Below the pieces are notes generated by a model. The model was not told where the DNA came from. It saw nothing but the letters and a program-made list of their open reading frames with translations, and did no database searches. Positions 1 to 64,000 of a DNA stretch of 64,000 bases are shown here, piece by piece. The first letter of the stretch is position 1; every line of letters begins with the position of its first letter. The DNA is taken from assembly GCF_036785885.1 (NCBI RefSeq), contig NC_092312.1:26182001-26246000 (forward strand), written 5' to 3'. The position numbers were made by a program, and so were the translations under genes. This stretch comes from Coffea arabica (lineage: Eukaryota > Streptophyta > Magnoliopsida > Gentianales > Rubiaceae).

Positions 1-204
1 GTAGATAAGTTTTAAGTTTATGCACCAAATGGATGTACTGATCCATCAGTTTTTAAAGTTTTATGTCCAAACGAAAACTTCTAAGATCATTGTGTGTTGT
101 CTATGATTAATTTTAAAAGATTTGATTCTTTAAGTTTATCAATTCATTGATCTTTTCCCCAATCAGAAGTTTTAGTATTCATTAGTATTTTTACATCTTG
201 ACAG

Positions 205-3200
205 GTATGAAGTATGACCTTGCAAGGCAAATCAAGAGGATAAAACTTGTTAACCATCGGTGGTTGGAAGACTGGTATGTCCTAGGCTTGATTATTTAGA
301 ACATACACTTTAAAATATGGTTGCCTACTTATCATTTACATGTTATTGCTACTATTCTGCTTGTGCTATGAGCTGCTTCTTAATACATATATTGTTTTCC
401 CTTCCAGTTTAAGGACATGGCAAATTCTGCCGGAAGATGACTACGACAAGAGGTTAGAAACAGATATGAATCCATTTAACATTTTATGAGGTTTGCATTT
501 GGTTGACATGATTTATCCTCAACATTTGGTTGCCACACTTTAATTCTAGCATCTTGTATATGATTTTTAATTAACACGTGCAAGTGAAAAGAAAAGGAAA
601 ATGACAAATTTGCAAATATTTTCTGACTTGTATGTTACTTCTCCATCTTCTCAGTGGATATGAGCTGGACATGATGGAAGCTCAAGCAAAGGATTCTGAG
701 GATGAAGCTCAAGACATGGACACAGAGCAAACGAGAGGGAAGGGTATGGTTTCAACTTCTGGATTACTGTCAGTTAGCAAAATGGAGGCAAAACCTGATC
801 AAGTTTCTCGGGAAGGAACTCCTGTCAGGCTTCTTGAGGTGCCTGGTTCTTTTGTCCCTGGTACAGCAGGGAAAATTTGCACTGAGTTAAATTCAATGGG
901 TAGAACACCACTTCCAGAAAACGTTATAAGTGACCTCACTCCTGCTTCTAAAGTTGATGAGAAATCACCTAGTCCCAATGCATCCAAGTTCACCACTCTA
1001 AGTTATTCCAGAAAAACACCAAGGAAAGCTATTCTTCCTGTAGAATCAGTGCAAACTGAAAGTAAAGCTCAAATTTCTGTTATTCGAGATTTTGATAACA
1101 AAGTTCATGTTAGTGACAGCTTTAGCATGTCGTCTTGCAATATGGATGTGGATGGAACTACTTCAAATGATAAAAGAAGTCCTCTGAAGGAAATTTTATC
1201 ATGTCCAGATGATGGGAGGAGTTATAGTTTGTCTGAGAAGAGAAAGGTGGCCATTTTTGTGGGCAGCTCCAAATTACAAAGGACCGACAATAATTTGGAT
1301 GTCAGCTCAGATGGTGTAGTTGTCAATAGAACTAAAGAACGTCCACCCGAACCTTCAATGAACGAACTGGTGAAGGTTTCTGGTCATTCTCCTGGGAAAA
1401 AATCTGGTTATGCAGACACCACAACTGATTTAAATCCTTTGAAAAGTTCTCCAGCTAAGGTTTGTAGTCCTATCACATCTGAGATAGAGCAAGTATGCAG
1501 CAAGATAGGACCTCAAATTTCTTCTGAAAAGAGAAATATCACTTGCATGGATAGCAATCCAGAAGTTAAAGATCTTCATTCTAATAGGCCTGAAAATGCA
1601 GTTAATGATTCTACAATGGTACAGAATGGGTTGCAAGATGAAGCCCCACCTCCTGAAACCAAAGTACATGAAGTTGAAAGATGCAATCCTATGGTTGGGT
1701 TGGACGTTCCTGGAGGAGAGGCCAGCACTCGGTCAAAACCACTCAAAAGAAAGCTGTTGGCTAAAAAAACTCTGGGCTCTAGACCAAGTTTTGGTAGAGG
1801 GAAGGCTCTCAATCAAAAAGGCTCCATACATATTAAAGAAAAGGGCTCAGCAAAAAATCATTCAATGAGCCCTTTAGGGCAGAATGAAACTGAGGAACCT
1901 GGGAGGTTTATTAGCACAGAAAGAGTTAAAGTGGTCCATCCAACTTTTGATGCAGAGATGGACGAAGATGCCAATATGGCAAATGTTTTAGAATCCAGAA
2001 ATGAAGAGGCATATAAAACTAGATTTGTAGATGATGAAACTGAAGCTACAGAGAATGTGGAGGACAAGGAATTAGATGCCATTATAGATAACGACAAGCC
2101 TGGTGACATTGAGGTACCAAATTCAGTCCCTACGAGGACGGGAGAAAAGGTAGGTGTCCAAATCAAACAAACTGCTGATGACATTCCAGGTGTTGAGGAA
2201 CAGGTGGTGGATTCTGGTGATGACAAGTTAATGAGCGAAGCTGAAAATGCTGCTGGCAAGAAAAATGAACAGAGTGAATCATTACTCGGGGATAATGCTA
2301 AAGGGGAGCGCATAACTAGTGGAAATAAGTTTCCTTCAACCAAAACTAGGAAAAAGAACATTCCTGTAGAAAATTCTGGGAAAGGTGGCCAGAGGAAGGA
2401 GGCCAAAGATGAATTGAGTGGTAAAAAGGCTAAAACAAGGAATGCAAAGGGCTTTGAAGTTAAAGTAGATAAGGATATTATACCAGCACAAGTGGACATG
2501 GCAGATAACTCCATGGGAATGGAAAAGGAGAATACACCTCTTGAGATAGGAAGCATAAATGTGAATAATACTAGTAAAAAGATGGTTGGAATGTCGACCC
2601 GAAAATCCAATATTAAGCCCCAGAAGGATGATGGTGAAGATTCTGGTTCAAAGTCAGTGGCACAGATTATAGTGAAAACAGAACCGATTTGGTTTATATT
2701 AAGTGGGCATAAGCTACAAAGAAAGGATTTCCGACAGGTGATTCGGCATTTGAAAGGAAGAGTTTGCAGAGATTCTCACCAGTGGTCATATCAGGCAACG
2801 CACTTTATTGCTCCAGATCCACTGCGCAGAACTGAAAAGTTTTTTGCTGCTGCAGCATCTGGAAGGTATGGCCTTGTTTTGGTACGTTAGTTTCTTGCTA
2901 GAGTGAGTTATTATATAAGTTTAGCCTTGGATGGAAGAGAAGGTTCACTGTTTATTTGATTGCCTGCTTTCTCGGACTTCCCAGTATGAATATTTCTCCA
3001 AAACATCCCTTGGATTTGCAGGTGGATTCTGAAGACTGATTATTTGAGTGCTAGTAATGAGGCTGGAAAGTTTTTGGCTGAGGAGCCGTATGAATGGCAT
3101 AAGAAGGGGCTGAGTGAAGATGGTGCAATCAACTTGGAAGCTCCAAGGAATTGGCGCCTCTTGAGGGAGAGAACTGGGCATGGAGCATTTCATGGAATGC

Positions 3201-3979
3201 GCATAATTATTTACGGGGAATGCATTGCACCTCCTCTGGTATACTCTTCTCTTTCTGTTATTTTATTGTGTTAGTAGCATCTTATACCACAGAAGTTGAT
3301 TTTCGTGTGCGATTATCCCCTAATTCCAAAGTTCTTTGTTGCCAATTATTTTTCAAGATTTTCCTTTTCTACTGACTTCCTGGAACTGTGTCAAAATTTC
3401 TCTCATTTTGCCCTAAATTAGGATACATTGAAGCGCGTTGTGAAGGCTGGAGATGGGACCATTTTGGCGACTTCACCTCCTTATACTCGTTTCCTTCAAT
3501 CAGGAGTCGACTTTGCTATTGTCAGTTCTGGGATGCCTCGGGTTGACATTTGGGTTCAGGAGTTCTTAAGAAACGAGATACCCTGTGTTTTAGCTGATTA
3601 CTTGGTAGACTATGTATGCAAGCCCGGGTACTCACTTGATAGACATGTACAATACAACACGCTTGCTTGGGCAGAGAAGTCACTAAAGAACCTAGTAACT
3701 CGCATGGAAGAAGTCGTCGAGAATCCTACTTCAGAGGAAAATGATGATGACATAACATGTCAAGTGTGTGGTTCTCGTGACAGGGGAGAGGTAATGCTCA
3801 TTTGTGGCGATGAAAATGGTTCCTCTGGTTGTGGTATTGGTACCCACATTGACTGCTGTGATCCTCCGCTAGAAGAGATTCCACAAGAAGATTGGTTTTG
3901 TCCGAACTGTAGGAACAAAAACGGGCAAAATGCTCAAAAGAATTCTAGGAAACCCATCTCTAGGTTAAAGCGAAAGTGA
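205..3979 (+). CDS. BRCT-domain and PHD-finger protein (At4g02110-like), 3' part; 5' end lies outside the window
   Basis: Five exons read with GT-AG borders: 205-274, 408-452, 655-2865, 3022-3238 and 3422-3979, giving 1032 residues of open frame; earlier exons lie left of the window. The first residues (KYDLARQIKRIKLVNHRWLE, then DC) end an N-terminal BRCT domain. The very long third exon is Ser/Lys/Glu-rich and probably disordered. From about 2690 a C-terminal BRCT region starts (WFILSGHKLQRKDF; RWILKTDYL) and a further BRCT-like part follows in the last exon (DIWVQEFLRNEIPC). The protein ends in a C4HC3 PHD finger at about 3757-3920 (CQVC, ICGDE, HIDCC, CPNC). The plant family with this order is annotated as a BRCT-domain DNA-repair or transcription-coactivator-like protein acting in the nucleus. 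BRCT domains usually bind phosphopeptides and PHD fingers histone tails; the exact role of this protein is inference. It converges with UPM1. Confidence 0.9.
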
Positions 3980-5127
3980 TTGCTTTAATTTGCTCCTTGT
4001 TTAATAATATTAAGTTCCAAAAAATCAATTTTGTAGATTCTTGTCGAGTGTGTGTCAACTTAGTTTCCAAAGCAGCTGCTGGCCATGGTACCAGCCATTT
4101 AATTTCTTTGGAAATATTTCCGTCCTTTTAGCCCTTTCTAAGTGTAATTGAAAATCGTAGGTCTCGTACTCAAAAATGTATCAGGCGGCCTTGGCAAAGG
4201 GATTGCATAATTTCCACACAAGACTAGCAATGCAGCTGCGGATTGAGTAGCAAAGCACGAACAGGTGTTACAAAGTATCCTTGTCGAGAATGTATGTGCT
4301 ACGAAGTGTGGCTTCATTCCTCCATACGAGTAAATCCTGTAACGTCCTAAAAGAGTTAAAGATACACTATAGGCATGCCGTGCAGGAAACACATGCTAAA
4401 TGCTTTTCTACATTTCTGTACTTGTACAAATTCTATGATTAAAATGTTGTTTTTCCTCATCCTGCTCCCTTGCCATGACACATGGACACGGCTGAAAGAA
4501 CCAGACAGGTCTACAACAAACCAACAGCTTACAAGAATACTGGCCTGCACTGGACCACAGAACAAGCCACTCTTGGCTGCTCAAATAATATAAATATGTT
4601 CCAAACAAGAAACAGAGTTCAAAAGCTGATTACGAACAACTCCTTGGCAAAAACATATCATCAATGAACTAAGATTTGAAAGAGGTGATGAGAAACAATT
4701 TTCCATTGATTTGAAATGCTGAATGCGACATGATGAGGATGATGAGAAAAGGTTTTCCCTGTGATGTGAAATGCTGATTATAACATGCAGTACGCCTTTG
4801 GGGAAAAATTTTTGTCATCTCGCTTTAGCTCCTCAACTCTTGGCGCCGGCTTATTGTGAAAGGGGTATGGTCCTCATAGAAAATTGGCCTCAACTCAATA
4901 ACTTGTCTGCACCTTTCCAACTTATGCCAAGTTGATCATGTCGTTTAGATCACTGGCATGTTGCTCGCTGATTTCTTAAAAGATAACAAAGGCGAGATGC
5001 TTGATAACCCAAAATGTGCACCAAGCATCAATACAGAGCAGCAAAGCCATTCACAAGTGTGCCAGTGCCAGGATAATGTCAGCTATTCACCACAGTTTGA
5101 CTGAGTACTTGCCGCTATTCCGATATC
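3980..5127. other. Convergent 3' intergenic region
   Basis: Lies between the stop codons of the BRCT-PHD gene and UPM1, so it should hold both 3' UTRs and polyadenylation sites. I see no convincing coding region, repeat or RNA gene; the short open frames here lack codon structure or family motifs. Confidence 0.6.
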
Positions 5128-8100
5128 TTAAAATGTTTTCTTCTCTGCGAAAGCTAAATCCCCAAAAGTAGAAGGTTTCCATAACGGCGAGAGCGCGACA
5201 ACCTTGCCAATCATAATTAGAGTAGGTGATACCAGCTGGTGCAAAGAAATCTCCTTTGAAAGATCCTTCAGTTCTGCAAATACCTGTATCAGAGAAACAG
5301 GTCCTTTAATTTCAATTGACAAAAATTTTAGGTTTTGAAATTTTTACCACTCTATTTTCTCAAGTATCTTAATCAAATTTGCAATGAACTCGTTCAATAT
5401 GAAATACGCTCACGTAGCCATAAAAAAGAGGAATTCAATCACCAATGATGTTTACAAAGGTCATGGGCAAGAAGAAACTGGCTATTGCCTTTAGAATTAT
5501 TTCCTGTTCATTAACATGAGATTCACTTGCATGTTTTCATAGTTGAACATGTAGTTTCATGGTTGTAGCTACACTAACTAAAATACAGAAGAGGACACAT
5601 TTATGCTAATACACAAAAAGTTCAAATGCAAGTGGCCATTTCACAAGTAAGGAAGAGGTAAGTGATGCTAAAATGCTGACGAGAAACAAGTTGCAATGGT
5701 GCATCGAAGAGCGTGCTACATCAAAATGGTTGTTAATGAGGTTATGAGCATCTATTTATGATTGTTATGTGCCAGATAGAATGCTCGAAGCCCTTTCTCA
5801 ATGATCATCATCATGACTGAATGATTACCCTAGACCTAAAAAAAATAGCACTCCAACTAAATATACAGCCAAGAGAATAGCATTCTAATCTATGACATGG
5901 GTCAATTCGATGGTGTGTTTTTTGGATGTTTGTCTAGAACTTAAGTGTCGCTTGCTGAGTTGTTACAGAAAAATTTCAAAAAACACACTTCCCCCTCCCC
6001 CACCATCCCCCGCCCACCACCTGTACCTAACTCCTCTGCATGAATTTAGCTTCTTAAATATAAAGTGGCATTCCTTCAACTTGAGGGATGCTTTAGAGGA
6101 TATACAGCAATGACTCATCTTGTACTTGCACAACATGAATTCTGAACTTAATATGTGCAGCAGCCAACATCCATTATAGGGATGCTTACAGAAATATGCA
6201 ACTCAGATTAATTTTTTCGCACACTTAAAGAAGATGTTTATGCAGTACTTCAAAAGTACTATCCAAAAGCTTTTGTATGAAATGCACAAGGCAGTTACTT
6301 GGGTCTTATTCTATAGTGATAAATGTATACAACTCAAACTAAACTGACAGGGTATTTTAAGATGAAAATGCAGAACTTACCGTACGCTGTTGGGGAGTGG
6401 TGCCACGCTCAACTGCAACAGCTGGAGTATTAGGTGGCAAACCATGGCACATCAATTTTGACGCAAGGGAAGGTAACGTTGACAAACCCATGTAAATAAC
6501 CAGCGTAGAGTCAGGATCAGCTGCACTCTCCGCTACAAATAGAGGATCTGTTCCTCCATTTTTTGAATGGCCTGTTAGAAATCTCACACTATTTGCAACA
6601 CCTCGATGAGTCAAAGGTATCCCCAGCTCAGCAGCTATACCTGAAGCAGAGGTAATACCTGCAAAGGATAGAGTGCAATGAGCTGATGCAATATTGTTTT
6701 CATACTTATAACTCTGTTTTATATTGTTGCACCAAATACTGCCCAAAAAGAACCAGAATGCAATTGCTACACATAATTAACCAACATAATTTTATTGCAG
6801 TTGCAATTGGTTACAGACAACTATAGACAGAAATAAACATGAAACTTGCATAAGGTGTCCAACTCCTATCACTGGCATTTATACACCACTTTTCAACATT
6901 AATAGGAAGTAATATACTGTGGTCTTCTCTCATATCCTAACTTGACGACCCATTTTATACTGTGATAAAAAAGGATTGGGAAATTGAATTCTCTAATAAA
7001 ATTGGATATGAGACTACAAAAATTCAGTCCATTAGCACAACCACTGAAGTCATATATACTCACATTGTATTGTCTTAATCAAGTCTAAAAGAGAACAAGC
7101 TTTCTTTCTTATGATTCATAAGGAAATGATTCGAAACTGTCTCTTCTTAACATGTTTCTCTGTCTTAGGTTCAGAAATATGTCGTCCCCATTGTACTTTC
7201 TTGTTAGGGTGATTTACATGTAAACACTTCAACTTCTCAACTAACTGTCAGATCTTGTCAACCAACATGTAAGAATTTTTAATCGCCCACAAGGTGAGCG
7301 AGCTTAAAGTGCAGATACGAAAACTAGCGACAATACGGAAAAAATAAAGGCAAAAAAGCATTATAGCAATGTGTTTAAAAGTATATTTAGTCGTGGTACC
7401 TGGAATGATTTTCACTGCAATTCCTTGTCGCTGTAGGAAATCCATCTCCTCTCCACCCCTACCAAAAACCTATATAACCCAAGATATATTTCAGTTAAGC
7501 ATTTCTGATTGCACATATGAAATCCAATTACACTGACACAGTTATGCCCAAGTGTAAACTTTTGTTTTCAATCAACCAGAGCATGCAAAAAGTGCAATTT
7601 CACCAGAGAATGTGCGATACATTCTTACCAATGGATCTCCACCTTTAAGTCTAACAACAGTTGCCCCAGCTTCAGCAAAACTTAGAAGTAACTCATGAAT
7701 TTCTTCCTGCAAAATTTGTGTATTATGAATATTCTTGTCCCAAAAGAACATTTCGCATTTGTAACTTCTCAATCTATCAAAGCACAAGAACCTTCTTCAT
7801 TGTCATATGATCTATTTTAATTGAATATCATCACGTTTTACCCTAAAGGGATGTCTCTTATCATTCACTAATTGCTTTTACACAATGACGTCTGTATTGC
7901 TAACGAGTGATGTCTACCATAGACCAGCAGAATATTTGCTACAGAACTGGTAAGGTCCAATTTTGAAACCTATTAGTAGATGTTAAAGCAGGATTTCTCA
8001 TCTCCTGTAAATCTATTCTTCCACTGTCTATCTGAAAAAAGACAGACTACAGATTCACTGCTCTCCTTCGCTTCTGAAACATTCTTCAATGTAGTTGAGG

Positions 8101-9088
8101 CATACAAAATCCCAAGTCCCAGTATAAACAAAAGCAATCCACAAAGCAAATAAAGCATTACATAAACCAAAAAGGCAAAAACAAAGTTCAATTCTCGTTA
8201 AAGACCAATACAAATAGTGAAACTCCTAAATCACGAAATACACCTCAGTGGTATCAACTCTAAGCGACCTCAATTTAAAAAAAAAAAATCATATTCCAAT
8301 TCCAAATGAGAATGCAATATTCAACACCTAATTCACTCATCTTTATCAACATCCCACGTCAAAGTCGAGTATAATGCCCCAAGAAAACCCTGTAATTAAT
8401 CTCAGAAATTAACTGTGCACTTTCTCAGTTCGTAAAATAATTATCTTTACCCAAATTCCCAAATCAAAATTGAATCTTTAACATCCAAAGAGTTCACTCG
8501 AACGGGAAATTTTTTTTTTTTGGGAGGAGTTAAACTAACTTCAAGGCAAGGGATTCTTACCTGAGTTCTGCTATGGTACCCTGCAGTCTTGCCAACATAG
8601 AGAAGTCTAGCATCAGGGCTAACCAAATCCAAGACGTCATTAGAAACCAACCTATCATACAACAAAAGATCAGCACTTTGGATAACCCTCAAGGCCTTAA
8701 TCGTCAACAATTCAGGGTCCCCTGGTCCTGTTCCCACCAAAAACACGTTCCCGGGTCCTCTTTTTCCAATCCCAACTTCATTTTCCCTTTTCTCCTTCAA
8801 AACCTGAAGCAATTTCTTCAGCTCTGGGAGCTGGAGAGCAATGTCATAGTCCCTGATGGAGCTGGAATCAGATGGGAGTGGACAAAAAGAGGATTGCTGC
8901 TGCAATTTGGTGCTGGTAATGTTCTTGTACAACCAATTATCCCTTTGGTACCTCTCAATTGAATGCTTTTCAGTAAATGGTGAAGTGCTGCATTGTATGT
9001 AAGAAACTGGATTAACGGAAGAAATTTTGGGTTTTCGCAAATGGGTTCTTGAAGAGGAAAGAGATGGAAGCCTACTCACTAGGGCCAT
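5128..9088 (-). CDS. UPM1: Uroporphyrinogen-III C-methyltransferase (SUMT), chloroplastic
   Basis: Five exons on the minus strand: 9088-8561, 7706-7629, 7469-7400, 6658-6381 and 5283-5128. They join in frame to 369 residues, the length I recall for Arabidopsis UPM1. The enzyme uses S-adenosylmethionine to methylate uroporphyrinogen III at C2 and C7, the first committed step to siroheme, the cofactor of nitrite and sulfite reductases, in plastids. Family motifs visible: VGTGPGDPELLTIKA (N-terminal SAM loop), DLLLYDRLVS, VRLKGGDPLVFGRGGEE across the exon 2-3 junction, GITSASGIAAELGIPLTHRG and VERGTTPQQRTV. About 110 N-terminal residues are Ser-rich and fit a transit peptide. The ATG at 9088 (MALVSRLPSL) is the first in frame; upstream the frame reaches 9139 only through a GTG. 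The last intron, about 1.1 kb, is the longest. Confidence 0.95.
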
Positions 9089-11020
9089 AACTGTTATTGA
9101 ACAAAAAAAAAAAAAGCAAAAATGGGTATCAAAACCCACTCTTGAAATGCTCTCTCTCTGGGTTTTCCAGTTTCCACTTTACGCATGTTTATATGGGCGT
9201 TAGGGGTTGAATAGGAGTCAACATTTTGAGCTTTTTGGATGCTGAGAAGGCAGGTTTTCAGCAGCTTTTTGAGGTTTTGAAAAGGGACAGGTTCTTTTTG
9301 AGTTTTGGTGACCTGGGGTGCATTCCCAAAATTTTCAGTTTTTTTTTTTTTTTTTTAATGTAGGAGGGGAATTGATGGAATCAGCATCAATTCGGAATTT
9401 AGTTGGATGATTATACCCATTCAACAAAATTATAGAACCTAAAGTGAGGGGGGAATGGACCCAATTGGACAGTGAGGAGGCCAGGGTGAGATGCATGTAA
9501 TTTTTGAGGGGCTCTTATGTTATTTTGTGGAGTACTTAAAAAAATGGGAGCGGCTGGAAAAACCGGTCAAACACAAAAGAGAATTTGTTCTCCACCATCT
9601 GGTTGAAGCTGCCCGAATGTGCTTATCTTTTTCCCTTTTTTAGCTTTTCTTGGTGGATTGAAATTGTGTGCCGTAGGGAGACCTGACTCTTGGAAGCTGC
9701 GGAGAGAAGTTTTTGTAAGGATGAGAGGCGGCTATGTGCTTTGGCTTCATCTGCTTGTTTGGAATTCAGATTTCATATTAAAAAAAAGAAAAAAAATAGA
9801 CAAGTTGCAAACTTTTCAATTTACTACTTTAGATTAACATTGATAGATTTGACAAAAAAAAAAAGGAATGAAAGGAACCAGGAAGTGTTACAACTAAGCA
9901 TATGGATGTGACTTTAGTTGCATGCAAATTAATTAGAATTAAATTTCTCTTCTTCTTCTTTTTTTTTTTTTTTTACCAAATTTGATACCATTAAAATGGT
10001 CAAGAAAACTTTTCCCGGTTCTTGTACAATTTTTTCTTGCAAAACTTAAAATGAAATCTGGCCCTAAGTAGTACAGAACGATGGAAGTTGAATATTAAGG
10101 ATGGGAGTTCCTGATTGTGTTTTGACGCGCACATATTTTGCCAAGAAATGGCTCCCTTTTGCATTCAAATGAAAACGTCCAAAACAAAGCACAATTGAGT
10201 TGCACAATTGACTTAACTCATTACGTAGCATTACAGCTTTCCATGGTTCTTGAGTGTGCACCAGCCCAACATTAAGCCTAGCTAATTAATGAAAAGAATT
10301 CATCTATAAAAAGTGATTAAAAACTCGCGACATTGTCTAATCATTAATATGAATATAAAATCGAGAAGGTGGACCATCAATTAGTTTGCATCTGTCTCGC
10401 ATGCGTAGGATTTTCCTAACTGAGGATGCTTACCGAAGTTCTTGATGGTACAAAATCAAGGGTTCTTGATTGCATACAAATGCACATCCACTGCCTCATT
10501 CTTTGCAGTTGGATGTATTTGTGCTCTTTTTACTGAGAAAGATTTTGACTTTCGAGTGCGGAATTGCGTGCTCTTTGCGGTAGATGTGCTGTGTGCTCTT
10601 TTCCCTCGGAAAGATTTGAGTGCGGAATTTCGCAATTGCACATTACAGTTATGTTCCTTACATAACTGTACTTCTTTCTTCTTGCACTAGAGCCTATTCA
10701 ACTTCTAGTTCCTATTCCTATCCATACACCACTAGCATCACAATTTGAAGCAAGAAAACACCTAACAATTTGGCATTTTGAATGTGTATTAATCAAAAAG
10801 TTGAATGAGGTTCTGTATGAGAAACATGCTGAATTCCGCGCCCCTGGATCAGCTCCAATTTGAGCCATCCAATTCAATTTTTTTTAACCAATGATTTTTT
10901 TCTTTTCTATTATCAGAGTTGATTACCCAAATCTGAACCACAAGTCGGATCCTGTAACTGTAGCTCGAAGACATCAAAGAAAAAACATGTTAAAAAAGAA
11001 GAAGAAGAAGAAGAAGAAGC
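9089..11020. other. Intergenic: UPM1 promoter side and unannotated DNA
   Basis: Holds the UPM1 5' flank, with several poly-A/T tracts, and no gene I can support. At about 10505-10640 there is a weak tandem duplication (two stretches each with a GTGCTCTTTT-like core and GAGTGCGGAATT). A short GAA/AAG-type triplet run lies at about 10996-11020. Confidence 0.5.
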
Positions 11021-11065
11021 TTCAGCCATGCCAGTGACATCTTCCCTTTCCCTTTGGACATTTCT

Positions 11066-11114
11066 TCAGTCTTCAATGTTCATCTTTCAGTCTTCAATGT
11101 TCATCTTTCAGTCT
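11066..11114. repeat. 22-bp tandem duplication
   Basis: The unit CAGTCTTCAATGTTCATCTT occurs twice in succession. It lies just downstream (3' side) of the minus-strand peptide gene copy A and could fall in its 3' UTR. Confidence 0.7.
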
Positions 11115-11153
11115 TGTATACTACAGATAATATATAACACAACCCTTTATTGA

Positions 11154-11369
11154 CTATAATCGAGGGAATTGCGAATTGAGAGGGAAATAAGAGGCAACAA
11201 TTGGAGCTCTGGAAGGCTTTGATCTTTCTTCATTATACTCAGTATTGGGTGTTGAAGAGGAAGAGGAGGCCAACTTTCCCTTGCTTTTGCCTGCATCATC
11301 TGATTCTGGTGAGACCTTGGATTTGGAATTTGAAGGCAAGAAGGCATCTGCAAATGAATGAGAAGCCAT
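11154..11369 (-). CDS. Short serine-rich peptide, unrecognised family, copy A
   Basis: A 71-residue open frame from ATG to TAG, single exon. I do not recognise the family. It starts MASHSFADAFLPSNSKSK, has a Ser/Lys-rich middle with SPESDDAGKSKGK and a run of serines, and ends RAPIVASYFPLNSQFPRL. Two other frames to the right, at about 11.7-11.9 and 15.9-16.1 kb on the same strand, share the N-terminal FLPSxSKS, the DDAxxSK motif and the C-terminal APIxxSxxPL...RL. Conservation at both ends and drift in the middle suggest a real small protein rather than a chance frame. There is no clear hydrophobic signal peptide. Upstream DNA around 11400-11420 resembles the 5' flank of copy C (shared CCTTGAACTTGTA). 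Role unknown; a short signalling or stress peptide precursor is only a guess. Confidence 0.6.
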   Translation of the reverse strand: MASHSFADAFLPSNSKSKVSPESDDAGKSKGKLASSSSSTPNTEYNEERSKPSRAPIVASYFPLNSQFPRL

Positions 11370-11693
11370 TCAAGTGTTTGGACCAAAGCTAGTTGCTTTC
11401 TTGCCTGAAGCCTTGAACTTGTATGATGAATAGAATGCTTGCTTATTGGAATTATAGAACGTGGACCATTGATAATCTTGATGAGGAAGGATTAGAGACG
11501 TTATGTTGGAATCATTTTATCAATTTTAAGAGACACTACTGGCTCTTTTGCAGCTCCTCAGCTTCTGGGGAAATGTGCCATTTCACGAAGAATTTGTTCA
11601 TCCCCCCCCATGAAAAAGCAAATCTAGCTAGCTGCAGCCGTGCAGGCGCAGCTTTGTAGCTCCATTACCGTCTACCACACATCTTGAAATAGA

Positions 11694-11909
11694 CAATCGA
11701 GAGGGCGGAAAATTGAGAGGGAAGTTGGAGACAACAATTGGAGCCCCGGAAGATTGTAATCTCTCTTTACTATTTTCGTCAGATTTTGATGATGAGGAGG
11801 AGAAGTAAGAGGGTACTTTTGCCTTGCTGTTTCGAGCATCATCTGATGAGGCCTTGGATTTGGATGATGAAGGCAGGAAGCATTTACAAATAGACGAGAA
11901 GAAAGCCGT
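11694..11909 (-). pseudogene. Short serine-rich peptide, copy B, probably broken
   Basis: The frame is homologous to copies A and C over 72 codons: AFFSSICKCFLPSSSKSK, then SSDDARNSKAK, a serine-rich stretch, and SSGAPIVVSNFPLNFPPSRL. The position of the start codon in copy C is ACG here (at 11909), and no ATG lies upstream in the same open frame. The stop that follows the final RL in A and C is replaced by sense codons, so the frame runs on to 11628. Loss of both start and stop points to a pseudogene. Non-AUG initiation with a C-terminal extension is possible but less likely. The body of the frame has no internal stop, so the loss may be recent. Confidence 0.6.
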
Positions 11910-12210
11910 TCCTATTTCATGTAACGTAGCAGCACTAGAGCATATTACTGGGCTGCTGCTTTTTGCTTTCGCCGGTGCAGTACTTTTGAAAGTTGGCTTA
12001 GCAATAAACAAGATGAGGGAATCCTTAACTGGGGAGCAATGGATTTGATGGTTTGGCGAGGGAACGTAAATAAGAGATTTCGGATTCAAACCCTTCTATT
12101 ATATAATTAAAAAAAAATTAAAAAGAAAAAGATAAGGGACTCCTTGAAAATATTGTACAGTATCACAAATGTGGGTTGTCGAATCTTTGAAGTTGTAAAT
12201 GTAGAGCTTT

Positions 12211-12335
12211 GTTTATATAGAGAAATTAAATTATAGTAGATAAGTGAGAAAGGAAAGCCAGTAGGGCACCATATTAATTCGTTCTTGGTGACCTACATGG
12301 GAAACTTTTTACCTATTATTAAACACGTTTTGACC
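12211..12335 (-). promoter_or_regulatory. Putative promoter of peptide copy B: TATA box and W-box
   Basis: On the minus strand a TATA-like CTATATAAAC lies at 12220-12211, about 300 bp before the copy B frame. About 110 bp further upstream is GGTCAA (TTGACC on the plus strand, 12330-12335), the core W-box bound by WRKY factors. The same two elements, with similar flanking words, occur before copy C. The match suggests a duplicated promoter; WRKY control is inferred from the motif only. Confidence 0.45.
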
Positions 12336-12368
12336 AATACTAGTATAGTCACATTCATATGTACAAGT

Positions 12369-12600
12369 TACTGTCCCGTTTGGATAGTGTTTTTCTACCA
12401 AAAAGATTTTTTTATTGTTTTTTGTGAATATACCTTTTACACATTCTTTAATTATACTCTAAAGATTTAATTATACTTTAATTACACAACCTTTTGTGAA
12501 TATACAAAAAGATTTTTTTTATTGTTTTTTGTGAATATATTATACTCTAAAAGAATGCTATAGTAATTTTTTTCTATAAACTCCTCAAAAGATTTCTGTG
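12369..12600. repeat. MITE-like AT-rich repeat with internal duplication
   Basis: Begins with CCCGTTTGGATAGTG, the terminal word shared by several MITE-like repeats of this window. A stretch of about 30 bp (AAAAAGATTTTTTTATTG, then TTTTTTGTGAATAT) occurs twice, near 12402 and 12507. The matching right terminus is not clear. Confidence 0.4.
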
Positions 12601-13403
12601 CATAGTTATTTTTCAAAAAACAGAATGGTTCAATTACATAAGAATATAACTTGAACTTATTTCTATTAATACCACATGTTTTTTAGGTTGAAAATAATGC
12701 TCAAACCCTCGAATTCAACAAACCTAAAGTTCTTGTCAACAAAAGGAACAGAAGCAAAAAAATAAAGAGCTTATATTCATCTGGGATAATAAATAGTTTA
12801 TAATAGGATTAACGTTTTTCGAAGTTGAGTAGAAAATTTTTTAATAACGAACATCACAAAAATATATATGCAGCCACCCTTCTACCTTTTATGCTATATT
12901 CATGTTACTATAACAATATTTATTTACTCAACCACAAATAGATGTATAACCAAAAAAAAAAAAAATCACATGGAATGGTTTCAGGTTCGTTTGGGAGTGG
13001 ATGATTTGGAGAGAAAATAAAAGGAAAGAAGAGTTAAAAGTGAATATTTTCTTCGTTTGTTAGTTTTTATTAGGAAAGAAAAGAAGAGTAATGGAAGGAT
13101 TTAAGAGGATAAATAGTAAGTAAAAGTTTTCCTTCCAAATTGGAGAGAAATGAAGAGAAAGTTGAAGGAAGCTTATGAAAGTTTTTTAAAATACCTATTT
13201 TATTCTTAAAAGTGTATTGAACAAATATTTAATAACTTTTATATCCAAAATCATTCCACTACTTCTCAAAACTCCCAAACAACATAACAATCCCTTATCT
13301 TCTCTCATAACTTAAGTTTTCCCTTCTTCTCTTTTCTATCCTAAACTCCTAAACTTAGCCGAAGGCTCCATGGACGATGGATGTAGAGGAGCAACAGTGG
13401 TAT

Positions 13404-13728
13404 GGTTTGTTTGGATATCCCAGTTAAGGTTGTGTTTGGATTGTATTTTTCATGATTTTTCATGGAAAAATTACTGTAGCGATTTGATGTATGTGAGGAA
13501 AAAAGGCAATAGGGAAATGTGATCACGGAAAACGACGTAATTTTTTGACGGAAAACAGCAATCCAAACAAGGCCATCGAATAATATTTCGCTTGCATTAT
13601 AGATACATTTTTCAACCCACTTTTTTATATTCTCAATCACCTTTTTGTCTCACATACATCACATCACAAAAAGTGTTACAGTAATTATTCCAAATAATAT
13701 TTCAAATAATACACTATCCAAACAAACC
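13404..13728. mobile_element. Nested pair of MITEs
   Basis: The outer element has perfect 14-bp terminal inverted repeats, GGTTTGTTTGGATA at 13404-13417 and its complement at 13715-13728. Within it, a second MITE with ends TGTTTGGATTG and CAATCCAAACA spans about 13433-13569. Relatives of the outer right half (ATAATATTTCGCTT, CACATACATCACATCACA, TTATTCCAAATAATATTTC) recur at about 17.2, 61.4 and 61.9 kb. No coding capacity; such elements are moved by a transposase supplied in trans. Confidence 0.75.
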
Positions 13729-14516
13729 GGGCAATTAAAAATGAGCTCCTTGGTTTCGCAAATGTATGCGATTTGTGGGGTGTTGTCTTTTTTTTTTTTT
13801 TTTTTTTTTGTCAATCGTCAACTCTACTTCTACTCCTACTCTATTCTAACCTAACTATGGGAGAGACCCAACTGGATCTATGGGGATCGATGGGGACAGA
13901 ACCACCACCGATTGATGCACCCGTCTGGATTTTTTGTGGGGTGTGTTGTCACCTCTGATGACTTTGGATCTCCCGTCTCAGTCAAAGCACTATCTTAGTA
14001 GAACCTTCGTTATCGTATGCCACACGCTCGTTGAATTAAGGCCTTAAGGCCCTTAACTGGACTGTAGTTTTTTGCAGAAAAATTTTGGAGAAAAATTAAG
14101 GGAGCCATCTGTGTCAAAAGGTCCGAGATTCATTTCGAAAAACAGGAATGCCAGAGTAGTAGTCCGCATGTCCATAACTACCTTGATTCTTCTGATTGGA
14201 TTGATTTTTTAGTGTGGTATATTTCTGGTAGCAGACGGGGCAGGGACGATAATCAAAAGGATCGTTTTTGAACAGTTAATGATCAGAATTTAACGCAAAA
14301 AAATTATATGGTTCAGATTATTTCTTGTATCTCTTTTTAACAACGTACGTGGGGCTTACAAAAATTTGTTCTAAAATTACACGTTATGCAAAAAAAGCTA
14401 TGTCGTGTGCAAACAAACTTATACGGTGTGCAAAATGCACAAAATCGCTCTGCAACCATTTCTGCCCGTGGTCCATATTTCTGTAACTTACTCATCATTG
14501 TTTAGGGAGCTAATAT

Positions 14517-14712
14517 TAGATCACAGGTCTCACAAATTCCGGTTCAAAGCAGTTGAGGGTAGAACGGATATTTTGTGTATTTTATATTACCATAGTCTTA
14601 TTTGTTTACATCTTATTCAATACTGGATCACGGGTCTCACGAGTTCCACTTCAAAGCAGATGGGGGTAGAATGGTTATTTCCTGTGTTTTATACCATAAT
14701 CTTATTTGGATT
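14517..14712. repeat. Diverged tandem duplication, about 110-bp period
   Basis: Two diverged copies, 14517-14602 and 14627-14712, share GATCAC.GGTCTCAC, TTCAAAGCAG, GGGGTAGAA.GG and a TATTACCATA-like tail. A 154-residue open frame crosses this segment, but the repeat structure and lack of motifs argue against a gene. The surrounding 14.0-15.2 kb shows nothing else I can name. Confidence 0.5.
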
Positions 14713-15248
14713 CATTTATATTATACTTCAGCTAATTTATACCTCAGGAGCAAACTGGTTTAAATTGGAAATTGTGAGCCCCGATCCCCTAATATCGCCC
14801 TCCCCTTTCAAAGTTTTAAAAGGCACTCCACCTGAAATCTTTTTCCTAATCTATGGTTCAAGAAGCTGAAGTCCACACAAAATGAGATCAAAATGTTGGT
14901 GGAGCTGGCTGTGCTCGCTTTTTAAGGGGTTGTGCTATGTGACAATTGGTGTATTTTCATCCCATTAGAGAGGTGCGAAGATGAGATAAGAACGCTGAAG
15001 ATTGAAAAATAAGAATTTAGGGGCTGCAATCATTAACAGATCAAGAGGTTCTGCTAAAAGAACAAATGAATGTGAATGGCTTCTCACTTTTTAGTATCTA
15101 CTGTAAAAAAAATAAGAAAGTGCATGAAATGAATTAGTGTGTACTTTGGTAAAAGTACCGGAGTAAAATGGGATTATGAAGAAAAAAAGTGCCAAAGTCA
15201 GCAATTTATCATAATATCAAGTGCAATTTAGTTTGAACATGTAACTCC

Positions 15249-15389
15249 CCGTTTGGAAAGCAACTTTCTTTCACAAAATTTTTACATTTTCTACGAATAC
15301 ATTTTTCAATCACCTTTTTACCTCACATATATGAACTTTCTATAGTAATTTTTTCTACTAAAACTCCAAAAAATTGCAATCCAAATAGG
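15249..15389. mobile_element. MITE, TTTGGATTGC-type termini
   Basis: Starts CCCGTTTGGAAAGCAACTTTC and ends ATTGCAATCCAAATAGG, giving imperfect inverted ends. The interior contains the family words TTTTTCAATCACCTTTTT and CCTCACATATAT. About 140 bp, non-coding. Confidence 0.6.
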
Positions 15390-15921
15390 AATAAAATTGT
15401 TTGCATAATAAACTGAAAAGAAAGAAAAGAAAACCATCTAGTTCGTAAGGTAGGCAGATTATAAGTTTTGGTTTAGAAGGTAAAAGACCTCATCCCAAGC
15501 TTTTAGGGGTTGGCTTCCACTGGACTAAAGCCAGGTTCAAGTAGTGTCAGCTGCTGAAAAATGCAAGGGTGGAAAAGCTCATATCCCAACTATTCTTTTA
15601 TTAGCTTTGAAAACGAGGGAAAAAACTGACCCTAGTTCTTCTTAGTACAAGCCAAAGACAGACAGACAGAGACCATTTAAACAAATATTCTTCTTCACAG
15701 AGTACTTGGCTCTTCGCAGCTCCTCTTCTCCTCTACCTGGGGACAAATTTTGCAGAAAACGCACTAGCAGTACTTAACCTTGCGATTTGAGGGACTTTTA
15801 CTTTTTCCTTGGGAAAAACAAGCTTATATCTTCAAGAACTAAAGCTGCAGCGCGCCACGCGCATGCAGCAGAATATTCTTCAAAAAGTCTAGTACGGGAA
15901 TCAGAACAAACATTTATTAGA

Positions 15922-16125
15922 TTACAATCGAGACGGCTGCGAATAGAGAGGGTAGTAAGAGGCAATAATTGGAGCTCCGGAAGAATTTGATGTCTCTTTA
16001 CTAGTGCTACTTTTATCCGATTTTGAAGCTGAGGAGGAAAGGGGATTTGCCTTGCTTTTGCCAGCGTCATCTGATTTGGATGATGAAGGCAAGAAGCATC
16101 TGCAGATGGAGGACAGGAAAGCCAT
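15922..16125 (-). CDS. Short serine-rich peptide, unrecognised family, copy C
   Basis: A 67-residue single-exon frame, ATG to TAA. It starts MAFLSSICRCFLPSSSKS, has DDAGKSKAN, a Ser/Lys-rich middle (SSSASKSDKSSTSKETSNSS) and ends SGAPIIASYYPLYSQPSRL. It is the best preserved of the three copies and matches copies A and B at both ends. The first 12 residues are mildly hydrophobic with two cysteines, but too short for a standard signal peptide. DNA downstream (about 15700-15760, GGCTCTTCGCAGCTCCTC) and upstream (16281-16405, and about 16925-17000) is homologous to the flanks of copy B, so a unit of at least 1 kb was duplicated. Function unknown; a lineage-specific peptide precursor is inference. 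Confidence 0.65.
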   Translation of the reverse strand: MAFLSSICRCFLPSSSKSDDAGKSKANPLSSSASKSDKSSTSKETSNSSGAPIIASYYPLYSQPSRL

Positions 16126-16280
16126 GATGTAAAGGCTAGCTGCTATTTTTTCTTCCCTTGCCTTGAACTTGTAAAGGCTACCTTAGCTTGGAAAACTGAA
16201 AGACAAAAGGTTCAAGCTTTCAAGAGGCTCTCATGAATATCCTATACTATGAGGGATATGGGGCAGATGTAAATCTTCTG

Positions 16281-16405
16281 TTTATATAGAGAAATGAAAT
16301 AATGTGATAAATTGCTAATCTTGCTGAGCAAGGAATGAAGGAGAATTTTTTGCTTTCTTGGTGGTGGGCTACATTGGAATCATTTGGTCACTCTCAGCTT
16401 TGACC
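16281..16405 (-). promoter_or_regulatory. Putative promoter of peptide copy C: TATA box and W-box
   Basis: A minus-strand TATA-like TCTATATAAA at 16290-16281 stands about 155 bp before the copy C start codon. A W-box core (TTGACC on the plus strand, 16400-16405) lies about 115 bp further upstream. Order and spacing match the segment before copy B, which supports a shared ancestral promoter. Confidence 0.5.
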
Positions 16406-17166
16406 ATTGGTAGCATAGTCAGATTCATCCATTTTTTTAATAAATTTTTTGCGCCTCCTTTTTTTTATTGATCTTTTGTGCATTTTTAACTAATCTTTTA
16501 CACCGAAAACAGTAGTAAAGTCAGACTAATTTTTTAGTATTAAAAAAATCGAAAGGTTCGATCTGTCAGCAAACTCGTTTGAGTTGAGGCATTATATTAT
16601 GATTGACAGAGGAAAAATGCGCTTTGATGTTAAAAAAATGTTTTAACCCTCTTTGTCTATGGGTTCAAAATGAACTCGGCAAGTATAAAGCTCTTGTCAA
16701 ATAAAAATAAAATGGAACAAGTAAAAATAATTCAGTTCTTAATGACTCCAAACGGAACCTTCCTTTTTTTTTTTGGTCTATTTTTCAGAAACTCCAAAAA
16801 AAAAAAAAAAAAAACTGTAAGCCACCACTCATAGTCTCATAGTAGATGTATAATTGAAGAAGAACATCACTTGTCCAATCAAATTGAGATCCTTCTTGAA
16901 TACGCACAAGGATGTGACTTGCAGGGTGTTGTCACCTTTGCTGACTATGAATCTCCCATCTTTGTCAAAGCACAAGCTTTGAAAAACCTTCAATAATGTA
17001 CTCCAAGATCATTTACAAATAATTCTTTCTTTTTTCTTTTCTTTTCTTCTTCTTGTTTGTGTATTTAGTACCTTTTATACTTCTGTTCAGTCAGTACCTT
17101 GGCCATGCTTCAAACTTGTCTCAGAGTTGGAATACACTTGTGGTTGACTTTAGCTTCACCTAGTGA

Positions 17167-17336
17167 GCTTTGTTTGTTTGAACAGTAGATTATTTGGCCA
17201 AATATATTTACTGACATCACCGTTACAATTTTCAATATAGTTTTTTATTTTCTCAATTATCTTTTTATCTCACATACATTATATCACAAAAAATGTTACA
17301 ATAATTATTCCAAATAATACCCTATCCAAACAAAGC
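17167..17336. mobile_element. MITE, GTTTGGATAG family
   Basis: Ends GCTTTGTTTG and CAAACAAAGC form a 10-bp perfect inverted pair. The interior carries CTCACATACATTATATCACA and TTATTCCAAATAAT, shared with copies at 13.6 and 61.9 kb. Confidence 0.65.
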
Positions 17337-18096
17337 GCTTAAGATGATTGAAAACTGCTAGTGCACATTTGCTTGGATTGCTGGAATGCATAATAAAAAC
17401 AAAATGATGCAGCTAACACCAGAGCCTAAACCAGTGATGCTGCTTCAATATTTCCATAATAGAGTAGATATGATGAAAATTATTTTCTGATCCTCCTTGT
17501 TAATAGCATAAAATAGATATATGCTAATAAGCTAATATGTGTGTGTGCGTGTGCATATATCTCTGCTAATAAGAACTTAAGGAGGACTTACAACAGTTTC
17601 AATCAATTTAGGACATATTTTCATAAAGTATATGACTAATAGTTTTATTTTATTTTATTATAAGTTTTATACTAGTTTAAAACACACCAGAGTTTATCTA
17701 TTTCAATTCTTTTTTTTTTTTAAGTGGAAGGTCTTGAACGTAAGATCTTCTACTTACGATTCCCCCCATCTTACCACTTAATTCAACTCTTTCCCAAAGT
17801 TTATCTATTTGGAAGGCGCAAAAAGTATAACTTATAGTTGAGGTGGCCAATAGGTTATAGACTTATAGGTGTCGTTTTAGCTTTTCTTCTTTTATTCCCA
17901 AAAAATAAAAACTAAAAAAATAATGGAATATCCGTATTGGACTTGCCGTATTGGGTCTTGGCGCTCCAAAACACGTCCGTTGCGTTATATCCAAAAGGTA
18001 TCAGAAAAATTGGAGAGTCCGCTACCAATCATCTCTACAAGCCCAACAGGCCTCTAAATATCCACCGGGCCTATGTAATGTGTCGAAACTTCATCT
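17337..18096. other. AT-rich intergenic DNA
   Basis: No gene or named repeat supported. There is a short alternating TG run at about 17535-17560 and a long T tract near 17710. Confidence 0.4.
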
Positions 18097-18230
18097 TTGT
18101 TTGAATTGTGATTTTTTGCAGAGAAATTTTTACGTTTTCATGATCATATTTTTTAATTATTTTTTATCTTACATACATCAAATCGACTTTTTTTTTTACA
18201 AAAATTTTTAAAAATAGCAATCCAAACGAA
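18097..18230. mobile_element. MITE, TTTGGATTGC-type termini
   Basis: Left end TTGTTTGAATTGTGATTTTT and right end AATAGCAATCCAAACGAA form imperfect inverted termini about 134 bp apart. The middle has TCTTACATACATCA, the word typical of this family here. Confidence 0.5.
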
Positions 18231-18776
18231 ACCAAACCTTCTTTGTGCCAGTCAAATTTTTAAGTCATTTGAATAGGAGATTATTTGGAATTAATATAAG
18301 TGAGATAAAAAGATGATTAAAAAATGTGTTTATAATATAATCAAATTACTGTTTTGAATAACAACATATTTAAACATAACCTAGTCTCAGATGAAAAAAA
18401 GGCCTCCATTTGAATTTTACTTCTGGGAAAAATACTGCTCGATGGGAAATAAAATCATTTCCTATTTTTCATTTTTCAGGAAGCATGTTAACAAAATTTT
18501 GCATTAAAAAAAGGAAATACAAATTTCCCAAAACCTTTCTACCAACTACTTGTTTTCCTAAAAAATATGAATATATTAGATTTATTTCTTCTTCTAAAAA
18601 TCATTTTAGACGAGCAATCTAGACCAAGCATTGGTAATTCGCGCTCAGAAAAGAGAAACAAAAGAATTATTAGTTTAGCATGTCCTTTATATGTGGTACT
18701 ATGTCATTTATCGTGTTCAAATAACATTTTAGTTTATATTTACTACAATTAGATATGCAAATACGAAACTCAATAA

Positions 18777-19405
18777 TCGAAAAATAAAATGAAATTTAAA
18801 CAAGAACTAACAAGTGATTGCTCCAAAAAAAAAAAAAAAAAAAGACTAAATTGAGATATAAACATAACGGACAAAAAGATGAAATTAGGCCTTAAAACAA
18901 AATCCTGTTGGCAAAAGGAAACAAATAAAGTAGCATAAATGTGACAATATGGCCTCATAAATTTCATCCTCCTTAGGATTCTCAAAAATCCTTAAAAACC
19001 CACATAGAATTCAACACATACAACACACAGTGAAGGCTTAGGCGGAAAGCAATTGAGAATTTGGAGGGAAAATGCCAATGAAGGTGTTGGGATGCCACCT
19101 TGTTGATTGGGTGTTTGACAAGTTAAAAGAAGAAGCACCAAATAACCAAAAAAAAAAAAAAAAAATCTCTTCTTTTATTTACGTATCAAATTTACGTCTT
19201 TTCCTGCTTATGGTTAATTACGTTGTCTAATTTTGCATTTTTGACTGGGCTGTTATTTTTTTTATTTATTATTATCTTTTTTGCATGTATGGTAAAGAGA
19301 TGTAAACTTGTTTCCTTTTTCTTTTCTTGTCTTTGTTTTCAATTCTTTTAGAGTTTGAGCAATATCTTTAAAGGGTAGCTTTACGTAGCGGTAGAAGATC
19401 AATAC
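18777..19405 (+). pseudogene. Broken 5' copy of the Clot thioredoxin-like gene
   Basis: This stretch aligns with the 5' flank, exon 1 and the start of intron 1 of the intact Clot gene, whose matching DNA is at 30930-31127 and 36763-37240. The flank, including ATATGGCCTCATAAAT and CCTTAGGATTCTCAAAAATC, is continuous here, whereas at the intact gene a MULE splits it. The start region is kept (AAAATGCCAATGAAGGTG, ATG at 19072). One extra G shifts the frame soon after. The part of exon 1 that would encode the WCPDC-side residues is deleted and replaced by a poly-A run at about 19148. Intron words such as TTACGTTGTCTAATTTTGCA are retained, so the copy arose through DNA duplication, not a reverse-transcribed message. 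No second exon was found. Confidence 0.85.
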
Positions 19406-19584
19406 ATGTGGATCAAGTAGGGGATACAAACTAACAAATTGATTGGAGATTTAAGTCAAAATTAGCAATTTAAAAATAACAGACGCAATTATCAAAAAAA
19501 AAAAATAATAGATGCAAAAATTTATTTAACGAAATGTGTGGGTCACGTTTTAAATAATTTTCTAATAAAAATTCCAATCAATCA

Positions 19585-19680
19585 TTTAGGTGTAAATGGG
19601 TTTAAAAACGTGAAAATAGAGTCCATAGGTCTAATCACCACGTAGAATTTAGAAACACTTTGTTTTGGCCAATGTTTTAA
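19585..19680 (+). pseudogene. Fragment of the cystatin-fold-like gene's 5' flank
   Basis: GGTGTAAATGGGTT, then AATAGAGTCCATAGGTCTAATC and CGTAGAATTTAGAAACACT resemble 26290-26430 just before the intact gene at 26.5 kb. About 50 bp present there are absent here. No exon 1 or 2 follows; the next homologous part is exon 3 at 23.5 kb, beyond the solo LTR. Confidence 0.5.
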
Positions 19681-19930
19681 AAATTAGCTCGGACGGGCTG
19701 ATTGAACCGATTGAATCGTCGATTATACTTCTTTTTGGTCCAGATTTGCTTAAACAACCAAATCGGTATCAATTTATATATATAAACCAGTTAGCCGTTC
19801 GGTTTAGCCATTGAACCGTTGATTCGGAATGATTTTGTGAGAACCAGTTGGTTCAATATCCAACCTCAATTAAACCAATAATTTTGAATTTTGTCAACTA
19901 ATCTGATTAATGATTTTTCAAATTTAATAT
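19670..19930. repeat. MITE-like repeat rich in GAACCG words
   Basis: Repeated GATTGAACCG / CCATTGAACCG / TTCGGTTTAG words with outer ends CAATGTTTTAAAAATT and AATAATTTTGAATTTTG, which are roughly inverted. This resembles common plant non-autonomous DNA elements, but the borders and target duplication are not clear. Confidence 0.35.
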
Positions 19931-20009
19931 TTTACCAATTATTCAATTATCTCCAATTCATTAGACAATAACAATTATCAACTTATTCTACTCATTTCTC
20001 TCTCTTCTC

Positions 20010-23000
20010 TGTGAGAACCCGTAATTTTCTCATTTTTTTTCTAGGGTTTATTATCGTTATTGGCATGTTTTCTGCATTTTCTTTATTAGGAAAATTTTCC
20101 TGATAAATTTTATGAGTAAATATAGTTTTTAGATGATTTTTCTAGTATCGAATAGTTTTTGAAAAATTAAGGGTATATATCGGAAGTGGGACCCACTAGT
20201 GCGAAAAGTTCGGAAAAATTCGACCAACTAAGTTAAGTTTCGGATACTGGGTTAAATTTACCGGGTACTAAGAGATAATTAGAGGTTGATATGTGGATTG
20301 ATGTGAGAGGGAACAATAGGATATGTATGCATTCAAGGAGGTGACAAGTGTCACCATTTGAGTGGGTTTACTTTATGAACACTATTCATGATCTTACCAA
20401 TTGACCAAATAAATCAAAAAACTACCAAAAATTCACCATTTTCTCCTTCATCTTGGCCGGCTCTTCAAGCAACAAAAGAAAGAAAACTCTTCAAGTTTTT
20501 GGCTTCAATCTTGCTCAAGTTCAACAATCTAACCATTTAATCTTGCAATTACTCCATAAAACCTCTTCACTTAGTGTTTGTGAGTTGTTTGGTGGAGTTG
20601 TTTGGAAAGCTAAGGTGACAAGTTGCTCTCTCTCTTGTTTTACTAAGGTGAGTAGTGAATGAACCCTCTCCTTCACCTAATGATGTGTAATTTGTGATTG
20701 GTGGTGACTTAAGAGTTCATTTTGTGGATTACATCTTGATTTTTGGTTGAATTGGTGAAGTTTTACATTTATTGGTGATTTTTCTGTTTTAATATGATTG
20801 TTATGGTGTGGCTATGTATGATGATTGGAAATGGCCTAGAATGAAGCTAGTAGTTGTAAATGGTGGTTAATTGCAGGAAATTTCTGTTTTGGAAGAAAAT
20901 TGGAAAAGTTAGGGTTTCATACCCTTCATTCTGCCCGGCACTGTACCTCATAGTTAGAGGCCGAATTGGCCTTGGATTAAAACATGAAAGTTGTAGGGAA
21001 TGATATTTTAGAGATGCCTACAAAATTTCAGGCCAATCGGAGTAGCGTAGCTTGTGAAATGACCAAAACACCCCTGCTGCCCTGTTTTCACCCGAACTTG
21101 AGAATTGCTTCTGTAATTGGTTATTTTGGTTGGTATTACTTCTGAATTGGTTGTTGAGGTCTTCTGAAGAAATGTATCCTGATGTCTTAGCTTTTGAATG
21201 GCTTTGGAATCATTTGATTTGGACTTAGGTAGCCTGACTTATGATGCTTGAACCATAATGCGGTTTGTAAACCTATTTTTGCGGTTCTGGTCTAGTATCT
21301 TGCATTTTTGACCTAGTTGTACTATGAACTGGACTGAGTGACCTTCTACAATATTGTATCCCTATCTCTTAGCTTCGAAATGGTGTATCTTACACCTCCA
21401 TCCGATAATCATAGTGCCATTGGTGCCAAAACCGCATAATGACGTCAAAAACTGTTTTTCTAGCTTAGTGCTTAATTCCATTTCCGGATGTCCCTGGTTT
21501 ACTCTAGTGCTTATACATTCTAGTGGAACCTTATTTTGGTGGTATGTGGATTTGGTTATGACTTGTAATTGAGCCTATTGATCGGCTATTGTGATAAATT
21601 TATATTGCGTATGCCTTTGGGGTTGATTGAGGAAAATAATGAAGCCATGATGGCTGGAAAAGTAAACAAATTTAGGGGAAATGCTGTCCAAATTTCTAGG
21701 CGGTTTAGCCTCTTTAGGTTTGAGTTGTCTTTTGAAAGAAATGAAGGGCTTTTGGGTCATTCAAACCCTAGGTCCTCTCGTTACTTTTGTTTCCAAAAAC
21801 ATCATGTTTTGCACCCTTGCATTAGTAATTATTTGGCGAGGCATACGACTAGTAGTCAAGCCTCACTTGTGCATTCTGTTTACTCGATTTTGGATGTGAA
21901 ACCTTCAATTGTTTTACTTTGGTTCGTTTAGGGTTTCTTGGCGATTAAAGCCAGTTTGAAGTGAAACCTTTTAGAAGTATTCGTACTTGGACTAGTGAGT
22001 GTGCCACTTCCATCCATTGCTGTTTAACTTGATTTCTACTCTGCAATCTGTGATTTAAATGACTGCACTATCTGTTTAATTTGTTTGAGACGAGGGTGTA
22101 CTTTATCACACTCGTTCTCTTGTCTGTTCATATGCCAATTTTGGTGCGAATCTGAATCTGTATCTGTATCTGATATCTGTATCTGTATATGTATCTGTTC
22201 GGACGTCGTTTGGAAACTTGTATCCAACGACCTTTCTGTGACCTCTGAGCTCAACCCCTGTGGCAAGTTACTCGAGTCGGGCCGGCAAGGACCTGGTCGA
22301 TTAGATAACGAACCACGGTAGTCTGTTTTGGGATCTTTGGATATTGAGACCCTTGATTTCGGGTATACTCGAGTATAACCGCTTCTGTTCTGTTTGATGT
22401 TCGGGGTATGTAAGGTGGAAGGAGTCGGAGAAAGTGGAGTCTACGGTATTGGTTACTTCTTTAACGTTGACGGAGTGTCAACTATTATTTCGATCAAGTT
22501 TCGGTGAAGCAAATAGGAATTTGGCTCCTGAGAGCCACCCGTATTCTTTCTGTCTATGGTGTTTGTTCACTTCTTTATTTGATTCGCATATGTGACTAAT
22601 TGAATATGAAGTTCTACTTTTCTTACTTGCTATTATTTTGGTACCTCATTGAGCGTAAGCTCACCCCTTCCCATTATCTTTGTTTTCCTTACAGGAAACC
22701 ATGTTTGAGGCTAAGATGTTTTGAAGCACGAGTCGAGCTAGTTTTAATATATTTTTGTAAAACTCCTCGATAGTTGGAAAACCCTAAATGTATTTTGATC
22801 TAATTATCTTCTTTTGTTTCGTAAATTACAAACGTATGTGTATAAAACTATTTACCCTATTCATGTATCCCATTTGGATTGTGAATGTTTTCTCGAGTTA
22901 TATTGCCATATCTGTATTTGTTTGGCTCCTAGTTGGATGGTGACGTGGCAACCACTATTCATTGTGGTTGCGATTTTCATTTTGCCATTTGGCGACTTTG

Positions 23001-23132
23001 AATCGTTTGAGCGCGGTATTACCTTCCTGAATGTTTTCGATTTCATTTAACTGCTCGATAGTCCTGACGAGAGTTGGACAGGCAGTCCGCTAACCCCTTT
23101 GGTACGCCTTAGGGGAAGGTGGGGCTGTCACA
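20010..23132. mobile_element. Solo LTR of an LTR retrotransposon (3.1 kb)
   Basis: The element starts TGTGAGAACCCG and ends GGGGCTGTCACA, so it has TG..CA ends inside a 5-bp inverted TGTGA/TCACA. It is flanked by an exact 5-bp duplication TTCTC at 20005-20009 and 23133-23137. No primer-binding site, gag-pol domain or second LTR lies next to it, so it is a solo LTR left by recombination between two LTRs. The length and the TGTGAGAACCCG start resemble Ty3/gypsy chromovirus (Del/Tekay-type) LTRs, an inference from memory. A short TCTGTA-type tandem run occurs at about 22157-22198. The perfect target duplication argues against great age, but no LTR pair is left to date it. Confidence 0.85.
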
Positions 23133-23522
23133 TTCTCCATAATTACATATTAACTCTTGTTTAACGTTTATAACATATAATTGACTATATTAGTTTTTTA
23201 AATCTTGAATGCATTTCATTTATTTGTTAAAGCCTTTTAAGTGTTTCAATTTTTATCATATAAACTAGTACACATATAATATAGGAAAATTAAAAATATA
23301 TGAAATAATACTATTTAAAATCCTTTAACTTATAAAAGCTATTTTTGAGTCTCAAACCAATAATACTACTTAGAATAATAGAATGCGAATTGAAGTGATT
23401 ACATTTAACAATATGACTTAAGTTTCCACAAATATTTGTTTTTTTTTTTAGATATTTAATATTTATTAATAATTTTGAGTGAGATTTTGGGTTTAGTTCA
23501 CAGAGGAGTTGTTTTGCTGCAG

Positions 23523-23720
23523 GCGGCACCGTACGAGTTCGAAGGTATTGAGAGGGTAGTTTCATGCGATTGTGCTGGTGAAGTCTTTCTCATTACCTTC
23601 CAAGCTCGTGAGGCTGAAGCTGATGCCATCAAGACTTTTCAAGCTGAGATGTATGATCCTACCGATGTGGACGAGGACGCGGAGAGAGAGGTCATGCTCG
23701 TCAGACTAAAAGAATTCTAG
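23523..23720 (+). pseudogene. Orphan last exon of a cystatin-fold-like gene copy
   Basis: After TTGCTGCAG, a 198-bp open segment encodes AAPYEFEGIERVVS, then VFLITFQAREAEADAIKTFQ and REVMLVRLKEF with a TAG. It has exactly the length of exon 3 of the intact gene at 27215-27412 and is very similar. Homology continues downstream (ATTAATGATAA...; GGATCTTGAAATTTGTTACT at about 24250 versus 27755). Exons 1 and 2 are not present upstream: the solo LTR and unrelated AT-rich DNA lie there. The exon itself has no stop or frameshift. It could be transcribed, but as a gene it is incomplete. Confidence 0.8.
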
Positions 23721-24549
23721 ATTAATGATAACGTCGAATTGGAATTGAACCATGCAAGCAACGTCAGCTCTGTTGTTCATACGTTTCTCTACATATTGAG
23801 TATTCATTCTTGGCATGCACGTTTCTGTTTTATCTATAGCATGAATAGAGTCTTTATTATGTTTTTTCTCTAGCATGAATACAGTCTCTCATGGGGAGTA
23901 CTTTTAAGTTATCAGATAGTGGTGCACTGTTCACCCTTTAGGCTGAATTCTCTTAATCCATGTGTTTTGACCACTTTTAGAGTTCTATTTTGGAGATGTA
24001 TTTAAGTGGTGTCATTATGGTGGCAACTTACATGACAGCACAAGTTTGTTCAATTAGTAAAGACGGGTCACTTTTTTCACAAAAAACGGTTGTATCAATT
24101 TATGTTGATAGGCGATTTCTAAGAATCTTGTAAACAATATGTACAAATTAAACATATCCTAACCTATAGTAGTGATCGGAACTGAATTTATCCAAATTTT
24201 TTCCCTAAAAAATTGAAAATTTGGTGGTACTTGCGTGAGTAAAGGTTTGGATCTTGAAATTTGTTACTTTCCAATTTGCAGTAGGTTCCATTTTGTCAAG
24301 AGGCAAGGAAAAGATTGCATGGAAAGCTAGCACTGTGCCTTTGTGTTTGCTAATATCAACGTGTCCTGTAATATTTGTCAACAAATTTCTCCAGCAATTG
24401 CAACACATACAGGGAAAATGCTCCCGCCGCTTTGGCTGGAAGAATCATATTAATCTGTGGAAATATTCATATACTGTTCTAAGATTCTTGTATGATGTTC
24501 CGGCAAGTATAGACCTTTTAGTCTTGCAACAAAGCTAGCAGTTTCTAAG

Positions 24550-25240
24550 CCCCTGAACAAGTTTCATGTTAATGTAAATTCATGATCAGTGGTTTTAAAA
24601 TGTGATGAGAAAATTCAAAGTTCCTGGTAGAAAATAATCTGTCAGTCAATGTACATATCACAAAAGAAAAATTGGAGAAAACTTTGATTGAAAATTTTTT
24701 TTATTTGTTGTCAGTTTATACGAACATCTGTAGTTTAGTCGAATTAATGCAAACTTAACAGCCCATGTAACTTTGGGGTGATTATATTATCCGAAGGAGA
24801 AAAAAAAAGGGGGGCTTGTTTTTGTCTAATTAAATTTTGTCTTTTCTTTTTTGATTAGAAAGCCTTAAAATAGATGGTTACGAACTTTTTTCTATTTAAT
24901 ATGGTTTTTATATTAATAATTGCCAACGTACATGAAATTGTATAAATAAAAAAAGGAGGGTATAATAGGAAGTACATAAACTAAGACCATAGGATGCATT
25001 ATGCATACACTTGAAAGCATTAGGACTCATCATATATAATAAAAATAATAATAATTGTTTACAGAGCAATGAAATTTTTTTTTTGAAAAAAAAAAAGAGC
25101 TTCTATTCTTCTGATTCAGACATTATTTTTGAGAGTTACAAGCATAACCATAACCCTAAATTGTTTACTCCTTGTTGTTTTAGATTTCACAAAATCTCAT
25201 GAATTAGTACCTATTGATTCTATAAGATTTATACTCTCTT
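24550..25240. other. AT-rich intergenic DNA
   Basis: Follows the end of the duplicated 3' flank. I see only A/T tracts and no gene. Confidence 0.4.
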
Positions 25241-25244
25241 GTAT

Positions 25245-25280
25245 TGAGAAAACTAACATTTTGACCCGTGCTATGCACGG
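25245..25280 (-). mobile_element. Possible Helitron 3' terminus
   Basis: On the minus strand CCGTGCATAGCACGG can form a 6-bp stem with a 3-nt loop, followed about 10 nt later by TTAG and T. Plant Helitrons end in a GC-rich hairpin just before CTAG(T), so this fits with one mismatch. No 5' end or Rep/helicase coding was found. Confidence 0.35.
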
Positions 25281-25465
25281 AGATATATTTCAAATCAAAA
25301 TAATATTGTATTTATTTATATATTGTGGTACACAATAATATATATATATATATACACTTTTAAAAGTTTTAAAATGTCCAATTTCGTTCCGATTTGGTAA
25401 CTAACTTTTATTCCATTCCTGACCAATTTGACACGACAACATATCTTGTGTCGTAAGTCGAATAG

Positions 25466-25967
25466 CGCAACGGATCTTCTGTCCCACACTTTGTGCCACA
25501 TTCTGTTTCACTTTTTATTATATTGTTATTTCTCCTACATAAACATCATGTTTTAGCTCTTTTTTGTTTCCTTAAGATCCAATAACTATTAATTGAGTAA
25601 AAAATAAATACAACAATTTCAAAAAATCAATATATAATAGAAAATTAAAAAATATAGCAAAAAATTCATAAAAAGTCTCATTTTTTATGTATTTTGATTT
25701 TTTGAGTTTGTTAAATACAGCAATTTCAAAAAATCAATATATAATAGAAAATTAAAAAATATAGCAAAAAATTCATAAAAAGTCTCATTTTTTATGTATT
25801 TTGATTTTTTGAGTTTGTTAAATTTTGTGTATTACTCAATTAATAGTTATTGGATCTTAAGGAAACAAAAAAGAGCTAAAACATGATGTTTATATAGGAG
25901 AAATAGCAATATAATAAAAAGTGAGATAAAGTGTGATACAGAGTGTGGTACAGAAGATCCGTTGCGA
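25466..25967. mobile_element. MITE, long terminal inverted repeats with internal tandem repeat
   Basis: Both ends carry CGCAACGGATCTTCTGT followed by about 100 bp of further inverted similarity (TTTCTCCTA.ATAAACATCA, GTTTTAGCTCTTTTTTGTTT, CCTTAAGATCCAATAACTAT). Flanks TCGAATAG (25458-25465) and TCTAATAG (25968-25975) form an 8-bp target duplication with one mismatch, fitting a hAT- or Mutator-type element. The middle holds two near-identical 107-bp direct repeats starting at 25614 and 25721. No coding. Confidence 0.8.
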
Positions 25968-25975
25968 TCTAATAG

Positions 25976-26050
25976 TCGAAACGCTTGTTTTGACATCAAA
26001 GTCGATCAAAATCCACCTTTTGAGTTCTGGGTACAAGAAATTAGGATTTA
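25976..26050 (+). repeat. Duplicate of the cystatin-fold-like gene's 5' UTR region
   Basis: ACGCTTGTTTTGACATCAAA, GTCGATCAAAATCCACCTT and GTTCTGGGTACAAGAAATTA recur at 26420-26485, directly before the start codon of the intact gene. This is a third partial copy of that gene's 5' region and is not followed by exon 1. Confidence 0.75.
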
Positions 26051-26503
26051 TGCCTTCATTATTATGCCTTCATTCTTTTTTATTATGACATTATACCGCA
26101 GTTCCATTTATTAGCCCTAAAGATTTGATACCCTATTTATTTTATATATTTAATAATTATACCAGCTTAGTTGCATTCATTATACAAAACAAAAAATCCA
26201 TAAATTACATGAGTATAGTTCTTCTGCTAGTTTAAAAGTAAGGGACAAATCGAGCGATTTGCTGGTGAGAATTTTCTAGCGATCAGGTTGGCGGTGTAAA
26301 TGGGTTGAACCGGTAATAGCTGACCCAATACATTTTAGACCCGTATCTCTCGATTTTAGTGTGTATAAAAACCAAGAGGATAGAGTCGATAGGTCTAATC
26401 GCTCCGTAGGATTTAGGAACGCTTGTTTTGACATCAAAGTCGATCAAAATCCACCTTGTAGTTCTGGGTACAAGAAATTAGGGTTTGTGGCTTCTGGAAC
26501 AAG

Positions 26504-27412
26504 ATGACCAGGCGCAGTGGGAAACGTGAGAAGGCGATCTCTTCTACGAGCGACGACCGCAGGAAACCTGAGAAATCAGGGGCGGAAGCGCCACCCAAAG
26601 CAGTTGGTGAGAGTGGCAGCAGCCGAAAGGTGCTGGGTCTCAAGAAGGATAACAGGCATAAGAAAATTATGAGGAATTACAGAAAAATGCAACGCGCTCG
26701 GCGCAAGGATCCTTACGCTGATTTCCGCCAATATCCCACTAACAAGCTGGCGGATCTGGACCTAATCCACAACTACATCAGGCAGCTAAAAGAGAGCGAT
26801 GTTAGTGTTTAAATTATTAGTGGTTTCTCCTGTCATATTCTCTTTTCCTGGAATCCCATAGTCATGGACTGTATTGGTTTATATTCTTCTCTTTCTTTTT
26901 TTTGTTTTCTGGCAGGGTTTTGACGTGGATGTTTATCCGGGTCTTTGTTTCGCAGCTGTGTACGTCCCTCGACCCGAGTTTAAGGAACCTTGCCAACTTC
27001 GAACAGATGCTATTGAAATGTCTCAGTTGGCACTTGCCCAATTCAACAGTGACAACAGAGAGAGCAAGGTTTGATCTATTTGCTGCTGGCATCCTCTCGC
27101 TGTTCCCAATTCTTTTGTTAATTATCCAATTGCTTCTAAATTTGTTCCGTCTACTTGCTGAATTTTGTGGGGCATCTTAGAGTCTAGTTTACAAGAGTTG
27201 TTGCATTGCTGCAGGGGGTACCATACGAGTTCCAAGGTATTGAGAGGGTAGTTTCATACTCTTGTAATGGGGAAATCTTTCTCATTACCTTCCAAGCTCG
27301 AGAGGCTGAAACTGATGACATCAAGACTTTTCAAGCTAAGGTGTTTGATCCTCCCGGTTTGGACGAGGAGGAGGAGAGAGAGGTCATGCTCGTCAGACTT
27401 AAAGAATTCTAG
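26504..27412 (+). CDS. Plant cystatin/monellin-fold-like protein, function unknown
   Basis: Three exons with GT-AG borders in phase: 26504-26800, 26916-27068 and 27215-27412, giving 215 residues. The N-terminal half is basic and low in complexity (NRHKKIMRNYRKMQRARRKD), followed by TNKLADLDLIHNYIRQLKESD. Residues from about 100 on (GFDVDVYPGLCFAAVYVPR, ALAQFNSDN, YEFQGIERVVS, IFLITFQAR, TFQAKVF) resemble plant proteins of the cystatin/monellin superfamily, in which a helix is followed by strands ending ..YYITFxA...TFQAxV. I see no QxVxG protease-inhibitor loop, so inhibition of cysteine proteases should not be assumed. Parts of this gene are duplicated to the left at 19.6, 23.5 and 26.0 kb. 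The ATG is the first in frame after the conserved 5' segment. Confidence 0.8.
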
Positions 27413-29600
27413 ATTAATGATAATGGGGAATTGGAATGTGCGACCTCAGCTCCTTTGTCTATGTGTTTCTCTACATTTTCAAGTGTACACATCGAGTGTT
27501 CGTGTAGTGGTTGTCTTTGTATGCATGTTTGTGTTTTATCTTTAATATGAGTACAGTATCTCTCATGTCATTGTCTTGCTCAGTCAGGGAAGTACTTTAA
27601 GTCATCAGATAGCAGCTAACTGTAGCCCTTTGGGTGCTCTCTTAAGCCATGTCTTCTGTCTAGTTTTAGAGTTCAATGAAAGTCTCCAATTACCCAACTA
27701 TGGAGTTGTATGCAAATGGTGTTACTATGGTGGTATTTACGTGAGTAAAGGTCTGGATCTTGAAATTTGTTACTTTCCAATTTGCAGTAGGTTCTATTTT
27801 GGCAGAGCCAATGAAAGATTGCACAGAAAACAATCTTAGTACCTCTGTGTTTGCTAAAATATCAACAGAGCAATTGCAACAAAGTTCTCGAGAAATTGCA
27901 GCACATTCAGCGAAAATGCTTTTTTAACTTTTACTGATAGATTCTTGGGTTCAAATAGATGTATTACACCCTTCACTAGAGCATACATTCCGATAGCACT
28001 AGTATGGCGTGGGTGTATCTTTTGGTTTTTGGATATGTACTTTTTAAGGCTACTGAGGTTTAACTTGTGTTACCCTCTATTTTGCCCTTTTATCATGTAG
28101 TATATGTCTTAAGTGGGATAAGTGAGTCTCATTAGCTAGAATATTATGTTAGTTTGGACTTGGGATGTATGCTAAATTTGCTTGGCTGTGTTTGTTTGAG
28201 AGCTTTATGTTAACATAAGCAAACATTAGCTTGATTTCACTTACTAATGCAAAAAGAGTGAAGTACTTCCCAATCGATGACTGTTACTTTTGTTGTTAGC
28301 TGGTTTTGGCATTTCTGTCTGGTTACAACTTTCAGGCGTTATATTACTAGTGCTGCTTCATGAATGAAGAGGCTATTGGAGTTTGAAATTGTGAGACTTG
28401 TCAGGTGTTCGGATGGATGGTAGAACTTTGTTAATGTTTATTTGTGTCACTTAATGATAAATTTCATATTCAAGATATAATATTGAAATATGTTAGGGAA
28501 CTATTTCTGTTACTCTTTTAGTTTGACATGCTCCCTGCAGTAATTTCCTGTATCCCCTTGTATGTGGTTGTATTGGCAAGAGGAATTTGATCTCTGAACT
28601 CGAGGGGTGATGCTTACAATAGTGATAAACCTCAGGGTAGTTATGTTGTAAATTCATGCCATAGAAATTTTCAGAATTTTTTTGGTTCCTCCATATTTTT
28701 TTTTTTTTGGCCCTTGCCATCTCTTTGGACGTCCCTTGTGTGTGGCTTTTCATGTGCGCATCTCGTCTTTGTTTTGTTAGCATTGGTGATTTAACAGAGC
28801 AAAATTGTTGCTTGTGAGATATGATTGAGAACTGAATGCGTTATTTTTCGCATAGATCTTTCCTTTGTAGTCCTCTGAAATTGACTGCAAGTAAATTGTT
28901 GCTTGTTAATCTCTTCCCCTTCGTCAAATCTAGACTACTACTTAAGGTTTGTTGCTTTTAGATTTCACCATGAAGTTGCTCAATCTGGTCTTGAAGCCTT
29001 TCCTGCTTCCCGAACATCAAACCCATGGCTTTCTAATTCCACAACGCGTTTCCAAGATGTGCTTTTGGGATCATCAAATTGCAGCCTCGAGGTTCTCTCT
29101 ACCACACTAGAAAAGATAACCATATAACCTATGTCTAATACTTCTCGCGAACTTCTTTACGCTGTTCCAACAGGCGAAAAATGTGGCTTCTGTGGCAATT
29201 TCTAGAAAACTCTCATGGATTCAAGTGTTGACCAAAGCAAGGTGTTCTTCACAAGGGGCACGTTTTGGAGCTCACTGCCAACAATTTCCCCGTTTGTCAA
29301 CCATTGACAATTGCTAACCGTCCATTACCGGCCATAGAACATTGCTCAGTGTTTCTAATTGGTGGCGATTGTTCTAATAGGCATAAATAGCCATCGACTC
29401 ATTTTTTGGATTGTAACCACTAGTTTTATATTGGCACAGCCCAAAAACGAGTGGGAATTAACAAATAATGGTTAACAAGCGGGAAGTCTGGGCAGCAGCG
29501 ACAGAAAGTACAGTCAAAAGAATGGCTAGATTCTCCGTCCTAACCTCTTGTATGTTGGGTTGAAAATAATGGTTGAACACTTGGGAATGAACAAACACTG
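27413..29600. other. Intergenic DNA downstream of the cystatin-fold-like gene
   Basis: 27413-27950 aligns with 23721-24450 and is the other half of the segmental duplication. From 28000 to 29600 I see no supported gene or repeat; the short open frames have no family features. Confidence 0.5.
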
Positions 29601-29620
29601 GAGGAGATTATTTGGGATGG

Positions 29621-29738
29621 GAGTAGAGCGGTTAAACCAATCGAATTATTCATTAGCTCAACTCGACTTAGCTCGTAGGAGTAGAGCGGTTAAATCAATC
29701 GAACTATTCGTTAGCTCAACTCGACTTGGCTCGTATGA
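29621..29738. repeat. 58-bp tandem duplication
   Basis: GAGTAGAGCGGTTAAA.CAAT followed by TAGCTCAACTCGACTT occurs at 29621 and again at 29679. It lies just before a hAT-like MITE with the same AACTCGA / GAGCTCG words. Confidence 0.7.
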
Positions 29739-29884
29739 GGTCGAGTTTGACTCATTTTTTGAGTTCATTTGAACTCGATATTTTCTTAGCGATTCAAGTT
29801 CGAATGGAGTACTATTTTAGGCTCATAAGGTAATCGAGTCAAGCTCAAAAGGCAAAGTCTAGTCGACTCGACTTGTTTATAACT

Positions 29885-30288
29885 AAGGTTGCAAACGAGT
29901 CAAATCGAATCGAATTTTGGCCTTATCGAGTTGAGCCTTGATTTACTTTCATCGAACTCGAGCTCGACGAGCTGGCAATTTTGAAGCGAGCTCAACTCGA
30001 TTCGATCCGAGCTCGAGCTCGAAAAAAATAAAAATAATTATTTTATTTTTTCTTAATAAATAATAAAATATTAAGGATATTTATGTAATTTTACTATTAA
30101 AATAAAAATAAATAAATAAATAAATATATATATATATATATTTACTCGAGCTCGAGAGTTTAACGAGTTTAATATTTTGAACTCGAGCTCAACTTTGACT
30201 CGACCAGCTCGAGCTCGAGTCGAGTTTGAATCGAGCTGCTTGCAAGCCGGCTCGAGTCGTGAACGGCTCGATTCATTTGCACCCCTAT
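29885..30288. mobile_element. hAT-like MITE rich in GAGCTCGA words
   Basis: The left end AAGGTTGCAAACGAGTC and right end TTCATTTGCACCCCTAT are imperfect inverted termini. Both flanks carry the same 8 bp, TTATAACT, at 29877-29884 and 30289-30296, as hAT transposases produce. The interior is made of GAGCTCGAG-type words around an AT-rich centre with an AATA/TA microsatellite near 30105-30140. No coding; about 400 bp. Confidence 0.85.
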
Positions 30289-30299
30289 TTATAACTCTA

Positions 30300-30500
30300 A
30301 ATATGTGATTATTTAGAATAATTTTTTTTAAAAAAATACTATAACACTTTTTGGATATAATATATGTAATACAAAAAATATTAATCTTTTCTACACTGAT
30401 AGTGTATACACTGTAAATTTTTTATGAATGACAACTATACAAAATTTGAATTTATAACGCAAATAGATAAATTTGTGTAAATAATTCACTATCCAAACAC
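30300..30500. repeat. MITE-like repeat, GTTTGGATAG family
   Basis: Runs from TGTGATTATTTAGAATAATT to AATTCACTATCCAAACACA. The right end matches the family terminus CTATCCAAAC; the left end is degraded. Confidence 0.4.
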
Positions 30501-30775
30501 ACAAAAAATCCTTTTCATAAATCTATTTTACAGGCTCATCACCACTAAACTGCCCATCAAGATAAACTTGCACGTTTATTAATTTCATAAATCTATTTGT
30601 GCCCCAGCACAGAAAAAGAGACTGATTAACGTTCTTAGTTGATCTAGTCATTGATTACATGTTTGCTCTTGAGCAATCCATATTCCATAACACTGTACCG
30701 TTTGTATTAGATTCGTTCTTCTAGGTAGGATTAGATTCTTTTACTCCAACATAATTTTATGCCATGCAACATTTT

Positions 30776-30893
30776 AGATTGTGTTTTTTGCAGAAAATTT
30801 TTATGTTTTGTGTGAATTGATTTTCCAATCATCTTTTTAGCTCACATGCATGTACACTTTTCTGCAAAAAACTCCTAAAAATAACAATTGAAA
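30776..30893. mobile_element. MITE relic, TTTTTGCAG type
   Basis: GATTGTGTTTTTTGCAGAAA at the left and AAAATAACAATTGAAACC at the right match the ends of the MITE at 18.1 kb, with the internal TTAGCTCACATGCATG corresponding to CTTACATACATC there. Confidence 0.45.
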
Positions 30894-30924
30894 CCAGAAA
30901 TTTTCCAGGAAGTGGTTTAACTAA

Positions 30925-31127
30925 ATTGTCTAAAATTAAAATGAAACTTATACAAGAACTAAGAAGTAATTTCCTAGGAAAAAGGGGAGAAAAAAAAAAG
31001 AGTGAAACACAACAGACTAAATTGAGGGTTGGCACGAAACTTTGCTGGCAAGGGAAACAAATAAAGTTGCATAAATGTGGAAATATGGCCTCATAAATAA
31101 CAATCATCCTTAGGATTCTCAAAAATC
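30925..31127 (+). promoter_or_regulatory. Displaced 5' flank of the Clot gene
   Basis: Matches 18777-18990, where the same DNA runs straight into the Clot-like start. Here it stops at CTCAAAAATC (31118-31127), the left target duplication of the MULE, and resumes at 36763. It is therefore ancestral upstream sequence of the Clot gene, now 5.7 kb from the start codon. Confidence 0.8.
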
Positions 31128-32501
31128 GAGTTTATTGTCAAAATAACTCTCCTTCTAAAACATATACCCAAAGTAACCTAATTTTAAAATTTATGATTTT
31201 TTTTTTGCCACATAGGTTGCACATGTGGAAATAGAGGCACACTCTATTTCTTTTTTCCATCTAATATCTTCCTCAAGTATTTTTTTTTCCTTTCGTTGTC
31301 TTTTCCTTGTCAAACGTCATTTTGAGAAGTCAGTATTTATATTAACAGTATGTAAAACTTCATTATCATCCTTGATAATATCAAGGTAAACAAAGATTAT
31401 TCTCTCATCTTTTCTATTTTGCAGTTTTTGGAACATTGCTATAGCGCTCAAAAAAATTTTGAATATTAATGGTATAACAAATGATTTCTCACACCATGTG
31501 TTTGATAAAATGTTTAGAAGAAAAACTACACAACAACATAGATTCGTGCTCAATATGTTTGATTTCCACCACATATATGAGCATGTTCAGTTATAGTGCC
31601 TCTCTATCACATGATCAAATAATCTCGTATACTTAAAATATTTTGGCACATTTATTCAACGTCAATCGGTGGCTTGTGTTATAGATAGCATGACAATATT
31701 TGCTTAATTAATGATTTTTTTAATTTTGTGTAGGCAGTGTTACTAAATTTTGTAGCAATGGTTGGAGGAAATGTTACTATATTTTTTTATTAGAATGGTA
31801 GGATGACAACAGGCACACATGGTCTTAGTTACGAGGGTGCTGCTCCAAAAGCCATTCGAGTAAGTTATCAAATAAAATACCATGAACTCATGGACAAGAT
31901 ATATGTTATCACTGGTTATGAAAAACATCAAGTTAAGATCAAAATTATTTGTAGATATCCAAGTACCTACAAGGATTATATACCATTGCTTGTTGAAGAT
32001 CATGATACTTTGAGTATAGTTCTCGATGTTGCAAAACAACCTAGGATTCATTGTTTGGAATTTTATTGGGAAATAACTTCTATCGCTAGTGATCAGCAAG
32101 GTTTTTGCAGTGGCTCTTTCACATAATTACTCACCCAAGAAAATTTATCAAAAGAGGACATTCAAACAAATTGTGACATATTGTTGAGACCTAAAGATCA
32201 GCAGCCAGCTGGGGAGATGTTTTCATCACATAATCAAATTAGTAGAAGTACTTTGGAGCAGCAACAGTCCACTGAGGCAAGAATAGAACAAGTACATGTG
32301 ACGGGTAATATTTTATCCGAAGTTAATTATACATGTACTGTTGAAGAAATTGTCTTAGCTGAACCACATAATTTTCTTTTGGATGGCACTAATATTAATA
32401 ATGATGGGTCAAACTATGAAGATGAGGCAGAACAAGAAGAAATTGCTGAAGAGTTCATATCATATGAAGAGGCACCAGCTCTAGAGTTCATCAATGTGGA
32501 T

Positions 32502-33094
32502 AGGGGTGTGAATCAGAATCAAAATCGGTAATTCGAAACTTTGAAATCGGAATTTTTCGGATTTTTGGTATCAGAATTTTCGACCAATTTTGATTTCGAA
32601 TTTATCAACTCCGAATTCGAATTCCTTTCGAATTCAATTCGGAATTCGATAAATTCCTATTTCACCGAATTAATGAATATAAAATTTATTATTATTATTA
32701 TATAAATGTTATATTACAAATGTATAAAAAAATATTATATATATATATATATGTGAAAATGAAATTGAAATCGAAATAGGAATTCCGAATCACCAATTCA
32801 AGAATATAAAAATTATTATTATAATATAAATGTTATAATATATACATATTATATATGTGAAAAACGGATTTGAAATCGAAATAGGAATTCCGAATTCCGA
32901 TTTAGATTTCAATTTTGAATTATGAATTCGAAATCGAAATTTTCGATTTGAAAAATATCACTACCGAATGCCACCCGATTTCGTCTAATTCGAAATCGGA
33001 TATTTCAATTTCCATTCTGAATTACAGAATTCAAAAATCTGAATTGAATTCGAATTCGGTCGGTAAATCGGAATTTTTCGATTTTGCACACTCT
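32502..33094. mobile_element. hAT-like non-autonomous element inside the MULE
   Basis: The left end AGGGGTGTGAATCAGAATC and the right end GATTTTGCACACTCT are imperfect inverted termini of the kind seen in other elements here. The body is full of GAATTCG / CGAAATC words, with a duplicated internal block (CGAAATAGGAATTCCGAAT appears twice) and TA microsatellites. The MULE coding sequence is interrupted between FINVD and GEMWNR. Flanking 8-bp sequences are not identical, so the target duplication is unclear. Confidence 0.65.
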
Positions 33095-33741
33095 ATGGGT
33101 GAAATGTGGAACAGGTAAAAGCGCAACAGTTGATGAATTAACTTCTTATCGACAATCTACAAACCTCTCTGATAATGGGGAGTTGTATGTTGGCCAAAGG
33201 TTTACAACCAAAGAAGCCTTACAAAATGCAGTGAAATCATATTCTATTAGGGTGCATCAACAAATTCTACACCTACTCTATGGGTGCTTAAATGTAAAGA
33301 AGCACCACAATGTCTATGGAAGTTACGTGTTTCAATTCCCAAAGGAACTTGGTTCTTTGAAATACGAAAATATGAAGGCCCTCATACTTGTGTGAATCCT
33401 ATCCTAAACCGAGATCATCTTCAATTAGATTCCAGCTTCATTGCCCATCAAATCAAAGCACTAGTGAAGGCTCAGATGTCAATTACACTGTTAGCAATTG
33501 AAGTCGAAATTTCAGATAAATTCAGCTATAACATTTCTAAGAAGAAAGCACGGATGGCAAAGCAAAAGGCTATTGTTGAGCTTTTGGGTGATTGGGTAGA
33601 ATCTTACAAGTTACTTCCAAGGTACATGGAAATTCTCAAGATGAAAAATCCTGGAATAGTTGTGCATTGGGATAAGGACACTACATATACTAGCCCATCA
33701 CGAGAAATATTTAATGGTGTATTTTGGGCCTTTGGTGCTTC

Positions 33742-33853
33742 TTTTTTTTTTTTTCACTCAAAGGATCAAGAACACACGCACACAGTTAGATTAAACACTC
33801 GGAGAACGTCAAAGAACTCAAAGGTGCTTCTTTTTTTGGGCCTTTGGTGCTTC
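33742..33853 (-). mobile_element. 112-bp insertion with 20-bp flanking duplication in the transposase
   Basis: TTTTGGGCCTTTGGTGCTTC occurs at 33722-33741 and again at 33834-33853. Between them are a T14 tract and about 80 bp containing CACTCAAAGGATCAAGAACA. Without the insert the frame would run WAFGAS straight into IEGFKHCHPVISIDGT. The long duplication and the T-run at the left edge look like a target-primed retroposition of a short RNA copy on the minus strand. Its source is not recognised. Confidence 0.6.
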
Positions 33854-36800
33854 AATAGAAGGCTTTAAGCATTGCCATCCTGTGATAAGTATAGATGGTA
33901 CATTCTTGTATGGGAAATATAAAGGAGCCATACTTATTGCAGTTTCAGTAGATGCAAACAATCAACTATTTCCACTTGCCTTTTCAATTATGGACAGTGA
34001 GAACAATGATAGTTGGGGTTGGTTTATGGCATGCATAAGAGAATTTGTCACTCAACGAAGGGGCCTCTGTGTGATATCTGACCATCATCCAGGTATTATT
34101 ACCACAATGAGTCAGATAGGATCAAAGTGGATTGAACCATTTGCCTACCATTGTTTTTGCATCCGCCATCTAGCAAGTAATTTTAATACTAAATTTCATG
34201 ACAAAATATTGAAACACCTTCTAGTTGCAGCTGCAAATGAAAATCAGGTTTTCAAATTTCAGAGAAAGATGGAAACAATTGGCAAGATAAATCCGAAAGC
34301 TCGAAAATGGCTAGATGATTTGCCAGTTGAGAAGTGGGCTTTAGCACATGATGGTGGCAAAAGATATGGTATAATGACAACAAATTTATCAGAGGTATTT
34401 ACCAGTGTGTTGAAGGATAACAGTTTTGGTGCAACTTACTTCTATTGTGTCAACAGCTATTTTGCCATTAGAAGGCAATTAGCAGTTCAAAGAAGTGTTT
34501 GCGGCCAATCTTTCACTCCTTTTGTAGATGGAAAAAGCTTGTTCTTATGGGATCAAGGCAGGAGGTCATGAAGTAGTCCTACTTAACCGACCCATTGGTT
34601 CATTCAGCATTAAAACTGGTCGATCACCTATAAATAAAAGAAAAGGTGGTCGTGTCCAAGTTGTCAAGTTAAATGAAAAACATATTATTGTTCCTGTCAA
34701 AAGTGGCAAATATTTGCATTCCCCTGTTCCCATGTAATTGCTGCATGCCAATATTGTACCCTGGATTACAAAACCTTGATTCAGAATTGATACTCACTAT
34801 CTACCTATGGGAGAACTTGGGCTCAACTTTTTAATCCAATACTTGACAAATCTTATTGGCCTCCTGGAGAGGACGTGGTGCTTATTCCTCGTGACGCGAT
34901 GAAAAGAAATACCAAGGGTCGCCCAAAATCAACACGGTTGCACAATGAAATGGATGCTAGAGAAGGTCAAACCAAAGGAACATGTAGATTGTGCGAACAA
35001 AAGGGACACAATAAACGCAGATGCTCTATAAATAAAGCAACGTATGCAACCTAAATTCTTAGTAGTTTCTCTTTTTTTTCAAGAGTCATAAGCTGATATT
35101 ATTGAGGTAGTATTGGCTAAGTGATAAGAATTTTGTTTTTGTAGGAACTTGCATCCATGATGTTCTATCACAGTCAAATTCCTGTGTTGCACTTATTGGG
35201 AGTAATTGGCAACAAATTCTATATTTTAAATGCATTATTTAAGCTTCTTGTTGACTCTTTCCAGGAAACCAATAGTTTTTATGCTATGCTTGAAGTGTTT
35301 TTTTCATGTGGTTAATCTCACATGAACTGATTTTGGAAGAAAACAATCATGTTGGTAATGGTTGATGCACATTGTCTAAGAGAATATTGATTACTAAAAT
35401 CCAAAACCTGTGCTATTTGATATCTCATAATTTTTCAGGATTGTCCAAACAAGTTTTGATTTTGAAATTTGAGTTTGCTAATCCTAGAATATATAGTTAT
35501 ATACAAGTGGCTGCCTTCTGCTTAATTTTCACGTAAATTAGACCCTGAATTTTTTTAAATGTGTCTATGACAGCCTTGCAAGTTAGGCAAACAATCAATT
35601 TTTTTTCTTGGATTTTCTTATTCAAGAAAAGTGGTGAGAAGTGATTACTTTTGATTGCTGAAGCTTGAAGTTATCATATCTCTTGACTCTTAGCCTGCAA
35701 TTTAAGCATAATACATCCAAACACGTTTTTTGGCTTTTAGTTTTCTATTATTTTACTTCTAACTTGTGATATCTTTTTGTTTTTCTCATTCTCCATATGT
35801 GACTTGCAGTGATCAAATAGAGCTTACCATTCTGGAAATAGGATCAATGATATGCCTGAACTTAGCATTATTAAAGTGCCTGAACATATGATTAGTTGAT
35901 TGTCTAATGACATTCTTATATTCATTCCATCTTTGCGAGCACTTAAGGAAGCTTCAAGAGTGCTGGCTTAAATATTTCAAATTTGCTTGCAATTGGCAAT
36001 GATAATAAGACACATTTTTCAATTGCAAATTTATTGTAATTATACCGTGACTAAGTTTTTTTTTAGTTCATAATACCTTGTTTTTTAGTTCTTTGCATAA
36101 GATATGGATGTTGAGACTTTTACTGCATTTTTTAAGTTTAATAAAAAGTTCATTTTTGTTAGTTTTCCCTTTACAACATGACTTTTTTTCAAGTAGTAGG
36201 ATGTCATTGTCTTTTATGCTAGTTGATTACTTATATAATAATCTAGCAGTTTTTTGTTTGCAATTGAAAATTTGAAAATTTCAGTTTTATTACATCTTGT
36301 AAAAGTTCCTTTCAAGGAGTAAGAAGGATAATATAAACAAATATGATAATCTTGAAGTTTTTGTAACTTTTTCTTGTTATTGCTTACAATTATTGTTGCA
36401 ATTTTTTAATTTTTCAATTTTTTTTGAAAAAATATATGCAATAGGTTTGATACATTTCAAGAAAAATGTAAAAACCAATCATAGTAAGGTCAATAATGGT
36501 AGAATTTATTTTAAATAATTATAAGAAAATTATCAAAGTTATGCAATCTTATTGTGCCTCTATGATTAAAAAATATTAAAATTTTAGTTCATGTTGGAAA
36601 CTATAAACTAGATCAAACTTTCCTTTCTTGTTATTCTGCGTGGCAATCAGGATAATTAGGTGGCAATAATAACATCATTATGGGAATAAAATTTTAGAAT
36701 GAATCATATTGGGAATATTTTTTTTTATAAAGAGTGTTATTTTAGAAAAAAAAAAAAAACTCCTCAAAAATCCTTAAAAACCCACATAGAACACACGCAC

Positions 36801-36859
36801 ACACACAACACACGACACACGGTGAAAGCTTTTGGGCAAAGCAATTGACCGTAAAAAAA

Positions 36860-38728
36860 ATGCCAATGAAGGTGTTGGATGCCACCTTATCAAACTTTGA
36901 TGGGGTGTTTGACAAGTTCAAAGCAGAAGCCCCAAATTACAAAGCCAATCTCATCCTTTTCTTGGCTGATAAAGACCCTGCCACCTCTCTTTCCTGGTGC
37001 CCTGGTAAAATTGAAACCAAACCCCAAGAAAATCTCTTCTTTACTTCGCATGTCAAAATTATTTGGTCTTTCCTGCTTATGGTTTATTACGTTGTCTAAT
37101 TTTGCAGTTTTGGCTTTTTTTTTTTTTGTTTTTGGCATGTATTCCTTTTTCTGTTGTTTTCTTCTTGGTTTCCAATTCTTTTTTAAGTTTGAGCAGTATT
37201 TTCGGAGGGCAGTTTTATGTAGTGGTGCAATTTGTAGAAAATCAGTCAATTGTTGCAAGTGAGGGAAAGGGATGATCTAGTTTTGGTGCTGTGGAATTGA
37301 TTTGATTTTCTTTAGGGATAAATATAGTGCAGTTGTGACTTGTGATATGACCTTGCTCTATGGTCCAGTTCCTGCAAATTGCTAAATGGAAACTAAAATC
37401 CCAAAATGAGGTAGCTTTTGGAGTTTTAAAAACTAATTGTGGATTTGAAACTGTATAGACCTGAAGTGCATTGCTTTGGAAGCAGCCTCTGACTTGATTC
37501 AACATGGTTTCTTCACTATCAAAATGCCTAGTTAGTTATCTCTTATGTAGTAATCTTAAGTTGGTTCCTGATGATTTAGCAACTGAAATATCAAAATATG
37601 TTGCTGTCTGTTAATACTGTATGGATGCTTGCTCCTTTTTTTGAAGTGCTTGGCTTAGTGCCGTTTTAGTTGGAGGGCTGTCTAGCAGCTATGTCGATTT
37701 AACTCAACTTTCCCACTTAAGGATTGGAAAGACAATGAAATGCTGCTAGAAAAAATCTTCATCATTCTATTGATGAAGGTATAGCCATAATGAGTTTCAT
37801 CGCTGCCTTCTTGGTTATAATTTTTTGAAGGTATAGCCATAATTCATGGAGTAGATCCAGCCTGCATAGGAATCTATGAATGGGGGGACATTGACAGAGA
37901 TCAAGCTCCAAGATCAGCCTTTAAGATATCATCCATTATATTACTGTCTCATTGAAGTTTCTGGCTTCATTTACTCACCAACAGTTTTGTTCCACATTTG
38001 TTGGCATGCTAAAACCTTCCTGCATTTGTTTGGAGACCTATTACGTAATTTGTTCCATCCATTTAGGTTGTCAGCAGATTTCTTGGGTTTTATACCCTAT
38101 CATGTTTGTCCAAGCAATCTATTTGCCAGAAATGCATACAATATTATCTATGGGTATATTCACTAATGTACATTATTGATGTTTACACGTTCCTGTTCAA
38201 TTTCAGAAATCAGTAAGCTGTTTTGTTCTTAGCAAAATCACCAAAGCCTATTGCTGCATTGGTCTTGCTCCCTTACAACAGCCTTTTGGCCTCTTCTCAT
38301 TTCCTCCTTGAATTCAATTGATATTTTCTCTGCGTACAAGTAGTACATACTATGCTAGTCCGTGATAAAGAAAAACAACCCACCTATTTATCAGTTAGCT
38401 TCTCTCTTTAATCCCCCTTGCAATCTTCTGTATTTTATTAGTAGTACATACTAATTCTTTTCTTCTTTTCGCAGATTGTGTGAGGGCTGAGCCCGTGATA
38501 TACAAGAAGCTGGAAGTGTCATCAGATGACATAGCACTTTTGAGAGCTTACGTTGGAGATAGACCAACTTGGAGAAATCCTCAGCATCCCTGGAGGGTGG
38601 ACTCAACATTCAAGCTTAGAGGAGTTCCTACGCTAGTCCGTTGGGAAAATGATGCAATAAAAGGTCGTCTTGAAGATCACGAGGCTCATATCGAACAAAA
38701 AATTGATGCCTTAGTTGCTGCAACTTAA
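36860..38728 (+). CDS. Thioredoxin-like protein Clot
   Basis: Two exons, 36860-37004 and 38475-38728, join in phase to 132 residues. The protein is of the plant Clot type (At5g42850-like), a small thioredoxin-fold protein. The redox motif WCPDC spans the splice junction (LSWCP / DCVRAEP). Other family words: KANLILFLADKDPATSLSW, EPVIYKKLE, YVGDRPTWRNPQHPW, FKLRGVPTLVRWEN and RLEDHEAHIEQKIDALVA. Clot proteins are cytosolic disulfide reductases related to human TXNDC17/TRP14; substrates in plants are not settled. Start: the ATG at 36860 (MPMKVLDA) fits the family length; the frame extends upstream only via a TTG. A MULE ends 98 bp before the start codon, so the present promoter is partly transposon DNA. 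A broken copy of the 5' part lies at 18.8-19.4 kb. Confidence 0.95.
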
Positions 38729-39780
38729 ATCTTATAGTTTTCTAAAGTATGATAGTTTGATGGGAGATAGGCTTTATGCAATCTCTTGCAGATGTTCCAA
38801 AATCAATAATCTACTGTACTCTGAAGTGACAGCCTGGGATCAACACTTAATCTTTAGCTTCAGCAAGATTAATACTGATAAAATAAGGGTTTACCAGTCT
38901 TTGTGGAAGATTAATTCAATTGGGCTATGCATACCATAATATCTAAATAGGAACAATGGAAGTGAAATTCAGTGGAATTATTTGATTCAGAGCTCAAGTG
39001 CAATTGCAAGTTGTCTATGTAATATATTGCAGACATGCAGAGGACCTGTATTCAATTTACGCAGGTCCAATGCCACCAGCAAGGAATTTGTTTCAAGTGA
39101 AGAGCCCGAGTAGCAAATCTGTTGCAGTAGGGTCTTTCTTAATAGCGAGGCAGCGCCAGATACTCCATTCGGCTGGATCCAATTTTACGTTTGTAATCTA
39201 CGTACTCAAAGCAACCTACCTTGTAGACTGCTCTCAGCATTCAGACTATTTGAGCTTCAAGCTGTGCCCCTTGAGCCAGAAAAGTGAAAATGGACCAGAA
39301 ATTGCAGTCACCATTCTCTGATCTGATTGAGTAGGAACATTAACATAACCAAAAGATGAAAAGAACCAAAACAAAATGTGTCGTCCGAGTTGGCTGACCT
39401 TACAGAACTAAAACAACCAAACATGAAAAGACTAAATGATGTTTAATGACCAAACAGAACCATTTAGCTATTACATCATTCACATGAAACATAAGCTCTT
39501 TACGACTCGAGAAAATTAAAAGTAACGTCTCAGATTGGAATAGTACAACTTCAAAGGGTATAACATGAGGTAATCAAAAGCGATTGGCTGCGTAACTGCC
39601 AGAATCTGAATTTCTGAAAATTTGGAAGTCGTCACAGGATTTCCCATACCGGACACAATTTCTCATAATTACCTATATATACAAAATTTGTCCTAATAAC
39701 GAGCTCGGACAAAACTTATTGACAATATACACAGCAAAGGCAACAAGCTAATATCTTAGAATAGCAGAGCCATAAAATGT
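38729..39780. other. Intergenic DNA after Clot
   Basis: Contains the Clot 3' UTR. A 107-residue frame at about 38998-39321 has no recognisable motif and I do not call it a gene. Confidence 0.5.
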
Positions 39781-39789
39781 TGCAAGCCA

Positions 39790-40150
39790 AGCAGCCCATA
39801 CAAGCTCTCCTTCAGATGCCTAGTTGTGGCAACCATCCTCACCCTCGGACTGGCAGTACTCAACCGATTGCATCTCATTTCCTCTGCACATCTGCTGCAT
39901 GCCAAGATTTTGGGCAAGTATCAAACTCTTCATCAAGTTCACAGGAATGTGCTTCATCAGCTTGAGACAATCCAATATCTGTCGTACAAAGAAGCCCAGC
40001 TTTGTTCGTAGTTCTCTATCACAATCGACAAAAAGGTGGTGCTGAAAATCAATTCAGGCAAAGGTGCAATGGACAGGAAGACAATGACAGCAAGAGTTTG
40101 ATACAAGAGTTTGACCACCAAAATGGCATGCCAGATATACGGAGGCAATC
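39790..40150 (-). pseudogene. Decayed fragment of an MCTP (multi-C2 membrane protein) gene
   Basis: On the minus strand the reverse complement of 39855-39985 matches the MCTP gene at 57 kb: ATTGTCTCAAGCTGATGAAG and GAACTTGATGAAGAGTTTGA correspond to its LSQADRAHPDELDEEFD segment, and AAATGAGATGCAATCG to the following MRYDRI part. Further 5' (40000-40150) the translation PYIWHAILVVKLLYQTLAVI resembles the first membrane segment region (FATILVHILLL). The frame is lost by changes such as an early stop after the QADEAHSCELDEEFDTC stretch. Only the part between the two C-terminal membrane segments is recognisable; no C2 domain is seen nearby. It may derive from the 57 kb gene or another family member. 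Confidence 0.75.
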
Positions 40151-41553
40151 CCACTAAAAAAAAAAAAGACGTCTTTCCAAACTCCACATATTTGAACACA
40201 ATATCAAGTATATATCACCATCACTACTTTCTGAGTGCTAGTTCCAATTGGCTCAGCCTCATGAAGACAAATCCAAGATTCCAAGTAGCTTTATGCCTTT
40301 AACTATCAACTAATTACAAGATGGTGGAAGGAGAGAATGCAAAATTGGCAGAAGTTTTACTGTCAGTTCAAGACTGTTCAGCAATCATGATTGAGAAAAC
40401 CTCAGCCATCTGAACTTCCCTATCTTAGTTTCTAGAAGGCAACGACTTTACAAAAGGATAAGGACTTTACTTACTGGTTGAGTTTCAAAATTACGACAAA
40501 TTCTGATGAAAATCAATAATCCTAATAACACTGGATTTGCTTCTTATATTCTATATAGCATTGAAACTTGGTAGAATCTCTAGATTCACTGACCACATCA
40601 GACAGGCGCATGTATACACTTAGATGACCACAAAAATTTCAGGACAAATCTAAATTGATTTTATTCAATTCATGGACGGAATGACATTGAAAACAAACTG
40701 GAGAAACGTGGTGATTGTTTACAATTATTTACAGGTCAATTTGACAGATATCTACCTATTTGAAGTCTAAAAGGATGTTGGCAGGAAACAGTGTACTCAT
40801 TGCTTCTCTTTTTCATATCTTCTTTTGCTGGGAGGGAGGATGGGTGGGAGCAAAATTAATGATCTGGACTGAAGTGTTATACAGCAGTGGTGTCCAATTA
40901 TTTACTGCAAATTAAGGAACATTAGTTGCATGGTTAAATCCTAACCAGTAATTTAAGTTTTCAAAATTTTGTACAGCTCAAAGAAACTGTCAAATATGCA
41001 ATATCAGCAACAGCAGACAAAAAAGGGTGGATAGTAGAAAAGAAAATGGTTCTTCCTGTGTGCCTTTGACCTAAATGTGAACCCACTAATAGTCATCTAA
41101 GGCCCACTATAGGCCTTCATGACACAACTGCAGACTAATGCACCAAAATCAACACATCATAAAAAGGGACTCCGATCATCTTTAACAATCATTTGAATTC
41201 TAAAAGAGAAGAGTCAAATGATTTTACTTGAATATTGCAATAAAAAAAAGCCGATTTTGTTGTATATAAAATTCATTCACTTGTTCACCTCATACAGCTT
41301 GAAACCTTGAATCACAATTTTAAGTATTCAAACTCATAAAAATGAACTTTAGTAAAAGAACTTGAACCATAGTGAATATAATCAACTGGCTCTGAAGACC
41401 CACAATTCATAATTAAAAGGGAAAAAAAGAAAAAAAAAACAATGATGAGGAAAAAATTGAACTTACAAGTATGTCTGAATAATTCTACATTAACCCTAGA
41501 GTCAGAAGGATTGCTTAATTTGTTACCTGTGGATGAACATCTGCCTGGCACAA
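40151..41553. other. Intergenic DNA and 3' flank of the RAD21/SCC1 gene
   Basis: Expected to contain the 3' UTR of the minus-strand cohesin gene. I see no other gene or named repeat. Confidence 0.5.
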
Positions 41554-44500
41554 TTAGCTCGGAAATTTTTCCTTTATGAGTTTTGAAGTCACCTTCAAAG
41601 CAATATCACTATAAGGTTCTTCTTGGTTAACGTCTACAAGTGCATAATTTTTTAAAACCTGTAACAGAATTAATGTCATAAGCATAAATCCAGAGGATAT
41701 GCTCCAAAGAGACTTTGACACTTCAAATTGAAATAACTTGTAGGTAACTTTACTACCTCATAAATTATCAAATGTATAGGTTTTTACGAAAATAATTAAC
41801 AGTAAAAGCATGGAAATTGAATTCATAGCACAAATACCGCAGAAATTAACAATCCCATGAGTTTTAGCTTCATGGATGACTGAAAATGCAAAAACAAGCA
41901 AACAATAAGGTATTCTGTTCCAGGTCTAAGCCTGACCAAATTTGTGAAGTTGACATGATTCCATGTTCTTAAAACCATAGGAAAAACACTATAATCTACA
42001 AGAAATAGAAACTTTCATGACTTACTAGTGTTTCAAAAAACATCCGAGCACTTATTTTTCTGGTCTTGCCTTCCAATATTGAGTTCAAGCTGAGAATTCC
42101 AGACAATTCTTCGGAGTTGGTGGCTACTGATGACTGCCTTCTCAAATATTGGGCCACAGCTCTGCATAAATCACAGACATTTAAGATACAAAAGCTCGAT
42201 CAAAAACAAGCATAGAATCCCCTGTTAATAGGTACCTTGTCCTTGCTGACAATTTGTCAAACTCTGGAGTTCCCATTTGTTTTCTTGTCAAGTGATCTGA
42301 TTCTGGAGTTCTTGGGGTCCCTGCTCACAGATGGATATGTCATCCAATGTACAAGTGACCACAAGGAAACTATCAATGAAAAAAAGGTTTCTAGAGGGAA
42401 TAGCAGTGCAAAAAACAAGATTCCTACAACAACTAGATACTAGCATCACAAGAACGAAAGTTTTCAGCTTACCACCAGGTGTTTTTTCATCTTGTTCTAG
42501 GAAGCTTAAGTCCTGCAATGAGAGTACAAGGCAAGTTGGATGAAACCTCAGCAATAAATATAGCTGATTTTGCAAATGATCAAAGCTACACTATCACACA
42601 GGGAACCATTTTCTCAAGTAGTAGTATCAGTTCCAAACTTTGAACATGATACCATCATGTATCATTGGCATGGAATAATCAAAATGCAAGCTAACAATAT
42701 GAGAAAAGGGAAAGATACAACCACGTTTGAGAATAAACTGGAGAACACAAGGTACGGAATATAAAAATACTTACACTTCCACTCAATCAAAAAGATGGGA
42801 GGAATGTTACAATAAAAATTTACAATCACAAAGATGAATGACTAGATAGCATACCCCAGCAGAATTTAGCATCTCGGGGATATCAGAAAGAACAGTGTTC
42901 TCCACTCCTAGTGCCCCGCCTAAAAGAGTTGCTGGAGTTTCCATGTCCGAACTAAAAAGTCCACTAGATGCTGCTAAATCTGGGGTAGTCTGTACATCAG
43001 TGCCAATAGTTGTTTCTAACCGATCCTGCTCTGAACCAAAATTTGTAGTGGCCGGTGTGGATTCGCCTCTTCTGATCGGAGAAGCCATGGACATCGTAGG
43101 AGATGAAATAAATCTATTAGGGGAAGGCAAGATATTAAACATCTCATTGCCACCAGAAGGACCTTCATAGTTGCGAAGATTTTCAATTTCCATTTCATTG
43201 TCTCCCCTAGGTGTCGATATTTGTGCATCTCTAGGCTGGAGATGAGGTTCCTCTGAGCCAACTAAGTGAGGTTTCGAAGAAATAACTTCTTTCTTGTAAA
43301 TGCTAACCAGGTCAGCCGATAATCCTACAAATTTCAAATTTCAATTAATTTACTCCCACACAGGAATTAATGGTTCAAGGAAAAACAGTCAAATGGATTA
43401 CCAGTTATTAAAGGCTCAAGAAAGACTCTGTCCTTTTTCAATCTCTTCTGTGACTTCCACATGTCCAAATTAGAAGAAGGACAATCCCTTCTTCTTCTTA
43501 GCAAATCACTGGAATCTTCTAGCGCCTTCTTCATAGACCTGAAATGTCACCATGCTATATGTGAAAAACAGTAGCAGACTACAGAGGCACCCTGTGATAA
43601 AAAGGATCAACCATACTTGTTAGTCAGTACAGTTTGTTCATCATAAAAATCCCTGCTCCTTTTTTTTCTCTGCTTTGCTCTTGGCTGCTCAACTGGAGGT
43701 GTTGATCGAATTGCTAGTCCAGGTGATGCATGCCCTGTAAAACAAGAAAGTGCATAAATTGACTGAATTGAACATTAGGTCCTATTCCGTAAATAAAATA
43801 TGTTATCCAAAGACTGGACTCACCGAAGGGAATGTCTAGATTAAAATTTTCATGGGCCTGCTCTGAAGCAACAGATTGAGGTTCTTCAGCTTGAGGTAAT
43901 GGCATAGAAGGACCTCCAGAAACCAATATTTCCTCCACAACTGGACTGCTGGCTTCAGTACGTTTCATGATCTGCTCCTCCAGCACTCTGTCAAGTTCCA
44001 CATCATAGCCTTGATCTGGCCATACAGGAGCATCTTCCATTCGAAAGTCATGTACAGCATCACGCATGATTTCAATATCTGGGAGCTCCTGAGTGGTACT
44101 ATCTTTTCCAGGTTTTTCATTCAATCCTCCGTGATTGCCGGGAGAAGGATCTCCAATCACTACTGTAATGTCCTCTGGAACCGAAGGACGAGAACTGCAA
44201 CAACAAAAGAAATTCTTATCAACTTACCAACAAAAATTACCATCATCCACATCAATGAGCTATTAAGTCCCTACTCTTCCTCCATGGGCTTGAGCCCAGA
44301 CACTGTAGTCTCTTCCAAATCTGGAGAACCCCTCCCCATATCCTACAGCACGACAGTTACTCTGCTTAGTGATAACATGATGCATGACTACGCAGAAAAA
44401 ATTTATTACCAAACCATAAAAAAGATAGTAATAATGTGAACCTCAGTGAATCTAGTGGGTTCGTGTGGATCTCTTCCTGTTGGCTCTTGGTCTGCAAATG

Positions 44501-46101
44501 AAACAAATTATAAAGCTACATGTTCACATTAAAAAAAGGAATAAAAATTGAAGCTTGATATAGATGTATGAGCAAACACCTTCAAGCGTGATTTCCTCTC
44601 GTCTTCCACGATGATCATCCTCAGACCTGATGTGAAAATCGTGAGAAATCAATAGATACAGGATACAAATGGACACAACTAATAGACTTCCACAAGAGAT
44701 TTACCTCTCCAGGTCAGAATAACCTTCCAGGTCAATTTTATCAAGTGCAAGTGTTTCAGGCAGAGTGATAGAGTGATATGGTGCTTGAGTTGCACCCTCT
44801 GGCAGATTGATATTTGTATTTACAGAAGAAAATGCCTTGAGTATTTCCACCAATGCGACATTGCAATCTTGATAAAAATAGTCAACTTGCTTGGAATAAA
44901 TACGGACAACACCTAGTAGAAGATGGCCTGACATCCTTAGAGCAATAGGAACCTGAGGAACCAGAATCAGGTCTGGAAAATGAAGTCAAAGAAAATAGCA
45001 TCACTCCTCTAGACGAACACACTGTAAAGCATCACATGCTGTTACAATCTTTTTTCTATCAACGCACAAGCAATACACTTTATCAATAAAGAATTTCAGA
45101 AAGAAAATCCAATCTTATTGATAATTGAAAAATCTGCATGCAGTAAAATGTGTTGAAGATCAGATTAGCATACCATACTTCATGCAAACAATTGATAGAA
45201 CCACATGCATAGAGTATCATCTGTGACCAATTTGGACAATATTCCCTAATCATTGTGGAAAAGAAACCGACACTATTTTGCTCTGTGAAAGCTTGGGCAC
45301 GACTCAGGCAAACAATATAATGACATGCCCTCACATTTACAAATGAGGAATGCACAAGCACAACAAAAGTGACTGACAACTACAAAAAATAGTTAAAAAT
45401 GAAGTATTCTTCCATCAAGCAGTTGGTATTTGAATGAGATTCTCCTATGCATTAATTAAGTAGCGCCACACACTAAGAAGCTTGAACTAAATTTCAATAG
45501 CCAATTACCAGTAGCAATTAGCAGTAGGCAAACTAGCGACAAGCTGTAGTGCAATCTCTCTTGTACAAACTAGATAATCCCACAAGTGTCAACCAGTACT
45601 ACCAAAAAAAACTACAAAATACAAGTAGGCCAGGAAAAAGAAAGGTACTTTTAAACCAAGAATAAACAAACCAACTGCGATCTATCAATATACCAATTAC
45701 CCCCCATACCCACAAGCTTTGTAATTTAGATTTCTAAAAGCCAAAAAAAAATAATAAACCCAATCAAAAACATCAAAAAAGAGTAATCTTTCAGTTGATA
45801 ATCAGTTAATCATGCATTACCAATATTAGCAAAGTAAAAAAGTTCCTAATCTGAAAAAACAAAAATCTAGTCTTTTCTCAATATTCAAACAAAGGAAACC
45901 CAATCAAAGAAAAAGAGATGGATCTTTGCATCAATGAGAAAGATTAAAAAAGAAATCAGGGAAGGAAAAAAACCGACCAACTGTATCTTTGATGCTAGTG
46001 GAGGTGTAGTGAGATTTCTTGAGCTTGTGCTGTAAATGTGCTGCGCACCAAACAGTCCCTAAGGGCCCTTTTCTTGCCAGAAATGATTGTGAATAAAACA
46101 T
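41554..46101 (-). CDS. Sister chromatid cohesion 1 protein (RAD21/SCC1 kleisin), SYN2/SYN3-like
   Basis: Fourteen exons on the minus strand join in phase: 46101-45978, 44972-44705, 44626-44580, 44491-44442, 44342-44275, 44194-43824, 43734-43617, 43538-43402, 43324-42855, 42512-42473, 42320-42236, 42161-42026, 41879-41838 and 41658-41554; 686 residues. The Rad21/Rec8 N-terminal domain is clear (MFYSQSFLARKGPLGTVWCA, VPIALRMSGHLLLGVVRIYS), where kleisins bind SMC3. The C-terminal winged helix that binds SMC1 is also present (RKISARMFFETL, MKLKLMGLLISAVLKNYALV). The middle is acidic and Ser/Pro-rich. Family role: closes the cohesin ring that holds sister chromatids until separase cleavage. The length is close to Arabidopsis SYN3, but the nearby UPM1 gene recalls the SYN2-UPM1 pair. 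The first-exon donor, GTCGGT, is weak beyond GT. Confidence 0.93.
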
Positions 46102-46804
46102 CTTTCTCCGTCTTCTGCTTCTTCCTTATTCCTTCCTCTTCTGCTGCAAAAAATTGCTGCTTTTTACTTAATAAATAGATTTAAAAAAAAGTTGTAGAAT
46201 ACTTAGGAATTATGGTAAGTACAAGTGACTTGGCGGAAGTTAAACTTTTTTTCTCATTGTTTTTTTTTTTTTTTTTGCTTCGGAAAAATTGAGGAGACAG
46301 TTTGGGAATTTTGATTAGGGTTTTAACGTTGGAAGGGGCGGGAAGGAGGAAATGGCGCGAAGTGCTTCACAACTATTTGACTTTTTCGAGGTGTGGGCTT
46401 GATAATGAGACGCAGAGTTTACATAGAATTACGTATCTGCCACTTATTAAATCTCCGTTTTACTCGAAGCTTGTTTAGCACGACGTCCAAAGGACAGGTC
46501 TGAGAAACGACGCCGCAGAGGCGAGTTGGAAATCCGGCGAATGTGCCCAGATTACTATAGAAAAAATTAGAAAGTGGGAAATCTCTCTTGCTTTCCTATT
46601 TTTAAATGAAAAAAACAATTGTGATTTGATTAGGTGGTGGAATAAGAAAGAAGGATATGTAACCATTATATATTAGTTGTAAACTTGTAGAAAATTTTTT
46701 AACCTTTGATTTGAGATAGATATTTAATGTCCTAAATAATTTACTTAAAACTCCGGTGAGATACTAGATTGATTTGATTATTGATTGTAAATCGCTTTTA
46801 GGTA

Positions 46805-46835
<31 letters not shown>

Positions 46836-46919
46836 GATACATAATGGTTCGGCAGTTCAATTTTATTCTTTTGTTGAAGGGTGCTTAATTTGTTTATGAT
46901 ATTTTTAATGATATTTTTT
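46102..46919. other. RAD21/SCC1 promoter side and AT-rich spacer
   Basis: Upstream flank of the cohesin gene. An (AAT)n microsatellite of about 29 bp lies at 46805-46833. No gene seen. Confidence 0.5.
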
Positions 46920-47586
46920 GGGTAAAATACCAAAAAACTTTTTGTTATTTGACAAATGTTCAATTTAACTCCCTCTAATTTGAAAATCTACACTATAATT
47001 CCCCCTGATTTCGACCAAATTGAAAATGGGACAAAAAGCATCCAATCTAACTGTTGTATGTGCCCTCACCAGGCAGCTCGTTCGGTCACGGCTTCCTCTT
47101 CAGGGGTCGTTGTCCGTCCCCCACCCGGGTTCGAGTCTGCCTGGTGCCTACCGTGTCTGAGGAGTAGGGCCTCCTCCTCGGGCCGGAGTGAGATTAGTCG
47201 GGCCGAAGGCCCGGATACTCACTCCGTCAGAAAAAAAAAAAAATAACTGTTGTATGTGAAATGTTAATATTACCCTACTATACATTTATATTACCCCTAC
47301 TTAATAAGACGCTTTCAATTCAATTTTCAATTTAATCGAAACTGCAGGGAAGTATAGTGTACTTTTTCAAACCAGATGGAGTTAAATCAAACTTTCAACA
47401 AATCATAAGAAGTTCATTTATATAGAGCCAATATTTGACATTTCACGTATAACTGTTAGATTAGATGATTTCCATCCAATTTTCAATTTAGTTAAAACCA
47501 CAAAAAACTATATTGTAGGTTTTCAAATAAGGAGGAGTTAAATTCAACATTTAGCAAACCATAAGGAATTTTTTGGTATTTTACCC
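46920..47586. mobile_element. MITE with GGGTAAAATACCAAAAAA ends, carrying a SINE
   Basis: The left end GGGTAAAATACCAAAAAA and the complement at the right end are followed by more inverted similarity (AATTTAACTCC, TTTGAAAA.CTACA.TATA, AAATTGAAAA.TGG). A partial third copy of the arm lies internally at about 47320-47420. Flanking DNA is T-rich on both sides, so a target duplication cannot be decided. Without the SINE and its second target copy the element would be about 470 bp; it is Mutator-like in structure and non-coding. Confidence 0.7.
47063..47243 (+). mobile_element. tRNA-derived SINE, full length
   Basis: A GC-rich 181-bp unit ending in A13, flanked by an exact 15-bp duplication TAACTGTTGTATGTG (47048-47062 and 47244-47258). 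A pol III B box GGTTCGAGTC lies at 47128-47137 with an A-box-like CAGCTCGTTCGGTCA about 50 bp before it. The 3' part GATTAGTCGGGCC...GGCCCGGATA resembles the shared 3' region of plant Au-type SINEs. Complete ends and perfect duplication suggest a fairly recent insertion. Confidence 0.88.
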
Positions 47587-47696
47587 TCTTTTTTTTTTGG
47601 TCAAATGTATTTTCAATGATATTAGATTGGTTGCATTATCAATTTCAAATAGCCCCCAAGTAAAAATACATACATGCTAGTTCACACCGTCCATAT

Positions 47697-47699
<3 letters not shown>

Positions 47700-47748
<49 letters not shown>

Positions 47749-47750
47749 CC
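47700..47750. repeat. TACA/TA microsatellite and T tract
   Basis: ATACATACAT followed by about 12 TA units and a T tract. Confidence 0.85.
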
Positions 47751-48621
47751 TTTGCGCCTTGCTGATGAGATCCATACAGTATTAGGAAACAGCTAAGGTT
47801 GAGGCCTTAAGAGTTAAGAGTGAGATTCTGAACTCAACTCTTCCTATTGAGGATGACAGTAGTCTAATTTATATTTAGTCTGACTTCAATCTACAAAAAA
47901 GGCCATGCTCAATGAATGACTCTTTCTCGTTTAGGTTAGTAAAAGCAGCTTATTTTGAGTTTAGCAACACCAGTGCTTTGTAGTCTCTTCAGGAATGGGG
48001 GATGCGAGAGAAGTATACATCATGCCACATAACTCACAAGCAACCCAGTAAGGGAGATGATTTAGTGCACCAAATTCGCAATACAACTGCATGAAAAAAT
48101 TTTGTGCCAATGAGACATGTTTCCTTCCTGAATTAAGGGCCATTCACAAGTTTCTGTAAACGATTTTGTGACCAATCCATTTGCAAAAGTAGTCTCCTGA
48201 GTGCCAACACAGCAGGTGATACACTATTTAACTCAGGCCTTGGCTTTCTCTTCACCAAGTCGTCCAAGCCAGGAAATATTCAGGCACTAGCCACAGCACA
48301 GAAGCCTTCAAGAAATTTTCTGTCTCTCTTTACCTCAGGCCCCAGTCAATGAGGCTTTTAAATTTCACACACACATCAACATGTGACAGAATAAAACGTT
48401 ATGAACTACCACCACAACAAAATACGGTGGAAAACCCAGTAGCTAAAACCTACATCTAAAGCCAATGGGGCATGTAAAATAAATCTATAAGGTCTCAAAT
48501 ATATATAGCACTGTTTTTACCCAATTAACTCCAGCCTTGGTTTTGTTCCACAAACACCTTTCCGGTTCACCATTGCTTTAGTTAGAGAACAAAATGCAGT
48601 GCACAGGTTCCCGCACCCTAT

Positions 48622-51346
48622 TTAAGCTTTATTTACACGAATCCTCTGTCCCTCGAGAATCTGCAACAAATAAGTTAGGGAAGTGAGACTTTCACACAAC
48701 CATGGATAAGAGTTCAACAGAACAAAGAGACAAACTTCTGTCTGAAAAGGTTGAAGAAATTTAACAAGTCAGTGCATTTGGACTGATGGCTAGTTTTATT
48801 TTCTTACTGTCTTCTACTTCTAGGCATCAAGTCATCCACGAATTAAGTCAAAAGCTTCACGTGGTCTTATAAACATGAAATCTGTTATACTAGATCATGT
48901 CTGTGTTAAATAAAAGGCGAGCCAAATGATGCAAAGAGAAGGAATATGCATGAAGATAAACATGACGTTTCTGGAAATTGCTTATGTGCTGCAGTGTTGC
49001 TTAAAGAATCACCTTAATTAGTTAGTAAAATGGGATATCCATACTTTTCATAAGAACATAAGAGGTATGGCATGGCTGTAACACAAAATTCCAGTGCTAT
49101 CAAAACATTTGTGGTTCACTACCGGAAAGAATTGGGAGTGGGCTAGTTCAGTTCAATAGCACTGTACCAACGACACCACAGGTGAAATAATAATGTAATT
49201 GATACTTTACGGAGGACATTAACAAAAATCTAATGATTGAACCGGATGAAAGTGCAATATCATTTCAGATTAGTGCATTACATCAAGGAATAGTTCTACT
49301 TATTAGGGTGAAAAGGTGGAATTCTGCCCATATATAAAGATCCATATACTCTTGACTAAGGCAAATAGTTTACCTCATTATTCAGAGATGAAATGGCAGC
49401 TTCTACTTCCTCTTCTGAAGAGAATGTAACAAATCCATAACCACTGGACTTAGAAGTCCCTGGAACCCGTGATACTTTAGCACTAAGTACCTTACCCTTC
49501 TCAGCAAATAAGTTTTTTAATTTATCTGTGGTTACATCCTTTGCAAGATTACCCACATAAACTTTGTGTGGACTGTCAATGAACTGGGATTCTTCGGCTT
49601 GAAGAAGTGACGAATCCAAAGTTTGCAATGGCTTTTCAGTAATATTTACTTTGATTTTACGCCCACCAATTTCCTGCAGAGTAAAGAAGATCAAATAAGT
49701 AAAATCTAATCAATAGAACGTTCATAGGAATTAACACGTTTGGAATTTTGGAACTCCAAAAACTTATTGTACTTGCATAAATAACATCTAAAAGCAAATC
49801 TTACTGTTTCATTGAGCTTTACAATAGCTGCATTTGCATCCTCAACAGTCTTCATTGTTACAAATGCAAATCGCCGGCTCCTTCCAGACCACTTGTCATA
49901 CATCACCTGTCAATAGGGGGAAAGTATGGAATTAATTCGGTAGCTTCTTATCAAACTCTATTGCCCCTAAAAACATGTGACTGCAAATTCTCCAACTTTC
50001 TTGTTGACCTTACGGATAATCAATCTCACAAGTCTTGATGTGTAGGCTTCCTGGTGGGCATCTTAGGCTAATATAGATCTCAATACATTCTGAAGAGTTT
50101 TAAGGAGAGAAACCAAAAACTCAAACAAGACATATGGGAAAGTAGCACTACTACAACATATTATTATTGCAGGATGCTTTTAAACGTGTAAAATCCCTTG
50201 CTGCGATCAACGATCTTGGACAATTTGCCAGAGATATAGAATAGCACTAATTCAATGTCAATTTTGTTTTAGTCCTGAAATCTTGTGGGATAGTCTGGGT
50301 CCTAAATTCCTCGTTCTTCTTGGCCTTGAAATTAATAAAGTGCCAGGAATATCTAGATCATCAGATAATGTATATGATCAGAATCGAAAAGATTCTTTAT
50401 AGTTCGGGAACCATGCGCACAGTATAGGGGTTGAGGAAATATAGGACATTTCGACTAGCTATCATGGAGCAGTAAGTTAAGGCAGGTTTTATAGTTCAAA
50501 ATCCTGTGAAAGGATTGATTTGAAGGAGAAGAAAAGGCACAACTAAGTTTCGGTATTGATTCACTAAGCAAAAGCCAATTTAATGCAGTTCAGTGCCATG
50601 CTTGAAGCAAACAGAAATATCAATTTCCACAAGACAATATATTTATCTAATTATGAATAAAATAAACAATAATGGAGGAAATAAAACCAATCAACTAACC
50701 AAGTAGTAGTATAACAACTTCCTTGGCTACAACAAATTTCTCTCTTTCAGCCCAGAACTAAACCTACAATACAAGAAAAGTAAACCACGAACACCTCAAA
50801 TTTCACCGTTATTGAACCAGCAAAAAACCCATAATTTGCTATCTTAGTTCATATAAGACCCATTTCTTCCATCATCCCGGAATTAAAGCTAAATTTTCCA
50901 ACACAACCAACTACAAATAAACACCTTAAATCCCGACAAAACATAATTCAACCACGATGAAAATTGATCTTTAAATTCTTGAATCACTGAAGTACCTCGG
51001 CCTTCTCAACAGCACCATGTTCTTCAACAATCCTTTTAAGCTCGTCGTTGGTGACAGTCCGAGGAATATTCCCAACATAAAGCCTTCTTGCAGCCTCAGA
51101 AGAAGGGTCTGCAGCTGTGGCAACTGAGGCTGTTTCAGTTTCTTCTTCAGCAACAGCATTTAGTCTTGTGGGCTGCTGCTCTCTGGTTGTTTGGGGTGAA
51201 TGGAAAGTGAACTTGAGAGGGGTTTTAAGGTTTTTAAGGCCGTTAAAATTGAGTCTTGAGAAATGGGTTTTGATGAGTTTTGAAGAGGGGATTTGGAGGA
51301 GATTTGGAGCTGGGGAAAATACACAAGTGGATGATATAGTGTTCAT
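48622..51346 (-). CDS. PSRP2: Plastid-specific ribosomal protein 2 / 30S ribosomal protein 2, chloroplastic (two-RRM RNA-binding protein)
   Basis: Four exons on the minus strand: 51346-50996, 49906-49805, 49673-49374 and 48660-48622, giving 263 residues. Plastid RNA-binding protein associated with the 30S subunit in the Arabidopsis homologue (At3g52150). About 80 N-terminal residues are rich in Ser/Thr/Pro and fit a chloroplast transit peptide. RRM1: RRLYVGNIPRTV (RNP2) and RSRRFAFVTM (RNP1). RRM2: HKVYVGNLAKDV (RNP2) and SSGYGFVTF (RNP1). The end LEGQRIRVNKA is typical. The ATG at 51346 (MNTISS) is the first in frame; upstream only a TTG extends it. The final exon codes for only 12 residues and lies about 700 bp from exon 3. 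Intron 1 is about 1.1 kb. Confidence 0.93.
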
Positions 51347-54300
51347 TATGCTCTTCTGGGCAGGGTTCAATTCTGAAGAAATGAAGCTTGGAAAAATGGG
51401 GAGTGCAAAAAGATGGAACGGAGGACAAGGGTTTATCGCTTTATCCAGATGAAGGAAGTTTTTCCTTTTTTTGTTCCATTTTATTTGACTAGTATAAAGA
51501 ATTTGCTGATTTTTTTTTCTTAAGAATTTGCTGATTTACATATTAAAAAAGTTAATTTTTTTTGTTTTTTTCCCCCATTTGTCATACTGATACATGTGTG
51601 ATTTAAGAATAAAAATTACTACAGGATGATAAGTATTCTATTTGAGATTTTTGCTTTGGTTGGGGGCAGTTTTTTTCTATAAAAAGATAAAATTTACCAA
51701 AAGATTTTTAGAAAAGTTCATCGCAATTATTAGTTTATTGTATTAAGGAAATATTTGCTTTTATTACAAAATATTCAATTGTTTTAAGAAGATGCATGGT
51801 GCAAAATATTCATTTGTTTTATGTCACTTTAGTACTAATTAAGCAAGCATTTGCCTATATAGCAGATAACAAAAAACCAAAAAAAAAGGGAAAAAAATGT
51901 AAGGAATTATACGATAAATAATGAAGTCAACTTTTAGCACAATATATCTAACCAATGATTAATCAAGTTAAATTTTCAAAGTGACAGACTCAATCGAGCT
52001 AAACACCAATTCAAGCTTCGAAACTTAATTCCTTTCAAGTTCTACTAGAATTTTACTTGTACCTTAGAATGGATTTTTTTATTTATTGTTAATTTATACA
52101 AATATGAATAATTTTAATATAAAAATTAACAACGGTTCTACATGTTCATTCATATTAATTTTAAAAAATTAACGTATTTTAAATGTTCAATTATTTACTA
52201 ATTTTAAAAATTTGTTTACATACTTTCACTATAATATAATAGTATATATCAAATAATGTACCTCATATCCAAAATTTGGTAGATATTCTTTTTATAAATA
52301 TTCTTTTAGATAATTTAAATTTTTATAATGACCATAAATCTAGAATTATATATTCATAGTTAAGTAAGTAGAAAAATATCCATTAATCTATTTTTTTCAT
52401 CAATAAATATTCAATTTTCAATAATATTGGTAAATCTATCAGTATAATAGTTAATTTTCTTTTTTACACTAAATTAATTCAAAATTAAAAAGAGATGACG
52501 AATGATTTGAATACTAATCAATGATATGGTAGTGAAAGAAAGTAATTTATAGAATATATAAAATTTCAATAATTGTGATTTAGAAAGGTTTTACTATACT
52601 TCTATGTAATAATTTGGTAGAATTCAGATATCATTAAAATAAGATTGGTTATTTTTTAAAGATATTTTAAAATTAAAGATAATTTTAAACATATAATATA
52701 ATCATTGTAATAATTTGATAGAAAACAGATATATCATTAAGATAAGATTAGTTCTTTTTAAAGTTACTCCTACTTTAAAATTAGAGATAATTTTTAAATA
52801 TATAATATAATCCAAATAGGATTCAGTATAGGTAAAATCCAAGTGACTCATAACTCGTTAATTCTCTTCAATTAAGCATGCTACATAGGAGTGAAAAACA
52901 TTGTGATTAAAATAGTTAATTTCATATATGTATATATACTAGAAGGAACCAGGCTGTGCAAGCACAATCTAGGCCCGACTATAAAATTATGGCTAAAATT
53001 CATTACACTATAATTTGCTTTCAAATAAAAAGAAATTATAATTTTCAAAAAATGAGCCTAAAAAAGTTTTATCTTTAGTGGAATGTTCCAACAGTTTGCT
53101 CCAACTTGCTTATTGTGATACAATAGAGATATATATTGTATTGTATGGACAAATAATAGCAAAGAATTCAAAAACCAAGCACATGAGAAATGCAAAACCG
53201 GTTCAATATTAACATAAATGATACATGCTTCATAAAACTCAAGTATAATGCTATTATAATTACAAATGCATAAAATTTCACCACTATTTCTTTTTCAAAC
53301 AGGACACTATCATGTAAAACCTTCTATCTGACAAATTCACAATAAAACTTGCGAGAAAGTTGAATGGAAGGCTTTTCAATGCATAAAAAGGGTACAAAAA
53401 TTCGGTACCAAAGAATAAGTAAAAGAAGTGCAAGATCAATTATGCATTAAAAAGGAACTAAAACATTAGAATTGCAAAAAATAAATTTTGCATTTAGATT
53501 TAAGACAAACCTTACAAGAGGAAAACCAATTTGCAGAACCAAAATAATGGAAGTGTATTATTAATTACTATCAAGGAGATCGAGCCAAAATAAATAAATA
53601 AACCAAGGTAACAGAATAAAGAGGCAAAAAAGGAAAAATAATAAAAGCTAAATAAAATACAGTTAATAAAAAAAATTTTAAGTCCATATTTGGCAGCGTG
53701 AAACAAAGGAAGAATAGGAATAAAAAGAAAATGGAATATACCAAACAGTAGGAGTAGCGGAGGCAAACAGTAGGAGTAGCGGAGGTAAAAGATCTATTGT
53801 CTATGTTTCTCCTATGAAACATGATTTTTGAACAATGGAATAAAAGAAACATCCATTCTCGTGCAAGAAAAACGTACATTCAATTAATTATAGAGGAAAA
53901 AGGAAAAAATGCATTGATTGAGCGGAACGAGGAAAGGCCAAGAAAAATTAGGATGAAGGAAAAAAAGAAAAAAAAAAAAGCAAAATACTGGATGAAAGAG
54001 TTAAAATTGATGGAATAGGAAGTGACAATATAAATCTGTTGATTGTTGCGATACCTCTCAATGGTCAACAATAATCATCTAACAAAAATAGTAAGAAAAT
54101 AATATTAGTAATTAAGCAGAAAGAGAAAGAAAAGAAGAACTTAGAGGAGAGATATATATGACTTTTGATTAACCAAAAAAAATAGTGAAGCAAAAATTCA
54201 ACCACAAATAGAAACTGACACTTGTCAAAATAAAAGACTATACACTTGGCAAAAAAAGAGGTTGCTATATATATATATATATATATATATGAGTGGAAAG

Positions 54301-54780
54301 AAGCGATATTACATCCCCATTCTTTTACATAATTAATTTATAAGATTACTATAGAAATTTTTAATTCACAAATAGTGAAATGAAAACCAACAAACATTTA
54401 CACTGAATCTCGTAAATTAGTGACACTTGAACTCAAAATCTTTAATAACTCAACCTCTGAATCTTTAATTCCCCAGTCTCTACCAAAATTTTTTGTTTAT
54501 AGCAAAACAGTGGAATTGAGAACGTTACCAAACGGCCCAATTTGCATTGACATTGTTGTGATTTTTTTAATATTAGTAACTTTGAATACATCGTATATGT
54601 GTATAATTTAAAATTTAAATTTGAATTCATATTACGTTATATGATCTAAATTTATTAGCGTAAAAAAAATTTATACACTATAGTATATAAAAAAGTTATT
54701 CAAAAACAAATATAAATGTGGTAGGATATCACAAACTGATACTAGAAAACTAGCAGCGAAATTGCCCAACTTGCTATAGC
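51347..54780. other. Long AT-rich intergenic region
   Basis: Begins with the PSRP2 promoter side, then over 3 kb of very AT-rich DNA. Seen: a 22-bp tandem duplication (CAAACAGTAGGAGTAGCGGA units at about 53742 and 53764), a (TA)n run at 54266-54290, and a possible Helitron end at 52936. No gene supported. Confidence 0.5.
52936..52980 (-). mobile_element. Possible Helitron 3' terminus
   Basis: The minus strand reads TTGTGCTTGCACAG (5-bp stem), about 12 nt, then CTAG followed by T in a TA-rich target. This is the layout of a Helitron 3' end. The body would extend to the right; no 5' end or coding part was identified. Confidence 0.4.
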
Positions 54781-54839
54781 AACTCCACTTTTTCGCAACA
54801 TTAAACAAACATCATTCCATATCCATCAGTATTCACCGT

Positions 54840-56996
54840 TCCACTGCTTCAGAACCATTCACCATTCCACTTTCTTCTCTTCAGTATTCACCACTCCAAC
54901 AACAAATCTGCAAAGCTGGAACTTGGCTCAGCTTTTACAGTTTTCGCCACTCCACTCTCTCGTCTGCAGGTAAGTTGTACCAACTGCCAAGCATTCCCTT
55001 TAACCTGCAGTAAAAGATCCTATCCAGAAACAACACCGAAGGAAAAGACAAAAAAAAAAAATGTATACCATAGCATAGCATGACAGTCGGGGGTAAGAGG
55101 CAGGCCGCTGCTAACAAACAAACAGCAAACCACGCCAGAGCACACTCTCACTGGGTAGTGACTCTAACGTCCTTTCCTTCCTACCCTTTTCGCCTTTCTT
55201 GTAAATAAAGTCATCAAAATGTTTGCAAGAAAACAGGAGAAAATCTTTATATAATCCCAGATAAAAAAGCCTCACCTTTTCTTACTCTCTGTTTTCATAT
55301 TTCTTACTCTCTGTTCTCAATAGAGACACCAAGTCTTATAGCATGCTTTGGTTACAGAAAAAATGCTGAAATGATCAGACAAAAACCGCAGTTTTGATCA
55401 CTCCCCCTTTCATAAATATCTGTCCTTTTATCGCAGAACAGAGGAAGCGTTGCCATTTTTGATGGTTCATCTTCGTACTCTTTCCTTGACGGTAAATTCT
55501 TTTCTCTGCGTATGCATTAGCACAGAGCCACAATGTGATAGTAGTGCAGCGCCACGTACTGTATGATTTTCTATTTATGTTTCTTTGTTGTTCATTCTTA
55601 AGACCTAGGCTTGCATTTTTAGAAGAAAAATCTGATTCTTGTATAAGATTTCTCTTGTTCGTCCCATCTAAAGTCCTCTGCATGTTGAAGATTTTTGCGC
55701 TTTTTAAGATGTTTACATCATGGATTTTCTGGATTCTGCCAGAAAACTGTCAAAAACTTCCTAAAATAGTCAGAGCCCAGGAATTTTATAGGCGGACATG
55801 GTTTTTTCTACTGCATTTATGGCTTCTATTCTAGATACCATGTTCTGATGTTCATAACTTGTTTTGCTTGCCTGTATATTTAGGATACAAATGAACGTGG
55901 AACTCAGGATAGATACAGAAAATTGTTTAGGAAAATGGTAGTATAAAGCTAAAAATAGCATGACAAAGAATTAGGCTTTACCATGAGACACAAAAGAGTG
56001 AAGCAGATACGAAGAAGGCAAGAAAGAGTTATCAGAATCAATGGTGGAGAAACTATAAAAAAAAAAAAAGAAAAATTAGATCGTGGAAATAGATATATTT
56101 CAAGGGTCTAACCGATGTAGGAGAAGTTTATGATTTTGAATAAGTTAACGTTAAAAAGATTTGAGATAGAGAGACCGTGATAAGGGGAGAAATTCCAGGA
56201 TTTGTGAACAGATTTGTTTTAAGAAGGCTAATAGAGTTCAAATTCAAAATGAATGACATAATAAACAGAAACGAAGCTAATCAAGGAAGTTTTGTACTGG
56301 TAAGATCTGGCAGAGATTATGAGGATGTTTACTACTGCTAATTAAGGGGTCATCTTAAATTTTCGAGAATTTGTGTACATGGACAGAGAAAGAGAGATCT
56401 CTGTACTGTGATTTTGTCTGGCAACTGGCAAGTAACTGAAACATGAGTGGGAGACATTAGTCTCCCATCAAGTTGGGGAGAGATTCAGGGGTTAATTGCT
56501 CAGACAAAGGTTAAATAAGAAGCCATGCATTCTAATACAAAATCGTGTATGCCTCATAAATGTTTAAGTTCAGAGAAATTTTTCTTGCAAAAACAATTAA
56601 TGTGGAAAAAAGGGATTCATATTTTTAAAAAAAGCATATAAAAAAGTTCAACAAATTGGAAAATCCAACTTTATGTTTTTTGGTTTCCATGCTCATCTTT
56701 TCCTTTTTAATTCTTTTATTGGTGGAGGATTGGCAACTGGCCTATGGATGCAGGTGAGTATCAAGTCCGTGTACTTCATATATCACACCTTACAAACGAT
56801 GTTAATCCTTGCCTGGTACATATGCACATATAAGATGTTAGGTTCTAGAAAAATTTTCCAGAAAAAGAGGAATGTTACTAAATACCTCATCGCATCAATG
56901 TAGCACGTGGTACAATATGATATAGCTTATACATAACAGCAGTAGCTGCTGCTGATTCTTTCTAAGAACTCCTCATTTTCTGTCTTTGCAGTGACA
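54840..56996 (+). promoter_or_regulatory. Probable 5' UTR, leader intron and promoter side of the MCTP gene
   Basis: A strong acceptor (TTTGCAG) ends at 56991, five bases before the MCTP start codon, so an intron interrupts the 5' UTR. The best donor candidate is CTGCAG/GTAAGT at 54970; another is GATGCAG/GTGAGT near 56754. If the first is used, the leader intron is about 2 kb. No alternative coding exon is apparent between them. Inferred from splice signals only. Confidence 0.5.
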
Positions 56997-59381
56997 ATGC
57001 CACCCAAAAACAATCAGAAAGGGAGCCAAAACCAGACACGCAATGCCAATCAAAATTCAATCCCGAGCGAGGATTTTGATATCAGAGAGACCTCACCAGC
57101 TCTTGGCGGAGGAAGAGGATCTGGAAATGACAAGGTGGGAACTGCTTTTGATCTTGTGGAGCAAATGCATTACCTTTTCGTGAGGGTGGTTAAGGCCAAA
57201 GAATTGCCTACGAAAGATGGTAATGGTACTCCTGATTCCTTTGTTGAAGTAAAACTTGGAAATCTTAGAAGTGAGACTAAGCATTTGAAAAATGTGTCTA
57301 ATCCTGAATGGAACCAAGTTTTTGCATTCCTGAGTGATAGGATTCAAGCCCCAGCAGTGGAGGTTTTAGTGAGGGACAAAAACAGGAATGGAGATGATTT
57401 AATTGGAATGGTTGTTTTAGATGTGATGGACGTTCCAAAAAGAGTTCCACCTGATAGTCCTTTGGCACCACAATGGTACACATTAGAGAATAGGAAGGGG
57501 GATAAGGTGAGAGGAGAGATGATGCTAGCTGTTTGGATCGGGACACAAGCTGATGAGGCATTCCCAGAAGCTTGGCATTTGGATGCTACAACTGCAGTTA
57601 GTGGCGACGGAATAGCAAATATTAGATCCAAAGTTTATTTATCTCCCAGGCTTTGGTATCTTAGAGTTAATGTTATTGAGGCTCAAGAGTTGCAGCTTTC
57701 TGATAAGAATAGGCAGCAACCAGATATCTTTGTGAAGGTTGCACTTGGAAATATGTTTCTGAGAACTAAGATTTCACAAAGCAAAAGTACATGTCCATTA
57801 TGGAATGAGGACTTGATGTTTGTTGCAGCAGAGCCTTTCGAGGAGCAGTTGGCTTTGAGCGTGGAGGAGAAAGTAGCACCAAACAAGGATGTTGTTCTCG
57901 GGAACTGTTTGATTCCTTTACGTGGGGTGGAGAGAAGGATTGATTTGAGAACACCAATTAATAGGTGGTATGGCCTTGAGAAGCATGTTGTTTCTGAAAA
58001 TGGACACAGGAATTTGGTAAAACTAAATAGCAAGGTTCATCTGAGGATTTCTTTGGATGGTGGATACCATGTTCTTGATGAACTAACTAATTACAGTAGC
58101 GATCTAAGGGCATCAGCTAAGCAGCTTTGGAAGCCTGCAATTGGATTACTTGAATTGGGGATCTTGAGTGCCCAAGGATTGTCATCAACAAAGACTAAGG
58201 ATGGCCATGGAACCACTGATGCTTACTGTGTAGCTAAATATGGGCAGAAATGGATCAGGACCAGGACCATTTTGAACAGTTTGAATCCCAAGTGGAATGA
58301 GCAATATACATGGGAGGTTTTTGATCCTTGCACAGTTATCACTATTGGTGTATTTGATAATTGTCATTTGCAAGGAGCAGATAGGGGAGGTGGAGTAAAG
58401 GATTCAAGAATTGGGAAGGTAAGAATTCGTTTGTCAACTCTTGAAACTAATCGTGTGTACACACATTCATACCCCCTTATAGTGTTGTTACCTTCTGGGG
58501 TGAAAAAGATGGGCGAAATTCAATTAGCAGTGAGGTTCTCTTGTTCATCTTTATTGAACACGCTCCAAATGTACAGCCAGCCTCTGTTGCCAATTTTGCA
58601 TTACCTTCATCCACTTACTCGTTATCAGACTGACAATTTAAGGCATCAAGCTACTCAAATTGTCTCATTGAGGATGAGCCGTGCAGAGCCACCATTAAGA
58701 AGGGAGGTGGTGGAATACATGCTTGATGTGGGTTCAAATATGTGGAGTGTGAGAAGATGTAAAGCGAATCACTACAGGATTGCATCTGCTATGTCTGGAA
58801 TTGTAGCATTTCTGCAATGGTTCAATGGGATATGCACTTGGAAGAATCCTTTTGCCACAATTCTGGTTCACATCCTGCTGTTAATCTTTGTAGCTTTTCC
58901 CCAGATTATTCTGAGCTGTAGTTTTCTCTTCCTTTTTCTGGTTGGGATTTGCAATTACCGAGGGAGGCCAAGGTATCCTCCTCATATGGATATCAAATTG
59001 TCTCAAGCTGATAGAGCTCATCCTGATGAACTTGATGAAGAGTTTGATACTTTTCCAACATCCCGGCATTCAGATGTCCTCAGAATGAGATATGATCGCA
59101 TAAGAAGCATTGGTTCGAGGGTGCAGACTGTTGTTGGTGACTTGGCAACTCAAGGGGAAAGGTTTTATAGTCTGCTTAGTTGGCGAGACCCAAGAGCTAC
59201 TGGCCTGTTTCTTATCTTCTGTTTGGTTGCTTCTCTTGTAGTTTACATCATTCCATCTAAAGCTCTGGTTGTTGCTGTGGGATTTTATTTGATGAGGCAT
59301 CCAGCATTCCGTGAAGAGCTTCCTGCATTGCCCCTAAATTTCTTCAGGAGGTTGCCCACACGAACAGACAGCTTGCTTTGA
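56997..59381 (+). CDS. Multiple C2 domain and transmembrane region protein (MCTP/FTIP family)
   Basis: One uninterrupted coding exon of 794 residues. Three C2 domains: from about residue 55 (YLFVRVVKAKELPTKDGNG), about 219 (WYLRVNVIEAQELQLSDKN) and about 381 (LLELGILSAQGLSSTKTKDG). Domains 1 and 3 keep the acidic loop residues (TKDGNGTPDSFV, TKDGHGTTDAY), so they may bind calcium; domain 2 is less complete. The C-terminal plant PRT_C region has two membrane segments, near residues 618-650 (FATILVHILLLIFVAFPQII) and 734-755 (ATGLFLIFCLVASLVVYIIP). Plant MCTPs tether the endoplasmic reticulum to the plasma membrane, often at plasmodesmata; the FTIP1 and QUIRKY members affect movement of FT and signalling. 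Which member this is cannot be said without alignment. The ATG at 56997 (MPPKNNQK) is the first after the leader acceptor; the frame extends upstream only via a GTG. Confidence 0.93.
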   Translation: MPPKNNQKGSQNQTRNANQNSIPSEDFDIRETSPALGGGRGSGNDKVGTAFDLVEQMHYLFVRVVKAKELPTKDGNGTPDSFVEVKLGNLRSETKHLKNVSNPEWNQVFAFLSDRIQAPAVEVLVRDKNRNGDDLIGMVVLDVMDVPKRVPPDSPLAPQWYTLENRKGDKVRGEMMLAVWIGTQADEAFPEAWHLDATTAVSGDGIANIRSKVYLSPRLWYLRVNVIEAQELQLSDKNRQQPDIFVKVALGNMFLRTKISQSKSTCPLWNEDLMFVAAEPFEEQLALSVEEKVAPNKDVVLGNCLIPLRGVERRIDLRTPINRWYGLEKHVVSENGHRNLVKLNSKVHLRISLDGGYHVLDELTNYSSDLRASAKQLWKPAIGLLELGILSAQGLSSTKTKDGHGTTDAYCVAKYGQKWIRTRTILNSLNPKWNEQYTWEVFDPCTVITIGVFDNCHLQGADRGGGVKDSRIGKVRIRLSTLETNRVYTHSYPLIVLLPSGVKKMGEIQLAVRFSCSSLLNTLQMYSQPLLPILHYLHPLTRYQTDNLRHQATQIVSLRMSRAEPPLRREVVEYMLDVGSNMWSVRRCKANHYRIASAMSGIVAFLQWFNGICTWKNPFATILVHILLLIFVAFPQIILSCSFLFLFLVGICNYRGRPRYPPHMDIKLSQADRAHPDELDEEFDTFPTSRHSDVLRMRYDRIRSIGSRVQTVVGDLATQGERFYSLLSWRDPRATGLFLIFCLVASLVVYIIPSKALVVAVGFYLMRHPAFREELPALPLNFFRRLPTRTDSLL

Positions 59382-60081
59382 TGATCCACCTTGTTCCCAG
59401 AGTCAGTTTTTACAATTTTTATCTTGATAATTTACTCGAAGAAACTCAAGATTTTGGTATGTACTGATTAGCAGTAAGCCTCCCCCTTACCGTGTTATGT
59501 TTCATTCATACACGTCTGAGCTTTTGGTAATGCATTTCTTTCTGTTTGAGGAATATTTTCTGGCTCTGTTGGTTGTGTTTCTTACTGCATTCATCCCTGC
59601 ATCGACGTTCTGAGTTATGAAGTGCAGTAGCGATCCAATTTAGCGTGGCCTTTCTGGTGTTGGATTTGAGCAAACAACCCTGCATTGGTTCTATAAGCAC
59701 GAGTGAACTTGCTTTGCCATAAAAGTTCTTCCATATATGCCAGACTGATTACAAGCCATGGACATCAGCATTCACAGCAATAGTCCTTGGGCGTGAATTT
59801 CAATGCAACAAAATTATTCCAGAAAGAGCAACCGACTGAACAAATTAAAGTTAATGGCAATAATTAATAATTCATAAACAGAAGAAATAGAGAGGAAAAT
59901 TAAACTTCCATTTGATTGAAATTCGTAAAACTAACACACCACCATTACACGATCCTCCAACGATACCCTATCGATTTACATAATCGCCCCCCAAAAACCC
60001 TAACCCTACTACACTCCCAGACACACACTCACAAGAAGTCCTGATGAAAACATCAGAATTTCTAAATTATCTAGCATAATT
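59382..60081. other. Convergent 3' region between MCTP and histone H3
   Basis: Holds the two 3' UTRs. No further gene seen. Confidence 0.6.
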
Positions 60082-60540
<459 letters not shown>

Positions 60541-60610
60541 TCAGTATGTGAAGATTTGTGAGAAATTAGTCTGCGAATTAGAGGGTGCGAAAATGAAGTT
60601 GGGAGTTGGG

Positions 60611-60874
60611 GAATTTATATAGTAGTGGGGACTGGAGCCTGGAACTTTTTGGCGGTGGGTTTTGAAATTTTTTGCGTAAGGAGGGGGGATACATGGACCG
60701 TTGGATTCGAAAGCAAAATGAACGGTGAATATTAGAGGTTTTACGCATAGAGCAGATAGAGATCTGCGTGAGGTGCTAATCATCCAATGATTATCCACCA
60801 CGTGTTGAGGCTTTTTTGCTCACTACCCGGGTGGATTTTCGCTTTTCGATTTTGAAGTTTAGTGGGTGACGTGG
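60611..60874 (-). promoter_or_regulatory. Histone H3.1 promoter: TATA box, octamer-like, CCAAT, G-box and Hex motif
   Basis: On the minus strand, moving upstream: CTATATAAATTC at 60622-60611, about 120 bp before the start codon; an octamer-like CGCAGATC at 60768-60761 (consensus CGCGGATC, one mismatch); an inverted CCAAT at 60784-60788; CACGTG at 60799-60804; and CCACGTCA at 60874-60867, the hexamer core ACGTCA of plant histone promoters. Octamer plus hexamer is the known signature for S-phase expression of plant histone genes. Assignment is by motif only. Confidence 0.7.
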
Positions 60875-60899
60875 GATTTGCGAAATTTTGAATTTTCAG

Positions 60900-61400
60900 T
60901 TTGTGAAATTGGAGCGGGATATTTTTCTGGAAATTACTCCAAGTCATGTTATCTATATAGTTAATTTGGTGTTAGCTTTATCTATTAATCTTTAATTATC
61001 AAGATAACTACTAATTGAGATAACTATCAATTCATTAAATAAAATTTCATAAAAATTAATTTAATCTTAAATTGCACACACATGGGTGTACCTTTAACAC
61101 AAGTTATGATAATTAGAGCAGAACCTCTGAAACTTTTTGTGAATTGACCTTTTATGCCCTATACACTTATTTTGTTTTCTTATGCTTGGACGAAATTGCT
61201 TAGAAGGACAACAAACTATTGTCAACATAAAATTTTGGCCAATTAGAGTCCCTTTGACACAATATACTATCTTTTCTTGGTCAAATTGTTTGCCTTAAAA
61301 TTTTTTTCCAAGGAATATATTTGTTTTTTATTATATTTTTTGTTGTTCAGTTAAATATTTTCAAAATATTTTCTTCAAATATGATAATTATTAGATACTT
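60900..61400. other. AT-rich intergenic DNA
   Basis: Beyond the H3 promoter I see no gene or named repeat until the MITE at 61401. Confidence 0.4.
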
Positions 61401-61534
61401 GTTTGTTTGGATAGAATGTGTTATTTGAAATATTATTTACGATAATTACTGTAGTATTTTTTTTGATGTGATGTATATCAGATAAAATGTGAGTTGCAAA
61501 ATATTATTTGAAAAAATTTGGTATCCAAACAAAC
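61401..61534. mobile_element. MITE, GTTTGGATAG family
   Basis: Left end GTTTGTTTGGATA and right end TATCCAAACAAAC are perfect 13-bp inverted repeats, 134 bp in all. The interior TTACTGTAGTA and GATGTGATGTATATCAG are the complement of words in the copies at 13.6 and 61.9 kb. Confidence 0.8.
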
Positions 61535-61863
61535 CCGTCTATAAACTTTTGGTCAATGTGTGTATTAGCACCCCTAGTTTTCGTTTAAAATTTTGTTAAA
61601 CTTAGGGGCATTTAAGCCTATACATGATAAAAGAAAATTAGCTCACCAATTATATTTGAGGGCTTATACCTATAAATCTATCTTCCTGATCTCTAATGAG
61701 ATTAAAATTTATTATGATGAATTATATTCATTAGAAAAGATGATTATGAAATTTAAATTGTGGATAGAAAGTCAAAAAAATTTTGATTAACTTCTAATTG
61801 GTCAACATCATTAATCTAAGTTTTGTAGCTATTGCCTTTGCTTTTGTTTGGAGAAATGATAGG

Positions 61864-62026
61864 AGTGTTTGGATAACATATTATCCCAAATAATATTTCG
61901 CTTACATTATAAACACATTTTCCAATACATCTTTTTATATTTCGAATCACATTTTTATCTCATATACATCACATCACAAAAAATGTTACAGTAATTATTC
62001 CAAATAATATTTCAAAATTCTCTTCC
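61864..62026. mobile_element. MITE, GTTTGGATAG family, right end lost
   Basis: Starts GTGTTTGGATAAC and carries AAATAATATTTCGCTTACAT, CATATACATCACATCACAAA and TTATTCCAAATAATATTTC as in 13.57-13.71 kb, but lacks the terminal TATCCAAAC. Confidence 0.65.
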
Positions 62027-62129
62027 ACAGTTGCTTGGGCGAATAATGAGCAAATAGATAGCATTAGGTCAAAAAAGTTAACCAAGGGATTTCTAAAAAT
62101 GTTTCCAATTTAATTGAACCACATATGAC

Positions 62130-63723
62130 TAGAGGTGAATCTGGGCTTAATCGAGCTCGAGTAGTACTATACTCGAACTCGCAGTATAGATAGGTTATTC
62201 GAGCTCAAACTTAAGTTCGAACGAGTCATAATTCGCAAGCTTGAATTTGACTCAACAACATATTTGCAGAGCTCGAGACTTAACTCGATTGTGCTTGAGT
62301 TTCAGATTGAGCCCAATCGAGCTCGAGGGCTCGAAGGTACTCAAGGTCGATAAAATTTTTCCAGAAGCAATCTGCATTCTACAATTGCTACCATTCAACT
62401 TCATAAGCTCTAGAATCAATTTGTTTTAGGCCTTTCATCCATACATGAACAAAACTTCCAATCCAATGTAGTACCAAAAAACTCACACCAAAATAGTAAA
62501 CAATAGAAACAGTAGAAAATTCATTCCCATCAACAAAGGAAACAAACTTCAAATGATCCATAAATGTACCAAAAATTTTAGGTTCAAGGGAAATAGCAAA
62601 AATAACAGAAAATTCACAGTTTCACACCAACACTCCAAATTGGAAGTTCCAATCCATGGCCATGTAAAGATCAGTCTACTCTATTGTCTACACTACTCCA
62701 GATTCCAAGCAGAAACAATAGATATGTTAAATGTGAAAAGCAAATTCCAACTAACAAGTGCAACAAATACATGCCAATAAACATGATAGCAAATACAGTC
62801 CAATATCTATGAGATATAGTGAAATAAATGTGAAGAAATTAACAAACATATTTGGTGCCATTGGGCCTAAAACTTGAACAGCTTGTTGAGACACTAGTTT
62901 GCATCTTTCACAACCAATTTTTAGCTCCTATCTCAATTGTCTTAGCACTTCTCACTCCTCCTCAATTCCCAACGATGCGATACTCTCTACATTAAAAACC
63001 CCTAATTTGCATTTAGGGTTTTCATTGCCAAAAATTTCTCCAATTTCATCCATTTTAGTTTATGGTTTGCAAATTTAATAAATAAGAACTTACCTTAGTA
63101 TGTATGAACTCAAGTGGTGAAAGTGCCTCAATGGCTCAATCTCATTTAGGATGGAAGATTCTATTGCTCTCTCTTCAACTAAAGTTGAAGTCACTTGCCA
63201 CCAGCTACCAAGTGTACATTGCAAATTTGAGTTGCTAAAAAAGAAGATGAGTTACGCTTTGCGAGTTAAGTATTGAAAAGAAGAAGATGGAGCTACAATT
63301 CGCGAAATGAAGAGAAGAAGATGAAGAAGCGATTGTTGAAGAGAAGGGTTTGAAACTCTGAGTGATATGAAGAAATTTGAATAAGAATGAAGCACGATTT
63401 TCCCCTTTAGGATTTTTTAGAGTTACAAATTTTCATTTATGAAATGTCTAAGTTACCCGGAATGGATAAAATGTCATAAATTATCTAACTTGAATACCTA
63501 AAATAGTAAATTCATTAATATATAATATATAAAATAAATATATATCTAATTACTCGAACAAACTCGTTGACCTTTCGAGCTCCAGAAAACTAATCTTGAA
63601 CTTGACTTGACTGCCTGTTCGAGTAGCTTGAACTTGACTCGAAATCGATCAAAACCAAGCCCAGGTCGAGTTTCTAATCGAATAGCTTGTAGCTTGTGAG
63701 CTATTTGGATCACTTGCACCCTA
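62130..63723. mobile_element. hAT-like non-autonomous element (1.6 kb)
   Basis: The ends TAGAGGTGAATC and GATCACTTGCACCCTA are imperfect inverted termini. Exact flanking duplication CATATGAC lies at 62122-62129 and 63724-63731 (a ninth base also matches), as hAT elements produce. The sub-terminal zones are rich in GAGCTCGA / AACTCGA words, like the 29.9 kb MITE. The central 1.2 kb (62350-63530) shows no transposase; it may be captured or filler DNA. The longest frames there are under 80 residues and unrecognised. Confidence 0.85.
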
Positions 63724-63731
63724 CATATGAC

Positions 63732-64000
63732 ACATTTAGTATAAGCTTTCCATGGGGACACTGTGTGTAAATTGACAATGTTCTTAAATGGGTTGCTTCA
63801 TAAGTAATTTTTGAATGAACATAACAAAAACTTGAGAAATATTTATTGTCTTAGGGTCTGTTTGATTGATAAAAGAAATGCCTTATCTTCAAATAGATTA
63901 CACATTATCAATATGTATTCAAATTTTTAAGTGAAAATTTTTCACTTAAGTTGCTAAAATGACCACACTTGCGAAGGCTCAAATCTGTTTTAGGGATAGT
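63732..64000. other. AT-rich DNA at the window edge
   Basis: No gene seen. AGGGTCTGTTTGATTGATA at about 63853 looks like the left end of another MITE that runs out of the window. Confidence 0.35.

Follow-up and report, generated by a model that had tools for sequence, protein, structure and literature searches.

A family of very small proteins in Coffea arabica with a conserved tail that ends like a peroxisome address label

Three related frames in the window

The window, a 64,000-nucleotide stretch of chromosome C3 of Coffea arabica, contains three related frames on the minus strand, A (16125-15922), B (11909-11694) and C (11369-11154). A preliminary description of this DNA had proposed a trio of same-strand frames with three shared motifs, and all of these are present. 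The first motif reads FLPSSSKS in A and B and FLPSNSKS in C, the second SDDAGKSK in A and C and SDDARNSK in B, and the third APIIASYYPL, APIVVSNFPL and APIVASYFPL in A, B and C, respectively. The resemblance is above chance: in a search with A across all 1.2 Gb of the genome, B is found at E 7.6e-11 and C at E 1.9e-5.

Copy A is the sole full and fully typical member within the window. Its intact 67-aa frame, MAFLSSICRCFLPSSSKS...GAPIIASYYPLYSQPSRL, begins with ATG, and the coordinates given include the stop codon. The conserved tail consists of 17 residues, APIIASYYPLYSQPSRL, encoded at 15925-15975 on the minus strand and ending in SRL. A homeologue of A on chromosome C4 is 98-99% identical. 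Copy B is broken: it has ACG in place of the ATG of A, and where the other members stop it reads on, staying open to 11628. On C4, the homeologue of B shares this ACG and also has 16 bases deleted near the N-terminus. Because start and stop are lost and the homeologue carries this deletion, B is read as a pseudogene.

Copy C is an intact 71-aa frame with ATG and stop, ending in PRL. Together with A it bears out the earlier count of two frames out of three with a proper start and stop. Aligned with A at the DNA level, copy C has lost four bases on balance near the start and gained one further on. Through these compensating indels, the stretch that encodes LSSICRC in A is shifted into a different frame in C and yields HSFADA, without the Cys. 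The conserved N-terminus of the preliminary description thus holds only in part in C. Neither B nor C should be used as a typical member of the family.

A second cluster and the extent of the family

The family reaches beyond the window to chromosomes C4, C17 and C18. The genome (1.198 Gb, 131 contigs) has the look of an allotetraploid's, and a search of it with A as query at E up to 10 returned 13 places, comprising 12 family members and one non-member on C21 (E 5.3). The window trio is repeated on the partner chromosome C4, and a diverged second tandem cluster has three copies on C17 and four, D1-D4, on C18; no counterpart of D1 was found in the C17 stretch compared. The genome total is 11 intact and two broken frames.

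Single sequences connect the two clusters only weakly. The C17/C18 copies are returned by the A query at E 0.033 to 5.7, and queries with D1 or D2 find none of the C3/C4 copies up to E 10. A profile of A, B and C matches one of D1-D4 with 97.1% probability; the alignment spans 65 columns and runs from the initial Met to the final Leu. In all 12 cross-cluster pairs the real score is reached by just 0-2 of 2000 composition-matched shuffles. When the last 18 residues are removed, 2 to 752 of 2000 shuffles reach it, a much weaker signal that is absent in several pairs, and the relation of the clusters therefore rests mostly on the tail.

A loose first pattern matched as many places genome-wide as its control. 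The degenerate tail pattern A-P-I-x-x-S-[YF]-[FY]-P matched 18 places, against one for the reversed control. Eleven of the 18 are the intact family frames. The other seven showed no family N-terminus or features when inspected by eye, and four of these represent a single sequence repeated on C11/C12. Judged by these comparisons, the kinship is real, and the C3/C4 and C17/C18 clusters form one family of very small plant proteins. The split between the clusters is old, as dS across them is either saturated or about 1.2-2.9.

None of the libraries searched has a name for the family, although plants are known to have other small proteins of this kind, with a conserved motif at the C-terminus. Pfam-A gave no family for any of five members tested at E up to 10. 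This agrees with the preliminary description, which had presented an unrecognised tandem family whose ends are conserved around a varying Ser/Lys-rich centre; the motifs are as it described them. A PDB sequence match to a green fluorescent protein chain (E 0.6) and a PHROGs match (E 0.32) are taken as chance. Among prokaryote contigs (12 pattern matches) and viral contigs (six) none was confirmed, which says nothing about plants. A search of open-licence PubMed Central with family peptide strings and by topic found nothing on the family, which does not imply its absence from print; a silkworm peptidomics paper matched by a peptide string is unrelated.

Coding status, selection and promoters

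The frames belong to a protein-coding family of 64-71 aa, single-exon plant proteins under selection. NG86 dN/dS falls at 0.28-0.54 among the C17/C18 paralogues; the A-B comparison gives 0.37-0.42 and the A-C comparison 0.62-0.68. Fisher tests on rounded counts, in which the pairs are not mutually independent, gave p 0.006 for D3-D4, 0.001 for D2-D4 and 0.010 for A-B, with weaker results for D1-D4 (p 0.021), D1-D2 (p 0.061) and A-C (p 0.15). Neutral dN/dS across the family, named in the preliminary description as evidence that would speak against it, was not found overall, yet A versus C taken singly is not significant.

Comparison of homeologues points the same way. The ORFs of five pairs differ by 11 mismatches in 1,029 aligned bases with zero gaps, whereas their 300-base flanks differ at 88 of 2,781 bases with 29 gaps (ORF vs flank, p 1.3e-4). 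Single loci differ in this respect, the 3' flank of C and the flanks of D4 having changed about as little as the ORFs. For the broken pair, B and its homeologue, the count is 11 differences in 195 bases in addition to the deletion. The homeologues of C have one change in 216 bases, with the frame intact in both subgenomes.

A TATA box lies at -117 to -173 from the ATG in 9/11 intact copies. That of A (16282-16288, minus strand; TATATAAAC context) is 163 bases upstream of its ATG, and that of B (12213-12219, minus strand), with the same TCTCTATATAAACA core as in A, is 310 bases upstream of the ACG. Copy C on C3 has no TATA[AT]A[AT] match from -1 to -700 and a weak CTATAATT at -87; its C4 counterpart has a TATA box at -203. 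In A a further element, CCAAGAA, is located at 16355-16361 (minus strand), which places it 73 bases upstream of that copy's TATA box; the other TATA-bearing copies have it too. In all 10 TATA-bearing promoters examined (two of A, one of B and seven of D1-D4) it precedes the TATA box by 65-152 bases. No CCAAGAA belonging to copy C lies within 900 bases of it. CCAAGAA is the sole 7-mer common to all six representatives within 250 bases. None of 500 dinucleotide shuffles had any 7-mer common to all six, a control that is too lenient given shared ancestry, above all of A with B and of D3 with D4. A link to hypoxia was dropped when no HRPE-type element was found in the 1,000 bases upstream of any of 12 copies.

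The tail, the N-terminus and possible functions

The stop codon follows directly after SRL in 7/11 intact frames (both copies of A, D1, and both copies of D3 and of D4). Two frames end in PRL (both copies of C) and two in SLL (both copies of D2), and Leu occupies position -1 in all 11. The preliminary description had missed the position of these tripeptides exactly at the frame ends, as it had the broken state of B. Table A1 of PMC3427985 contains 48 validated plant PTS1 tripeptides including SRL, PRL and SLL, which places all 11 intact frames on that list. By the canonical definition [SA][KR][LMI], as quoted from PMC9328179, the seven SRL frames fit and the four PRL and SLL frames do not, PRL being counted there as non-canonical and SLL falling outside the quoted pattern. 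PMC3427985 also cautions that, of the proteins carrying a non-canonical tripeptide, few go to peroxisomes.

With an approximate composition, some 1.5% of random C-termini are expected on the PTS1 list by chance, and of 18 single-base replacements starting from SRL, 11 give a listed tripeptide. The first PTS1 match is thus mildly unlikely by chance and its later conservation adds little. Since the 11 frames share ancestry, they also represent few independent observations. The match was noticed after the fact and is suggestive. Within the tail, conservation peaks at A, P, I, S, Y, P and S, positions that precede the final tripeptide. As API and SY[FY]P show the highest conservation and a PTS1 by itself has no need of them, a second contact besides PEX5 is called for.

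The N-terminus (MAFLSSICRCFL, MALLSSFFACFS) is hydrophobic and short, with no basic n-region and with an Arg inside it in A. Its hydrophobic stretch is about nine residues long, and the maximal 8-residue Kyte-Doolittle mean is 1.86-2.44 in the D copies and 1.96 in A. On hydropathy alone, a typical signal peptide is not apparent. The N-terminus is also conserved as sequence, SSxxxCF. Signal peptides are usually not conserved in this way. An amphipathic N-terminal helix is not claimed, as its hydrophobic moment was matched by 5-38% of same-residue shuffles. The AlphaFold2 single-sequence model of A has no confident structure (mean pLDDT 61.9, pTM 0.15), which would be as expected for a disordered protein or for lack of an alignment.

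The family can be compared with several known kinds of small plant protein. CEP, IDA, PIP, PSY and SCOOP precursors have signal peptides. The family shares their size class and conserved C-terminal region but differs in its short N-terminus with no basic n-region and a conserved Cys, and curated models for these secreted-peptide families gave no Pfam-A match for 5/5 members. Arabidopsis PROPEP proteins, the precursors of Pep peptides, are short, lack a classical signal peptide, and have a variable charged middle and a conserved C-terminus. The family resembles them in its shortness, its middle and its C-terminus, and apparently in lacking a classical signal peptide, although its tail does not seem to resemble the Pep core. 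DVL/ROTUNDIFOLIA proteins are small, intracellular and conserved in their C-terminal half. A small plant protein with a conserved C-terminal part is a likeness to them, but the DVL model, which is present in Pfam, was not matched by any of the five members. Plant PTS1 proteins are approached in the final tripeptides listed in Table A1 of PMC3427985. The family, for which such targeting is putative, differs from them in its length of about 65 aa and lack of a Pfam domain, and in a conserved tail of 17 residues that exceeds the 10-15 residues given there for the PTS1 domain.

The reading tentatively preferred is a small disordered protein that stays inside the cell and carries its 17-residue tail as a docking motif ending in a PTS1. 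The short hydrophobic, usually Cys-bearing N-terminus could make a membrane or protein contact, and the Ser/Lys-rich middle would be a disordered linker. The import receptor PEX5 would recognise the last three residues of the tail, and the protein, or something bound to APIPxSYFP, may thereby be brought to peroxisomes. The tail seems to end like a peroxisome address label and not like a secreted hormone. The 'small adaptor with a C-terminal motif' of the preliminary description comes close to this reading. A bolder and rather unlikely version would see an unnamed family of small disordered adaptors, with a hydrophobic/Cys anchor and a PEX5-readable tail, that carry or tether partners to peroxisomes, the invariant APIPxSYFP contacting the partner or a receptor and the CCAAGAA-TATA promoter switching the copies together.

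The nearest rival keeps the intracellular adaptor and has the tail dock some other partner, with SRL, PRL and SLL being incidental and not peroxisomal. This is a serious possibility given that the most conserved tail positions lie upstream of the tripeptide, which itself varies, and that neither Pfam nor the model of A points to an enzyme-like fold or domain; against it, all three tripeptides are on the validated list of Table A1 (PMC3427985) and the final Leu is invariant. Another rival is the precursor of a signalling peptide that leaves the cell, either by the secretory path or PROPEP-like without a signal peptide; the C-terminal 17-18 residues would then be the mature peptide. The shortness of the protein, the conserved end, the variable Ser/Lys-rich middle and the hydropathy of the N-terminus fit such a precursor. 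It is nevertheless distinctly improbable, and the earlier suggestion to this effect fared poorly: no basic residue precedes the short hydrophobic stretch, an Arg interrupts it in A, no processing site was identified, and an N-terminus kept as SSxxxCF is unusual for a signal peptide. Chance resemblance among spurious Ser-rich frames could draw on the low-complexity composition and the weak single-sequence E-values between A and the D copies. It is disfavoured to the point of being hardly credible by the profile match, the shuffle tests, the excess of tail-pattern places over the control, selection on codons and the aligned promoters.

The significance of the family depends partly on which reading of the tail holds. 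Small plant proteins without domains are easily dropped by annotation, and this is a multi-copy family under selection. If the tail is a PTS1, a whole family of small proteins would be added to the plant peroxisome. Otherwise, the family would offer a defined docking motif in its invariant APIPxSYFP core.

A last alternative concerns the window itself, where the cluster may be mostly decaying after a functional past, with B dead, C dying, and A alone or just the C17/C18 cluster still of importance. The state of B and its homeologue is consistent with this, as are the missing Cys motif of C, the lack of a near TATA box in its C3 copy and the A-C dN/dS, which is not significant. It is considered unlikely, since the frame of C is intact and almost unchanged between the subgenomes, though its 3' flank is also little changed, and A retains its frame, TATA box and CCAAGAA element. 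Under the preferred reading of a tail ending in a PTS1, A would be the working copy, C doubtful and B a pseudogene.

The CCAAGAA element in family promoters

The CCAAGAA element is found on the minus strand at 16355-16361 of the window and recurs upstream of the broken copy B and of D1-D4, the members of the second, diverged tandem cluster. All ten TATA-bearing family promoters examined (10/10) carry it, 65-152 bases 5' of the TATA box. In D3 and D4 the element sits inside the palindrome-like CCAAGAANTCTTGG.

Copy number and tail-like sequences elsewhere

D1 is the fourth family copy of the C18 cluster (2510-2710 of genomic stretch L029) and has no counterpart in the C17 stretch compared (L031). 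In copy number, the two subgenomes differ here. Matches to the degenerate pattern for the conserved C-terminus also include four copies of a repeated sequence on chromosomes C11 and C12 (stretches L046, L047, L049 and L050). These read LAPI[ED]FSYFPNLE, with both the family N-terminus and the family stop position absent from all four.

Other frames with domain matches in the window

Plus-strand frames at 632-3979 match BRCT (weakly) and PHD-finger domains and, if joined, are probably exons of one BRCA1-like gene. A minus-strand frame with a tetrapyrrole methylase match (8447-9139) probably represents one exon of a gene encoding uroporphyrinogen-III methyltransferase. MULE/Mutator transposase domains are matched by a plus-strand frame at 33882-34571. 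The window also has an MCTP-like C2-domain protein with a plant phosphoribosyltransferase C-terminal (PRT_C) match (56991-59381, plus strand) and a single-frame core histone, H3-like by sequence, on the minus strand (60082-60513).
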